DNA of 64,000 bases from Bacteroidota bacterium (GTDB lineage Bacteria > Bacteroidota > Bacteroidia > Bacteroidales > TTA-H9): assembly GCA_003250395.1 (NCBI GenBank), contig QKGM01000033.1, forward strand, positions 1 through 64,000, written 5' to 3'. This document shows positions 1-64,000 of the stretch, piece by piece (the stretch's first letter is position 1; each line of letters begins with the position of its first letter). A model generated the notes under the pieces. It searched no databases. It was not told where the DNA came from and saw only the letters and a program-made list of their open reading frames with translations. The translations under genes were made by a program, and so were the position numbers.

Positions 1-83
1 ATAATAGCCAGATTGTATTTTTAATTGGTTATTGATCATCGATGATTTGTAAAAGTTTGTATTCTATTTAATTAAAAAATGAT

Positions 84-293
84 ATGAATATTCTTCGTTT
101 TAAAACCAATATCAATTGCGGTAACTGCCTTAGGGCCGTAACCCCTTTTCTAAACAGTGAACCGGAAATCGAAAAATGGCAGGTAGACCTGGAGCATCCC
201 GAGCGGATCCTTACCGTGGAAGGAGAGGTGGATGCATCATTGGTAACTGACCTCCTGAAAGAGGCAGGTTATAAAGGGGAGGCTCTTCCGTAG
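84..293 (+). CDS. Small HMA-like (heavy-metal-associated domain) protein
   Basis: 69 aa ORF with N-terminal NCGNC (CxxC) motif and short HMA-like beta-alpha pattern ending in LLKEAGYKGEALP. Confidence 0.7.
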   Translation: MNILRFKTNINCGNCLRAVTPFLNSEPEIEKWQVDLEHPERILTVEGEVDASLVTDLLKEAGYKGEALP

Positions 294-408
294 ACAGGGT
301 GACTTTAAATTGATTATCTTAGACTGGTAGTGAGATGTCAGGAGTTGACTTCAATTCCATGAATGACATATATGTTGTACATTTGATTTTATTTTATCAA
401 TTTAAAAC

Positions 409-2415
409 ATGAATAATAGCATTAGGTCAATGGTGGGTTCTGCCTATCTGTTGTTATTACTTTCTGCGTGCAATAATACTCAGGTTGTTTACAACTCGCC
501 AGACGAATATCCGGTATATATGGGTGATGATCTGGAATTAACCTATTCGCCTGAAGTTTCGAAATTTTGCCTGTGGTCACCTGGCGCCGGGGATGCCGAG
601 GTAAGGTTATATAAAGACCAGCATGATGAATCACCATACAGTGTCTTACCTATGAAGCGTTCCGATCAGGGAACCTGGAGAGCTGAAGCAAAGGGTGATC
701 TGAAAGGAGAATACTATACATTCAGGATAAAATTTAATGGTGGCTGGCTTGCTGAAACTCCGGGAATCTGGGCAAAGGCAGTTGGAATCAATGGTCTTAA
801 AGCATGTATTATTGATCCTGCGGAGACTAATCCTGATGGATGGCTTAACGACAAAGCACCGGATCAAAAAAGTTTCAATGATATTGTTCTTTACGAATTG
901 CATGTACGTGATATGAGTATAGATTCCAACTCAGGGATACAACATGCAGGTAAATTTCTTGGTTTAACTGAACTGAATACTAAAAATGACAAGGGCCTTT
1001 CCACGGGACTTTCGTATCTGAAAGAGATGGGAATTACCCATGTTCATTTGCTACCGGTTTTTGACTTCCGCTCCCTGGATGAAGGTAATCAGGACGACAG
1101 ACAGTATAATTGGGGGTATGATCCTCAGAATTATAATGTTCCGGAGGGAAGCTATTCGATTGATCCATCAGACCCTTTATCGCGGATCAAAGAGTTTAAG
1201 GAAATGGTGATGGCTTTTCATAAAAACGGTATCAGGGTGATCATGGACGTGGTGTACAACCATACCGGAGGACCCAACGAGTTGTCGAATTTTAACCTGA
1301 CAGCTCCTGACTATTTTTACCGGAAGAATGCTGACAGCACCTATTCAAATGGATCGGGTTGCGGTAATGAAACTGCTTCTGAAAGACCTATGATGAGGCA
1401 TTTTATGGTAGAATCGGTAAAGTATTGGGCGAGGGAATACCATATAGACGGTTTCCGTTTCGACCTTATGGGGCTTCATGATTTAGAAACCATGAACCTG
1501 ATCAGGAAAGAGCTGGATAATATAGATCCAGGTATTTTTATATATGGCGAAGGATGGATTGCTGGTGGAAGCCCATTGAATGAGGAGTTAAGAGCCACAA
1601 AACAGAATGTTTCGAAGATGCCGCGAATTGCAGTTTTTGGTGATGAATTGCGTGATGGTGTAAAAGGGCCCTGGAATGATAACGGGGCGACAGCCTTTGC
1701 ATCAGGGAGACCAGGACTTGAAGCAAGCGTAATGTTTGGAATTGTTGGGGCTGTCAGACATCCGGAGGTTGATTATAACAGGGTTAATTATTCGAGAGAA
1801 CCATGGGCTTTGGAACCTGCGCAAAACATCAATTATGTCTCTTGCCATGACAACCACACATTATGGGATAAATTCAGGTTTACGTGTCCCGATGCCTCAA
1901 AGGATGAGTTGATCAGGATGAATAAGTTAGCCAGTGCGATTGTATTGACCTCCCAGGGAGTTCCCTTTCTGCATAACGGGGTTGAGATGCTCCGAACGAA
2001 ACAGGGTGTGGAAAACTCATTTGAATCGCCTGATAGTATTAACCAGATTGACTGGAGTTGGAAATCAACTAATAAATCAATAGTGGATTTCCATATTGAC
2101 CTGATTCAATTGCGAAAAGAGCATCCGGCTTTTCACCTTTCTTCAGCCGGAGAGATTGCCGGGAAGATACATTTTCTTCCTTCACGCGAATGTACAATTG
2201 CTTATACAATTAGTTGTGATGGAACAGTTGATGATTGGAAAGAAGTATTCATCGTTTTTAACGGGAATCGTCATCAAGTTGAATTCGATATGCCGGAAGG
2301 TAACTGGAAGGTTTATCTGGATGGCGATAATGTTTTCAAAGAGGGGAAGGATTGTGTGCAAAAGGTGAAATTGAAAGTGGCTGGCATTTCGGCTATGATA
2401 CTTGGCAGATCATAG
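409..2415 (+). CDS. pulA: Type I pullulanase-like GH13 lipoprotein
   Basis: 668 aa; lipobox-like LLLLLSACNN; YNWGYDPQNYNVPEGSYS, VYNHTGG, DGFRFDLMG, YGEGW motifs typical of pullulanase. Confidence 0.9.
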   Translation: MNNSIRSMVGSAYLLLLLSACNNTQVVYNSPDEYPVYMGDDLELTYSPEVSKFCLWSPGAGDAEVRLYKDQHDESPYSVLPMKRSDQGTWRAEAKGDLKGEYYTFRIKFNGGWLAETPGIWAKAVGINGLKACIIDPAETNPDGWLNDKAPDQKSFNDIVLYELHVRDMSIDSNSGIQHAGKFLGLTELNTKNDKGLSTGLSYLKEMGITHVHLLPVFDFRSLDEGNQDDRQYNWGYDPQNYNVPEGSYSIDPSDPLSRIKEFKEMVMAFHKNGIRVIMDVVYNHTGGPNELSNFNLTAPDYFYRKNADSTYSNGSGCGNETASERPMMRHFMVESVKYWAREYHIDGFRFDLMGLHDLETMNLIRKELDNIDPGIFIYGEGWIAGGSPLNEELRATKQNVSKMPRIAVFGDELRDGVKGPWNDNGATAFASGRPGLEASVMFGIVGAVRHPEVDYNRVNYSREPWALEPAQNINYVSCHDNHTLWDKFRFTCPDASKDELIRMNKLASAIVLTSQGVPFLHNGVEMLRTKQGVENSFESPDSINQIDWSWKSTNKSIVDFHIDLIQLRKEHPAFHLSSAGEIAGKIHFLPSRECTIAYTISCDGTVDDWKEVFIVFNGNRHQVEFDMPEGNWKVYLDGDNVFKEGKDCVQKVKLKVAGISAMILGRS

Positions 2416-2505
2416 TTCGCCTGAAGTATTATAGTTTAATACCACTTTTAACGAATTGAAGGCTTTTAACCTGTCCAGACTTAAACAGATAAATCAATCT
2501 GTCAA

Positions 2506-3141
2506 ATGATGCTCTATTCTCTTACTGCTTTTAAATATTTTTCTTTAGGTGCTGTTTTCGGATTATCTGCCGGTCTATCACCTGGTCCGTTATTAACACT
2601 GGTGATTTCAGAAACAATCAGGCTTAACAGGCAGGCTGGCATCAGGGTCGCTATTTCCCCTCTGATTACAGATTTGCCTGTCATCCTATTTTCATTGCTG
2701 GTTATGGACACGATTTCCCGATACCAGCTTCTACTTGCAATAATCTCCTTTGCCGGCGCTTTGTTTGTTGGTTATCTGGGATATGAAACAATGCAGATAA
2801 AGGGAATTGGTGTCGACAATCAACAGTTAAAGTCCGGATCGCTCAAAAAGGGCATTACAGCAAATCTCCTGAATCCGCACCCCTATATATTCTGGTGTAC
2901 GATAGGGGCCCCCTTGATATTGCAGGCATTTGGAATCAGTTTGTTTACAATGGTTTTATTTTTGGTAGCTTTCTATATTATGCTGATAGGTGCAAAAATC
3001 ACCATAGTATTGTTAGTAGCCAGGTCCAGGATGTTACTCAGGCAGAGGGGCTATGTGTTGATAATGCGGGTCTTGGGAGTTATTCTCTTCGCGTTTGCCT
3101 TGTTTTTTATACGTGATGGAATAAAATATATTACGACATAG
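2506..3141 (+). CDS. LysE-family translocator
   Basis: 211 aa multi-TM protein with N-terminal GLSAGLSPGPLLTLVISETI motif. Confidence 0.85.
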   Translation: MMLYSLTAFKYFSLGAVFGLSAGLSPGPLLTLVISETIRLNRQAGIRVAISPLITDLPVILFSLLVMDTISRYQLLLAIISFAGALFVGYLGYETMQIKGIGVDNQQLKSGSLKKGITANLLNPHPYIFWCTIGAPLILQAFGISLFTMVLFLVAFYIMLIGAKITIVLLVARSRMLLRQRGYVLIMRVLGVILFAFALFFIRDGIKYITT

Positions 3142-3185
3142 ACTGATCTCCCTCAAGAGATAATCACTATTGGTAAAGGTTGGTT

Positions 3186-3207
3186 TTTCCCCGGTTACGG
3201 GGCTTTT
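3186..3207. terminator. Short bidirectional terminator-like hairpin between convergent lysE-like and MFS genes
   Basis: CCCC-GGTTAC-GGGG flanked by T-rich sequence on both strands. Confidence 0.4.
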
Positions 3208-3228
3208 ACTGTCAAATTTCTACAATAG

Positions 3229-4563
3229 CTACTCCTTGCGAATACTCTTGTTATCGCTTACAAGCAACCACATCAATGCCGATATTGCCAGCGAGACAAA
3301 GCTGATATAAAATACAATGGATTTGTCGTCGGCTATATTTATAAAATAACCGATAAACAGACTGGTTGTTAATTGCGGCAGGACAACCGAAAGATTAAAG
3401 ATTCCCATGAAATACCCCATTCTGTTTTTATCAACTTTTTCCGACATGATGGCAAAAGGCAGGCTTACCACAGCAGCCCAACCAATACAAACCACAGAAA
3501 TCATGATGTATAGCATTAGCGGTGTGCGGACAAACATAGCAATAACCAGATAGCCCAGCGCCATTATTGTCAGGGCTGCGGCGTGTACTTTTACCCTTCC
3601 CATTTTTCTTGCAAGGGGTTCCAGAAGGAATGCGGGCATTAGAAAACTCACCGCATTGAGGAGGAAGAAAGCGATTCCAATCATTCGCCCTGTGTCATCA
3701 CTTATAAGTTTATCTACGGCAGCTAGATCATCGGTCAGGGTCGTCCCTTTTTGTTTCAGCATCTGAACAATCTTGTATTTTTCAACAATATCAGGGCTGA
3801 ACATTTTTTGCTGAAGGAACGCAATAATGTATACAAACATGGTTTGTACACCAAGCCATGAGAAAAAGTGAGCACCATATATACGGAAAAGCTGGCCCCA
3901 TTGGGTTGTGGTTCCTTCAACGATTTCGTTATTCTCATTTGTTTTGATAAGTTCGCGGGGCTCTTCAATAAAAAACATCGGAATAATTGAGAATGCGAGA
4001 ATAACAGCTACACCGATATATATTAATACATAATTTCCCAGGAGTGCTCCTGCCAGATAGGCAAGGCTGCCAAACAGATTCGAAGTGGATTGCATCCAGG
4101 TATATCCTTTCGTACGGGGTGCTCCGTCAGGGGTTACATCCGCAATGATGGCACGGGTTGGATTGAAGCTGATGTTAATTGCTAAATCGAGTGTTAGTGC
4201 AACAGTAATGGCTACAGCCATCAGACTGCCGATTCCGAGAAAATCGTTAATAGTACCTATGTTGGGAAGGGCCAGAACAGCAAGTGCTGTAAGAATTCCT
4301 CCTATTATGATAAATGGTCGGCGGCGACCACCAAATAGCCAAACTTTATCACTGATCAGGCCGATAAGCGGCTGACCCAGGATACCTGCAACAGGCCCCG
4401 CAGCCCACACAATGCCTATGTGATGGATATCAAGGTTGAATTTTGTTGAAAGTATCCAGCTTAATACTGCGATCTGGATTGAAAGTCCAAATCCCATTGC
4501 TGTGGAAGGTAAGCCCAGTACCACATAAAATGAGTTGGTTAATTTCTTTTGAAAATTTAACAT
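3229..4563 (-). CDS. MFS transporter, SLC45-like sugar transporter
   Basis: 444 aa, about 12 TM; GQPLIGLISDKVWLFGGRRRPFI motif as in SLC45/GPH-type sugar transporters. Confidence 0.85.
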   Translation of the reverse strand: MLNFQKKLTNSFYVVLGLPSTAMGFGLSIQIAVLSWILSTKFNLDIHHIGIVWAAGPVAGILGQPLIGLISDKVWLFGGRRRPFIIIGGILTALAVLALPNIGTINDFLGIGSLMAVAITVALTLDLAINISFNPTRAIIADVTPDGAPRTKGYTWMQSTSNLFGSLAYLAGALLGNYVLIYIGVAVILAFSIIPMFFIEEPRELIKTNENNEIVEGTTTQWGQLFRIYGAHFFSWLGVQTMFVYIIAFLQQKMFSPDIVEKYKIVQMLKQKGTTLTDDLAAVDKLISDDTGRMIGIAFFLLNAVSFLMPAFLLEPLARKMGRVKVHAAALTIMALGYLVIAMFVRTPLMLYIMISVVCIGWAAVVSLPFAIMSEKVDKNRMGYFMGIFNLSVVLPQLTTSLFIGYFINIADDKSIVFYISFVSLAISALMWLLVSDNKSIRKE

Positions 4564-4577
4564 AATCGTTTGATTTA

Positions 4578-6428
4578 TTATTTATCAAGTTCAATAATCA
4601 ATGATGTCAGGGCCGGAATTGTCAACCGGGTTATGTCGGAGATGTTTTTCCCTGAAATAATTTCTTTACCGGTGCGGCAACCTTTGATTATTTCTGAGAA
4701 GCGTTCTGTGGTGATAGTACGTTCATTATCTGAGAAGTTCATCACGATCATGATCGTTTGTTTTTCGTTGTAGCGAAAGTAAACATAGACGTCATTTTCC
4801 GGGATGAACTGGAGGGTTTTCCCAGTCTGAACTGCCGTGCAACCTTTTCGCCAGTCAGCAATTGTTTTAACATAACTGAAGGCTTCCTGCTGTAGTGGAG
4901 TTCTTCCTTCAGGTGTAAAAGCATTCAGTGTATCATTAATCCAACCGCCGGGGAAGTCTTTACGCATTTTGCCATGGCCTTCTTCCTGGTCGCCGGCCAT
5001 CAGAATTTCCACACCCTGATATAGTTGTGGAATACCACGCAAGGTCAGCAATAAGGTAATTCCTAACCTGAACTTGCCAAAGTTTTCTCCTGCAATGGTA
5101 TAAAATTGAGATACATCGTGATTGGTAAGGAAAGTCAGGTTGTTCCCGGGATATTTATATGCAATATCCTTTGCCAGACAATAGTAAATCCGTTCAGCTC
5201 CTTTATTCCAACCTGTGCTCTCGTTAAGCGATTTGCGGATTGCATCAAATAACGGGAAATCGGTAAGGTATTCCAGTTCTGAATTAAAACCATCGTTGTT
5301 AGGTGCATCTTTCATCCAGTAGGCATGGAGTGTTTTATCCTCAATCCATATCTCACCAACCACATTCAGATCGGGATATTCATTCTTCAACGCTATTCTC
5401 CATTTTGCCATAAATCCGGGGTCAGGGTACATGTAGGTGTCCATTCTTATCCCGTCAAGATCGGCGTATTCAACCCACCAGATGCTGTTTTGAGTCAGGT
5501 AGACAGCAAGATGCGGGTTCTTCTGGTTTAAATCGGGCATATGCGTATCGAACCAACCATCAAGCATTATGCTTTTATCTGCTTTCGAAGCATATGGATC
5601 CATTATGACCGGAGCTTTGAAGTTTGACCGGGTATAATTATTAAAATTATGAATCCAGTCGGGTGAAGGCAGATCATTGATAAACCAGTGCGTTTGTCCG
5701 CAATGATTGAACACCATATCCATGATAATCTTTAGCTGATAGTCATGAGCTTTCTTCACCAACCTGACATATTCTTCGTTGGTGCCAATCCTGGGGTCAG
5801 TTTTATAAAAATCGGTAATGGCATAACCGTGATATGAATAAGCCGGGGTATTGTTCTCAACAAAGGGGTTGATCCATAAGGCTGTCATTCCAAGGCCAGC
5901 AATATACCCCAGGTGATCCTCTATCCCTTTCAGATCGCCGCCATGCCTTCCATCAGGGTTGCTCCGATCTGATTTTTCAAGCATCAGGGAATGACTGTCA
6001 TTGGTTGTATCACCATTAGCAAAACGATCAGGCATTAAAAGATATATAACATCCTCCTGGCCAAAGCCCTTGCGGGCAGCTGAGCCTTTACGCCTTTCCT
6101 TTAATTCATACTGAATTTTAAGGATCTTTCTCCCTTGGTTTAACAGGTCAATATCAAATTTTCCGGCTTTAGTGTCATCATTTATCGTTAGGTAAAGAAA
6201 CAGATAGTTTTGATTGGGCACTTGTCCGATACTGTCAATATGAATGCCGGGATGCCTGATTTCCGGCTTTAATCCGCCAAGATCTCTCCCGTACAGCAAT
6301 ATCTGTAAAGAGGTATTTTTCATGCCAATCCACCAGTAAGGAGGTTCAGCCCTACTAATATCAGGTTGAGCATGAGAAAATGAACTGATGAAACAGATGA
6401 TTATAAAGAGAGATGTCCTGTTGATCAT
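4578..6428 (-). CDS. Secreted GH13 alpha-amylase / neopullulanase-like
   Basis: GH13 motifs DMVFNHCG, DGIRMDTY, GEIW, FLTNHD; start reassigned to internal Met before signal peptide MINRTSLFIIICFISSFSHAQ. Confidence 0.9.
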   Translation of the reverse strand: MINRTSLFIIICFISSFSHAQPDISRAEPPYWWIGMKNTSLQILLYGRDLGGLKPEIRHPGIHIDSIGQVPNQNYLFLYLTINDDTKAGKFDIDLLNQGRKILKIQYELKERRKGSAARKGFGQEDVIYLLMPDRFANGDTTNDSHSLMLEKSDRSNPDGRHGGDLKGIEDHLGYIAGLGMTALWINPFVENNTPAYSYHGYAITDFYKTDPRIGTNEEYVRLVKKAHDYQLKIIMDMVFNHCGQTHWFINDLPSPDWIHNFNNYTRSNFKAPVIMDPYASKADKSIMLDGWFDTHMPDLNQKNPHLAVYLTQNSIWWVEYADLDGIRMDTYMYPDPGFMAKWRIALKNEYPDLNVVGEIWIEDKTLHAYWMKDAPNNDGFNSELEYLTDFPLFDAIRKSLNESTGWNKGAERIYYCLAKDIAYKYPGNNLTFLTNHDVSQFYTIAGENFGKFRLGITLLLTLRGIPQLYQGVEILMAGDQEEGHGKMRKDFPGGWINDTLNAFTPEGRTPLQQEAFSYVKTIADWRKGCTAVQTGKTLQFIPENDVYVYFRYNEKQTIMIVMNFSDNERTITTERFSEIIKGCRTGKEIISGKNISDITRLTIPALTSLIIELDK

Positions 6429-6539
6429 ATGATTATGCTTGAGGGTAAACGAATATGTATGCAGTATCAGACCTGAAGGCATTGCATCCGGGTCTGCAGC
6501 CTTTGCATTATCAAAATGCAAAGGCTCACAACTTTAAAG

Positions 6540-7919
6540 TTATAATCTTGTGTAAATCTTATACTCCCAGGGCCCCAGCGATATTTTGGTGTCACTGTTA
6601 ATAGCATAGGGCATCCCGGCAGTGTAATCGGTGTATTCACCATTGACATCTTTACTGGTAAGGTTAACAGAAACTCTATCAGCAGAAAGATTGGCAATAA
6701 CAACAACACGGTTTGAATTCAATTCTCTGAAAAAGGCCAGCACCTTTTGATCGTCAGTTGTCGATATACGGGTGTAACTACCACCCCATATTCCATTGCC
6801 CAGAGCCGGATTGTTGTGCTTGAGGGTAAGTATCGAGCGATAGAAGTTTTGCAAAGGATAATCTCCCCAGTTAATCGGGTCTTTTTCGAAGAAAAGGAGC
6901 CTTTGGTTGTAATCAGATTCCTGACCACTGTATATAAGTGGCATACCGGGAATGGTAGCTGTGAGAACTGCCATCACTTTGGCAGCTTCTCCCAGACGTT
7001 CCTGTTCTGTTCCATTCCATGAGTTTTCGTCATGGTTGCTGGTGAATTGCATGAGAATGGCATAAGAAGGGAAACGGCGCGCGTTGGAATCGATAATGGA
7101 ATCAAGACTATTGGCAGTGAGTTTTCCCTGAGCTATCTTGTTCATTACATTGTGTGTACTCCAGGAATACCCCATTTCGAAAGCAGAATCCTGAAGAGCA
7201 GGTTCTTCGGCTTCAGCAAGAAGAAAGACCGGTTTGATTGAGTCGAGAGAGATGCGGGCACGATTCCAAAATCTGGTAGGAACCAGGCCGGCAACATCGC
7301 ATCGGAACCCATCAATATCTGTGTTTTTAACCCAGTATTTCAAAGCGTCGATCATATAGTCATTCACAGCAGGTACATCATAGTTCAGGTCAGCAACATC
7401 AGACCAGTCATAAGGGGATACAATTTTTCCCAATGAATCCCTGGTATACCAGTCAGGGTGCTGTGTCAACAGGGGATTATCCCATGCAGTATGGTTGGCA
7501 ACCCAGTCGATGATAACATACATTCCGTAATCATGTGCTACTGTTACAAACTCTTTGAACCGATCCATATTACCAAACTCAGGATTCACTGCAAGATAAT
7601 CCTTTACCGAATAATAGGAACCAAGTGAGCCCTTACGGTTAACCTCCCCGATCGGATTTACCGGCATCAACCACAAGATATCAACACCCATCTCCTTTAA
7701 CCTTCCGAGATGTGGAATAAGAGCAGTAAAAGTCCCTTCCGGGGTAAATTGCCGGATGTTTACTTCATAAATAGTTGCGTTCTTTACCCATTCAGGCGTT
7801 TTTAACGGTGTAGCCGGGAGGGCTGCCTGTTCCCGCTTCGGAGTGCAACCTCCGGTGAGAAGGGAGAGACCTATTGTCATTGCTCCCAAAATCAATAAAG
7901 CGTTTTTTACATATTTCAT
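6540..7919 (-). CDS. GH13 alpha-amylase family lipoprotein
   Basis: 459 aa; lipobox-like LLTGGC; DWVANHTA, DGFRCDVAG, FTSNHDEN motifs. Confidence 0.9.
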   Translation of the reverse strand: MKYVKNALLILGAMTIGLSLLTGGCTPKREQAALPATPLKTPEWVKNATIYEVNIRQFTPEGTFTALIPHLGRLKEMGVDILWLMPVNPIGEVNRKGSLGSYYSVKDYLAVNPEFGNMDRFKEFVTVAHDYGMYVIIDWVANHTAWDNPLLTQHPDWYTRDSLGKIVSPYDWSDVADLNYDVPAVNDYMIDALKYWVKNTDIDGFRCDVAGLVPTRFWNRARISLDSIKPVFLLAEAEEPALQDSAFEMGYSWSTHNVMNKIAQGKLTANSLDSIIDSNARRFPSYAILMQFTSNHDENSWNGTEQERLGEAAKVMAVLTATIPGMPLIYSGQESDYNQRLLFFEKDPINWGDYPLQNFYRSILTLKHNNPALGNGIWGGSYTRISTTDDQKVLAFFRELNSNRVVVIANLSADRVSVNLTSKDVNGEYTDYTAGMPYAINSDTKISLGPWEYKIYTRL

Positions 7920-7962
7920 GAGTGATTGTATTTTGTTTGATCGCAGAATTCAAATAAAATGC

Positions 7963-9450
7963 TTAACGTCCGAAGATTTTTGTTAACCGAGCAAGCTGAT
8001 TGGCATGTGCATCTGTCAACTGTCCTGGTAAAAGTCTCCAGCGCCAATACCCTGAAGGTTTTCCGGGAAGATTCATTCTGCACTCAGTATCCAGTCCCAG
8101 AATATCCTGGGCCGGGGCAATGGCTATTCCGGCTACTGTACTCCATGCAAGCCTGATAAATGCCCAGTGTATATGCTCTTCATCAGGAACAAAATAATCT
8201 CGCATCGATTGAAGGTCTTCGGCTTTTGCACTCTTGTACCATCCAACTGTAGTGTCATTATCGTGTGTCCCTGTATACACAATACAATTACGGGTGTAAG
8301 TATGTGGACGGAAGTCGTTACTGTCAGCAGAATCAAAAGCAAACTGTAGAATTTTCATCCCCGGAAGGTTATTCCCGTCACGTAATTCAACAACATCGGG
8401 GGTGATAACACCAAGATCTTCGGCAATAAGGTTCAGTTCGCCCAGTTCTCGGCTTATAGCACTGAGCATCTCTTTTCCCGGGGCGCTGATCCATTCTCCA
8501 TTTATGGCGGTGGTTTCTCCGAAAGGCACTGCCCAATATGCACAGAGCCCCCTGAAATGATCGATTCGGAGAATATCATAAAGCTTTAAATTGGCTTTTA
8601 CCCTGTCGATCCACCATCGGAAATTGGTTGATCTCAGCGATTCCCAGTTGTAAAGCGGATTGCCCCAGAGCTGTCCTGTTTCACTGAAATAATCAGGGGG
8701 AACACCCGCTACCCTTATAGGGTTACGGTGATCATCAAACATGAATATATCCGGATTACACCATGCATCTGCACTGTCATGGGCTATGTAAAGAGGGATA
8801 TCACCAATTATTTTAATGTCACGCCCGTTGGCATATTTTTTTACCGAAAGCCATTGTGAATAGAAAAAGAACTGAATAATCCGGTACACTTCAGCTTGGA
8901 CATTCAATTCGTTCCACAACTGATTGATGGTATCATGATATCTCAGTTTTTGTTCTATCGGCCATTCCCACCATGGACGTAATTCATTTTTCTCCTTGAC
9001 GGCCATAAACAGACTATAATCAAAGAGCCAGTGAGCTTCAGTATCACAAAAATGATTATAGTCTCTGCGGAAATCACCTGATGCCTGATATAGAAAATTT
9101 GTGGCTGCTTTTTTTAACAGCGGCCATTTGACATGATTTACCGTCTCAAAATCTATGAAATCTTCAGTGAAAGGAATTCCTATCGGTAGATTTTTTTCAG
9201 GCAGAAAACCCTGATGAACAAGGGTGCCAAGATCTATCAGCATGGGGTTGCCTGCAAAAGCTGAATAGCATTGATAAGGGGAGTCACCATATCCCGTATG
9301 TCCGAGAGGAAGTATTTGCCAGATGTGCTGCCTGGCAGAAGTTAGCCAGTCAATAAAACGAAAAGCCTCGGAACCGAGCGAACCGATTCCGTATTTGCCA
9401 GGTAGTGATGTCACGTGTAGCAGAATACCACTGCTTCTTTCTGATTTCAT
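7963..9450 (-). CDS. malQ: 4-alpha-glucanotransferase (amylomaltase)
   Basis: GILLHVTSLPGKYGIGSLG, RIDHFRG, AEDLG, GTHDNDT motifs of GH77; start trimmed to MKSERSSG. Confidence 0.93.
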   Translation of the reverse strand: MKSERSSGILLHVTSLPGKYGIGSLGSEAFRFIDWLTSARQHIWQILPLGHTGYGDSPYQCYSAFAGNPMLIDLGTLVHQGFLPEKNLPIGIPFTEDFIDFETVNHVKWPLLKKAATNFLYQASGDFRRDYNHFCDTEAHWLFDYSLFMAVKEKNELRPWWEWPIEQKLRYHDTINQLWNELNVQAEVYRIIQFFFYSQWLSVKKYANGRDIKIIGDIPLYIAHDSADAWCNPDIFMFDDHRNPIRVAGVPPDYFSETGQLWGNPLYNWESLRSTNFRWWIDRVKANLKLYDILRIDHFRGLCAYWAVPFGETTAINGEWISAPGKEMLSAISRELGELNLIAEDLGVITPDVVELRDGNNLPGMKILQFAFDSADSNDFRPHTYTRNCIVYTGTHDNDTTVGWYKSAKAEDLQSMRDYFVPDEEHIHWAFIRLAWSTVAGIAIAPAQDILGLDTECRMNLPGKPSGYWRWRLLPGQLTDAHANQLARLTKIFGR

Positions 9451-9496
9451 GTTTGGATAGTTTGAATTAGATTCTTTATACGTGATTATGTTGTTT

Positions 9497-10822
9497 TTAT
9501 TCTTCGGAATGTTTTTGTTCAATCACGAATATTACAGATATTCCAGCCAGTATCATTGAAATTCCTGCAACGCCCAGCATCATAATGGAAGCACCTCCAA
9601 GTGCTGTGAGCAGCAGTCCACCCAGTAAACCAGCACAAATCTGCGGAATAGTGATGGTGGCATTGAACAAGCCCATGTAAACACCCATTCTGCTCGCTGG
9701 AAGTGATGCCGACAGAATAGCGTAGGGCATAGCCAGAATGGCTGCCCATGCAATACCTACTCCCACCATGGCTCCGATCAGTACATATTGGTCGGTTATG
9801 AAAACCATCGACAGCAGACTTAAGCCACCCAAAATTAACGACCACCGGTATGTGTTTTTTCTGCCAATCAATTTTGCAAGGCGCGGAATTAAGGTTGAAT
9901 AGAGGGCAGCACATAAACTGTAAAAAGCAAAAATGACACCTGTCCAGTTGCCAGCTTCATTAAAACTGGCCGATCTGCTGTCTCCGGGTGAAATATTCCA
10001 CACATTTTCGGCTATGCCATTTGTTGTATATACCCACATCAGAAAGAGGGAAAACCATGAGAAAAACTGAACAATGGCCAGTCGCCACATAGTTACCGGT
10101 ATATCCTGTATGAGTGATTTAAAACTTGTATGACTTTTTTCCTCTTCGGTGACATTGTTGTATTCTTCATACTCTTTGGGCGGATATTCTTTTGTAGAGA
10201 AGGAAGTCCATAACACGGTAATGAGTAAAACAGCACCCCCCAGGTAAAACGACCAGATAACTGTAGGGGCTACCTTATCACCTTCGGCTGGTATGTTGGC
10301 AACCCCAAGCCATGTGAGCAGAAAAGGAAGCAATGAACCAACCACTGCGCCACTGTTGATCAGGAAGCTCTGGATTGAATAACCAAGGTTTCGCTGGTCT
10401 TCATTTACCATATCACCAACCAGTGCCCTGAAGGGTTGCATCGTGACATTAAAAGAGGTGTCCATAAAGAGCAACATTGCTGCACCAAAAAATAGCGGAG
10501 CGAACAGGTACGCAAGATATTCGGCATTAGGCATGAAGAACATTGCAAGCGCTGACACAATGGCTCCGGCGAGAATAAACGGAACCCTGCGTCCTAGTCG
10601 TGTCCATGTCTTATCACTAGATAAACCAACGATAGGCTGAACCAATAAACCGGCAAGCGGTGCAGCCAGCCAGAAGAATCCAAGATGTTCTGTGTTGGCT
10701 CCCAATGCTGAGAGGATGCGGCTGGTATTCCCATTCTGAAGCGAATACCCGATCTGAACACCCATAAAGCCAAAACTAAGGTTCCATATCTGCCAGAAGC
10801 TTAAATTCGGTTTTTTCATCAC
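9497..10822 (-). CDS. MFS maltose/maltodextrin-type transporter, SLC45-like
   Basis: 441 aa; LVQPIVGLSSDKTWTRLGRRVPFI motif; same family as 3229-4563. Confidence 0.87.
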   Translation of the reverse strand: MMKKPNLSFWQIWNLSFGFMGVQIGYSLQNGNTSRILSALGANTEHLGFFWLAAPLAGLLVQPIVGLSSDKTWTRLGRRVPFILAGAIVSALAMFFMPNAEYLAYLFAPLFFGAAMLLFMDTSFNVTMQPFRALVGDMVNEDQRNLGYSIQSFLINSGAVVGSLLPFLLTWLGVANIPAEGDKVAPTVIWSFYLGGAVLLITVLWTSFSTKEYPPKEYEEYNNVTEEEKSHTSFKSLIQDIPVTMWRLAIVQFFSWFSLFLMWVYTTNGIAENVWNISPGDSRSASFNEAGNWTGVIFAFYSLCAALYSTLIPRLAKLIGRKNTYRWSLILGGLSLLSMVFITDQYVLIGAMVGVGIAWAAILAMPYAILSASLPASRMGVYMGLFNATITIPQICAGLLGGLLLTALGGASIMMLGVAGISMILAGISVIFVIEQKHSEE

Positions 10823-10914
10823 ATTTATTTTGTGTGGTTTTTTAACTTCTATGTGTTTGGTTTACTGTCGATAATACAAATCAATCAAAGTCGGCAGTAA
10901 AGTGAAAAAATAGC

Positions 10915-10928
10915 TGCAAACGTTTGCA
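10915..10928. promoter_or_regulatory. LacI-type operator candidate upstream of the sugar operon
   Basis: Perfect 14-bp palindrome TGCAAACGTTTGCA about 90 bp upstream of the minus-strand MFS gene. Confidence 0.6.
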
Positions 10929-11339
10929 ACATCTTGATTCTGCTCTTGTAAAGATACAATCTTTGGAAATAAATCAGGAAAAATATTGCTGTTACATGAT
11001 TTGGGTATCCTATTATTATGTCTCGGCCTGGTGATTATGCTTTTTTCCCGGCATGGTTGAGTGCTATACTGGTTATTTCTTTATGGTTGCTTTACAGAAG
11101 TACATGTTTACAATGTGTCTGTAATTACTGTTTTGTGACTGTCTGTATTGAATATTACCGTTTTGTAGTGATTGTTTGCTTTGAAATTGAGTACAGACCT
11201 CGTCTTTAAAAAAATGCCATACTTCATTTCCCAATCTTGGATTAAAATGCCTGGTATATATTGGTTCTTCCTTAGTATGTTTTTAATCACATCTACATCT
11301 AATATTATTCGTAGTTCAATCGTACAACAACCCTTGCCA

Positions 11340-11390
11340 TACGGTTAATGTACGGTCGACCTACGGTCAATCTACGGTTGATTTACGGCC
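11340..11390. repeat. 11-bp-period tandem repeat array
   Basis: TACGGTTAATG / TACGGTCGACC / TACGGTCAATC / TACGGTTGATT / TACGGCC; 4.6 units. Confidence 0.8.
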
Positions 11391-11665
11391 ATTCTCAATA
11401 TGCTTTAGATGATTATATCGTTGATTCAGCCATTACCACAGATGTTCTGAAAACAGATATTATAAGTATTGAATAATGAAATGAAAGTATTGGGGAAACA
11501 TTGTTTTGATGAACTGTCTTATCAGTTGTGCTCCCCTGTGTGATGCAACTCTTTGCCAATGAAGTTATTTTCTTTTTCGTGGGTTGTCATGCCTGTTTTT
11601 TAAATCAGCATTTTCTGGTTCTGCTTTAGAGATATTCCGGAGAATAAAGGAGGTTCTGCAAAAAT

Positions 11666-11675
11666 CAAACGTTTG
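11666..11675. promoter_or_regulatory. Second CAAACGTTTG LacI-like half-length palindrome
   Basis: CAAACGTTTG core identical to the core of the 10915-10928 palindrome, same intergenic region. Confidence 0.4.
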
Positions 11676-12005
11676 CGGAGTGTAAAGATGAGCATGTTAA
11701 ATTCTAATAAATCATGTATGGTAATTCAATTTACAGCTTAATCAGATTAATTTATGAGGGTATTGTTTTGTTGAATGCTTATTTTTACTTTTGCTTCTGG
11801 AAAAAGTCCCAACGCAAGGTAGAAGCTGCAATGGGAAAGTCGTGAAGGATGTGATTTTGGAGCATATTTAGTCTCCTGTTTTTACTTTAATGTTAATACT
11901 GCTTATCTGTTTTGCCAGGTAGGGGTATTTGGTTATGGTTTTTTCAGGTTCGTTTATGTTGCTGTAGGTGAATCATGCCCGGCCGGCTCTATTAACGAAC
12001 TTATC

Positions 12006-13421
12006 ATGGGCCAACAGGAAAAAAAGACATTGGTGCTGATCAATCCGGTCAGTACAATTCGTAAAGGTTTCTCGCAGGATCTTACCTCAAAGTATCCTCC
12101 ACTGGCATTGGGTATGGTGGCAGCTGCTACCCCGACTGATGAATGGAAGATCTACCTGATCGATGAAAATTTTAATAAAGCATGGGTTAGGAATGCCGAT
12201 CTGGTAGGTATTACCGCATACACCGAGAATGCTTCCCGGGCCTATGAGATAGCAGCCATGTACCGTGAACATGGCGTTCCGGTAGTGATGGGAGGGATTC
12301 ATGCTTCCATGTGTACAGGAGAGGCTCTGCAATATGTTGACACAGTCGTTGTTGGTGAAGCGGAATTAACATGGCCCCAATTGCTTAAGGATTTTAAAGA
12401 GGGCAGAATGGAACAGGTTTATCGTGCCAAAGGCTACACCGATTTATCAATCCTTCCGGCTGCCCGTCATGATTTGTTCCATCCATCCTATTGGTACAGG
12501 ATCATCCAGACTTCAAGGGGTTGTCCGTATGATTGTGATTTCTGTACTGTAACTGCTTTTAACGGAAGGATCTACCGATCCCGTCCTGTCGATCAAATTC
12601 TTGACGAGATTGAGCAGCACAAAGGTAGATACTCTAGTTTTATCTTCGCAGATGATAATCTGATTGGTAACACTCCTGCTCAACGACAACGGGCATTGGA
12701 TCTTTTTAAAGGAATCGTTGAACGAGGAATTAAAATAGATTGGTTTTCACAGGTAACAGTTGATGTCGCTGAATATCCTGAATTGTTATTCTGGGCAAGG
12801 AAGAGCGGTTGCAGGATATTGCTGGTAGGTATTGAAGCCGAAACATCTGAGGGGCTTGACTCCATGAATAAAATAGTGAACAAGAGGAAGGGAGGAGTCA
12901 GCTATTACAAGAAGGCCTTCAATATTATTAACAAGCATGGGATATCTGTACTGGGAACTTTTATTCTTGGTCTTGAGGGTGATACTGCAAAAGATATCCG
13001 CAATCGAGCTAAATTCATTGTTAAGTCGCGGGTTGATGCAGTACAATGTTCCATATTGACCCCTTTTCCTGGAACAAAGCTATATGAACGTCTTAAACAG
13101 AATGGACAGATAGCATGTAATAATTTCCCCGATGACTGGAACCACTTCAGGTTTATGGATCTTGCCTACTTTAACAGGCAAATGGAACCAACAGTTATGG
13201 CTGATGAAATTGAGAGAGCATGGCATAAAATATATTCCCGGCCGTTTATAATTTATAAGCTGTTCAGAACTTGGTGGGTTACAGGTTCATTTACTGCCTC
13301 CTGGTGGGCTTTCGGTGCTAATATCCGTTATCGGCGGGATGTTCTTGAAAAACCCGTTAGAAGGGATTTTTCAAATAAATTTCAGGGATTAATTGGAAAA
13401 GCCCAATGCAAGCGATCTTAA
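12006..13421 (+). CDS. B12-binding domain radical SAM protein
   Basis: VVMGGIHAS B12-binding-like segment and SRGCPYDCDFCTV radical SAM CxxxCxxC motif. Confidence 0.9.
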   Translation: MGQQEKKTLVLINPVSTIRKGFSQDLTSKYPPLALGMVAAATPTDEWKIYLIDENFNKAWVRNADLVGITAYTENASRAYEIAAMYREHGVPVVMGGIHASMCTGEALQYVDTVVVGEAELTWPQLLKDFKEGRMEQVYRAKGYTDLSILPAARHDLFHPSYWYRIIQTSRGCPYDCDFCTVTAFNGRIYRSRPVDQILDEIEQHKGRYSSFIFADDNLIGNTPAQRQRALDLFKGIVERGIKIDWFSQVTVDVAEYPELLFWARKSGCRILLVGIEAETSEGLDSMNKIVNKRKGGVSYYKKAFNIINKHGISVLGTFILGLEGDTAKDIRNRAKFIVKSRVDAVQCSILTPFPGTKLYERLKQNGQIACNNFPDDWNHFRFMDLAYFNRQMEPTVMADEIERAWHKIYSRPFIIYKLFRTWWVTGSFTASWWAFGANIRYRRDVLEKPVRRDFSNKFQGLIGKAQCKRS

Positions 13422-13936
13422 TCAAATAGCAAAGAAAGGCAGGCAGGTGAAAAGCTTATTTTAATACCGTTGCTATATCAACTGATCTCCCGGAAGATTT
13501 TATGGATAGGTACACATTCAGGCAATTTTTACAATAGCTATCAGAAAGAGGACGTTTATATAGAAACAGTTCTTGCAATTAGGGTAATTATCTGTCACAT
13601 TAATTAAAAATTCCCGGACACGATTACAAGAAAACTTTAAAGTTTTAATTCAGCAGATTTAATTCAATAGAAAAACAGGAATTTCAGATCGTCATGGTTG
13701 CTCTGTTAAACAATTCCGGACGGAGATGTCTGATATACCGGTATTCTGTCTTCAAATTTCTGCCGGGAGTACAACTGATTCCTTTTTCCTTCATTAGTAA
13801 CTGATTTATTTATAAAATCTTTTGGGTTTTAAGTCTGTTTTGTTTTTCGGGTAAAACAACTGCTAATTTTATCATTTGCAACTATCTTTGTATTCTAACT
13901 CAGATTCATAAATTATTAATTCAAAATTATGTAGTT

Positions 13937-14461
13937 ATGCTTTTACAACATGTTGATCTTGATGGGGCTACCGGAAAAGTTGCTGATATTTACAATTCGA
14001 TGATGAATGCTATGGGAAGAGTTCCCAACGCATTTAAGATGTTCAGTGTAAGTGAAGAACTTCTGGTTAAGCAATATGAAGGACTTGTTTATTATATGGC
14101 AAAAAGTGGCCTGAGCGGGAAATTGCTTGCATTCATCCGCCTTCTTGTGTCTCACAATGAAAAGTGCGACTATTGCATTGGTGTGAATACGGGTATATTG
14201 ATGCAATACGGGGTATTACCAGAACAGATTGTAGGTATTCGCCAGGATCCTTCTACTGCTCCATTACCAGCGAATGAACTCAAGCTTCTTCTGTTCGTGT
14301 TGGCGGTAGTAAATGATCCTTCTCAAATAGATGAAGGTTCTTTGGTCCCTGTCAGGAATGTTGGCTGGACTGATCAACAGATTTTTGATGCTTGTTTCCA
14401 TGGCGCCATGCAGGTGGCAAGTGATAAATTACTGGTGGCATTTAAAGTTGAGGCCGACTAA
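13937..14461 (+). CDS. Carboxymuconolactone decarboxylase / AhpD-like peroxidase-related protein
   Basis: 174 aa; EKCDYCIGVNTG CxxC motif and all-alpha AhpD-like pattern. Confidence 0.8.
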   Translation: MLLQHVDLDGATGKVADIYNSMMNAMGRVPNAFKMFSVSEELLVKQYEGLVYYMAKSGLSGKLLAFIRLLVSHNEKCDYCIGVNTGILMQYGVLPEQIVGIRQDPSTAPLPANELKLLLFVLAVVNDPSQIDEGSLVPVRNVGWTDQQIFDACFHGAMQVASDKLLVAFKVEAD

Positions 14462-14463
14462 TT

Positions 14464-15231
14464 TCAGCCGCGGACAAATATGAACCGGCTTTCATCCGAC
14501 ATTGACGTATTGTAAATATACCCTTCGGTATCAAATGCTTTTAGATGTTTAGGATTTGAAAGCCGGTTTTCAATTATAAACCGGCTCATCAGTCCACGTG
14601 CTTTTTTAGTAAAGATTATGACCGTTATTAATTTCCCGTTTTTAAACTCCTTGAAGACAGGAGTTATTACTTTTGTTTTTCTGTTTAAATGAGGTAGTAC
14701 AGATTTGCTGTACTCATCAGAGGCAAGATTTATCAGGATATTATCACCCTGATCAGCCAGATCAGCCTGAAGTGTTTTTGCAATCTTTTTTCCCCAGAAT
14801 TCATAAAGGTTGACAGAGTTTTTCAACTGGAGAGGAGTCGCCATTTCGAGTCGGTAGGGGAGTATACCATCGGTAGGTCTTAAAATGCCGTACAGTCCTG
14901 AGAGAATACGCAAATGAAGAGAAGCAAAAGCAATATCTTCCGTTGATAGTGTTATGGCTTTGAGTCCATTATACACCTCTCCATCAAAGGCTGCTGCTGC
15001 ATGAAGAGCATCATCGCCAAACGGGAAATGCCAATGCTGAAACCGATTGTAATTAACCTCTGCAAGTTGTGAATTGATTTTCATCAGCCTGCTTAGGTCA
15101 TCAGGAGAGAGGCTTCTGAGGAACTTGATGAGTTGTTTTGATTCAGCAGGGAATCTTATTTCAGAGAATGTTGTATCTGAAAACCGGCGGCTATTTGCTA
15201 TACGTTTGGCAGGTGATAGAATTGCGATCAT
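14464..15231 (-). CDS. yaaA: Peroxide stress protein YaaA
   Basis: MIAILSPAKRI start, LSGLYGILRPTDGILPYRLEM and NLASDEYSK motifs of UPF0246. Confidence 0.95.
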   Translation of the reverse strand: MIAILSPAKRIANSRRFSDTTFSEIRFPAESKQLIKFLRSLSPDDLSRLMKINSQLAEVNYNRFQHWHFPFGDDALHAAAAFDGEVYNGLKAITLSTEDIAFASLHLRILSGLYGILRPTDGILPYRLEMATPLQLKNSVNLYEFWGKKIAKTLQADLADQGDNILINLASDEYSKSVLPHLNRKTKVITPVFKEFKNGKLITVIIFTKKARGLMSRFIIENRLSNPKHLKAFDTEGYIYNTSMSDESRFIFVRG

Positions 15232-15565
15232 TTGAAATTCTTGATTAATTCGGTATAAAGTTGACTCCTGTGTCAGAAACTTATTTCAGCGATGATATGG
15301 GTTATGTTTTTTTTATCCAGTTTCAGAATAGAATTAAAACTAGTCGTTCATAGGCGATGATAAATTTCTTCTTGTTGGTTTAAGCGATCGAAATGAAAAA
15401 TGCGTTTGACCGCTTCCGACCTAATAAGCATATATGGGAAAAGATTTATTGCATCGTATAAATTGTCGCAGTCAGTACATGTTATATAAAGGTCAGAAAT
15501 CAAATATTCATACTATGTAAATAGTTATCAACCGGATTAGCCTCAATTAGTCTCAGATATAGTTT

Positions 15566-17659
15566 CTATCGTAATTTGATCAGTGTTGCCTTGGCAAAAT
15601 ATCTGCTTCCTGATACTGAAATCTGATAAAGTCCGGGATGAATATTTGACAGTTCCAACCTGAAAGATTCAGTTCCTGACGGGACAATCTTCGATAAGAT
15701 AATTCTGCCTGACAAGTCATGAATGGTAATAACCGATTGTGAACCGTAGTGTTCAGGTAATCTGATCTGTATGAAATCACTGGCTGGATTTGGCCAAATG
15801 AACAGTTTATCATATTCGGCAACTTTTTCAATACCTGTATATAACGTTGAACCGTTAATATATAATAATTCTGAGGTGTCGGAATGCGGAATTATGGTGA
15901 AAGTGTATAATTGCTGGTTTTCATCAGTTAACTTTATCTCTTTTACACGTTGCGGTTTTTCGATCATCAGACAAACCAATGAGTCATTCGTTAGAGCCCC
16001 GGAAGTAGAAGAGATAATAAGTATTGAATCAATGGGATTATAGGTTTGGTTAAAGTTAAAATCGAAACGTTGTCTCCAAAATCTGCCATAATCTTCAAAG
16101 TTTAGAATACCGCATGATGATAGATTAAGATTGTCGATCAACATTTTCTCAGCATCAGTTTTCCATTTACGGGTTGGGTGAATCAGGATAACATTCGGGG
16201 CATAATTATTTGCCTGGCACCTTACTACCTCCTTCCATATAGCTACTTTTTCCGGATAGTTGGTCTGGCTTATCGGGTCAGCACTGAAAACATCGCTGAG
16301 CATCATAGGTATCTCGAGTACATTACCCAATGTCCCTGACCATGTATAACCCTCACGTTCAAAATAGGGAAAAGCAGTTAAAACGTCACATGCCGGGAAA
16401 GATGAATTATAAAGATGTCCGGTTGCTTCAAGTACTGTATTCATCGATTCATTTGTGAGCAGATGACCCGATCGGAAAGAGATTACCGGAGTTCCCAGAT
16501 CGTTGGTGAGCAGGTTTTTCGAAACTTCTATTTCGCCATAAGTAGAGCCGTTGAGTGTTTTTTCCAACGAGCTGTCATAAAATGGCTTATAAGTGCTTGT
16601 GTCTAATCCCGGCTCTCCAATCGGGAAATTATCATCATTATCCATATCGGGGAAATGCCCCACGGAATGATTCCCTATGGTATGGCCATCGGCCATCACA
16701 TTTTTAATATTCAATACCGATTTGCTGTTATAGGATGCTGATAAATAATCATCCTTGAAATATCGTGTCGTCATAAAATAATGGCAACTGAAGTTCATTG
16801 ATTTTTCGTAGGCTGACATATGCCACATGGTATCGTACGAGGTACGGGCGTCGACATCATGAGTTGGGATCAGGGCAGTTGTATAACCCCGTGGGATGGT
16901 AAACTTCCACACCATAACAGGGTTTATAGTTTTCCATACTGATCTTAAAAAAAGAGGGAATACATCGGCACTGGGTTCAAAGCCATTGCTGTAAATACGT
17001 TGAGCCTCAAAATCGCGGTTAAGTTGTCCGCGCTGAATGACATCGCGCCACTCTACACCGAAGAGGTATGTTATACCAGAGCCCGTCTTTTTTTTAATTA
17101 CCGCAGTTTCTCCGCTGTCGAATACTGCAATAGATAAGCCATCAGAAAGTGTATATCCGTATGATTTAATTACAGATGAATAGGTAGATCTTCCAAGGCT
17201 TATGGCTTTTTCTTCAGGTTCGTCAAAATATTCAAACTCAGGAAGGGGAGTGTCAATCCAAATCAGAGTATACCGGTTTTTGGCTTGAATGTATGTCCCA
17301 TATCCAAACAGGCTGCTAAAACTTTCCTTCTTACAGGCCGGTGAAATAATTACTCCTCCGTCATTCACCCAGTTGGTAAGGGTTGCCAGCTCTTCGGCAG
17401 AAAATGATTGATCTATTACAGGTGAAGAAAACAGTATTAATGCACCGTTAATTACTTCATTAAACTGATCAGTCTCGATGAACGGAATTCCCGCAATCTC
17501 AAGCATATGCCTGGCCGAGTAAAGCTGGCTGTCATCAGTTTCCTGATTGCGGCCCGTCATATTAAAAAGCACGGCATGATCTGAAGATTGTCCATTTGCA
17601 GTTGTTCCGACCATCAAAAGGGATAAAATAGCGAAAGATAAGGCGATTATATTCTTCAC
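15566..17659 (-). CDS. Secreted polysaccharide-deacetylase-like protein with T9SS type A sorting domain
   Basis: Signal peptide; HDVDARTSYDTMW and GNHSVGH deacetylase-like segments; C-terminal LFIWPNPASDFIQIRLPE...GLYQISVSGSRYFAKATLIKLR. Confidence 0.8.
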   Translation of the reverse strand: MKNIIALSFAILSLLMVGTTANGQSSDHAVLFNMTGRNQETDDSQLYSARHMLEIAGIPFIETDQFNEVINGALILFSSPVIDQSFSAEELATLTNWVNDGGVIISPACKKESFSSLFGYGTYIQAKNRYTLIWIDTPLPEFEYFDEPEEKAISLGRSTYSSVIKSYGYTLSDGLSIAVFDSGETAVIKKKTGSGITYLFGVEWRDVIQRGQLNRDFEAQRIYSNGFEPSADVFPLFLRSVWKTINPVMVWKFTIPRGYTTALIPTHDVDARTSYDTMWHMSAYEKSMNFSCHYFMTTRYFKDDYLSASYNSKSVLNIKNVMADGHTIGNHSVGHFPDMDNDDNFPIGEPGLDTSTYKPFYDSSLEKTLNGSTYGEIEVSKNLLTNDLGTPVISFRSGHLLTNESMNTVLEATGHLYNSSFPACDVLTAFPYFEREGYTWSGTLGNVLEIPMMLSDVFSADPISQTNYPEKVAIWKEVVRCQANNYAPNVILIHPTRKWKTDAEKMLIDNLNLSSCGILNFEDYGRFWRQRFDFNFNQTYNPIDSILIISSTSGALTNDSLVCLMIEKPQRVKEIKLTDENQQLYTFTIIPHSDTSELLYINGSTLYTGIEKVAEYDKLFIWPNPASDFIQIRLPEHYGSQSVITIHDLSGRIILSKIVPSGTESFRLELSNIHPGLYQISVSGSRYFAKATLIKLR

Positions 17660-17827
17660 TTGTTTGATTATTAAAGAATGACTATGTCAGACAGCCATTA
17701 ATCACGGCCGGTCTGGATAGCACGGATAATGATACGTAATTTGACTTAAAAAGTTCAATACAAATGAATAGAAGAGACCGGAGTTTGTTGTATCAGGCTT
17801 TTGATTAAATAATCCATATAAGTTCTC

Positions 17828-17872
17828 CGGTATTCAATATCAAGACAAGAATTGTCTTGATATTGAATACCG
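17828..17872. repeat. Long perfect inverted repeat (21-bp arms, 3-nt loop)
   Basis: CGGTATTCAATATCAAGACAA-GAA-TTGTCTTGATATTGAATACCG. Confidence 0.9.
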
Positions 17873-17992
17873 AAATGTGCTGATAGTTTAGCTCATGGGT
17901 TTATAAACTTTTCAAAGGATAAACCCTTATTGGTTACTTTTATATCCAGTCGCTTTTTAGAACACGGATGCTTAATCAGTTTCGGCTGATTC

Positions 17993-20023
17993 CTAATTGG
18001 TTTTCAGTAACTCTTCTGTAATAGAGTTTTCGATAAGGGAGTCGTCAGCAGAATTTGGAATCGTCACTTTTAGTAATGGTTCTGCCTGCATAGCTCTTTT
18101 TATTGCAAATACGGCTTCCTCATTTCGAGCCCATGAACGGCGTGCAATTCCATTATTTACATCCCAGAAGAGCATGTTTTTAAGTCGGCGGTTTGCATCA
18201 GCGGAACCATCGAGTACCATTCCGAATCCTCCATTGATTACTTCACCCCAACCAACACCGCCACCGTTGTGTATAGAAACCCAGGTTGCACCTCTGAATG
18301 AATCTCCGATAACATTCTGAATAGCCATATCTGCGGTAAAGCATGAACCGTCATAAATATTTGATGTTTCACGGAATGGACTGTCAGTTCCCGAAACATC
18401 GTGATGATCGCGGCCAAGCACTACCGGGCCTTTAAGTTTTCCTTCGGCAATAGCCTTATTGAAAGCTTCGGCAATCCGAATTCTCCCTTCTGCATCGGCA
18501 TACAGGATACGGGCCTGAGATCCGACGACCAGTCTGTTTTCTTCTGCTTGCCTTATCCAATGAAGGTTATCAGCAATTTGCCCGTTTATCCTTTCAGGTG
18601 CACTTTTTAACATTTGTTCAAGCACTTCACCGGCAATCATATCGGTCAGTTTAAGGTCATCGGGACTACCAGATGTACAAACCCAGCGGAAAGGTCCAAA
18701 TCCGTAATCGAAGCACATCGGACCCATGATGTCCTGTACATAGGAGGGGTAGCGGAATTTTCCATCTTCCCCGAAAATATCAGCACCTGCACGACCTGCT
18801 TCAAGAAGGAATGCATTTCCATAATCAAAAAAATACATCCCTTTGGCTGTTAGTGAGTTGATCGCCGTTACATGTCTTTTTAAGGACTCCTGAACTTTAT
18901 GTCTGAATAATGCTGGCTCTTCTGCCATCATCCTGTTTGATTCTTCATAGGTCAGTCCTGCCGGGTAGTAACCTCCTGCCCAGGGGTTATGCAATGAAGT
19001 TTGATCAGAGCCCATATCAACATTGATATCTTCCTTAGCCAATCTTTCCCATAAATCCACGATATTGCCTAAATAGGCCAGTGAAACCGCCTCTTTGGCT
19101 TTAACGGCCGATCTGATGCGGGAAAGAAGTTTATCAAGGTCTTCATGAAGTTCATTAACCCAACCTTGCTCAAAACGCTTCCGTGCTGCTTTGGGATTCA
19201 CTTCTGCTACAACACCTACAACACCTGCTATCACAGCGGCCTTAGGTTGAGCACCCGACATACCACCGAGACCGGAAGTGACGAAAAGCTTTCCCGCCAG
19301 ACTTTCTCCCTGTTTTGAATGCATGCGGCCTGCATTTAATACAGTGATAGTGGTGCCATGTACGATTCCCTGAGGCCCAATATACATAAATGAGCCGGCA
19401 GTCATCTGGCCATACTGAGATACTCCAAGGGCATTAAAACGTTCCCAGTCATCAGGTTTAGAATAATTAGGAATAACCATTCCATTAGTCACAACAACTC
19501 TAGGAGCATCAGGGTGGGAGGGGAAGAGTCCCATTGGGTGGCCTGAATAAAGTACAAGCGTCTGCTGATCTGTCATCTCTGCCAGGTACTTCATGGTTAG
19601 CAGGTATTGCGCCCAGTTTTGAAAGACAGCTCCATTACCCCCATAGGTTATTAGTTCATGAGGATGTTGTGCTATGGCATCATCGAGATTGTTGCTTAGC
19701 ATTAACATAATGGCTGCTGCCTGCTTCGATTTGGCTGGATAATCAGTTATCGGGCGGGCGTAAATTTTATAGGCAGGCCTGAAACGGTACATGTAAATAC
19801 GGCCATATTTATGCAGTTCATTGGCAAACTCCGGTGCTAAATCAGCATGATGTTTTGGATCAAAGTACCGCAACGCGTTGCGCAATGCAAGCTGCTTCTC
19901 TTCCATTGTTAAAATGTCTTTTCTTTTTGGTGCGTGATTGACATTCGGATCGAAGTGACGGACTTCGGGAAGGATATCGGGAATGCCTTGAAGTATAGCG
20001 TGCTGAAATTCTGTTAATTCCAT
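17993..20023 (-). CDS. hutU: Urocanate hydratase
   Basis: 676 aa; LYSGHPMGLFPSHPDAPRVVVTNGM, GGMSGAQPKAAVIAG, SIHNGGGVGWGEVINGGFGMVLDG urocanase motifs. Confidence 0.96.
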   Translation of the reverse strand: MELTEFQHAILQGIPDILPEVRHFDPNVNHAPKRKDILTMEEKQLALRNALRYFDPKHHADLAPEFANELHKYGRIYMYRFRPAYKIYARPITDYPAKSKQAAAIMLMLSNNLDDAIAQHPHELITYGGNGAVFQNWAQYLLTMKYLAEMTDQQTLVLYSGHPMGLFPSHPDAPRVVVTNGMVIPNYSKPDDWERFNALGVSQYGQMTAGSFMYIGPQGIVHGTTITVLNAGRMHSKQGESLAGKLFVTSGLGGMSGAQPKAAVIAGVVGVVAEVNPKAARKRFEQGWVNELHEDLDKLLSRIRSAVKAKEAVSLAYLGNIVDLWERLAKEDINVDMGSDQTSLHNPWAGGYYPAGLTYEESNRMMAEEPALFRHKVQESLKRHVTAINSLTAKGMYFFDYGNAFLLEAGRAGADIFGEDGKFRYPSYVQDIMGPMCFDYGFGPFRWVCTSGSPDDLKLTDMIAGEVLEQMLKSAPERINGQIADNLHWIRQAEENRLVVGSQARILYADAEGRIRIAEAFNKAIAEGKLKGPVVLGRDHHDVSGTDSPFRETSNIYDGSCFTADMAIQNVIGDSFRGATWVSIHNGGGVGWGEVINGGFGMVLDGSADANRRLKNMLFWDVNNGIARRSWARNEEAVFAIKRAMQAEPLLKVTIPNSADDSLIENSITEELLKTN

Positions 20024-20074
20024 TTGACTTTAAAATTGGTGATTAATAACAATATGAAAACTGGCAGAGGAAGG

Positions 20075-20689
20075 TCAGATACTATCAGAAGCTTTCTTCA
20101 CAATCTGGTAGAGAAATTCTCTTGCCCTGAATAATTGTGCCTTAACGGTACCTAATGGCAGGTTGAGCTCATCTGCAATTTCTTCATAAGATAATTCTTT
20201 GAAATATCTCATCTCTACCAGAGTTCGGTAATGAGGTTTGAGTCTCTCAACTATTCCCCGCATTAACTGAATCTTCTGTTTTATGATGTAAGATTCTTCA
20301 GGGTCAGGCGTTTCTGCTGCTACTGTATGATGAATAGAATAATCATCGTCTCCTTCATGCCCAATAGGTTGATCCAATGAAACCAGGTTCATTTTTTTCC
20401 TGCGGATAAAGTCGATACAATTATTACTGGCAATTTTAAACAACCATGTGCTGAACGCGTAGCTGGGAGCATATTGGTGCAGATTTCTGAAGGCTTTCCC
20501 AAAAGCTTCAATTGTAAGATCTTCAGCATCGGTCGGGTCGTTCGTCATTTTTAACAAGAGGAAATAAAGTGAATCCCGATAGTTCTTCATCAGCTCGGCA
20601 TAAGCCTTCTGGTCGCCCTGGTGAAGGGCTGCCAAAACAAGTTGGTAATCACGAGCGGCTTTATCGGTCAGATTCGGATTTATTTCCAT
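20075..20689 (-). CDS. ECF-type RNA polymerase sigma-70 factor
   Basis: 204 aa; DAEDLTIEAFGKAFRNL region 2 and ELSYEEIADELNLPLGTVKAQLFRARE region 4. Confidence 0.93.
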   Translation of the reverse strand: MEINPNLTDKAARDYQLVLAALHQGDQKAYAELMKNYRDSLYFLLLKMTNDPTDAEDLTIEAFGKAFRNLHQYAPSYAFSTWLFKIASNNCIDFIRRKKMNLVSLDQPIGHEGDDDYSIHHTVAAETPDPEESYIIKQKIQLMRGIVERLKPHYRTLVEMRYFKELSYEEIADELNLPLGTVKAQLFRAREFLYQIVKKASDSI

Positions 20690-21828
20690 TTTCCCTGCTT
20701 GAACATCGGATTTGTGAACATGATGAAGGGGTTTACAATCATAGTAAAGACCTCCAGGAATGGCGAAAATAGCAAGAAATTACGTTCATTGAGGCGTTTC
20801 ATCCATTTTTTCGTCAGGAATAACTGACTGGCAAATCGAAGAACAGCAGCCCCGATTACAAATGGCCATTGGTAAAGTGTTGTTAATAAGTACACTAATA
20901 GGCCATAGAAAAGAAATTGGGTAGCGCTGTAACTTGTCAGAACAATTTTATGCTTTGTTTTATAGTATTCACCTGTTGAAAGATGACGACGTTTTTGTTT
21001 TACCCACTCCGTAAATGATGATTTTGGGACGCTTATTGTACGATTGTTTATTCCTGTAACAACTCGTGTATTTTTTGAATTGGCAGTTTGGTTGATAAAC
21101 AGGTCATCATCACCCGACATTACCCGATAATGAGATATAAATCCGTTTGCTTTGTAAAAGAGGCTTTTCTTATACGATAGGTTTCGTCCAACTCCCATAT
21201 ATGGTATTCCTGCCATTGCCAGCGATAAATATTGCATTCCTGTCTGTAGGGTATCGAATCTAATAAGCTTGTTCAGCATGCCTGGTGTCGCTTCATAGGC
21301 TCCATATCCTAAAACTATCTCGGTATTCTCTCCGTATCCGTCTATCATTTGTTTGATCCATAAATCGGTAGCAGGACGGCAGTCAGCATCTGCAAGCAGT
21401 AGTATTTCATGGGAAGCTGACTTAATACCGATGCTTAACGGAAATTTTTTACCTACGAAAAAATTTGGACGCTCGATCAAGTTTAATACTTTCAGGTTCT
21501 TATGCTGTTCGGCCAGGAGTTTCAGCAGGTAGAAGCTATCATCGTCGGAAGCATCGTTAACCACAACTACTTCAAAATTAGGATAATCCTGAGAAAGGTA
21601 CAAAGGCAGGTTTGCCTTCAGGTTTTCTCCCTCATTCTTAGCACATATTACTACCGAAACAGGAGGCGAGTTTAGGGAAGGGCGTGGTTTGGTAAATACA
21701 GGCCTGCTGAAAATAAGCCAGTAATACAGTAATTGAATAAATACTGTTGCCTGAAATGCAATAAATAATATAAATAAAACAGATTCAAAAGTCATACCTG
21801 CCATTAATTGCTCGCAAAGATAGGTCAA
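20680..21828 (-). CDS. Membrane-associated family 2 glycosyltransferase
   Basis: PPVSVVICAKNEGENL, VNDASDD, DADCRP GT2 motifs plus terminal TM segments. Confidence 0.9.
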   Translation of the reverse strand: MTYLCEQLMAGMTFESVLFILFIAFQATVFIQLLYYWLIFSRPVFTKPRPSLNSPPVSVVICAKNEGENLKANLPLYLSQDYPNFEVVVVNDASDDDSFYLLKLLAEQHKNLKVLNLIERPNFFVGKKFPLSIGIKSASHEILLLADADCRPATDLWIKQMIDGYGENTEIVLGYGAYEATPGMLNKLIRFDTLQTGMQYLSLAMAGIPYMGVGRNLSYKKSLFYKANGFISHYRVMSGDDDLFINQTANSKNTRVVTGINNRTISVPKSSFTEWVKQKRRHLSTGEYYKTKHKIVLTSYSATQFLFYGLLVYLLTTLYQWPFVIGAAVLRFASQLFLTKKWMKRLNERNFLLFSPFLEVFTMIVNPFIMFTNPMFKQGKWK

Positions 21829-21933
21829 ACGGTTGTGTTCTGGAAACGATCAGCATGGAAGTTTTTCAAAGGTTATCAACCATAATACTTTATCGCTGTA
21901 AATCAGTAATTAGTACTAGTTCTTATGAAATGC

Positions 21934-21966
21934 AAAAAGCCCAACCATGGAAACGGTTGGGCTTTT
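21934..21966. terminator. Terminator hairpin downstream of tRNA-Arg
   Basis: AAAAGCCCAACC-atggaaac-GGTTGGGCTTTT. Confidence 0.8.
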
Positions 21967-21968
21967 CG

Positions 21969-22042
21969 TGATCCGGGCGCGATTCGAACGCGCGACCCGC
22001 AGCTTAGAAGGCTGCTGCTCTATCCAGCTGAGCTACCGGACC
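21969..22042 (-). tRNA. tRNA-Arg (anticodon TCT)
   Basis: Reverse complement GGTCCGGTAGCTCAGCTGGATAGAGCAGCAGCCTTCTAAGCTGCGGGTCGCGCGTTCGAATCGCGCCCGGATCA folds as cloverleaf; loop CTTCTAA. Confidence 0.95.
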
Positions 22043-22449
22043 AGTTTAGCGGTGCAAAAATACGACTTTTTTCTTTTTTGACGAAATAACCTTGCCACAG
22101 GAGAAATCTATCCTTGAATAATTTCTGTGAATAACAGGTAGGAGCAAGAACATTAGTTTGGTATCCTAAAGCTTGCCATCAGATTATTAGCTGATTAATT
22201 GTAAAAAAAAATTGGAATCGATAAGTATAGTATAATTTAGATTTGGATATTGTTATAAAAAGCGTGTCCCTGTTTTTCAATTTATCATGCCTGAAAATTC
22301 AGACTGAAGAGAGTTTTGGGTAGTTGATATTTTGTTGAAAAATAATGCCGTAAAGGAAATATTTAGCATTCAAGTTCCAGGCTTTTAGCAATAGTTCTCG
22401 ACTTATTGCTTTAACAGTTGTATTTTTGGTGCATCTTGATGAGAATAAA

Positions 22450-23574
22450 ATGAAAATTGATCTGAAAATGATGGAACCAGAAGAGAAGATATGCAGGAAA
22501 TGCATTTTGAGTGATAAAATTGAAGGAGTAGTTATTAATGAAGAAGGGGTTTGTAATTATTGTATGAGCTATAAGCCTTTTGTTCCATACGGGGAATCTA
22601 AACTCCTTGGAATCTTTAAAAAAGCAAAGAGAAAAAAAAGGATGTATGATGCTCTGGTTCCACTGAGCGGAGGAAAAGACAGCACTTATGTACTCTATCT
22701 TGCAGTTAAGAAGTATAAACTGAATGTGCTTACTTATACTTATGACAATGGCTTCGTTAGCGATTTTGCAAAAAAAAATATAGAATCTTCGGTCAGAACC
22801 TGTAATGTAGATCATATCTGGGTAAAACATGATGAATTGATGATTGATGAGTTATATCGGACTGCACTCGTGCAATCAGGAGAAATATGCGGAGTATGCG
22901 GAGTTGGTATTGAAAGAAGTATGTTAAAGGTATCTGAAGCCTGGAGAACTCCGATTATTTTATTAGGTCATTCTGCAACTGAGGAAAACTCATTTACGTC
23001 GGAGAATATATACGATCAGAATCGATTAAAAGCAATTTTCAGAACAAATCCGAATATAAGCCAGAAGTTCGTTAAAAGATTTCTGGTCTATCCCGATCTG
23101 GATTTTATTCGTAGCTATCTTTACACGAAGGCAGGTCGCTTTGGAAGGAAAGTGAATATTCTGTATTACATTGAAACACCATCTGATAAGGAAATCGGAG
23201 AGATTCTGAAGAGGGAAATGAACTGGACTGAACCTCAATTATCTAAGTATACCCGGCATTTCGACTGTATTGCAGAGCCTTTCACAAATTACGTGAGAGA
23301 ACAGAGGCTCAAAAGCTCAAGACGTTTACCGCAATTATGTAATATGATCAGGAATAATGAAATGACTAGGGAGGAAGCTTTGCAAATAATCAGAAATGAT
23401 AAAGAGAACATACAACCAGTGAATTATAGCGGTATAATGACAAGATTAAACCTTGATGAAAAAGATATGCATGATATTGCCAATATTCCTCTAAACGTAT
23501 TTAGGAACAAAACATCATTCTCAAATAAGGTATTTGCAATAGCCAGAGGTGTCCTGAAAAAGAATACTCATTGA
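22450..23574 (+). CDS. PP-loop ATPase, N-acetyl sugar amidotransferase (WbpG/PseA)-like
   Basis: CRKC...CNYC Cys motifs, VPLSGGKDSTYVLYLAV PP-loop; ATG at 22450 preferred to TTG at 22426. Confidence 0.75.
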   Translation: MKIDLKMMEPEEKICRKCILSDKIEGVVINEEGVCNYCMSYKPFVPYGESKLLGIFKKAKRKKRMYDALVPLSGGKDSTYVLYLAVKKYKLNVLTYTYDNGFVSDFAKKNIESSVRTCNVDHIWVKHDELMIDELYRTALVQSGEICGVCGVGIERSMLKVSEAWRTPIILLGHSATEENSFTSENIYDQNRLKAIFRTNPNISQKFVKRFLVYPDLDFIRSYLYTKAGRFGRKVNILYYIETPSDKEIGEILKREMNWTEPQLSKYTRHFDCIAEPFTNYVREQRLKSSRRLPQLCNMIRNNEMTREEALQIIRNDKENIQPVNYSGIMTRLNLDEKDMHDIANIPLNVFRNKTSFSNKVFAIARGVLKKNTH

Positions 23575-23687
23575 TTAAGAAATACGAAGGTAATTGTTGA
23601 AAGCAGGACGGTTAACCAGTTATTTAATAGGTGCTGGAATACTTTATTAATGATTGTATTTTCAATTTGAAATTTAGTTGCGGCAAA

Positions 23688-23721
23688 TGCCAATCGTATA
23701 AATCCTTTTATACGATTGGCA
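23688..23721. terminator. 15-bp perfect hairpin between convergent genes (bidirectional terminator candidate)
   Basis: TGCCAATCGTATAAA-TCCT-TTTATACGATTGGCA. Confidence 0.5.
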
Positions 23722-24020
23722 TAGATCAATGAAAACAGTCTTTATACAAAGGTGTTATTAGTTGCTAATTTGGGGCGTAATGTCAAAAGTAAATTCAATG
23801 GATCGATACAAGAGATTGCAAGTTCGTTCTATATTTCTGTAGTCCTGTTATTTATTATGAGACCACACCCTTCTCTCCGGAATATTCCAGTTTTAATTTA
23901 TTATCCGCCATCATTTCAATTAAATCACCAAATATTTAATTTCTGGATAGTCCTCAAAAAAATACCGCTTTATACCGGCCTATACATTTCAATCATGGAA
24001 ATGCAACATTGTTAATTGTC

Positions 24021-25268
24021 TTAATGCTTGAATCTTTTAAAAACAGTTGTTGATGTATGTCCTCCAAAACCAAAAGTATTATTCAATGCCACATTAACTT
24101 GTTTGTTAATTGCTTTAAGAGGTGTGAAATCTAACAGTTTATTCAGGTTCGGGTCTCTTTCTTCAAAATTAATCGTCGGGGGGATTATTGCATTTTCTAT
24201 AGCCTTAATGCATGCTATTGCCTCAATTGCTCCTGCTGCTCCCAATAAATGGCCTGTCATTGATTTGGTTGCGCTGATGTTGATTTTTGAAAGAGAATTC
24301 ATGAAAACTTTTTCTATGGCAATACACTCACTGATATCGCCAACTGGTGTTGATGTGGCATGAGCATTGATATAATCCACACTGTCAGGAGATATTCCTG
24401 CGTCGGAAAGGGCTTCATTCATCGCCATTACTGCTCCCTGACCTTCTGGGTGGGTGGCTGCGACATGATATGCATCGGATGCTGCCCCATAGCCTGCCAG
24501 TTCACAATAAATTCTGGCTCCTCTTTTCAGTGCATGCTCTAGTTCTTCAATCATTAGTATCCCGGCTCCTTCTCCGGCTACAAACCCATCTCGGGTTTTA
24601 TCGAAAGGTCGGGATGCAGTTACCGGCGATTCGTTGAGTGTCGATAAAGCTTTCATAGAGTTAAAGCCTCCGATTGATGCTGGAGTAATGGATGCTTCTG
24701 ATCCCCCGGCCAGTATAATGTTGGCACGACCTAATCTTATAAGATCCAGTGCATTGGAAATTGCGTTGTTAGATGAAGCGCAAGCCGACGAAATAGTATA
24801 ACTGATGCCTTGGAATCCATACCTTATTGATATTTGCCCGGTTGCGATATTTGCAATCATTTTGGTGATAAAAAAAGGACTGAATCTGGGAATGCATCCT
24901 CCATTAATATAATTTACTATCTCATCTTCAAGTGTTTGTAGTCCACCGATGCCAGTGGCTACGATTACACCTATCTTGCTCCGGTCTACGGTGTTAACAT
25001 CAAGCCCTGAATCCTTAATACACTCATCTGCTGCTGCTATGGCATATTGGGTGTATAAATCCATCTTACGAGCCTCCTGTCTCTCCATATGCTGAGCAGG
25101 ATCGAAATTTTTAACCTCACAAGCAAATTTTGTCTTGAAATTGGTAGTATCAAACTTTGTGATTATGTCGGCTCCACTTGTCCCGTTTACAAGGTTTTTC
25201 CAGAAATCGTTTACGCTGTTTCCTATGGGGGTAATTGCTCCTATCCCTGTGATGACGGCTCTTTTCAT
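24021..25268 (-). CDS. fabF: Beta-ketoacyl-ACP synthase II
   Basis: VITGIGAITPIGNSV, SSACASSNNAI active-site Cys, NAHATSTPVGD, SMTGHLLGAAG KAS II motifs. Confidence 0.93.
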   Translation of the reverse strand: MKRAVITGIGAITPIGNSVNDFWKNLVNGTSGADIITKFDTTNFKTKFACEVKNFDPAQHMERQEARKMDLYTQYAIAAADECIKDSGLDVNTVDRSKIGVIVATGIGGLQTLEDEIVNYINGGCIPRFSPFFITKMIANIATGQISIRYGFQGISYTISSACASSNNAISNALDLIRLGRANIILAGGSEASITPASIGGFNSMKALSTLNESPVTASRPFDKTRDGFVAGEGAGILMIEELEHALKRGARIYCELAGYGAASDAYHVAATHPEGQGAVMAMNEALSDAGISPDSVDYINAHATSTPVGDISECIAIEKVFMNSLSKINISATKSMTGHLLGAAGAIEAIACIKAIENAIIPPTINFEERDPNLNKLLDFTPLKAINKQVNVALNNTFGFGGHTSTTVFKRFKH

Positions 25269-25304
25269 AATTATATATTAGATATGAGTAGTTAATGATT
25301 ATTA

Positions 25305-25320
25305 TACTTGTTAGTAAGTA
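25305..25320. promoter_or_regulatory. TetR operator candidate upstream of fabF
   Basis: Minus-strand TACTTACTAACAAGTA, 15/16 identical to the site upstream of the TetR gene. Confidence 0.6.
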
Positions 25321-25327
25321 ACATATA

Positions 25328-25900
25328 CTATTGAAATGGATTGGGTTTCAGGTTCTCTATAATTGACTGGCAAACAGCTTTGTAATCAAACCTATCAATG
25401 ATTCTTGAAAGTTGCAGGCTGGCAATCAGATTCGATAAAATGAGGGTAGATCTGTTTAGGGGCTCTTCTTCAAATACGAATACATTATTGGCTTTTCCGG
25501 ATGAAAGAAGGTTTGTCAGCCATTGAAGAATTATTTCTGTCATCTTTGCCAGCTCAGCTTTTGTGCTTTCACTCAGGGTATTAATGTCAGGGCCTAAGGA
25601 CCCAATAAGACATAATTTATGTTCCCTGTGACTTTTAATATATATTTTAATAAATGTCTCCAGTTGTTGCCATTCATCAAATTTTCGACTATGCATATTG
25701 TCAATCATCTCTTCAAACCGTTGAATGTTGGTCTTAACAATACTTGTTCCAAGATTTTCCTTAGAGGGAAAATAGTAGTGAACAGCAGCATTTTTAATTC
25801 CAAGTTCTGAAGAAATGTCTTGATAGCTAAAAGCATTATATCCTCTGGTTCGAATGAGGTTCTCACCCAATTCAATTATTTTTTCACGGGTTACTGACAT
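25328..25900 (-). CDS. TetR/AcrR family transcriptional regulator
   Basis: HTH MSVTREKIIELGENLIRTRGYNAFSYQDISSELGIKNAAVHYYFPSKENL; start placed at MSVTRE. Confidence 0.92.
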   Translation of the reverse strand: MSVTREKIIELGENLIRTRGYNAFSYQDISSELGIKNAAVHYYFPSKENLGTSIVKTNIQRFEEMIDNMHSRKFDEWQQLETFIKIYIKSHREHKLCLIGSLGPDINTLSESTKAELAKMTEIILQWLTNLLSSGKANNVFVFEEEPLNRSTLILSNLIASLQLSRIIDRFDYKAVCQSIIENLKPNPFQ

Positions 25901-25931
25901 TCTTGTATCTTTTAAAACCTGCCTGCAAATA

Positions 25932-25947
25932 TACTTACTAATAAGTA
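25932..25947. promoter_or_regulatory. TetR operator candidate overlapping the tetR -7 box
   Basis: TACTTACTAATAAGTA near-palindrome; minus-strand TATATTTG box at 25926-25933 overlaps it. Confidence 0.6.
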
Positions 25948-26259
25948 AGGATGTTGTGATTTTATGCTTTTTTAACATATCATTGAAATATGTAGGCATA
26001 TTCAATATCTTTGCGTCTTAATAGAGCTAATTCTAAAAGTGTTTTTTTAATTGGACCTCAGGGAAAGCATTATTTACCCGGAGAATTGAAAGTTGAATTC
26101 GCCAGAGCTTTTATGCTAATGCCCGGTAATGAATTACCCATTGATTTGAAGTAATAGTTGTCGTTAAGTTCCTGCTAAATACTATGGAATAATTACGGGA
26201 TTCGTTTTATATGCTGTTGATAACTTAGGTATTAAAGATGAAGAATATTTTTACTTATT

Positions 26260-26745
26260 ATGGATGACTTTGAAATTAATAACCGTATTTTATTGGAATT
26301 GATCGATGAATGGATACCAGTTCTTTTTTCGATACCCGAAGAGGTAGTTTTGAACAGACGTAACAACCAAAACCGTACAATAAAACAAATAGTCGGACAT
26401 CTGGTAGATTCTGCTTCAAATAATACCCATAGGATAATTCACATGCAATACCAATCAAGTCCCTTGATTTTTCCTGATTATGCTACTCATGGGAATAATG
26501 ACCGTTGGATTGCCATACAAAATTATCAGGCTGAGAATTGGTCTGATTTGATTTACCACTGGAAATATTCACACCTGCACCTGATTCATGTGATTAGAAA
26601 TGTTAACCGGAAAGGACTGGATAATGAATGGATATCCGGAACTGGTGAAAAAATAGCATTAAGAATTATGATATCGGATTATTTAAGGCATTTTAAACTC
26701 CATATGGGAGAGATTTCGGCATTAATAAACTCTGATAAGAATTGA
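26260..26745 (+). CDS. DinB-like four-helix protein
   Basis: 161 aa; TIKQIVGHLVDSASNNTHRI and DYLRHFKLHMGEI helices with His residues typical of DinB_2 proteins. Confidence 0.75.
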   Translation: MDDFEINNRILLELIDEWIPVLFSIPEEVVLNRRNNQNRTIKQIVGHLVDSASNNTHRIIHMQYQSSPLIFPDYATHGNNDRWIAIQNYQAENWSDLIYHWKYSHLHLIHVIRNVNRKGLDNEWISGTGEKIALRIMISDYLRHFKLHMGEISALINSDKN

Positions 26746-26947
26746 ATAGTGTTCACTCCATTAACTGGATACATGGTATTGAAATGTAAGTGCCAGCATT
26801 TTGTGGTTTTATTTTCCTGTAATAATATAACCTATTGGATGACACTCTATTGGGTTAATCTTGTCTCTTTTGCCGATACTAATTATTGCAAAAAATCGTT
26901 GGCCGCAATGTAATTTTATAATTAACCAATTTTATTAAAAAATATTT

Positions 26948-27463
26948 ATGCAACTGGAAGAATTCAAAAACCATAAGCTTTTTGCTTACTGTGGCTTATA
27001 TTGTTCATCATGTTCAGTCTATAGTTTTTCGCAGGAGGATCCTGCAAAACTTCAGGGCATTGCTAACAGGTTGAATCAGACCATAGAGGAAACTAGGTGT
27101 AATGGTTGCAGATCAGATAAAGTGAGTTTGCATTGTGCTGACTGTGTATTGAAGGATTGTGCCATTTCGAAAGGACTTGAATTTTGTTCACAATGCAGTG
27201 ATTATCCTTGTGATGAGTTAAAGTCATTTCAGTCGAAGATGCCTCATCGTGCTGAATTGTTTGAATCATTGGATTTTTTAAAGAATCATACCATTACTGA
27301 ATGGGAGGAAAAAATGATAACTGATTACACTTGTAAAGAATGTGGTGTCATTAATTCACCCTATAGTATAAACTGTAAAAATTGCAATACGATACCGGCG
27401 AGTCCGTTCACGGGAAGGAATATGGAGAAGATAAAGCTTCATTTAGGTTTGTTAAAAATATAG
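26948..27463 (+). CDS. DUF3795-type cysteine-rich protein
   Basis: AYCGLYCSSCSVY, RCNGCRSDK, CADCVLKDCAISKG, FCSQCSDYPCDEL motifs. Confidence 0.85.
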   Translation: MQLEEFKNHKLFAYCGLYCSSCSVYSFSQEDPAKLQGIANRLNQTIEETRCNGCRSDKVSLHCADCVLKDCAISKGLEFCSQCSDYPCDELKSFQSKMPHRAELFESLDFLKNHTITEWEEKMITDYTCKECGVINSPYSINCKNCNTIPASPFTGRNMEKIKLHLGLLKI

Positions 27464-27573
27464 ATATCACTTTTGGGTTTCATACAATAAATTAGACGCT
27501 TCTTTAGTATTTTGAACTATGCTATCGGTTATTGTTGAGAAATCAAATACCTTTTGAATTGTCTGAAATAAAA

Positions 27574-27599
27574 ACCTGCCGGTCATCTGACCGGCAGGT
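27574..27599. terminator. Terminator downstream of amt (minus strand)
   Basis: CCTGCCGGTCA-TC-TGACCGGCAGG, followed on minus strand by TTTTTA. Confidence 0.75.
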
Positions 27600-27647
27600 A
27601 GTCACGCACAACCTCCCGGCTGCGCTATGGATCACCAACAATAAAAA

Positions 27648-28883
27648 CTAGAGTGTTCCTTCGTCGTAAGCTTTTTCGCCATGCAATGCCATATCCAGTC
27701 CAAGAGTTTCATCTGATTCAGATACACGAACCGGAGTAATCAGATTGATTAGAGCCAGCATAAGGTAAGTAAAGACAAAAGCATATGCAGATGCCACAAC
27801 AACAGCTACAAACTGTTTAACTAAGAAGGTACCATTACCAAACCAAAGACCATCGGTACCAGCGCTATTTACAGCAGAAGAGGCAAACACACCCAGGAGG
27901 ATGGTTCCAATTACACCACCTATGCCGTGGACGCCCCATACATCGAGAGCATCGTCCCATTTCATTTTATTTTTAAACTGTACGGCAACATAGCATACAA
28001 GCCCGGCCACAATACCTATGATAGGCGCTGACCATAAAGGCACAAAGCCTGCACAAGGGGTGATAGTAGCCAATCCGGCAATCGACCCTGTAAGCAATCC
28101 TACAAGTTTTGGGCGCCTTTCTCTCCACCACTCAACAATAACCCATGCAATGGTTGCAAAAGAAGCGGCAACGTCAGTATTCAGGAAGGCAGTAGAAGTG
28201 ATGAAATCAACGGCAACTTCACTGCCGGCATTAAAGCCATACCATCCAAACCACAATAATCCACTTCCGATAGCTACCAGTGGAATGCTGTTAGGTACCG
28301 ACGATTTTACTCTGCGGTCACCCACGTAGAAAACAGATGCAAGTGCTGCAAAACCTGCAGTGGCATGAACAACAATACCACCTGCAAAGTCAAGTACTCC
28401 CCATTGTGCCAGTAAGCCGCCTCCCCAAATCATATGAACAAACGGGTAATAAACAAAGATCTGCCACACTGTGAGGAAAATAATGTACGACTTAAAAGTT
28501 ACGCGGTTTACGAAAGCACCGGTTATCAAAGCAGGTGTAATGATGGCAAACATCATTTGATAAGCAATAAATACTACTTCAGGAATCTTTCCATTTGAAT
28601 ACATGGTATCAGGCGCAACACCATTGAGGAAGAATTTGTCAAAGTTACCTATGATGCCACCTTCTCCGCCACTGAAGCACAGGGAATACCCGAAAGCGAT
28701 CCATAATACTGTTGTCCAGCCAAGTGATGCAAAACTCTGGATCATAATCCCCAGAATATTACGTTTGGTAGCCAGCCCTCCATAGAAGAAAGCCAATCCT
28801 GGTGTCATAAGCATTACCAGGCTACAGGCTAATAGCATGAAACCAGTTGAACCGGTGTCAATTGTTGAGATTTCTAATAACAT
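27648..28883 (-). CDS. amt: Ammonium transporter
   Basis: MLMTPGLAFFYGG, DFAGGIVVHATAGFAAL, DVWGVHGIGGVIGTILLG Amt motifs. Confidence 0.96.
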   Translation of the reverse strand: MLLEISTIDTGSTGFMLLACSLVMLMTPGLAFFYGGLATKRNILGIMIQSFASLGWTTVLWIAFGYSLCFSGGEGGIIGNFDKFFLNGVAPDTMYSNGKIPEVVFIAYQMMFAIITPALITGAFVNRVTFKSYIIFLTVWQIFVYYPFVHMIWGGGLLAQWGVLDFAGGIVVHATAGFAALASVFYVGDRRVKSSVPNSIPLVAIGSGLLWFGWYGFNAGSEVAVDFITSTAFLNTDVAASFATIAWVIVEWWRERRPKLVGLLTGSIAGLATITPCAGFVPLWSAPIIGIVAGLVCYVAVQFKNKMKWDDALDVWGVHGIGGVIGTILLGVFASSAVNSAGTDGLWFGNGTFLVKQFVAVVVASAYAFVFTYLMLALINLITPVRVSESDETLGLDMALHGEKAYDEGTL

Positions 28884-28944
28884 ATTGGTCTTGATTTAAG
28901 TATAATATTGATAAAGCTCGATAATTTCTGAACTACTATTGATT

Positions 28945-29670
28945 TTACAGGGTAATTCCAAGTACAAAATGGATGTTGGATGCCTGAGGATTAGCAATAA
29001 CAGACGCTTTCAGCGGTAGGGTGAAGCTATCTGTCAGTTTTATTTCCCGGTAGGCTGTTATTCCAACATTTACAACTCCTGCTGAAGAGCCATACAGGCC
29101 TTCGGTGGCAGTACCTCCAACGAAGATGTCGAAATTGTTTTCAGCAAGTTTTCCGGAATAGGTGAGTTCAAAATAGGAGGAATACTTTTGATTGCCTTCG
29201 TCGTTCAGATCGCCGGCACCATACACGAATACACCTGCTAAAAATGAAAAAGGCATGATTTCAGGATTTTTGTATTGAGCCGCTCCTTCAATCAAATGAC
29301 CTGTTGTCTCTTTCTCCCAGTTAAAATATTTCTGGCTTTTGGCCACTGGAACAGCATCACCCGGGAAAAAATAATCGGTGGCAATGATAGATATACCGCT
29401 AAAAGTGTACTTTGCGTAGAGGTCAACTTCTGAATAGGTTCCCAAAGTTGAGATGGCACCCCAGTAACCCAGTTCGAAACCTGCTCCGCTTATTGAAAGC
29501 GTTGGTTGAATTGATGGTGAAGAACCATAATCAAGACCGCGCCAGATGTAACGGCTCATGATATCAGCACCAGCGTTAAATTTGAAGGTACTCTCCTGTT
29601 GAGCTGAGATTTGCGTGTTCAACATTAAAAAGGCTGCAAAAAATGCAACTAAATGAAAGGTGTGTTTCAT
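28945..29670 (-). CDS. TorF-like putative outer membrane protein
   Basis: Signal peptide; FNAGADIMSRYIWRGLDYGSSPSIQPTLSISGAGFELGYWGA beta-barrel pattern; start trimmed to MKHTFHL. Confidence 0.75.
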   Translation of the reverse strand: MKHTFHLVAFFAAFLMLNTQISAQQESTFKFNAGADIMSRYIWRGLDYGSSPSIQPTLSISGAGFELGYWGAISTLGTYSEVDLYAKYTFSGISIIATDYFFPGDAVPVAKSQKYFNWEKETTGHLIEGAAQYKNPEIMPFSFLAGVFVYGAGDLNDEGNQKYSSYFELTYSGKLAENNFDIFVGGTATEGLYGSSAGVVNVGITAYREIKLTDSFTLPLKASVIANPQASNIHFVLGITL

Positions 29671-29754
29671 AACAGACTGTATTTTATTTATTGGTGAATA
29701 TGGCAAAAATACAGTAGACCAGATACGTATGAAATACGCAGATGGCCTTAATTT

Positions 29755-29797
29755 TGAATAGGTATTATGGAAATGGTGAATAGGTATATTACCTATT
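29755..29797. promoter_or_regulatory. Repeated/inverted ATAGGTA site upstream of TorF-like/amt genes
   Basis: TGAATAGGTAT at 29755-29765 and 29777-29787 (22 bp apart); second copy within AATAGGTA-TAT-TACCTATT. Confidence 0.5.
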
Positions 29798-29883
29798 TTT
29801 TGTCGGGAATGACAAATAAAAGCTTCCTGTGGTCAGGTTTGTTGTAACAGATTGGAGATTATATCCCAGGGGTGGGAAACAGT

Positions 29884-30537
29884 TCAAAGTTTTACAAAGC
29901 CATTTCTTACAGCATATAATATTAGCTCAGCACTGCTCTTCAGCGATAGTTTCTGCATTATATGGTTTTTATGACAATCCACAGTACGATGGCTGATGAA
30001 TAGCTTTGCTGCAATCTCTTTGTTAGTCAATCCGGAAGCCGAAAGAGTGAGTACCTCCTTTTCACGTGAGGTAAGAGATGCAAGTTCAGCATCATCCTTC
30101 CGTTGTTGTAAAAGCCCCTGCATTACTGTTTCCGAAACCGAACGACTGAAATAATCGCCGCCATTGCTTAATGCGCGGATGGCTTCAGTAAGCTCAGATT
30201 TGGAAACATCTTTTGGTAAATATCCCTTAGCGCCAGCCTGTATTGCATTCATGATGTATTCAGGGGCGGTGTGCATTGAGAGGATAAGTACAGACGTACA
30301 AGGGAAAGCACCCAGGATGCTACGTGTGGCTTCAATTCCCGAAATCCCGGGCATTGAAATGTCGATAATTGTGACCAAGGGAACCTGAACCATGAGTAAT
30401 TCCATCAACTGGCTCGCATTGGCAGCTTCACCGATTATCTCGATGTCAGGCTCAGCGGATAAAAGTGATTTTAGCCCGTTTCGAAAAATCAGGTGGTCAT
30501 CAGCAATTGCTACAGTTATTTTTTCTATACTATTCAT
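29884..30537 (-). CDS. NarL/FixJ-family response regulator
   Basis: Receiver ADDHLIFRNGL...IDISMPGISG and LuxR HTH LTSREKEVLTLSASGLTNKEIAAKLFISHRTVDCHKNHIMQKL. Confidence 0.95.
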   Translation of the reverse strand: MNSIEKITVAIADDHLIFRNGLKSLLSAEPDIEIIGEAANASQLMELLMVQVPLVTIIDISMPGISGIEATRSILGAFPCTSVLILSMHTAPEYIMNAIQAGAKGYLPKDVSKSELTEAIRALSNGGDYFSRSVSETVMQGLLQQRKDDAELASLTSREKEVLTLSASGLTNKEIAAKLFISHRTVDCHKNHIMQKLSLKSSAELILYAVRNGFVKL

Positions 30538-32143
30538 GGCTTAAAAATAATTTGACAGTCAGAGTTGTTCCATTGGAAGGGGCAGTTATTATTTCGAAAT
30601 CGCCTCCAAGGATTTGCATACGATCACGTATGTTGGTTAGCCCGTTTGAGCCTGAAGGCAGATGCGTTTGATTAAATCCGCGACCGTTATCCTGAATGGT
30701 CATCGTAAGCAGGTTATCGTTTACCCCTAACCGGAGCAATGCATGACTTGCCTTTGCATGTTTAAGAATGTTTTGTAAGGCTTCCTGCGCGATCCTGTAT
30801 AAATAGGTAGCGACATTATCAGGCAGTGGAGGTGGATTTAAGTGGGTTTCGATAGACATATCTCCTGTCAGGGCAGCATCACGGCAAAGATTTCTGAGTG
30901 CTTCTGCCAATCCCAGCTCGGTAAGGGCAGGAGGACGAATGTTATTAATAATGGCTCTCACTTCGCCTACAGCATCTTTAACAATTCCCGATGCTGGAAG
31001 TGTAAACTGGTGCACTTCATCTGGTTGGCACTCTTTTGTGCGGTCGAGCAACATATTTACTGCCAACAGTGTCTGTCCCAAACTATCATGTATCTCGCGT
31101 GCCAGCCTTTTCCTTTCCATCTCCTGTCCATCTATCATGGCCTGCATTCTGTTCAGTCGCTCCAGATTTAACTGTCGTGACTGAATAAGTAATTCATGCG
31201 CCATCTGGTTAAAACTCTCGGTGAGGGCTCCTGTTTCATCTCCGGATTTGTTTTCAATAACCTGTGCATAATCGCCTTCAGCAATCTTTTCTGCCGCGTC
31301 TCTAAGCCTGATAAGTGGCCTGGTAATTTTTCGGGCAGCAATCCATACCGCCATAAAGATAGCGAGCATGGCAAAGATACCCAGTAACAGGATGTTTCGG
31401 CCAAGGGCTACAACAGGCATAAGCGCCTCCTGGCTATCGATCTCTGCAACTATAGCCCATCTGAGATGGTTAAATACAAATGGAGCATAAGACCCCAGAA
31501 TTTCTATTCCTCGGTAATCGGTATACACGCCGGTTGAAGTAATTCCCTGCATAGCATCGGAAATCCCCTTGGTAGTTACCAGAGTCTGGAGGATTGAATG
31601 TTGCTGGAATCGTGATGTCGTGCGCATTAGCGTATCAGAACCGGTAAGGTATGCTTCGCCGGTTTTCCCCAGTCCACTGTATGGATTTTTATTAACCATA
31701 AGTTGGTTAAGCCCGTTTTTATCGACAGCAAACTGCATTATCTCCTTGCCCGGTTTAATTACCAATACATATAAAGGAGCTTTTTTTTCAACGGGTAGAA
31801 CCGGTTTTTCCCAAAGCAGGATAGTATCATTTCCGGTATCAAAAAATGGAAGATTTTGACCATCCCATTTATTGATAAGAAGTTCGTTGACACCTTCAGG
31901 TGGTGGCCCGATTTTCTCACTCTTTGAAAACCTTTCCACTTCATTGATCAGATTATGAAGATAATGTTCGAGAGATTGCTGTTTTTCAACCCTCACGGCT
32001 ATCAGTTGCTGAAATGTTCGCTCCATGATGGCATCACGTGCACTGATCCAGACATAGCTTCCAAACCAGATCATGGCAGGCATCGCCAGTATCAGTGTGT
32101 AAACCACCATTTTTTCCGTCAGGTTGATTTTTCTTATCGTCAT
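30530..32143 (-). CDS. Sensor histidine kinase (extracytoplasmic sensor, HAMP, HisKA_3)
   Basis: ITRPLIRLRDAAEKIAEGDY HAMP; REIHDSLGQTL H-box; DNGRGF; overlaps response regulator start. Confidence 0.94.
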   Translation of the reverse strand: MTIRKINLTEKMVVYTLILAMPAMIWFGSYVWISARDAIMERTFQQLIAVRVEKQQSLEHYLHNLINEVERFSKSEKIGPPPEGVNELLINKWDGQNLPFFDTGNDTILLWEKPVLPVEKKAPLYVLVIKPGKEIMQFAVDKNGLNQLMVNKNPYSGLGKTGEAYLTGSDTLMRTTSRFQQHSILQTLVTTKGISDAMQGITSTGVYTDYRGIEILGSYAPFVFNHLRWAIVAEIDSQEALMPVVALGRNILLLGIFAMLAIFMAVWIAARKITRPLIRLRDAAEKIAEGDYAQVIENKSGDETGALTESFNQMAHELLIQSRQLNLERLNRMQAMIDGQEMERKRLAREIHDSLGQTLLAVNMLLDRTKECQPDEVHQFTLPASGIVKDAVGEVRAIINNIRPPALTELGLAEALRNLCRDAALTGDMSIETHLNPPPLPDNVATYLYRIAQEALQNILKHAKASHALLRLGVNDNLLTMTIQDNGRGFNQTHLPSGSNGLTNIRDRMQILGGDFEIITAPSNGTTLTVKLFLSHE

Positions 32144-32510
32144 AACTCCATCTTGGAATTGGCAAATGTAGCTGTTATTCTATTTCTTGGGAACAGGAAT
32201 TGGCCGGAACTATCTTCATTTTTCCCTATTTTCTCTGTATATATTGATTTTCAACGGTGCGCATAAGATATAGCAAACCCTTCTCGAGGTATAGAAATAT
32301 AGAAGAGGATGAAGCGGTATAGAAGGAGCTAAATGCCGGAATTTAATATATGATGACAATATAATAAGGTATAGAAATTACCCTGATCTGATCGCCTTCT
32401 TATTTTTATCCTGTATTGCTTTTGCGAAGTTCCTGATTGTTTGTTGTCCCGGTTATCGTTCAACGATCTTTTCATCTGTGTTATTACAATATTATATCTG
32501 ATCCTTGGCA

Positions 32511-32574
32511 GCTTCGGATTTGTTTCGATTTGGATTCGTAAAATCACGAATCTGGAACGAAGCTACTTCGAAGC
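32511..32574. repeat. Long imperfect hairpin within a CG/CGAA array phased at 10-11 bp
   Basis: 29 opposed positions: 21 Watson-Crick, 5 G-T, 3 mismatches, loop AAAATC; CG steps at 32515, 32526, 32537, 32547, 32558, 32569, 32580, 32591. Confidence 0.75.
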
Positions 32575-32934
32575 CACTTCGAAGCGAGAACGAACCGACA
32601 ATATGTTTGGTTACTAATTATCAGTATTTTAAATAAATTGTGGCTTGTGGTAGAATATTGTGGTTTTTTTGCTGTTTTTGACTCCATTCCGATTGATAAT
32701 TGTTGCACTATAAGTCATGCAATACGGCTGTTCTCTGAAAAGATATAAAAAACACGCTCAGATGTCAGTCATTCAATACAGGTATTCATGCCACAACATT
32801 ATTGTATAATTAGGTGACAGGAGGTATTTCCGGCAATGATGGAAAAATATCTCAATAATGTGGCAGGGATTATCAGGAAGCAGATGAATCCGGATAAAAA
32901 AGACTGGGAGAGCTGTTGGCAGACAGAATTGATA

Positions 32935-32976
32935 TAAAAAATCAGCCCGTACATTTTATGTAACGGGCTGATTTTC
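32935..32976. terminator. Terminator downstream of tRNA-Thr
   Basis: AATCAGCCCGT-acattttatgta-ACGGGCTGATT flanked by A/T tracts. Confidence 0.8.
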
Positions 32977-32980
32977 ATTG

Positions 32981-33053
32981 AGCCGATGAAGGGACTTGAA
33001 CCCCCGACCAGCTGATTACAAATCAGCTGCTCTACCAACTGAGCTACATCGGC
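32981..33053 (-). tRNA. tRNA-Thr (anticodon TGT)
   Basis: Reverse complement GCCGATGTAGCTCAGTTGGTAGAGCAGCTGATTTGTAATCAGCTGGTCGGGGGTTCAAGTCCCTTCATCGGCT; loop TTTGTAA. Confidence 0.95.
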
Positions 33054-33234
33054 AGGGTTTTGCTAAAACCGGTGGCAAAAGTATAAAATTCGTTTGAATC
33101 TGGCAAACAGTTTTATTATATTTATTTATATTCGATCTATTAGAGGCATCTCGGCCGGGAGTGGGGGCAATTACCTTTTTTCATACCTTTGCGCCTTAAA
33201 TATTGTACCTGAAAAGAACAAACTCATTAACTGT

Positions 33235-34107
33235 ATGCCTTTCAGAATAATAGTTCTTGCCAAACAAGTACCCGATACGCGCAATGTGGGCAAAGATGCC
33301 ATGAAAGCCGACGGGACTGTCAACAGGGCCGCATTGCCTGCCATTTTTAATCCCGAAGATTTACATGCACTTGAACTGGCCCTTAGAATAAAGGATCAGA
33401 TTAAAGATGCAGAAATTGTAATTGTAAGTATGGGTCCAGGCAGGGCTGCCGAAATCATTCGTGAAGCTATGTACCGGGGTGCCGATCGCGGTGTTCTGGT
33501 AACTGACCGAAAATTTGCCGGAAGCGATACACTTGCAACAAGTTATGCCCTGTCGCTGGCTGTGAAGAAGCTGGCTCCCTTTAATGTGCTTATTGCCGGC
33601 CGTCAGGCAATTGATGGTGATACTGCGCAGGTAGGACCCCAAACTGCCGAAAAGTTGAACATTCCTCAGATTACTTATGCCGAAGAGCTGGTTGAAGTAA
33701 ATTCGAAACAAATTATTATCAAGCGCAGACTTGAGCGCGGTATTGAAGTGGTGAAAGCACCAATGCCGGTTGCTATTACTGTTCATAGTTCTGCTCCCGT
33801 ATGCCGTCCCCGTAATGCAATGCTGGTAATGAAATTCAAACATGCCCGTACTATTACGGAATTACAGGAAGAAACCAAAGATTACACCGAACTCAGGCTC
33901 GATCGCCCATATTTAAATATTGAGGAATGGTCGGTTGAAGACATCCAGGCTGAGACAGAGAAACTGGGACTGTCAGGATCGCCAACCAAGGTGAAGAAGA
34001 TTGAAAACGTGGTGCTTCAGCGTAAAGAATCGAAAGCATATACAGCCGACGATAAAGATATTGATCTTTTGATGCAGGAACTTATGGCATCGCATGTGAT
34101 TGGCTAA
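33235..34107 (+). CDS. etfB: Electron transfer flavoprotein subunit beta
   Basis: MPFRIIVLAKQVPDTRNVG start; VLIAGRQAIDGDTAQVGPQ EtfB motif; start trimmed from 33094. Confidence 0.94.
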   Translation: MPFRIIVLAKQVPDTRNVGKDAMKADGTVNRAALPAIFNPEDLHALELALRIKDQIKDAEIVIVSMGPGRAAEIIREAMYRGADRGVLVTDRKFAGSDTLATSYALSLAVKKLAPFNVLIAGRQAIDGDTAQVGPQTAEKLNIPQITYAEELVEVNSKQIIIKRRLERGIEVVKAPMPVAITVHSSAPVCRPRNAMLVMKFKHARTITELQEETKDYTELRLDRPYLNIEEWSVEDIQAETEKLGLSGSPTKVKKIENVVLQRKESKAYTADDKDIDLLMQELMASHVIG

Positions 34108-34140
34108 TCTTCCTATAAACATTTTAAAACCAGAAAGATT

Positions 34141-35163
34141 GTGAACAACGTCATAGTATATTGTGAGATCACCGAAGAGGGCCATGTTGCCGAGGTGAGT
34201 CAGGAACTTCTTTCCAAGGGAAGGAAATTAGCTAACGATTTGGGCATTAAGCTCGAGGCCGTTACTATTGGCCATAGACTCGAGAATATTGAGAAAGAAA
34301 TTCTCCCTTATGGTACAGACATAATACATATTGCCGATGACAAAAGGTTGTTTCCTTTTACCACGCTTCCTCATGCAGCAATATTGTTGAAACTTTTTGA
34401 AGAGATAAAACCTGAAATTGCATTATTCGGAGCAACATCCATAGGCCGTGATCTGGCTCCACGGGTTGCTTCTGCGATGCGATGCGGATTGACAGCCGAT
34501 TGTACAAGTCTCGAAATTGGTGACCATACAGAGGCAAAGACTAATACCACGTATAAGAATCTGCTTTATCAGATCCGCCCGGCATTTGGAGGGAATATAA
34601 TTGCAACGATAATCAATCCTGATACCCGGCCTCAGATGGCTACTGTTCGCGAAGGTGTTATGAAGAAAGAACTCTGGCCTGTGGTAGCCGTTCCTGAAAT
34701 TAACAGGCTTGATGTTTCAAAATATGTAAATGACGAACAGTTTGTTATCAGGATTATTGAAAGGCATATTGAGTCGCAAAAAATCAATATCAAGAATGCT
34801 CAGGTGATAGTTGCCGGCGGTTATGGAGTTGGCTCCAAAGAGAACTTCGACTTGTTGTTTGACCTGGCTGATGTGTTGGGGGCGCAGGTTGGAGCTTCCC
34901 GGGCAGCAGTTGATGCAGGCTATGTTGAACATGAGCGACAAATAGGGCAAACCGGCGTTACAGTACGTCCAAAACTCTACATTGCGTGTGGTATCAGTGG
35001 CGCTGTACAGCACCGTGCAGGGATGGATCAGGCTTCGATGATTATATCGATCAATACTGATCCCAACGCTCCGATCAATCAGATTGCCGATTATACTATA
35101 CTTGGCCAGGTACATGAAGTGGTACCAAGAATGATAAAATATTACAGGCAAAACAGTAAGTAA
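34141..35163 (+). CDS. etfA: Electron transfer flavoprotein subunit alpha
   Basis: GTG start; VAGGYGVGSKENFDLLFDLADVLGAQVGASRAAVDAGY and QIGQTGVTVRPKLYIACGISGAVQH FAD-binding motifs. Confidence 0.95.
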   Translation: MNNVIVYCEITEEGHVAEVSQELLSKGRKLANDLGIKLEAVTIGHRLENIEKEILPYGTDIIHIADDKRLFPFTTLPHAAILLKLFEEIKPEIALFGATSIGRDLAPRVASAMRCGLTADCTSLEIGDHTEAKTNTTYKNLLYQIRPAFGGNIIATIINPDTRPQMATVREGVMKKELWPVVAVPEINRLDVSKYVNDEQFVIRIIERHIESQKINIKNAQVIVAGGYGVGSKENFDLLFDLADVLGAQVGASRAAVDAGYVEHERQIGQTGVTVRPKLYIACGISGAVQHRAGMDQASMIISINTDPNAPINQIADYTILGQVHEVVPRMIKYYRQNSK

Positions 35164-35201
35164 CGGGTGGACTGACGTTATTATCAAAAAATCGAAGAAA
35201 A

Positions 35202-36917
35202 ATGGCAAATTTTTATACCGACAATAGAAATCTACGTTTCCATCTTGAGCATCCGCTGATGGAGAAAATTGTTCGCCTGAAAGAGCAGAACTACATTGAC
35301 AAAGAGAAGTATGATTATGCTCCGCTTGATTATGAAGACACACTCGATAGTTATGATAAAGTATTGGAGATAGTTGGTGAAATCTCCGGTGAAATCGTTG
35401 GCCCCAATGCCGAATCAGTTGACCACGATGGCCCGAAGATCGTTAACAATGAAGTGGTTTACGCGCCTGGTACCCAGAAGAATTTAGAGGCAATTGTAAA
35501 TGCCGGACTTTTTGGCATGTCGCTGCCCCGTGAATATGGTGGCCTTAATTTTGCAATGGTTCCTTATGTGATGGCTGCGGAGATAGTATCACGTGCAGAT
35601 GCCGGATTTGCCAATATCTGGGGATTGCAGGATTGTGCTGAAACTATTCACGAATTTGCTTCTGAAGATATTAAACGTGAATTTCTTCCCCGTTTTCCGA
35701 AGGGAGCAACTGCAGCCATGGATCTTACCGAGCCTGATGCTGGTAGTGATTTACAGGCTGTTCAGTTAAAGGCTACATGGGATGAAACAGCTAAGGTTTG
35801 GCGGCTTAATGGAGTGAAACGCTTTATTACAAACGGAGATGCTCATGTGTCGCTAGTACTGGCCAGATCAGAGGAAGGGACATCAGATGCACGTGGCCTT
35901 TCTTTGTTTGTATATGATCGCTCGAGCCAGGCAATGACAGTAAGACGTATAGAAAATAAACTGGGGATAAAAGGATCTCCCACATGTGAACTGGTATTCA
36001 GCAATGCTCCGGCTTATCTGATTGGTGACCGGAAGATGGGCCTTATCAAATATGTTATGTCTTTGATGAATTCAGCCCGTCTGGGTGTTGGTGCCCAGTC
36101 AGTGGGTATTGCAGAAGCTGCGTATCGTGAAGCAGTTAAATATGCCCATGAACGGGAGCAGTTTGGCAAAGCTATTGTAAACTACCCGGCAGTATACGAG
36201 ATGCTGACCCTGATGAAAGTTCGTACTGATGCCATTCGAAGTCTGCTATATGAAACGGCACGTTTTGTGGATGTGTATAAAGCTTACAACATTATAGCCG
36301 AGAAACGGAAACTGGATGCAGATGAACGGAATGAGGCTAAATATTACCAGAAACTGGCTGATGCTTTTACGCCTTTATTGAAACTGTTTTCATCGGAATA
36401 TTGCAACCAGATTGCTTACGATTCATTACAGATTCATGGTGGTACTGGTTTCATGAAGGATTTTCCGATCGAAAGGATTTACAGAGATGCCCGTATTACC
36501 ACGATTTATGAAGGTACGAGTCAGTTACAGGTGGTGGCAGCTATTCGTGGCGTTACCAGCGGGTTGTTGTTGAAGGTGCTCCGTGATTATGAAGGACGTG
36601 CCGTCCATCCTGAACAGGAACCACTACGTAAAATGCTCATTAGTATGACCGACAGGTATGAGCAGGCGGTGAGTTATATTGAGGAGTTTAAGGATGGCGA
36701 ATATACTGATTTCCATGCACGTCGGTTAGTTGAACTTGCTGGTAATATCGTCATGGGGTATCTGCTGCTTGATGATTGCCAGCGTGATGGTTCATTTGAA
36801 AGGACAGCCAACATTTTTATTACGAAGGTAAATGCTGAAAACCTTCAGCATGAAAACTATATCAAAAACTTCAACCCCAAAGAGCTCGGTGAGTTCAAGG
36901 CGGTTTTTGAAGCCTAA
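35202..36917 (+). CDS. Acyl-CoA dehydrogenase
   Basis: 571 aa; MDLTEPDAGSDLQAV, YAHEREQFGKAI, QIHGGTGFMKDFPIERIYRDARITTIYEGTSQLQ motifs. Confidence 0.95.
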   Translation: MANFYTDNRNLRFHLEHPLMEKIVRLKEQNYIDKEKYDYAPLDYEDTLDSYDKVLEIVGEISGEIVGPNAESVDHDGPKIVNNEVVYAPGTQKNLEAIVNAGLFGMSLPREYGGLNFAMVPYVMAAEIVSRADAGFANIWGLQDCAETIHEFASEDIKREFLPRFPKGATAAMDLTEPDAGSDLQAVQLKATWDETAKVWRLNGVKRFITNGDAHVSLVLARSEEGTSDARGLSLFVYDRSSQAMTVRRIENKLGIKGSPTCELVFSNAPAYLIGDRKMGLIKYVMSLMNSARLGVGAQSVGIAEAAYREAVKYAHEREQFGKAIVNYPAVYEMLTLMKVRTDAIRSLLYETARFVDVYKAYNIIAEKRKLDADERNEAKYYQKLADAFTPLLKLFSSEYCNQIAYDSLQIHGGTGFMKDFPIERIYRDARITTIYEGTSQLQVVAAIRGVTSGLLLKVLRDYEGRAVHPEQEPLRKMLISMTDRYEQAVSYIEEFKDGEYTDFHARRLVELAGNIVMGYLLLDDCQRDGSFERTANIFITKVNAENLQHENYIKNFNPKELGEFKAVFEA

Positions 36918-36984
36918 TTTATCAATGTGAAAAATTCTGTACAAGCTGCTCAAGAAGTATATTGTACAGGATTTTTCTCTATGT

Positions 36985-37626
36985 TTGGTTATTAATTCAC
37001 CTTTTATGCGTTTGCCTGACAAAATCAAATCAACGCTCATTGGCTGGATTTACGGGAAGTATAGTTATCGTTATTTAAACTATTTCAAATCCCGTAAAAT
37101 CTGGACTCCAAAATCACCGTGTGTGAAGAGCGAGATTCAGGCGTTACTGCTCCCATTTTTTCAGAAGCCGAAAAATTCGGCTTTCTTTCAGACCGAAAAG
37201 GATATTCATTTTGGTGATATCCCTTTCCAGACTTCTCTTTCATCGTTTCTGAAAAGCAGAAATGAGCCAGTGTGCTTCAGTGCTTTTATGCTTGATCAGT
37301 ATGAAATGCGTGTATTCGGGTATCCTGCTGATTTTAATGGTTTTGCTGTAAAATCTGCCTGGTTTTTCCTCAACAACTCATTAGTAATGGGTGAATACCA
37401 GTTTAACCTGCGTGACGATGACCAATCGAGGATCATTTCGATGCTTACCAAAGTGTATACACTGTCTGAAATGAATGTGAAAGAGAATTTTTACATTGAG
37501 GATGAAACAGGAAGTATTATTTATGCCGAACGTAAAGGTGGTAAATTTTTCCTGCGATTCTTTACTCAGGACAATTCTGAACGTTACAACCTGATTGAAA
37601 AATGGATTAAAAAGTTACCAAAGTAG
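36985..37626 (+). CDS. Hypothetical protein
   Basis: 213 aa ORF in a plausible intergenic slot with coding-like composition; no family recognised. Confidence 0.65.
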   Translation: MVINSPFMRLPDKIKSTLIGWIYGKYSYRYLNYFKSRKIWTPKSPCVKSEIQALLLPFFQKPKNSAFFQTEKDIHFGDIPFQTSLSSFLKSRNEPVCFSAFMLDQYEMRVFGYPADFNGFAVKSAWFFLNNSLVMGEYQFNLRDDDQSRIISMLTKVYTLSEMNVKENFYIEDETGSIIYAERKGGKFFLRFFTQDNSERYNLIEKWIKKLPK

Positions 37627-37641
37627 CGCCTTTGAAAAGTA

Positions 37642-37673
37642 AAATGGCCGGGTGATTTCTCATCCGGCCATTT
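37642..37673. terminator. Bidirectional terminator between hypothetical gene and clpC
   Basis: ATGGCCGGGTGA-TTTC-TCATCCGGCCAT plus flanking A/T tracts. Confidence 0.75.
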
Positions 37674-37699
37674 CTGTTTTCAGTAAAAAGAAGATATTC

Positions 37700-40258
37700 T
37701 TAAGAGGTCTCAAGCAGTTTCTCGCCGGAGGCAGGAATAATCCTTATGGCAACGTCATCTTTTTCTTTATCATAATCAACCACAATCTGGTCACCTTCAT
37801 GAATATGAGATTTAATTATTTCTTCTGCCAAAGTGTCTTCCACATATTTCTGGATAGCTCGTTTCAGCGGACGGGCACCAAATTGCGGATCCCATCCTTT
37901 TTCAGCTATGAAATCCTTGGCTTCCGGAGACACTTCAATCAGGTATCGGAGCTTGGATACTCTTTCTACAACAGATTTGAGTTCAATGTCAATGATTTTA
38001 TGAATATCATCACGTTCTAGGTTCTCGAAAATGATAATGTCGTCAATCCGGTTCAGAAATTCAGGAGCAAATGATTTTTTCAACGCGTTTTCGATTACCC
38101 CCCTGGCATATTCACTTTGAGCAGCCTGGCGGGCCGAAGTGCTGAACCCGACTCCCTGACCAAAGTCTTTCAACTGACGTGATCCTATATTGGAGGTCAT
38201 AATGACAATAGTGTTCTTGAAGTCTACCTTACGTCCCAGACTATCGGTTAATTGACCGTCATCCAGTACTTGAAGAAGCAGGTGAAATACATCCGGATGG
38301 GCTTTTTCAATTTCATCGAGTAATACAATAGAATAAGGTTTGCGCCGAACTTTCTCTGTAAGTTGTCCTCCTTCTTCGTATCCTACATATCCCGGAGGAG
38401 CTCCAACCAGCCTTGATACTGCAAACTTCTCCATGTATTCACTCATATCGACGCGAATAAGGGTATCTTCAGAATCGAAAAGATACCGGGCAAGTACTTT
38501 TGCCAGATGTGTTTTCCCGACCCCTGTAGGGCCAAGAAAAACAAAAGTACCAATGGGCTTGTTAGGGTCTTTTAATCCTGCTCTGTTGCGACGTATAGCC
38601 TTAACTACTTTCCGTATAGCCTGATCCTGACCAATGATACTTGTCTGAAGTTCTTCTTCCATATGCACCAGTCTGTCGCTTTCGTTTTGCGCGATTCGTT
38701 GTACTGGTACTCCGGTCATCATGGCTACGACTTCTGCAACATTCTCATCAGATACTGTTTCACGGTTAAGCCTTGAATCCTCTTCCCACCTTTTACGCGC
38801 CTGTTCCAGTTCGGCTTGTAATTTACGTTCCTGGTCCCTGTAAGTTGCAGCCTCTTCAAACTTCTGGCTGCTGATAGCAAGCCCTTTTTTTACTTTAACA
38901 TCTTCAATACGGGTTTCAACACTGAGAATATCCTGAGGTACATGGATATTTTTGATATGAACCCGGGCTCCTGCTTCGTCAAGCGCATCAATAGCCTTGT
39001 CGGGTAAATATCTGTCTGATATATACCTGTTGGTAAGGGAGACACAAGCCTGAATTGCCTCATCAGTATATCTTACCAAATGGTGATCCTCATATTTTTC
39101 CTTGATCCGGTTTAGTATCTCCAAAGTTTCTTCAGAGGAAGTAGGATCTACCAGTACCTTTTGAAAACGACGCTCTAAGGCACCGTCTTTTTCAATATAT
39201 TGACGGTATTCATCGAGTGTAGTGGCCCCGATGCATTGAATCTCACCTCTGGCCAGTGCTGGTTTAAACATATTTGAAGCATCAAGCGATCCGCTGGCAT
39301 TACCTGCCCCTACAAGGGTATGGATTTCGTCGATGAAAAGTATGATATCCGGGTTTTTTTCCAATTCATTGAGTACGGCCTTCATCCTTTCTTCAAATTG
39401 ACCACGGTATTTCGTGCCGGCAACCAATGAGCCAAGATCAAGGGTGACAATCCGCTTGCTGAATAGTGACCGCGGAACCTGTCGATTAGATATGCGCATC
39501 GCAAGCCCCTCTGCTATGGCAGATTTCCCAACACCTGGTTCGCCAATAAGGATTGGGTTATTTTTCTTTCGGCGACTGAGAATTTGGGCGATACGTTCCA
39601 TTTCCTTGTCTCGGCCTACGATTGGATCAAGCCTTCCTTCCTCTGCAGCCCGGGTTATATCACGTCCAAAGTTATCGAGAACCGGAGTTTTTGATTTAGA
39701 ATCAGTAGCTTTTTTGAAACTCATATCCTTTTCTTCATCCTGTTCCTCTTCAGAACCACCCCGGGGAGAAATATCTGCTCTGGGGCCATCATCAGATTTT
39801 AGAGGAATATCGCGGTTTGGTTCAGGCGACATGGTTCGTACTTCATTCAATAGCGAATCATAGGAAATATTAAACCGTTCAAGGGTACGGGTTACTACGT
39901 TGTCAGTATCTTTTAAGATTGCAAGTATCAGGTGTTCCGTTCCAATCAGCTCACTTTTGAATTGTTTTGCTTCTAAATAGGTTAATTTGAGAGCACGTTC
40001 AGCTTGTTTGACGAGTGGTATATTTTCTGAACTGATAACCCTCGGGTTAGGGTTGGAAATGGCCTTTTCAATAACCTGCCTTGCTTCACCCAGGTCTGCA
40101 CCTAGATAGGCCATGATCTGCACGGCCATCCCTTCTCCCTCTCTCAGGATGCCGAGGAACAGGTGCTCAACGCCAATATAATCGTTGCCAAGCCTGACCG
40201 CTTCTTCGCGGCTATAGGTCAGCACATCTTTAACTCTTTGCGAGAATTTTGCTTCCAT
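37700..40258 (-). CDS. clpC: ClpC-type AAA+ ATPase
   Basis: 852 aa; N-terminal Clp repeats, GEPGVGKSAIAEGLA, GPTGVGKTHLAKVLA, UVR-like segment. Confidence 0.94.
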   Translation of the reverse strand: MEAKFSQRVKDVLTYSREEAVRLGNDYIGVEHLFLGILREGEGMAVQIMAYLGADLGEARQVIEKAISNPNPRVISSENIPLVKQAERALKLTYLEAKQFKSELIGTEHLILAILKDTDNVVTRTLERFNISYDSLLNEVRTMSPEPNRDIPLKSDDGPRADISPRGGSEEEQDEEKDMSFKKATDSKSKTPVLDNFGRDITRAAEEGRLDPIVGRDKEMERIAQILSRRKKNNPILIGEPGVGKSAIAEGLAMRISNRQVPRSLFSKRIVTLDLGSLVAGTKYRGQFEERMKAVLNELEKNPDIILFIDEIHTLVGAGNASGSLDASNMFKPALARGEIQCIGATTLDEYRQYIEKDGALERRFQKVLVDPTSSEETLEILNRIKEKYEDHHLVRYTDEAIQACVSLTNRYISDRYLPDKAIDALDEAGARVHIKNIHVPQDILSVETRIEDVKVKKGLAISSQKFEEAATYRDQERKLQAELEQARKRWEEDSRLNRETVSDENVAEVVAMMTGVPVQRIAQNESDRLVHMEEELQTSIIGQDQAIRKVVKAIRRNRAGLKDPNKPIGTFVFLGPTGVGKTHLAKVLARYLFDSEDTLIRVDMSEYMEKFAVSRLVGAPPGYVGYEEGGQLTEKVRRKPYSIVLLDEIEKAHPDVFHLLLQVLDDGQLTDSLGRKVDFKNTIVIMTSNIGSRQLKDFGQGVGFSTSARQAAQSEYARGVIENALKKSFAPEFLNRIDDIIIFENLERDDIHKIIDIELKSVVERVSKLRYLIEVSPEAKDFIAEKGWDPQFGARPLKRAIQKYVEDTLAEEIIKSHIHEGDQIVVDYDKEKDDVAIRIIPASGEKLLETS

Positions 40259-40443
40259 TTATTTTATGAATCTTTTTCATTAATCTTAACAAGTAACCGG
40301 TTAAAACGTTTGCCGGTTCTTTAAATTGCTTCCATATTAACAGATTGCCTCAACAGTCAAAAACTGCGCCATGCTCTCTAAAGTGAAATTATGTCATTCA
40401 AAAGTAATGCACATTCAGACACAATGCCAATCAGATATCAATT

Positions 40444-40471
40444 ATTTATCAACAATCGTTTGTTGATAAAT
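40444..40471. promoter_or_regulatory. 12-bp inverted repeat in the divergent clpC-gyrA intergenic region
   Basis: ATTTATCAACAA-TCGT-TTGTTGATAAAT. Confidence 0.6.
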
Positions 40472-40578
40472 CTGATAATCTGCAACTGGCTTTGTAACTA
40501 AAAATTCCGTACCTTCGTACCTTATTTGTAATAGATATAAACTATTGTTTATCAGTTAGTTTTTGTTAATAAAATCTC

Positions 40579-43107
40579 ATGGAATTACCTGAAGAAAAAA
40601 TTGTCCCGGTAAATATTGAAAACCAGATGAAAACAGCCTACATCGATTATTCGATGTCGGTAATTGTTTCCAGGGCGTTACCTGATGTCCGCGACGGACT
40701 AAAGCCTGTTCACCGCCGAATATTATTTGGCATGTATGATCTGGGAATTTTGTCGAACCGGGGCTATAAGAAATCGGCACGTATTGTTGGGGAAGTACTG
40801 GGTAAGTATCATCCACATGGTGATTCATCGGTGTATGATGCTATGGTACGCATGGCTCAGGACTGGTCGTTGAGGTATCCTTTGGTTGACGGACAGGGAA
40901 ACTTTGGGTCAATTGACCAGGATCCACCTGCAGCTATGCGTTATACAGAAGCCAGGCTCAGGAAGCTTGCTGAAGAGATGCTTGATGATCTTGATAAGGA
41001 AACTGTTGACTTTCAGTTAAATTTCGATGACTCCCTGGAAGAACCTTCGGTGTTACCCGCAAAAGTTCCAAACCTGTTAATAAATGGCACAAGTGGTATC
41101 GCAGTTGGTATGGCTACCAATATGGCGCCACACAACCTGAAAGAAGTGATTGATGGTACAATTGCATACATCGATAACAACGAGATTACCATTGCTGAGT
41201 TGATGAAGTTTATCAAGGGCCCGGATTTTCCAACCGGTGGTATTATCTATGGTTATGATGGTGTCAGGGAAGCATATGAAACTGGTCGTGGAAGGATTAT
41301 AATCAGGGGTGAAACCAAAATTGAACCTGAAGATAACGGCCGGGAACGTATTATTGTAACCTCAATTCCATATCAGGTGAACAAGTCTGAAATGATTAAG
41401 AAGACTGCTGACCTGGTGAATGAGAAAAAAATTGAAGGGATTAGCGATATCAGGGATGAATCTGACCGCGATGGTCTGAGAATCGTATATGAACTTAAGC
41501 GCGATGCAAATACGAATGTAGTGCTTAATAAGTTATATCAAATGACTTCTCTACAGACCAGTTTCAGTGTAAATAGTATCGCACTTGTTCATGGTCGTCC
41601 TGTTACCCTTAATCTAAAGGATATTATTAAATATTTTGTTGAGCACCGACATGAAGTTGTTGTACGCCGTACACAATATGAATTGAGGCAGGCTGAAAAG
41701 CGGGCGCACATCCTCGAGGGATTACTAAAAGCCCTTGACCATATTGATGAAGTTATTGCCCTGATCAGGGCAAGTCGTTCTCCTGAGGCCGCCCGCGAGG
41801 GATTAGTGGTTACATTCGACTTGAGCGACGAACAGGCAAAGGCTATATTAGCTATGAGACTTCAGGCTCTTACCGGACTGGAAAGGGAAAAGCTTGAAGA
41901 CGAATACAAAGAATTAAAGCGTCTTATTGATTATTACAATTCATTGTTAGCCGATAAAGATCTTCGTATGGAGGTGATTAAGACCGAGCTGCGTGAATTG
42001 AGTAATAAATACGGGGATGAACCTAAGACCGATATTGAATATCTAGCCCATGATTTTAAAATTGAAGACACCATCTCTGATGATAGTGTTGTGATCACAA
42101 TTTCTCATTTCGGGTATGTTAAGCGTACGCTGCTTTCAGAGTATCGGGTTCAGGCCCGTGGCGGAAGGGGATCTAAAGGAAGCGAAACACGTGATGATGA
42201 TTTTGTTGAACATCTTTTTGTTGCAACAAATCATAACTATGTGTTGTTCTTTACCGAAAAGGGAAAGGTATATTGGCTTAGGGCATTTGAAATTCCTGAG
42301 GGAGCCAAAACTTCGAAGGGAAGAGCCATTCAGAATCTTATCAATATTGATCCTGATGATAAAGTTCGAGCCTATATAAATGTGAAAAGTCTTTCTGATC
42401 AAGAGTATATCCAGAATAATTTCATTATTCTGTGTACCAGGCTTGGTACAATTAAGAAAACTTCTCTTGAGGCCTATTCAAGACCAAGACAGAACGGCAT
42501 TATTGCCGTAAATATTAAGGATGATGACACATTACTGGAAGCCCGAATGACCAATGGTAATAGTGTCGTGGTTATGGGCCTTCGTTCGGGAAGAGCTATC
42601 AGATTCAATGAACAACGTGTACGTCCGATGGGAAGAACTGCCACAGGAGTAAGGGGTGTAAGTCTTGCCGGTTCTGATGATGAAGTAATAGGAATGATCT
42701 GCGTTGATGGCAACGAATCCAATATTTTAGTCGTCTCTGAGAATGGGTATGGGAAACGTTCCCTGCTTGATAGTTACCGTGAGACTAATCGGGGTGGTAA
42801 GGGTGTTAAAACGATGAATATTACCGATAAAACAGGTGCACTCATTGCCATTTGCGATGTAAACGATCAGGAAGACCTTATGATTATTAACCGTAGTGGA
42901 ATTATCATTCGGACGCCAGTATCAGATCTCCGCCTCATGGGCCGTGCTACCCAGGGTGTCCGACTGATCAATATTCGTGAGGGTGACTCTATTGCCGCCA
43001 TCACAAAAGTTGATGGATATGAACCTGACGATGAAAGTATCGGGGAGCAGCCTGTTATTCCTCCACAGGATAATCCGCTGGCAGATGATGCTGTTGTTAG
43101 TGAATGA
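40579..43107 (+). CDS. gyrA: DNA gyrase subunit A
   Basis: [66 protein letters not shown]. Confidence 0.97.
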
Positions 43108-43138
43108 GTTTATTGATCGTGAATAAATATCCGGTGTA

Positions 43139-43166
43139 GGGCAGGCTTATTCCTGCCCCTTTTAAG
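43139..43166 (+). terminator. gyrA terminator
   Basis: GGGCAGG-cttat-tCCTGCCC followed by CTTTT. Confidence 0.75.
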
Positions 43167-43196
43167 CCCGCTTTTAGCTGATCAATATATATCTAT

Positions 43197-43204
43197 TATC
43201 TTTG
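43197..43204 (+). promoter_or_regulatory. Bacteroidota-type -7 box upstream of TPR gene
   Basis: TATCTTTG, matching TAnnTTTG, 36 bp upstream of ATG. Confidence 0.5.
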
Positions 43205-43239
43205 TAACTAAAAATTCAGAAAACCAAAAGTTAAATTCT

Positions 43240-44376
43240 ATGAAACGCATTTCACTTATGCTGGCTTTTGCCTTGTTGGTAACAATGGGCTTTGCTCAGA
43301 AAAAAGACCGAACTTCTGCCTATAATTATTACCGTAACGGAAGGTATGATAAGGCCATGGAGTACATTGAGAAGACAATCACTCATGAATCAACCATGAA
43401 CGAAGCCAAAACGTGGGCTTTCCGTGGTGATATATACCTGCAGATTGCTTTAACCGATAAACCGCAATATAAATCGTTATCGGATAATCCAATGCAAATT
43501 GCATTAGATTCATATAAAAAGGCACTTTCTTTGCCAGATGCTAAGGATTATATGCCTGATATCATGACCAATATGAATGTTTTAGCTGAGAAATATTTTA
43601 ACCAGGGCGTTACGGAATATAAAGAGTCAAACTACAGTGCTTCTACTGCATCATTTCTGAAAGCCGCAGATGTAAAGAATGAACTGGGTGTTATTGATAC
43701 TGTGGCTTTGGTGAATGCTGTATCAGCTGCTGACCTTGCCAAAAACTCAGCAGCGTCTTTGGAAATCGGTCAACGTTTACTCTCTTTGGGCTATTCAAGT
43801 CCAGGCCTTTATTCTTCAATGTCCAATGCATATAAAGCATCAGGAGACACAAACAATGCTGTTGTAACTATAGCTAAGGGACGTCAACTTTATCCGGCTG
43901 ATCTTAGTCTTCTCCTGTCAGAAACCAATATCTTCCTTTCGACAGGTAAGGTCAAGGAAGCTCTCAATAATCTGACGGTTGCTCTTGAAAAAGACCCACA
44001 GAATGTTTCCATTTTATATGCTCTGGGTACACAGTATGGAGAGTTAAACAATATTGAAGAAGCTGCTAAATCTTATAAAAAAGTACTCGAGATTAAGCCA
44101 GACCATTTCGATGCAATCTATAATCTGGGAGCTTTGTATGTGAATCATGCCGCAGCGCTTATGGCTGAAGCAAACTCAATTCCTCCGGACAAAGTAAAGG
44201 AATATGATGCGAAGAAGGCTGAAGCTTTTGCCGAACTCGATAAAGCATTGCCTTATCTCGAACAGGCTCATCAAATGGACCCTAATGATAGAAATACTAT
44301 GGTTACTCTGAAAGAAATATATGCCCGTAAGAGCATGCTTGATAAAGTGAAGGAGATTGATGCAAAACTGAAATAA
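43240..44376 (+). CDS. Tetratricopeptide repeat protein (exported)
   Basis: Signal peptide MKRISLMLAFALLVTMGFAQ; TPR repeats such as VSILYALGTQYGELNNIEEAAKSYKKVLEIKPDHFDAIYNLGALY. Confidence 0.9.
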   Translation: MKRISLMLAFALLVTMGFAQKKDRTSAYNYYRNGRYDKAMEYIEKTITHESTMNEAKTWAFRGDIYLQIALTDKPQYKSLSDNPMQIALDSYKKALSLPDAKDYMPDIMTNMNVLAEKYFNQGVTEYKESNYSASTASFLKAADVKNELGVIDTVALVNAVSAADLAKNSAASLEIGQRLLSLGYSSPGLYSSMSNAYKASGDTNNAVVTIAKGRQLYPADLSLLLSETNIFLSTGKVKEALNNLTVALEKDPQNVSILYALGTQYGELNNIEEAAKSYKKVLEIKPDHFDAIYNLGALYVNHAAALMAEANSIPPDKVKEYDAKKAEAFAELDKALPYLEQAHQMDPNDRNTMVTLKEIYARKSMLDKVKEIDAKLK

Positions 44377-44400
44377 TGATAGTTTTGGAAATAAATGCAA

Positions 44401-44427
44401 GAGAGCCGGTCCGAAATGCCGGCTCTC
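44401..44427. terminator. Terminator between convergent TPR gene and sensor kinase
   Basis: GAGAGCCGG-tccgaaatg-CCGGCTCTC followed by cctgcgtttt. Confidence 0.75.
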
Positions 44428-44434
44428 CTGCGTT

Positions 44435-45616
44435 TTATGAGGGAAATAAAACAATGAACCTGCTTCCTTCACCAACTTGGCTTTCGCACAAAACTTCACC
44501 ATTGAGTGCAGTAACGAGCTTTTTAACGATAGACAACCCCAGCCCGGTGGAGGATTCCCCTCCCGTGGGATTAACATTTATGCGCTGATAACGGTTGAAC
44601 AGCAGAGGTATCTCATCTGGTTCTATTCCCTGCCCCTGATCTTGTACTTCAAACCTTATAAACCCGGGATTCCTGCTAAGACTTATAATAATTGCTGAAC
44701 CTACAGGGCTGTATTTGATGGCATTGCTTATGAGATTATCAAAAATCTGAGCCAGAAAATTCCGGTCTGTTAATGCTATAGTAGCTTCGGCCATGGTAAC
44801 GATAGCAATGTTTTTTTGCTGGGCAAAAGGTAGAAAGCTATCGGTTACTTCTTTAAGAATTGCTGCAAAATCTATTAGTTCAGGAGCTATCTTCAGGCGT
44901 TTCGAGTCGATCATTTCCGTGTCCAATATCTGGTTGACAATGCTCTTCATCCGGTTTAGGGCATTATCAATTAACCTGATAGAGTCAATCTGATCGGGCG
45001 AAAAACCTGATGTCTCCTGACGAAGCATCTCTACGGCACAACGGCTGCTGGTGAGAGGGTTTCGTAAATCATGAGCTACCAGATCGATCAGTACATTCTT
45101 CTCGTTGTTAAGTTGAACCAATTCGCCATTTTGTTTCTGTATCTCACTGATACTCGATGCAAGTCGTTCTTCCAGTTCGTTCATCCTTCTGCTACGCCGG
45201 ATCATCATTTTCATTACAGCAAAGCATAACCTGGTATCTTGCTGCAGAACCTCAAGAAAATCATTTTTTCTTAGTTCTATAAGGGTAACATTGGTATTAG
45301 CCCGGACAGAGGCGGATCTGGGCAGTTCATCAACAAGGGCGTATTCGCCAAAAATATGACCTTCAGTAAGCTCCGACAACTCATAACCGTCAATATGGAC
45401 ACTAAGCCTGCCTTGTGCAACTATATACATGGCAGAAGCACTTTCGCCTTTTTCAAATAGTGTTTGTTCAGGGTATAACTCAATTACTCTGGATTTAACT
45501 GCAACCTGCAACAGGACTTCTTTGTCGGCATCAAGAAAGACTTCAGCATTCGACAACCAGCTGATGATCTGTTCTACGTCTTTCTTATTACTGCCGGTGA
45601 GGGGAGAAGTCATCAT
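44435..45616 (-). CDS. Cyclic-nucleotide-binding-domain sensor histidine kinase
   Basis: cNMP-binding-like GHIFGEYALVDELPRSASVRA; HisKA DLVAHDLRNPLTSSRCAVEML; HATPase DQGQGIEPDEI. Confidence 0.92.
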   Translation of the reverse strand: MMTSPLTGSNKKDVEQIISWLSNAEVFLDADKEVLLQVAVKSRVIELYPEQTLFEKGESASAMYIVAQGRLSVHIDGYELSELTEGHIFGEYALVDELPRSASVRANTNVTLIELRKNDFLEVLQQDTRLCFAVMKMMIRRSRRMNELEERLASSISEIQKQNGELVQLNNEKNVLIDLVAHDLRNPLTSSRCAVEMLRQETSGFSPDQIDSIRLIDNALNRMKSIVNQILDTEMIDSKRLKIAPELIDFAAILKEVTDSFLPFAQQKNIAIVTMAEATIALTDRNFLAQIFDNLISNAIKYSPVGSAIIISLSRNPGFIRFEVQDQGQGIEPDEIPLLFNRYQRINVNPTGGESSTGLGLSIVKKLVTALNGEVLCESQVGEGSRFIVLFPS

Positions 45617-46536
45617 CAGGATTCAGAAGATTTATTTGAAATAGTGAGTTTTATTATGGCTCCCACCATGATGATGGCACTTATCCATTGAACAGTTGTC
45701 AGGACAGCTCCATTAATCAGGTAATCAAAAATGACAGCTGAAATTGGGAAAAACAACTCGCACATTGTTGCTAACATGGCTTTTACCCTGATTAGCCCCA
45801 TATAATAAAGGAATATAGCTCCAGAACCTGTGGTGAAGGCAATTATCAGGAAGATACCCCACTGAAGAGTGGTTACCTGAGTCAGGTTTGCGAAAGAGTT
45901 ATTTACTGCAACATAAACTAACATAATACCTGAAGTAAGCCCATACCTGAAAAAGGTTGCTGTACGAAAACTCATTGCTCCAACTGCCCTTTTACTAAAT
46001 ACTGTAGAGCTGCCAAAAGCTGCAGCAGCTAAAATTGCGTACCCCGAAGCTTTTAAAGTGTTGCCATTCGTATGAAAGTCGGGTAATGCCAACCCAAAAG
46101 TAAGTGTATAACCCGCGAATATAGCGAGTGAAGCCCATATGATAAAGCTCCTGTTTATTCTCTCTTTTAAAAGTATAGCAGCCAACGAGATAGCAAACAC
46201 AGGCTGAAGCTTCTGCAAAAGAACAACCACGGTCAGAGGCTTAAACTCTAGCAAAAATAAAGCCTTAACTATAAACAGTGTACCTGCTGCTCCTCCAAAC
46301 AAAGCAATCAAAAATAAATTCATCCATTGGTTAGCAGTGAACGACCTGGCTACCCCATACTCTTTGTAGAGGAAGATATTCATGATTACAAAGGGAATAA
46401 AATGGAGCATCATTACCACGAAACCGGTATCGAGAGGACGGAGTCCCGGTGTTAACACTACACCATCAAGACCCCAGAGGATGGCCGCAAAACTGATGGC
46501 CAGACCACCCATCCAGGATGCAGGAATTTTTTGCAT
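45616..46536 (-). CDS. EamA-family (DMT) transporter
   Basis: 306 aa, about 10 TM, duplicated EamA architecture. Confidence 0.88.
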   Translation of the reverse strand: MQKIPASWMGGLAISFAAILWGLDGVVLTPGLRPLDTGFVVMMLHFIPFVIMNIFLYKEYGVARSFTANQWMNLFLIALFGGAAGTLFIVKALFLLEFKPLTVVVLLQKLQPVFAISLAAILLKERINRSFIIWASLAIFAGYTLTFGLALPDFHTNGNTLKASGYAILAAAAFGSSTVFSKRAVGAMSFRTATFFRYGLTSGIMLVYVAVNNSFANLTQVTTLQWGIFLIIAFTTGSGAIFLYYMGLIRVKAMLATMCELFFPISAVIFDYLINGAVLTTVQWISAIIMVGAIIKLTISNKSSES

Positions 46537-46641
46537 TGATTTGGTTCGGAATTTTAGGCAAAGGTAACTAAATTTGTGTTTTCTGCTTTTCTGTTCAGGT
46601 GACTTTATCAGAACTATGCCATGTCATGAAAGGATATTTAT

Positions 46642-47652
46642 TTGAAATCTGACGTTACAAATTGGTCGCGAACTCTATCAGGAGGGCAGTTACAGTGCCT
46701 TATCTGCCCTAACGGTTGTATCCTCTTGCCAGGAGAGACAGGCCTATGCAGTGTAAGAGTTGCTCAAAAGAATGTTATAGCGAATCCTTATGCTTCCCGT
46801 TTGAGCTCTGTTGGTTTCGATCCGGTTGAAAAGAAACCACTTTTTCATTTTTATCCCGGTAGGCCAATATTAAGTCTTGGCGGGATTGGATGTAACCTCA
46901 GTTGTCTCTGGTGTCAGAATTATTCTATCTCACAACCAGCAACGTCTGGTACTCTGACATTGAATTCATTTTCTGTTCCGGAAATTTTGTCAGTTGCAAG
47001 AGGAGAACCCCGTAACATTGGTGTAGCTTTTACATATAATGAACCAACAGTAAATCTTGAGTTTTTACTTGATGTAGCAGGTGCCTTCCAACAATCAGGG
47101 ATGAAATGTTCTATGATAACAAATGGTTTTATTAACCCTGATCCGTTGGAAGCGATATTGGAGGTAGTAGATGCATTTAATGTTGACCTTAAAGGGTTTA
47201 CGGAAGGATTTTATGGTGCCTGCACGAAGGGAAGGCTGGACATCGTTTTACAAACACTCAGGTTGATCAGAAAAGCGGGGAAGCATCTTGAAGTGACTTT
47301 CCTCGTTGTTCCAAATCTTAATACTTTCATCCCCGATTTTGATGCTATGTGCAGATGGATAGCCGACCAGCTAGGCGATGAAACTCCTCTTCATATATCG
47401 CGGTACCATCCTGCTTGGAAATACAGGATGCCCGCAACTCCTTATGATCTCATGGTTGAATTAACAGGAAAAGCCGGTGATATTCTGCATTTTGTATATA
47501 TGGGCAATGTGCCGGGTAATGTATATGAATCGACTTATTGCCCCGGTTGTGGATCTCTATTGATCGAAAGAAGTGGATACAGTACTGTTTTAAGGGGACT
47601 GGAACACAACAAGTGTTCAGTTTGCGGGAGGATAATACACGGTGTATTTTAA
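46642..47652 (+). CDS. amrS: AmmeMemoRadiSam system radical SAM enzyme
   Basis: CLICPNGCILLPGETGLCSVR, GIGCNLSCLWCQNYSISQ CxxxCxxC, FTYNEPTVNLEF; TTG start. Confidence 0.9.
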   Translation: MKSDVTNWSRTLSGGQLQCLICPNGCILLPGETGLCSVRVAQKNVIANPYASRLSSVGFDPVEKKPLFHFYPGRPILSLGGIGCNLSCLWCQNYSISQPATSGTLTLNSFSVPEILSVARGEPRNIGVAFTYNEPTVNLEFLLDVAGAFQQSGMKCSMITNGFINPDPLEAILEVVDAFNVDLKGFTEGFYGACTKGRLDIVLQTLRLIRKAGKHLEVTFLVVPNLNTFIPDFDAMCRWIADQLGDETPLHISRYHPAWKYRMPATPYDLMVELTGKAGDILHFVYMGNVPGNVYESTYCPGCGSLLIERSGYSTVLRGLEHNKCSVCGRIIHGVF

Positions 47653-47754
47653 AGTGGTACTGAAGTTCCATCTTTTTTACAATAACCGTCCGGATGGATC
47701 GTTTAGACGGATATCGAAAAATCCTTTAATTTGCACCTTTATAAACTTAACAAA

Positions 47755-49260
47755 ATGAATCTGTACGCCAGAAAAGAGCGATGGAAATGGTTGTTGTTGG
47801 TAGCTGCCGTTGTTATATTGGCCAGTACCCTCTGGTTTACCAATTCAATGGTGCAAAAGGTCGCTGCTGAAGAACGTAAAAATGTAAAATTATGGGCAGA
47901 TGCAGTTCATCGGAAAGCCACCCTTGTACAATACACTGAAGCGTTTTTTAAACAATTGCAAAACGAGGAGAGAAAACGTGTTGAATTACTCGCTCATGCT
48001 TATAATGCCTTAATTAACTCCTCGCTTGATGAGGAACTCACTTTTTACCTTGAGATTATTAATAAAAACACCAATATCCCTGTTGTCCTTACTGATCCTG
48101 GACGTCGAATTATCAACTCCAAGAACGTTTCATTTGATACAACTTCAACGCTGTATTTAAGCGATTCACTATTGGAAGAGTTTTCCGTATACCCCCCAAT
48201 CAGAGTTAATCTGGATAGAAATGTATACAGGTTGCTTTATTATAAAGAATCCAGATTGTTTACAGAACTCCGTGAAGTACTTAATGATCTCAACCGCTCT
48301 TTCCTCGACGAGGTGGTTACCAATTCGGCATCAGTCCCGGTTATTATTACCGATAGCCTTGACGTCCTGATTGCTTCCGGTAATATTGATTCCCTTGTGC
48401 CTGCCGATACCGCACGTATTAAATCGCTCATTGCTCACATGAAGGATGAGAACGATCCGATTATCATTCAACTTGGTGATCAGGGCGCTACTTACATCTA
48501 TTACCTGAGTTCTGGTTTACTAAACCAGTTGAGGTATTATCCGGCTGTGCAGTTTGGGATTATCGGGCTCTTTTTGTTGGTAGCCTATGTGTTGTTCAGC
48601 TCAGCCCGTAAGTCTGAACAGGATCAGGTATGGGTAGGAATGTCAAAGGAAACTGCCCATCAACTTGGTACCCCGCTCTCATCCATGATTGCTTGGCTTG
48701 AACTGATGAAAATGGATGGAATCGAACATGCTGCCATCGAGGAACTTGGTAAAGATGTCAAAAGGCTTGAAACTATTTCACAGCGATTCTCGAAGATTGG
48801 CTCAGTGCCTAAGCTTGAACCGGTAAATATTACTACACTAATATACCAGTCAATAGACTATCTTCGTAAAAGAACCTCGCGGAAAGTCGTATACCAGATT
48901 AATATTCCTGAGAACAAGGAGGTAATTATTCCACTTAATCCTGAATTGTTTGAGTGGGTAGTTGAGAACCTGGTGCGTAATGCCGTGGATGCCATGGGAG
49001 GAGCAGGACGACTTACCATTGACCTGTCTGAAACAAATCACCACATCTCGATAGACTTTACCGATACAGGGAAAGGAATTCCCCGTAGTAAATTTAAAAC
49101 TATTTTCCAACCCGGGTATACAAGCAAGAAGCGAGGGTGGGGCCTCGGGCTGACACTTGTACGCCGTATCGTGCGAAGTTACCATAACGGGAAAATATTT
49201 GTCAAGGCATCAGCTCCTGATAAAGGAACGACCTTTCGTATCACTCTACGCAAACCATGA
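47755..49260 (+). CDS. Sensor histidine kinase
   Basis: KETAHQLGTPLSSMIAWLELM H-box, VVENLVRNAVDAM, TDTGKGIPRSKFKTIFQPGYTSKKRGWGLGL. Confidence 0.92.
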   Translation: MNLYARKERWKWLLLVAAVVILASTLWFTNSMVQKVAAEERKNVKLWADAVHRKATLVQYTEAFFKQLQNEERKRVELLAHAYNALINSSLDEELTFYLEIINKNTNIPVVLTDPGRRIINSKNVSFDTTSTLYLSDSLLEEFSVYPPIRVNLDRNVYRLLYYKESRLFTELREVLNDLNRSFLDEVVTNSASVPVIITDSLDVLIASGNIDSLVPADTARIKSLIAHMKDENDPIIIQLGDQGATYIYYLSSGLLNQLRYYPAVQFGIIGLFLLVAYVLFSSARKSEQDQVWVGMSKETAHQLGTPLSSMIAWLELMKMDGIEHAAIEELGKDVKRLETISQRFSKIGSVPKLEPVNITTLIYQSIDYLRKRTSRKVVYQINIPENKEVIIPLNPELFEWVVENLVRNAVDAMGGAGRLTIDLSETNHHISIDFTDTGKGIPRSKFKTIFQPGYTSKKRGWGLGLTLVRRIVRSYHNGKIFVKASAPDKGTTFRITLRKP

Positions 49261-50399
49261 GCGGAATATATATTCACGTCCCATTTTGTACTACAAAGTG
49301 CAATTATTGTAATTTTTTTTCTGTGACTTCTTTAAGCCGTAAAGCTTCTTTTATTGATGCTCTGGAGGCTGAGATACGGATGAATAATGGCTTTTTTAAT
49401 CAATCGAACGGCTCTGCCAGGGTAGATACTATCTATTTAGGGGGAGGAACTCCGTCTCTGCTCTCGCCGGAAGATTTAAACAGAATTTTCGACTCTCTTG
49501 CAGCAAACTTTTCATGGAATTCTGACGCTGAAATTACCATTGAAGCTAATCCTGATGATGTAACACCCGCGCTGCTTAATTCATGGCGATTATTGGGAGT
49601 TAACAGGTTAAGTATTGGTATTCAGTCCTTCAGGGATGAAACGCTTAGGTATTTGTCAAGAAGACATTCAGCCGGTAAATCTTTGACCGTCGTGCAAATG
49701 GCTCTTGATTCTGGATTTTCAAATTTAAGTGGTGATCTTATTTATGGCGTACCCGGGCTGCAGGATGAAGCGTGGATTGAAGATGTAGAAAGGCTTGCCG
49801 GCAGCGGGGTAAGTCATATCAGCGCCTATGCCCTGACTGTTGAACCTCGTACTGCGCTCGAATTCCAGATAAGGAAGGGGAGGACAGGTGCCCCGGATGA
49901 AGAGGCTGCATTCAGACAATATTATCTGCTTCGTGAAAAGTTGATTAGCAGCGGTTTTGATCATTACGAGATTAGTAATTTTGCTCTTTCAGGATGTGAG
50001 TCAAGACATAATAAGGCTTATTGGAATGGTGAGCCTTACCTGGGCCTGGGGCCTTCTGCACACTCCTACAATGGAACCATGCGTCGTTGGAATTCTTCGT
50101 TACTTCAGGGCTGGACTGATCATTCCCTTTCGGGAATTCCTGCTTACACAGAAGAATCTATTACCCCTGAAAAGAGATATAATGAAATGGTGCTTACTCA
50201 TTTGCGTACTTCACGTGGTTTAAATCTGAGGGAAGTGGAAAAATCGCTTGGGATACATTGGCGCCAATATCTTGAGAAAATGTGTCATGTGTCTGTTAAA
50301 CAGGGAGATGTTGTTGTTGAAGGTGAAACAGTATACATACCCCCGCGGAAATTATTCATTTCAGACTCTATTATTTCTGATTTGATGTATGTTGATTAG
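49257..50399 (+). CDS. hemW: HemW-like radical SAM coproporphyrinogen III oxidase-family protein
   Basis: MSGIYIHVPFCTTKCNYCNFFS; GGGTPSLL; 4-bp overlap with upstream kinase. Confidence 0.93.
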   Translation: MSGIYIHVPFCTTKCNYCNFFSVTSLSRKASFIDALEAEIRMNNGFFNQSNGSARVDTIYLGGGTPSLLSPEDLNRIFDSLAANFSWNSDAEITIEANPDDVTPALLNSWRLLGVNRLSIGIQSFRDETLRYLSRRHSAGKSLTVVQMALDSGFSNLSGDLIYGVPGLQDEAWIEDVERLAGSGVSHISAYALTVEPRTALEFQIRKGRTGAPDEEAAFRQYYLLREKLISSGFDHYEISNFALSGCESRHNKAYWNGEPYLGLGPSAHSYNGTMRRWNSSLLQGWTDHSLSGIPAYTEESITPEKRYNEMVLTHLRTSRGLNLREVEKSLGIHWRQYLEKMCHVSVKQGDVVVEGETVYIPPRKLFISDSIISDLMYVD

Positions 50400-50529
50400 C
50401 AGTTGATTGAATGAACTATTTGTTTTTGCATTTTTTAATCTCTTTTTTTCGTTTTTTTGTAGTGGCTAACAAGGCCAATAAAAGGCTGTAATTTTTTGTA
50501 TTTTTATATCTGAATCAAATTAAAACCGG

Positions 50530-51435
50530 ATGCACGTTTACAGGTTTAGAGTTTTATGCGATGGGGTTGATGACTTCGTTAGGGAAATTGAAGTTGGAAG
50601 TCAGCAGACCTTTCTGAATTTTCTGTATGCCCTCTATGATTGTACAACTCTTGAGCGCTCGGGTGAGGTTTCATTCTATATCTCGAATATCCGCTGGCTC
50701 AAGCTGAAAGAGATCGGTTTAAATGAAAGACCTGCCCCCAAAAGATATTTTGAGGACGATGAAGAATTACGGGCAGATGAACGCCGCCGTAAACTTCCGT
50801 TTATCCTGATGACCGATGCTTTTTTACGCGACTATATCGAAGATCCCCATCAAAGGCTTATTCTTGAGCACCCTGGGGGTGAAGTGCGTTTGTTCTATAT
50901 CGAATTGCTAAAGATCAGTAAATCAGTCGATGGTGTCATCTATCCACGCTGTGTTGTTAGCAAAGGTGATTTGCCGGTTAAGGTTCAATATATTGCCCCT
51001 GTGATGCCTCTGAAACCTGCTGAAAAAAGATCAACAAATCTGCTTGAGGAACTGGCAAAAGCACAGATTCCTCTGGTTTCTGATGATGAAACAGATGCTG
51101 AAGAAGAAGATGTTGATGAAGAAGAAGATGCTGATTCACTCGTTGACGACACAGAGGATGATGTAGATGACGAAAGCATTGGAAAAGACATCGAAGAGAT
51201 GCTTGAAGATGATACTTTCAGCAAAATTCTCGCCGGAGAATCCCCCGAACCAAAAGTCAGAAAACAAAGTGGGGGTCGTAAACCAAGGGCACATCATGAT
51301 GACGATGATGACTTACTTGGAAATCTTGATGAAGAAGAGGATAGTTACGGCACCGAAACCTATGGTAATGACGATGACGACTTTGGTAGCGGATTCGAGA
51401 TCTCTGGTGGAAATAACGATGATGATGATTATTAA
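50530..51435 (+). CDS. pRiA4b ORF-3-like protein with long acidic C-terminal tail
   Basis: 301 aa; YRFRVLCDGVDDFVREIEVGSQQTFLNFLYAL; D/E-rich C-terminal third with GAT-codon runs. Confidence 0.75.
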   Translation: MHVYRFRVLCDGVDDFVREIEVGSQQTFLNFLYALYDCTTLERSGEVSFYISNIRWLKLKEIGLNERPAPKRYFEDDEELRADERRRKLPFILMTDAFLRDYIEDPHQRLILEHPGGEVRLFYIELLKISKSVDGVIYPRCVVSKGDLPVKVQYIAPVMPLKPAEKRSTNLLEELAKAQIPLVSDDETDAEEEDVDEEEDADSLVDDTEDDVDDESIGKDIEEMLEDDTFSKILAGESPEPKVRKQSGGRKPRAHHDDDDDLLGNLDEEEDSYGTETYGNDDDDFGSGFEISGGNNDDDDY

Positions 51436-51456
51436 ATCTTGTACCTCTAAACATAT

Positions 51457-51486
51457 AGCCCGGAAGTTCTCTTCCGGGCTTTTTTC
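51457..51486 (+). terminator. Terminator after acidic-tail protein gene
   Basis: AGCCCGGAAG-TTCT-CTTCCGGGCT followed by TTTTT. Confidence 0.9.
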
Positions 51487-51497
51487 TGACCTGAGTA

Positions 51498-52427
51498 ATG
51501 CGCGAATCTAACCTTAAACCACTTTTACTTGTTGTGTGCGGTCCAACGGCCAGTGGCAAAACTGCGCTTGCCGTGAAGCTCGCGAAATACTTTGAAACCA
51601 GTATTATATCGGCCGATTCACGGCAATTTTACGTCGAGATGAATATAGGGACTGCCGCTCCCTCTTTAGAGGAACAGGATGGGGTTCCCCATTATTTTGT
51701 GAAGCACCTATCTGTCAGTCAGCCATACAATGCTTCAAATTTTGCATCAGATGTGTTATCTTTTACCAAATCCTTCTTTAAAGATCACCAAATGGTTATC
51801 ATGGCAGGAGGCTCCGGATTGTATATCTCTGCCGTTTGTGAAGGGATGGATGACTTGCCTGACCCTGATCCGGTAATCAGGGCTGATATCCAAAAGCGTT
51901 TCGATGCCGGAGGGATAGCTGCGCTCGGGAAATGGCTGGAAGAACTTGACCCTGAATATTGTAAGGTGGTTGATATGGACAATCCAAAAAGACTGCAACG
52001 GGCCATAGAGGTTTGTCTGATTACCGGACGACCATATTCTATTCAAAGAACAGCTAAAACAATCGAGCGTGATTTTAATGTTCTGAAAATCGGGATCGAT
52101 ATGCCACGGCACGAGCTCTTCACCAGAATTGAGCAGCGGACAGATGCTATGATAGCTGCCGGTCTTGTCGATGAAGCCCGGTGCCTGTTGCCTTACCGCC
52201 ACCTTAATGCCCTTCAGACTGTCGGCTATCGCGAATTGTTCCGCTATTTTGACGGTGATATATCCTTAGAACAGGCCGTTGCAGATATCAAAACCAACAC
52301 GCGACGTTACGCGAAACGGCAGTTAACCTGGTTTCAACGCGATACCTCGATAAGATGGATTAAACCATCTCAGTTTGAAACTGTTTGTCGAATGGTTTCT
52401 GATGCCATGCCCGGGATTAACTTTTAG
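51498..52427 (+). CDS. miaA: tRNA dimethylallyltransferase
   Basis: VVCGPTASGKTALAVKLAK, ISADSRQFY, NPKRLQRAIEV motifs. Confidence 0.96.
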   Translation: MRESNLKPLLLVVCGPTASGKTALAVKLAKYFETSIISADSRQFYVEMNIGTAAPSLEEQDGVPHYFVKHLSVSQPYNASNFASDVLSFTKSFFKDHQMVIMAGGSGLYISAVCEGMDDLPDPDPVIRADIQKRFDAGGIAALGKWLEELDPEYCKVVDMDNPKRLQRAIEVCLITGRPYSIQRTAKTIERDFNVLKIGIDMPRHELFTRIEQRTDAMIAAGLVDEARCLLPYRHLNALQTVGYRELFRYFDGDISLEQAVADIKTNTRRYAKRQLTWFQRDTSIRWIKPSQFETVCRMVSDAMPGINF

Positions 52428-52484
52428 CTTATTCACGACTGGTAACCGAACTCTATCTATTTTTGCAATCTTATTTCCTGGATA

Positions 52485-54359
52485 ATGAAGACTTCACTGG
52501 CGAAAGCATTTATAATACTTATTAAACAATTCCTCTGGTTCATCTTACTGTTTGCAATGGCACGCCTGGTTTTCATGGTGGTTTATTCCGGTATGATTAT
52601 CAGTACAGGTGCCGGACTGACAGAGGTGTTGTCTGCTTTTGTTTACGCGTTACACCTTGATGCAGCTACAGCCTGTTACCTGGTAATTATACCCTTCCTC
52701 TCTCTGGTTGTTTGGCTTCTCATCAGTGGAAATTGGATTCGTCATTTCCTCTTCTGGTACTCCTGTTTTATTAGTCTGGCTATTGCTTTAATGCTGGGTG
52801 GTGAACTTGGGCTGTACAGTGAATGGAAGACAAAGCTAAATTATAAAGCGCTGATGTATCTCCGCCACCCGTCTGAGGTGTTTAATTCGATCAGTACCTG
52901 GCAGTTCATTCTCTGGTTCGTGGTCATCGCCCTTTTTATGTTTCTTGTTGTGCAGGTATACCGCCGTTGGTTTGCTATTCGTATTCATGTTCTAAAACGC
53001 AGGTGGTGGTATATCCCAGTCTTTATTGTACTGGCAGCTCCCTGCATCGGCCTGGGGTTACGTGGTGGGATCCAGGAAATACCTATAAACCAGAGTGCCT
53101 CGTTTTATTCAACACATGGCGTGCTGAATGCTGCATCGGTAAACACTACGTTTAATCTTTATATCAGTATCTTTGAAAACAGGGCATTTCTCGATAAAAA
53201 CCCTTACGAGATTATGCCGCGACAAAAAGCTGAAGCTGCTGTAAAACGTATTTTTACACCTTTATGCGATTCCACGCAAACTATTCTTACAACCCGGCGA
53301 CCCAATGTCGTTTTGATTATTCTCGAAAGCTGGTCGGCCGATCTGATAGAATCATTAGGCGGTGATCCGGGTATTACTCCCGAATTTGCAAAACTTGAAA
53401 AGAAAGGGATCCTTTTTGGACAGGCGTATGCTGGCGGTTCACGTTCGGAACAGGGGATGGCTGCCCTGTTTAGTGGCTTTCCTCCGCATCCGTTCACTTC
53501 AATAACAGTCCAGCCCGATAAATATTCCAGGTTAGCCTCACTGCCTGCCGTGATGAATAAAGCTGATTATGCAACCTCCTACTATTTCGGGGGGCAGCTG
53601 ATTTATGGTAATATCAAGAGCTATATTATGTTTACCGGTTTTCATAAGATCGTAGAAATGGATGGTTTCGATGCATCTGTCCCTCGTGGTAAACTGGGTA
53701 TCCATGATCAATATACACTCGACCGGTTGCTTACCGACCTGGATAAGGAAAAACAACCGTTTTTCAGCTCTCTTTTTACACTGAGTACTCATTCGCCCTA
53801 TGATCAGCCAATGGAAGAGAAGCTGAACTGGGGCGGTAATGAACGTCATTATATCAATTCGGCAAACTATACCGATTGGTGTCTGGGGCGGTTCTTCAAT
53901 GAAGCTTCCTCGAAACCCTGGTACGCTAATACGTTGTTTATCCTGGTAGCCGATCATAGCCATAATTCCTATCGTAACTGGGATCCAAAAACTTTTGAAT
54001 ACCATCATATACCAATGCTGTGGATTGGCGATGTTATCAAACCTGAATGGCGTGGAAAACGATTTGATAAGCTGGTGAGCCAGACTGATATTGCAGCAAC
54101 GCTTCTTCATCAGCTACGGTTGCCCGATACAGCTTTTGTATGGAGTCGCGATGTTTTTAACAAGTGCTATGATGAAGCTGCTTACCACGCGATGGACGAT
54201 GGTGTACTTGGTTGGAAAAGGCCTGATGGCTATTTTATCGAGATGATGGCGTTTCGTAAAACTTTTGCTGAGGATTTACCGCCACAGCGTGCCGACAGTA
54301 TTCGTTCGGAAGGCTATGCTTTTCTTCAGGTCCTTTTTCAGCAGTATCTCGATTTTTAG
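52485..54359 (+). CDS. LTA-synthase-like membrane sulfatase/phosphatase-fold protein
   Basis: N-terminal TM segments; PNVVLIILESWSADLIESLGG, GGSRSEQGMAALFSGFPP, LVADHSH motifs. Confidence 0.92.
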   Translation: MKTSLAKAFIILIKQFLWFILLFAMARLVFMVVYSGMIISTGAGLTEVLSAFVYALHLDAATACYLVIIPFLSLVVWLLISGNWIRHFLFWYSCFISLAIALMLGGELGLYSEWKTKLNYKALMYLRHPSEVFNSISTWQFILWFVVIALFMFLVVQVYRRWFAIRIHVLKRRWWYIPVFIVLAAPCIGLGLRGGIQEIPINQSASFYSTHGVLNAASVNTTFNLYISIFENRAFLDKNPYEIMPRQKAEAAVKRIFTPLCDSTQTILTTRRPNVVLIILESWSADLIESLGGDPGITPEFAKLEKKGILFGQAYAGGSRSEQGMAALFSGFPPHPFTSITVQPDKYSRLASLPAVMNKADYATSYYFGGQLIYGNIKSYIMFTGFHKIVEMDGFDASVPRGKLGIHDQYTLDRLLTDLDKEKQPFFSSLFTLSTHSPYDQPMEEKLNWGGNERHYINSANYTDWCLGRFFNEASSKPWYANTLFILVADHSHNSYRNWDPKTFEYHHIPMLWIGDVIKPEWRGKRFDKLVSQTDIAATLLHQLRLPDTAFVWSRDVFNKCYDEAAYHAMDDGVLGWKRPDGYFIEMMAFRKTFAEDLPPQRADSIRSEGYAFLQVLFQQYLDF

Positions 54360-54656
54360 TTTCAATTACGTTTTAATTAATTGTCTATCATCCTTTTAGT
54401 CTGGTTGTAAGAATCAAAATAATGCATGATTAAACCAGCCTGCATTTCTCTTTTATTGGGCTGGGAAGCGGGGTGGAAGGACAGGTATCATGTTTTTACT
54501 TTCAGAAATTGATTCCGGTTTGGCGGAATGGAAGTGTTATCCCTAGCAACGGAACAGAGTACAGGGTTATGCTGAATCGCGAATTATTCGTCAACAAGGA
54601 TAGATCTCTATATCGGTTTCAATTGGTTATTTGTTTGAACAACGGGATAGTCAGAA

Positions 54657-54686
54657 AGAGCCCCCTGATCCGGATCAGGGGGCTCT
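54657..54686. terminator. Perfect 30-bp palindrome downstream of pdxB
   Basis: AGAGCCCCCTGATCCGGATCAGGGGGCTCT, no spacer. Confidence 0.7.
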
Positions 54687-54713
54687 GTGTATATATTTCT
54701 AACGAGTGATTTA

Positions 54714-55847
54714 CTAAATTGATTTGATTTTGAAACCTAGTTTTTTCAACGTTGCACGTTGTGTCGAGTTAGAGTCACGTAGCCGGAAGAGGTAAGCAGG
54801 CCATTCACGTCGAACAGGATAATTGCTTCGAAAAGTCTCGAATTCTGAAGGGTCGTGCCGTAGCAGGAAATCATCGCGGCTAATATCATAACTTTGAAGA
54901 AAGGCATTAAAATAGACCTCATTATCGTTCAGTTCGTCGCAGTCGATGTAGCGGAGGGGTACTTCAGGTTCGGGAAGGTGTTTCGGGTACCATTTTGATT
55001 GCGCGTTCCGGTTAAAATGATCGCGCAAAGCATTTACAACAAAGGCTGTTCCGTTGGCTTTGCCATCGGTCGAATAACCGGCAATGTGGGGCGTTGCGAT
55101 GGTTACAAGCTGCATTAACTGGAGGTCAGGTTCCGGCTCATCCTCCCAGACATCTATCACGCTCATAATGTTTGGATGGGCTGTTAACCAGCTCTTCAAG
55201 GCAGAAGAATCGGCCACTTCACCACGGGAAGTATTGATAATCAATTGAACATTCCGGAAAGAATCGAGTAATTCCTTATTAATCATGTGGAATGTCGGGT
55301 ATTCACCATCTGTGTTAAGAGGAGTGTGAAAAGTAACGACATCAGCCGTAGCAGCTATTTCTTCTAGGCTGACGAATTTCTCATCGTCACCGGCCGCCTC
55401 ACGGGGAGGATCACACAGTAAAACTTCCATCCCGAGCCTGCGTCCCAGGTTGGCTACTCTGCTTCCTACGTTACCGGCTCCTACAACACCCAATGTAAGC
55501 CCGTCAGGGTCAAACCCTGTATGCTGGTGTAGCCATGCAATGGCTGAGGCAACATACTGAAGCACCGAATTGGCATTACATCCGGGCGCATTGGTCCATT
55601 TTATCCCATTCTCTTCACACCAGCGGGTGTCGATATGATCGAAACCTATGGTGGCAGAACCAATAAATTTAACGGGGCTGTTTTTGAGTAGATTTTCGTC
55701 GCATCGGGTCCGGGTTCTTACCAGGAGCGCATCAGCTCCGGCAACCGCCGGAGGTTCTATGTCTTTTGCATCCATAAAAGTGATTTCACCGAACGATTCG
55801 GCTTCACCGCTTAAAAATGGAATTTTACTATCAGCAACTATTTTCAT
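54714..55847 (-). CDS. pdxB: 4-phosphoerythronate dehydrogenase
   Basis: MKIVADSKIPFLSGEAESFGEI, LGVVGAGNVGSRVANLGRRLGMEVLLCDPPR, TPHIAGYSTDGKANGT. Confidence 0.95.
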   Translation of the reverse strand: MKIVADSKIPFLSGEAESFGEITFMDAKDIEPPAVAGADALLVRTRTRCDENLLKNSPVKFIGSATIGFDHIDTRWCEENGIKWTNAPGCNANSVLQYVASAIAWLHQHTGFDPDGLTLGVVGAGNVGSRVANLGRRLGMEVLLCDPPREAAGDDEKFVSLEEIAATADVVTFHTPLNTDGEYPTFHMINKELLDSFRNVQLIINTSRGEVADSSALKSWLTAHPNIMSVIDVWEDEPEPDLQLMQLVTIATPHIAGYSTDGKANGTAFVVNALRDHFNRNAQSKWYPKHLPEPEVPLRYIDCDELNDNEVYFNAFLQSYDISRDDFLLRHDPSEFETFRSNYPVRREWPAYLFRLRDSNSTQRATLKKLGFKIKSI

Positions 55848-55978
55848 GGTGTTGATTTGAATTGCAAATTTCATCATTTTTTCATCAGCTCCCCATATTT
55901 CTGCAAAAAAATTGGCTTACCTTTGCCCGTTTTTTGGAAAGTAGGTTTCCATATAAACTGAAAACGATATATAAATAG

Positions 55979-56167
55979 TTGAAAAACAATCATAAAGAAC
56001 TCGTTCCACGAGATAAATCTTTCAGCCGCTCAGAATTGGAAATGAAAGGTTTTTGCTTTGCAGGCGAAGATATTCCGGGGTTATTTGTTTTTGAAATAGA
56101 GGGAGTACGGTTATATTTCCGTAAAACCGGCAGTGATCTTTACCAGATATTTTCGTTATCATCCTGA
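55979..56167 (+). CDS. Possible small protein
   Basis: 62 aa, TTG start; TACCTTTG (TAnnTTTG) at 55918-55925 upstream. Confidence 0.4.
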   Translation: MKNNHKELVPRDKSFSRSELEMKGFCFAGEDIPGLFVFEIEGVRLYFRKTGSDLYQIFSLSS

Positions 56168-57408
56168 TCGTAGAGATAAGTTTCTCTGAAGTTAATCTAA
56201 TTAGGCACTAGCAGTCTTTTTTAATACATCGTGTTACCTTTAGTGATTTATCACGGCTTACAATGTCGCCCTGGTACCTGAGAACTTCCTTCCTGATGCC
56301 ATACAGGGCAAACCTTCATTTTATAATCACCGTCCCGCGAAGCGAACTGCAGTATTTTACTGTTTTTAGTAGTGACGATTAAAAGTGTTTTAAAAATTAA
56401 CTTAATAAATATTTAATATTTATATATTTGTATTTATTGTTGATACTCAGTCGCCAATGGCTGTGGGATTTAATAGGTTCTGATACGACCATCAAGCTCC
56501 GGCTTGTTTTTGTTGAAGCCAGGGGGTATTTAACGTAAAGAACCTTTACCTGAAACCAATATATCTCTACCTGTATTCTACAATACTAAGGATGAGAACA
56601 GTTGCTACCTGTTGATAGTTTCCATTTTTTGGCTTGTTTTCCATATATTGGTCTTTGTTTTATGTGAATCTTAATCACTCTTTTAGGATTATTTTCACTA
56701 AAATCAAAGTTTATAAGTGATAATGAGTTACTTTTTGTGATTTTTTAATCAACTGAATTCGTGTTGTTTGCAGGCCTGTTTAACAGCTTGTTCCTATCAA
56801 AGTCACACCAAAGTTAGGACAAATTCGGGTTTTTACTATAGAAAGCCTATGTTTACTGTAATTATGGCATATTATATATATGTAAGAAAATTAACTATGT
56901 ATAATTTGTGGCACAATTTTGGTTATGTCCAATATTGTCAGGTTATGTAAATACAATGGAGGTATCAGGCTCTTTATTATGTTCCTGTCGGCCATAGCTT
57001 TTTAACAAACCGGGGATGATGATTCAGGTTCCATGAGGCTTTCGAAATCATGATAGCACCTTACACATCCTGGCGGAATGGAAAGTCGGCAATCTTTTTC
57101 TCTGTGAACACATTCCGGGACAGGTAAATGCAGATAATTCAGCAGTGTTATTCTTCCGCTTCCGGAAAGGAGAAAAGTGGAATAGAAGGTTGTAATTAAT
57201 TGTGCTGACTTTTAAGTTTATAGTTTGGGACATCATGAGGCTCAATTATTTTTTTTACAAAACTATTAAGTCGCGGGCGTTTGCTTGTATCTGAAGCTAT
57301 GTTGCTGATATAAAACCTGCCGGGGCGCGATATGTGATGTCTCTTATCCGGGTTAAAAGCTGAAAGTAAAATTTCAGCAGGTAGCATTTCCAGTATTATA
57401 GAAAATAA

Positions 57409-57435
57409 AAACACCGGTATTAAATACCGGTGTTT
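57409..57435. terminator. Terminator downstream of tRNA-Gly
   Basis: AAACACCGGTATT-a-AATACCGGTGTTT. Confidence 0.8.
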
Positions 57436-57445
57436 ATTGGTTTTG

Positions 57446-57518
57446 AGCGGGAAACGGGGCTCGAACCCGCGACCTAAAGCTTGGGAAGCTTTCGCTCTGC
57501 CAACTGAGCTATTCCCGC
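57446..57518 (-). tRNA. tRNA-Gly (anticodon CCC)
   Basis: Reverse complement GCGGGAATAGCTCAGTTGGCAGAGCGAAAGCTTCCCAAGCTTTAGGTCGCGGGTTCGAGCCCCGTTTCCCGCT; loop TTCCCAA. Confidence 0.95.
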
Positions 57519-57627
57519 GAGGTTACTGTGCTGCAAAGATACTTTTTTTTCTTTTTCAATACCAAAAAATGGAGGGCTTGCTTTTTCTTCCTACTTTTAC
57601 CCTGAATTACCCAAATCACTTTGATAG

Positions 57628-58212
57628 ATGGATTTTGAACGCGCAAGCGCCTATATACTCGACAAATTGAGACATGGTCTCCCGACCAACCTGTTCTATC
57701 ACAACCTTGAGCATGTGATGGATGTCTACCAGGCAGTCATCAGGATTGGTGCTGCTGAAAAGCTTGACCAGTCAACACTTATTGCACTGAAAACAGCAGC
57801 ATTGATGCACGATTCAGGCATGCTCAGGACATATAAGGGGCATGAAGAAGCAGCCTGTTCGCTGGTGCATTTGTGGTTACCGCAGTTTGGATACACTGAA
57901 GAAGAGATGAAATACATTTGCCGGATGATTCTGACTACCCAGTTACCGCAAACTGCCAGTGAAATAGGAGAACGGATTCTATGCGATGCTGATCTCGATT
58001 ACCTTGGTCGTGATGATTTTTTCATGATTGCCCATCGGCTTCGTTTTGAATGGAATAACATGGGGATGAATGTTACATCGTTGAAAGACTGGTATCTGCT
58101 TCAGATCAGGTTTCTTGAGGACCACAAATATTATACATTTTCCAATCAACAGTTACGAGAGCCGGGCAAGCAGAAAAACCTGGAAATGGTTAGAGAGTTG
58201 TTCCGTAATTAG
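57628..58212 (+). CDS. HD domain phosphohydrolase-like protein
   Basis: FYHNLEHVMDVYQ and ALMHDSGM HD motifs. Confidence 0.85.
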   Translation: MDFERASAYILDKLRHGLPTNLFYHNLEHVMDVYQAVIRIGAAEKLDQSTLIALKTAALMHDSGMLRTYKGHEEAACSLVHLWLPQFGYTEEEMKYICRMILTTQLPQTASEIGERILCDADLDYLGRDDFFMIAHRLRFEWNNMGMNVTSLKDWYLLQIRFLEDHKYYTFSNQQLREPGKQKNLEMVRELFRN

Positions 58213-58272
58213 TTGGTTCGATATGTCTTAAATTTACGAAATCTTTTCACTAAAATATTTCAATTATCTTAT

Positions 58273-59142
58273 ATGGAAACTACTGCAATATCAGCCTACA
58301 AAAATTTGATTGTTGTCCCAACCGATTTTTCGGAAGTGTGTGCAAATGCAGCAGCCCATGCTGCCGGGATTGCCAGGAAAATAAATTTCTCAATTTGCCT
58401 GGTACACATTATCGATAGAAATACCCGTAATTGGTTAAAGAGTAACAGTCTGGATGAGATTGCCCTGGAAAGTAAATTAACTGCACTGGCCGGGCAATTA
58501 GTTAAAGACTATAATGTTACGGTTACTACCCATATCAGGGAAGGTGAAATTTTTACCGCGCTGGGTGAAGTATCTACCGAGATGGGTGCAAACATGATGG
58601 TAATGGCAACGCATGGCAAGAGCGGTTTTCAACGCTTAATGGGAAGCAATGCCCTCAGGGTGGTGACAGATTCGCCAGTACCTGTGCTGGTTGTGCAGAA
58701 AAGAGGTTTCAATGAAGGTTATCAGCGGATTGTTTTCCCTATATCGAACGACATGGAGGTAAGGCAGATGGTACGCCTGGCCATTAGTTTGCAGAAGCGC
58801 TTCAATGCTACACTGCTTTTAATTCAGGATTTTGAGGATGAGCCACGATTTAAAGCCCAGCTTGACGTTAAGACCCAGCAGATCATTGAAGAATTGCGAC
58901 GCTACGAGGTACAATACAAATTAACCCGCGCCGGAGAGGGTGATTTTGCTGCCAATGTGATTAGTTTTGCTGCTGTCGAAAGTGCTGATTTGATTCTGGT
59001 AATGAGCCTCGCGGATGGGGAGATGCCTGGTTTCTTCTTCAATACCTGGTCAGAGAAAATTATGTTTAACACGGCACAGATACCGGTACTCTGCCTTAAC
59101 CCGGTCGATTACGGAACTATTTATTACGAACTGTTATCGTAA
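58273..59142 (+). CDS. Universal stress protein (tandem UspA domains)
   Basis: NLIVVPTDFSEVCANAAAHAAGIA; VMATHGKSGFQRLMGSNALRVVTDSPVPVLVVQ; start trimmed to METTAIS. Confidence 0.9.
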   Translation: METTAISAYKNLIVVPTDFSEVCANAAAHAAGIARKINFSICLVHIIDRNTRNWLKSNSLDEIALESKLTALAGQLVKDYNVTVTTHIREGEIFTALGEVSTEMGANMMVMATHGKSGFQRLMGSNALRVVTDSPVPVLVVQKRGFNEGYQRIVFPISNDMEVRQMVRLAISLQKRFNATLLLIQDFEDEPRFKAQLDVKTQQIIEELRRYEVQYKLTRAGEGDFAANVISFAAVESADLILVMSLADGEMPGFFFNTWSEKIMFNTAQIPVLCLNPVDYGTIYYELLS

Positions 59143-59150
59143 AATCTATT

Positions 59151-63243
<4,093 letters not shown>

Positions 63244-63570
63244 TCGGTATTTATTTAAGGGTGAAACATATAAAGTTGTCCGATTGAACAACCGCGGGTA
63301 CATCAACACACCAAAGGCAAAAACAATTGATTATCAGTCTGGGCAGGACTTAAGATCGTGCGTATAGCCGGGAGCATTGTACGATTACCGATGCAAAGAT
63401 ACGAAAATTTTCTCATTCAGGGCTGAATTGTAGGAACATGGGCTTGCAGTAGTGTATTATTGTCAATCGTATATTGGCCTGTTTGTATTGAATTATAAAG
63501 AGTTGTTAACAGTAATAAAAATAAAGGCAGAGCATATCGCTCTGCCTTTCGGATGGTTTAAAAATGGAAT

Positions 63571-64000
63571 TTATAAACTTTTAATTTCAGCCAATAATTT
63601 CTGAAGAGTTTCTTTTGCATCACCGAACAACATTCTTGTACGGTCGGCGAAGAATAAATTATTTTCTATTGCAGCGTATCCTTTACCCATGCCTCTTTTC
63701 ATCACGATCACGTTTTTAGCATCGCGGGCCTTTATGATTGGCATGCCATAGATCGGGCTGGAAGGATCATCCTCGGCAGCAGGATTTACCACATCGTTTG
63801 CTCCAATAACAATGAGTACGTCTGTGTTGGGTAAATCAGGATTGATATCGTCCATTTCGATTAACCTGTCATAAGGAACATCGGCTTCTGCCAGCAAGAC
63901 GTTCATGTGGCCAGGCATTCTGCCCGCGACAGGGTGGATTGCGTAACGTACCTCGACACCTTTATCTTCAAGTAATTTGTCAAGATCATGGCAAAGATGT
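63571..64000 (-). CDS. pntB: NAD(P) transhydrogenase subunit beta, C-terminal part (truncated by window end)
   Basis: YAIHPVAGRMPGHMNVLLAEADVPYDRLIEMDDIN, VIGANDVVNPAAEDDPSSPIYGMPII; frame open to window end. Confidence 0.95.
   Translation of the reverse strand, partial: HLCHDLDKLLEDKGVEVRYAIHPVAGRMPGHMNVLLAEADVPYDRLIEMDDINPDLPNTDVLIVIGANDVVNPAAEDDPSSPIYGMPIIKARDAKNVIVMKRGMGKGYAAIENNLFFADRTRMLFGDAKETLQKLLAEIKSL

Follow-up and report, generated by a model that had tools for sequence, protein, structure and literature searches.

Inverted CGAA arrays phased at 11 bp recur at regularly spaced intergenic sites in a Bacteroidales genome and may act as protein-binding platforms

The 64,000-nucleotide stretch of Bacteroidota DNA analysed here (the window) carries, in the middle of a long intergenic gap, CGAA half-sites arrayed in inverted orientation at one per turn of the helix, followed by a tail of about 26 bp. 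Both the array and the tail are conserved among about 30 copies of this non-coding element dispersed through the genome of origin, and we propose, at slightly less than even confidence, that it is a putative phased protein-binding platform with a role in chromosome architecture. The genome itself (G000; 2.98 Mb in 56 contigs, a draft assembly that is 76% complete) was compared with two genomes of the same genus, the draft assembly of Bacteroidetes bacterium GWE2_42_24 (G001, recognised by a 100% match), whose coding DNA is about 80% identical to that of G000, and a second genome, G002. Genome-level analysis was based on one 394-kb contig (C54) and on chosen stretches, with gaps measured between gene calls derived from ORF lengths.

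An earlier note on this DNA had described a 64-nt imperfect hairpin built from phased CG steps. Direct recounting of positions 32511-32574 gave exactly the pairing reported there (21 Watson-Crick pairs, 5 G-T pairs and 3 mismatches), with the left arm GCTTCGGATTTGTTTCGATTTGGATTCGT, the loop AAAATC and the right arm ACGAATCTGGAACGAAGCTACTTCGAAGC. The CG steps at 32515, 32526, 32537, 32547, 32558, 32569, 32580 and 32591 were likewise found where they had been placed, together with two off-phase steps, at 32585 and 32596, that the earlier list lacked. The conserved unit exceeds the interval first singled out (32511-32601): it extends over about 32470-32669 and includes the strongly conserved tail. 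When 25 own-genome copies were aligned, conservation began about 200 bp ahead of the tail end, and the parts followed in the order left flank, TTCG units, centre, CGAA units, TATGTTTG, an ACTG...CAGT repeat and tail (Table 1). Nearly all copies have 2-4 left units, and on the right there are 4-6 CGAA units 11 bp apart; copies differ in array length by 11 or 22 nt. Across 52 copies, both motifs (TTCG and CGAA) stay fixed, and so does the 8-nt centre, whose length is exactly 8 nt in 51 of the 52 once the register is set by the innermost motif on each side. The period is specific, as three tandem CGAA motifs occurred at 9 loci of C54 with a spacing of 11 bp and at 0-2 loci for each other period from 7 to 17. 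The tail differs in sequence between species, with the consensus TTTGTGGTAGAATANTGTGGTTTTT in G000 and TTTTGTTGTAGAATAATGTGGGTTTTT in G001. In some copies, a direct repeat near the tail, TTGTGGTTTGTGG, is exchanged for the inverted CCACAATTTGTGG, as though a small segment had been flipped.

Table 1. Coordinates of the element, its surroundings and the other two arrays in the window.
Feature	Position	Strand	Remarks
Histidine kinase gene, one flank of gap	30530-32143	minus	
Host gap of the element	32144-33093	.	950 bp intergenic by own gene calling
Left flank of family A element	32470-32510	+	weakly conserved; alignment of 25 own-genome copies
Left half-array	32511-32538	-	TTCG units (CGAA on minus strand) at 32513, 32524 and 32535, 11 bp apart
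Centre	32539-32546	.	TAAAATCA; A+T-rich, 8 bp
Right half-array	32547-32594	+	CGAA units at 32547, 32558, 32569, 32580 and 32591
Motif immediately past array	32602-32609	+	TATGTTTG; conserved in both species
Conserved tail	32638-32669	+	TTGTGGCTTGTGGTAGAATATTGTGGTTTTTT; best-conserved part of element, 1.7-1.9 bits per base
tRNA gene within host gap	32981-33053	minus	
ORF with EtfB-type protein, downstream flank of gap	from 33094/33235	plus	
Family B element	56790-56925	+	11-bp CAAAG units (CAAAGTCACACCAAAGTTAGGACAAATTCGG) in 1.75-kb gap
Family C element	11310-11390	-	five TACGG/CCGTA units exactly 11 bp apart in 1.19-kb gap

A search of the genome showed the array to be multi-copy: the 161-bp stretch around the feature gave 30 matches in its own genome and a query derived from the tail gave 25. 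At least 41 matches to this family, which we call family A, were present in G001, and at the search sensitivity used no copy was detectable in G002. The outcome that the note had said would speak against its observation, a single and unconserved copy, is therefore not what was seen, since the element recurs many times and its positions are conserved. Within intergenic regions of about 1.0-1.4 kb, copies of family A lie in the middle of the gap. The window copy had been placed in a gene-free gap of 800 bp, which is about right in length (Table 1), but a tRNA gene lies inside that gap. Flanking genes in G000 were tandem in 12 cases, divergent in 7 and convergent in 5; family A showed no bias towards any gene orientation or neighbouring function, the neighbours being functionally unrelated.

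Copies of family A recur at an interval of roughly 50 kb and are more regularly spaced than chance predicts. Compared with uniform placement on the same draft contigs, neighbour distances were 27-81 kb in G000 (12 gaps, CV 0.32; P(CV) 2.5×10−4) and 21-108 kb in G001 (20 gaps, CV 0.43; P(CV) 1.5×10−4), two tests that, with most positions common to both species, are not independent. No pair of copies lay less than 20 kb apart on one contig. A link to replication polarity was rejected: seven copies on C54 share one orientation, a uniformity that was not upheld over 42 non-redundant copies, just 21 of which agree with local GC skew.

Positions persist between the two species while the sequence at them is rewritten. 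Of 25 own-genome copies, 19 have a family A counterpart in the orthologous G001 gap, and with a few thousand gaps available we estimate that chance would give far fewer. In nine orthologous pairs, the spacer between gene and core was 64.8% identical, near the unrelated baseline of 62.2%, and the tail carried no orthologue signal (78.8 vs 78.8%); tail identity within species was higher (82.3 and 88.3%). Furthermore, homology among paralogous copies of G001 reaches well past the core, at 65-77% over up to 1 kb (77% over 1.07 kb), which points to copying of entire elements. Sites are thus inherited while their content is homogenised, be it by gene conversion, by re-insertion or because the copies co-evolve with one shared binding factor. 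At the sole family A site with conserved neighbours, G002 has no long gap, the genes being about 30 bp apart, and the borders are unalignable, so no target-site duplication is readable there; at the window locus, the upstream genes of G002 are not syntenic. The lack of detectable copies in G002 and the closed gap at this one site indicate that the system is not required genus-wide.

Family A is one of three types of array in the window. Its gaps of at least 700 bp number exactly three and hold cores of families C, A and B, respectively (3/3), and on C54 an A, B or C core was found in 10 of 15 such gaps. In its own genome, the arrays thus largely account for the long non-coding gaps (13 of 18 examined gaps of at least 700 bp). 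When the three families on C54 were pooled, their spacing was again regular against random choice among gaps longer than 400 bp (P(CV) 4.5×10−4). The G001 orthologue of the gap that holds family A in the window carries family B instead, which suggests that the two have interchangeable roles; in some G001 gaps, A and B stand side by side. At a single locus compared, G000 has a family B copy that is missing from both G001 and G002, so family B, at least, has been gained or lost. Family B is dispersed and intergenic, with about 20 matches in its own genome, at least 40 in G001 and a conserved end, TAACTATGTGTAATTTTTGGCACAATTTTAG; its core is clearest at L082:4010-4136. A further family C array lies at C54:149240.

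That the platforms are regularly spaced and keep their positions is best accounted for, we infer, if they serve chromosome structure or segregation. Divergent CGAA half-sites at 11 bp would place all units on one face of the double helix, and a putative sequence-specific protein could bind them cooperatively on duplex DNA, once per turn outward from the centre, with the tail as a possible second recognition site. The 30-40 or so family A sites and the functionally similar B and C sites would then form regularly spaced nucleoprotein nodes serving nucleoid organisation or segregation, and copies at fixed sites might stay alike via gene conversion or co-evolution with the binding protein. More tentatively, and with considerable doubt on our part, some Bacteroidales may have inverted arrays of this 11-bp-phased, interchangeable kind (several motif families: CGAA, CAAAG and CCGTA) as a scaffold for the whole chromosome. 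The arrays would stand in long intergenic gaps about 25-30 kb apart, and every family would have its own DNA-binding protein, positions being inherited and sequences rewritten. Should the arrays prove to be docking sites, they would give access to the way in which Bacteroidota chromosomes are organised or segregated.

We know of no array-type chromosome site system in Bacteroidota. The sites of Noc, SlmA and MatP, in other phyla, number in the tens, lie at intervals of tens of kb and act as protein platforms; each is a single short palindrome. Family A resembles them in its regular chromosomal spacing, as measured on draft contigs, and by analogy perhaps in forming a protein platform, but it is of array type. 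The centromere parC of plasmid R1 consists of 11-bp direct repeats bound by ParR (PMC9426499) and forms a cooperative nucleoprotein platform on repeats of about the same length as those of family A. It is, however, a single plasmid site adjoining parMR, whereas family A occupies tens of chromosomal sites, its array is inverted rather than direct, and those of its flanking genes that were read are unrelated to parM and parR. No near system unites phased half-sites in inverted arrangement with a non-repetitive tail, regular spacing and positions that stay fixed, and in open-licence papers we found no description of such an element.

The main rival to a protein-binding platform is a non-autonomous MITE- or REP-like element, dispersed in the ancestor that both species share and mobilised in trans by a putative enzyme, a possibility that we take seriously while thinking it rather unlikely. 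Spacing would then stem from target immunity or from selection against insertion into genes, and gene conversion would homogenise the copies. This reading accommodates the multi-copy, dispersed and patchy distribution, the G002 site that lacks the element where the gap is closed, the family B copy found only in G000, and the long homology among G001 copies; in addition, a CGAA-array element of about 260 bp in a genome of another genus, G295, has terminal inverted repeats of about 40 bp and thus a MITE-like anatomy. Against it, no terminal inverted repeats were seen on family A when the aligned borders were inspected (-200/+40; the left border is not sharp), nor was a target-site duplication, the borders of the empty G002 site being unalignable. 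Near-identical young copies were not seen either, close pairs are missing, and so many shared positions would have to have survived between species of such divergent coding DNA. The REP-associated Y1 transposase for which the earlier note had proposed to look was not found: a search for PF01797 gave no match in G000 (76% complete) and a single weak, partial one in G001. The candidate of a REP-like mobile hairpin is only partly excluded: it holds as far as dispersal and a related species without a copy at one site are concerned, and fails on conservation of the palindrome and on the transposase. An origin of REP or MITE type by another route is conceivable. If the element proves to be mobile, it is of a type whose regular spacing and fixed positions themselves need explanation.

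Known repeats of this kind differ from family A in several respects. REP sequences and BIMEs, which are linked to a REP-associated Y1 transposase (RAYT), are short, dispersed, intergenic, imperfect palindromes, and BIMEs bind gyrase or IHF (PMC2817692). Family A is likewise short, dispersed, intergenic, imperfectly palindromic and co-evolving within its genome. In contrast to REP/BIME, it is an 11-bp phased array whose palindrome is limited to the motifs and lacks covariation, no RAYT was found in the genome, and its copies are regularly spaced and number about 30-40 rather than more than 100. REP elements bear a GT(A/G)G head beside the palindrome, whereas the GTGG of family A is in the tail, at least about 45 bp from the array. 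BrickBuilt, a minisatellite MITE of Porphyromonas gingivalis, has 19 copies with a 23-nt unit and IS5-type terminal inverted repeats (PMC4596501). It shares with family A an intergenic location in Bacteroidales and a tandem repeat core between conserved leader and tail, but its 23-nt repeats run head to tail between IS5-type terminal inverted repeats, unlike the inverted 11-bp arrays described here.

We consider it improbable that the element is a transcriptional control site, an operator or promoter, for the flanking genes. Past the array, TATGTTTG resembles the Bacteroidetes -7 promoter motif, and some regulators of OmpR/PhoB type use 11-bp direct repeats, which speaks for such a site. The element is nevertheless usually several hundred bp from both genes, and its functionally unrelated neighbours come in every orientation, some of them as convergent pairs, where there is no promoter to control. 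A link to a regulon or to gene orientation was rejected, as the flanking genes show no such pattern.

That folding itself is functional, as a structured RNA or a DNA hairpin, is very improbable. The pairing of 21 of 29 positions in the window copy would fit this reading, as would palindrome scores above those of shuffled sequences (mean 12.6 vs 6.1; the window copy, at 18, is among the better-paired, the best copy scoring 21) and some arms in genus g10 (G131) that pair over about 20 bp. When arms were exchanged between copies, however, pairing at the N7 positions was no better within copies than between them, either in G000 (18 copies; 0.397 own arm vs 0.375 exchanged arms, p = 0.19) or in G001 (34 copies; 0.389 vs 0.397, p = 0.73), and on this test a maintained RNA or DNA hairpin was rejected. 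Pairing is confined to the TTCG and CGAA motifs and results from their inverted arrangement, and we found no compensatory change between motifs. An Rfam search of the window returned only tRNAs at gathering thresholds and no relevant match over the element at E<=1. The structured RNA among the earlier candidates is accordingly disfavoured, and the phased protein-binding array is best supported, by its fixed motif and 11-bp phase, its indels of 11 or 22 nt and the absence of N7 covariation.

Neutral slippage, that is, a functionless, self-expanding tandem repeat like other long simple sequence repeats, is hardly credible: unit number does vary, and long tandem repeats of 5-11 nt occur in scattered bacteria according to the account of Mrazek et al. 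2007 given in PMC4679880, but slippage leaves unexplained the inverted polarity with its fixed 8-bp centre, the non-repetitive conserved tail, the shared positions and the recurrence of the 11-bp period in several motif families. TAACTGA heptamer direct repeats are found in Beggiatoaceae, where most lie a short way upstream of start codons, and also in Cyanobacteria and some Bacteroidetes (PMC4679880). They too are short intergenic repeats at many loci, patchy across lineages, whereas family A has 4-bp motifs with variable 7-bp fillers in an inverted arrangement, mid-gap and neutral to gene orientation.

Arrays of similar design occur beyond the genus. Of 393 Bacteroidales genomes, 43, belonging to 34 of the 206 genera sampled, contained the exact pattern CGAAN7 repeated four times, a pattern match that does not imply homology; the reversed pattern, AAGCN7 x4, matched 14 genomes in the same table. 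Whichever reading holds, platform or mobile element, this breadth allows it to be put to the test in relatives that can be cultured. The sequence of the N7 filler is specific to the lineage. The exact tail had no match in the genome and viral collections, nor did plasmid and phage records give one. The inverted architecture was present in multiple intergenic copies in G131 (arms TTCGCAT/ATGCGAAC), G036 and G382, and other genomes have plain head-to-tail arrays of up to dozens of units (G097). About a dozen inverted CGAA arrays were seen in G036, some of them at contig ends (C15, C24, C31). The element of G295 is palindromic, with the terminal inverted repeats CTCCCCGCTTGGACAAGGCTTGGAATTCCAG and CGAA 11-mers mid-element. 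In G344, the reversed pattern was hit 39 and 48 times, so this genome has arrays of a different 11-bp motif, and at G097:C19:9300-9800 dozens of CGAACATCTAC/CGAACACCTAT units follow one another 11 bp apart, with CGTTGCACTAT units interspersed.
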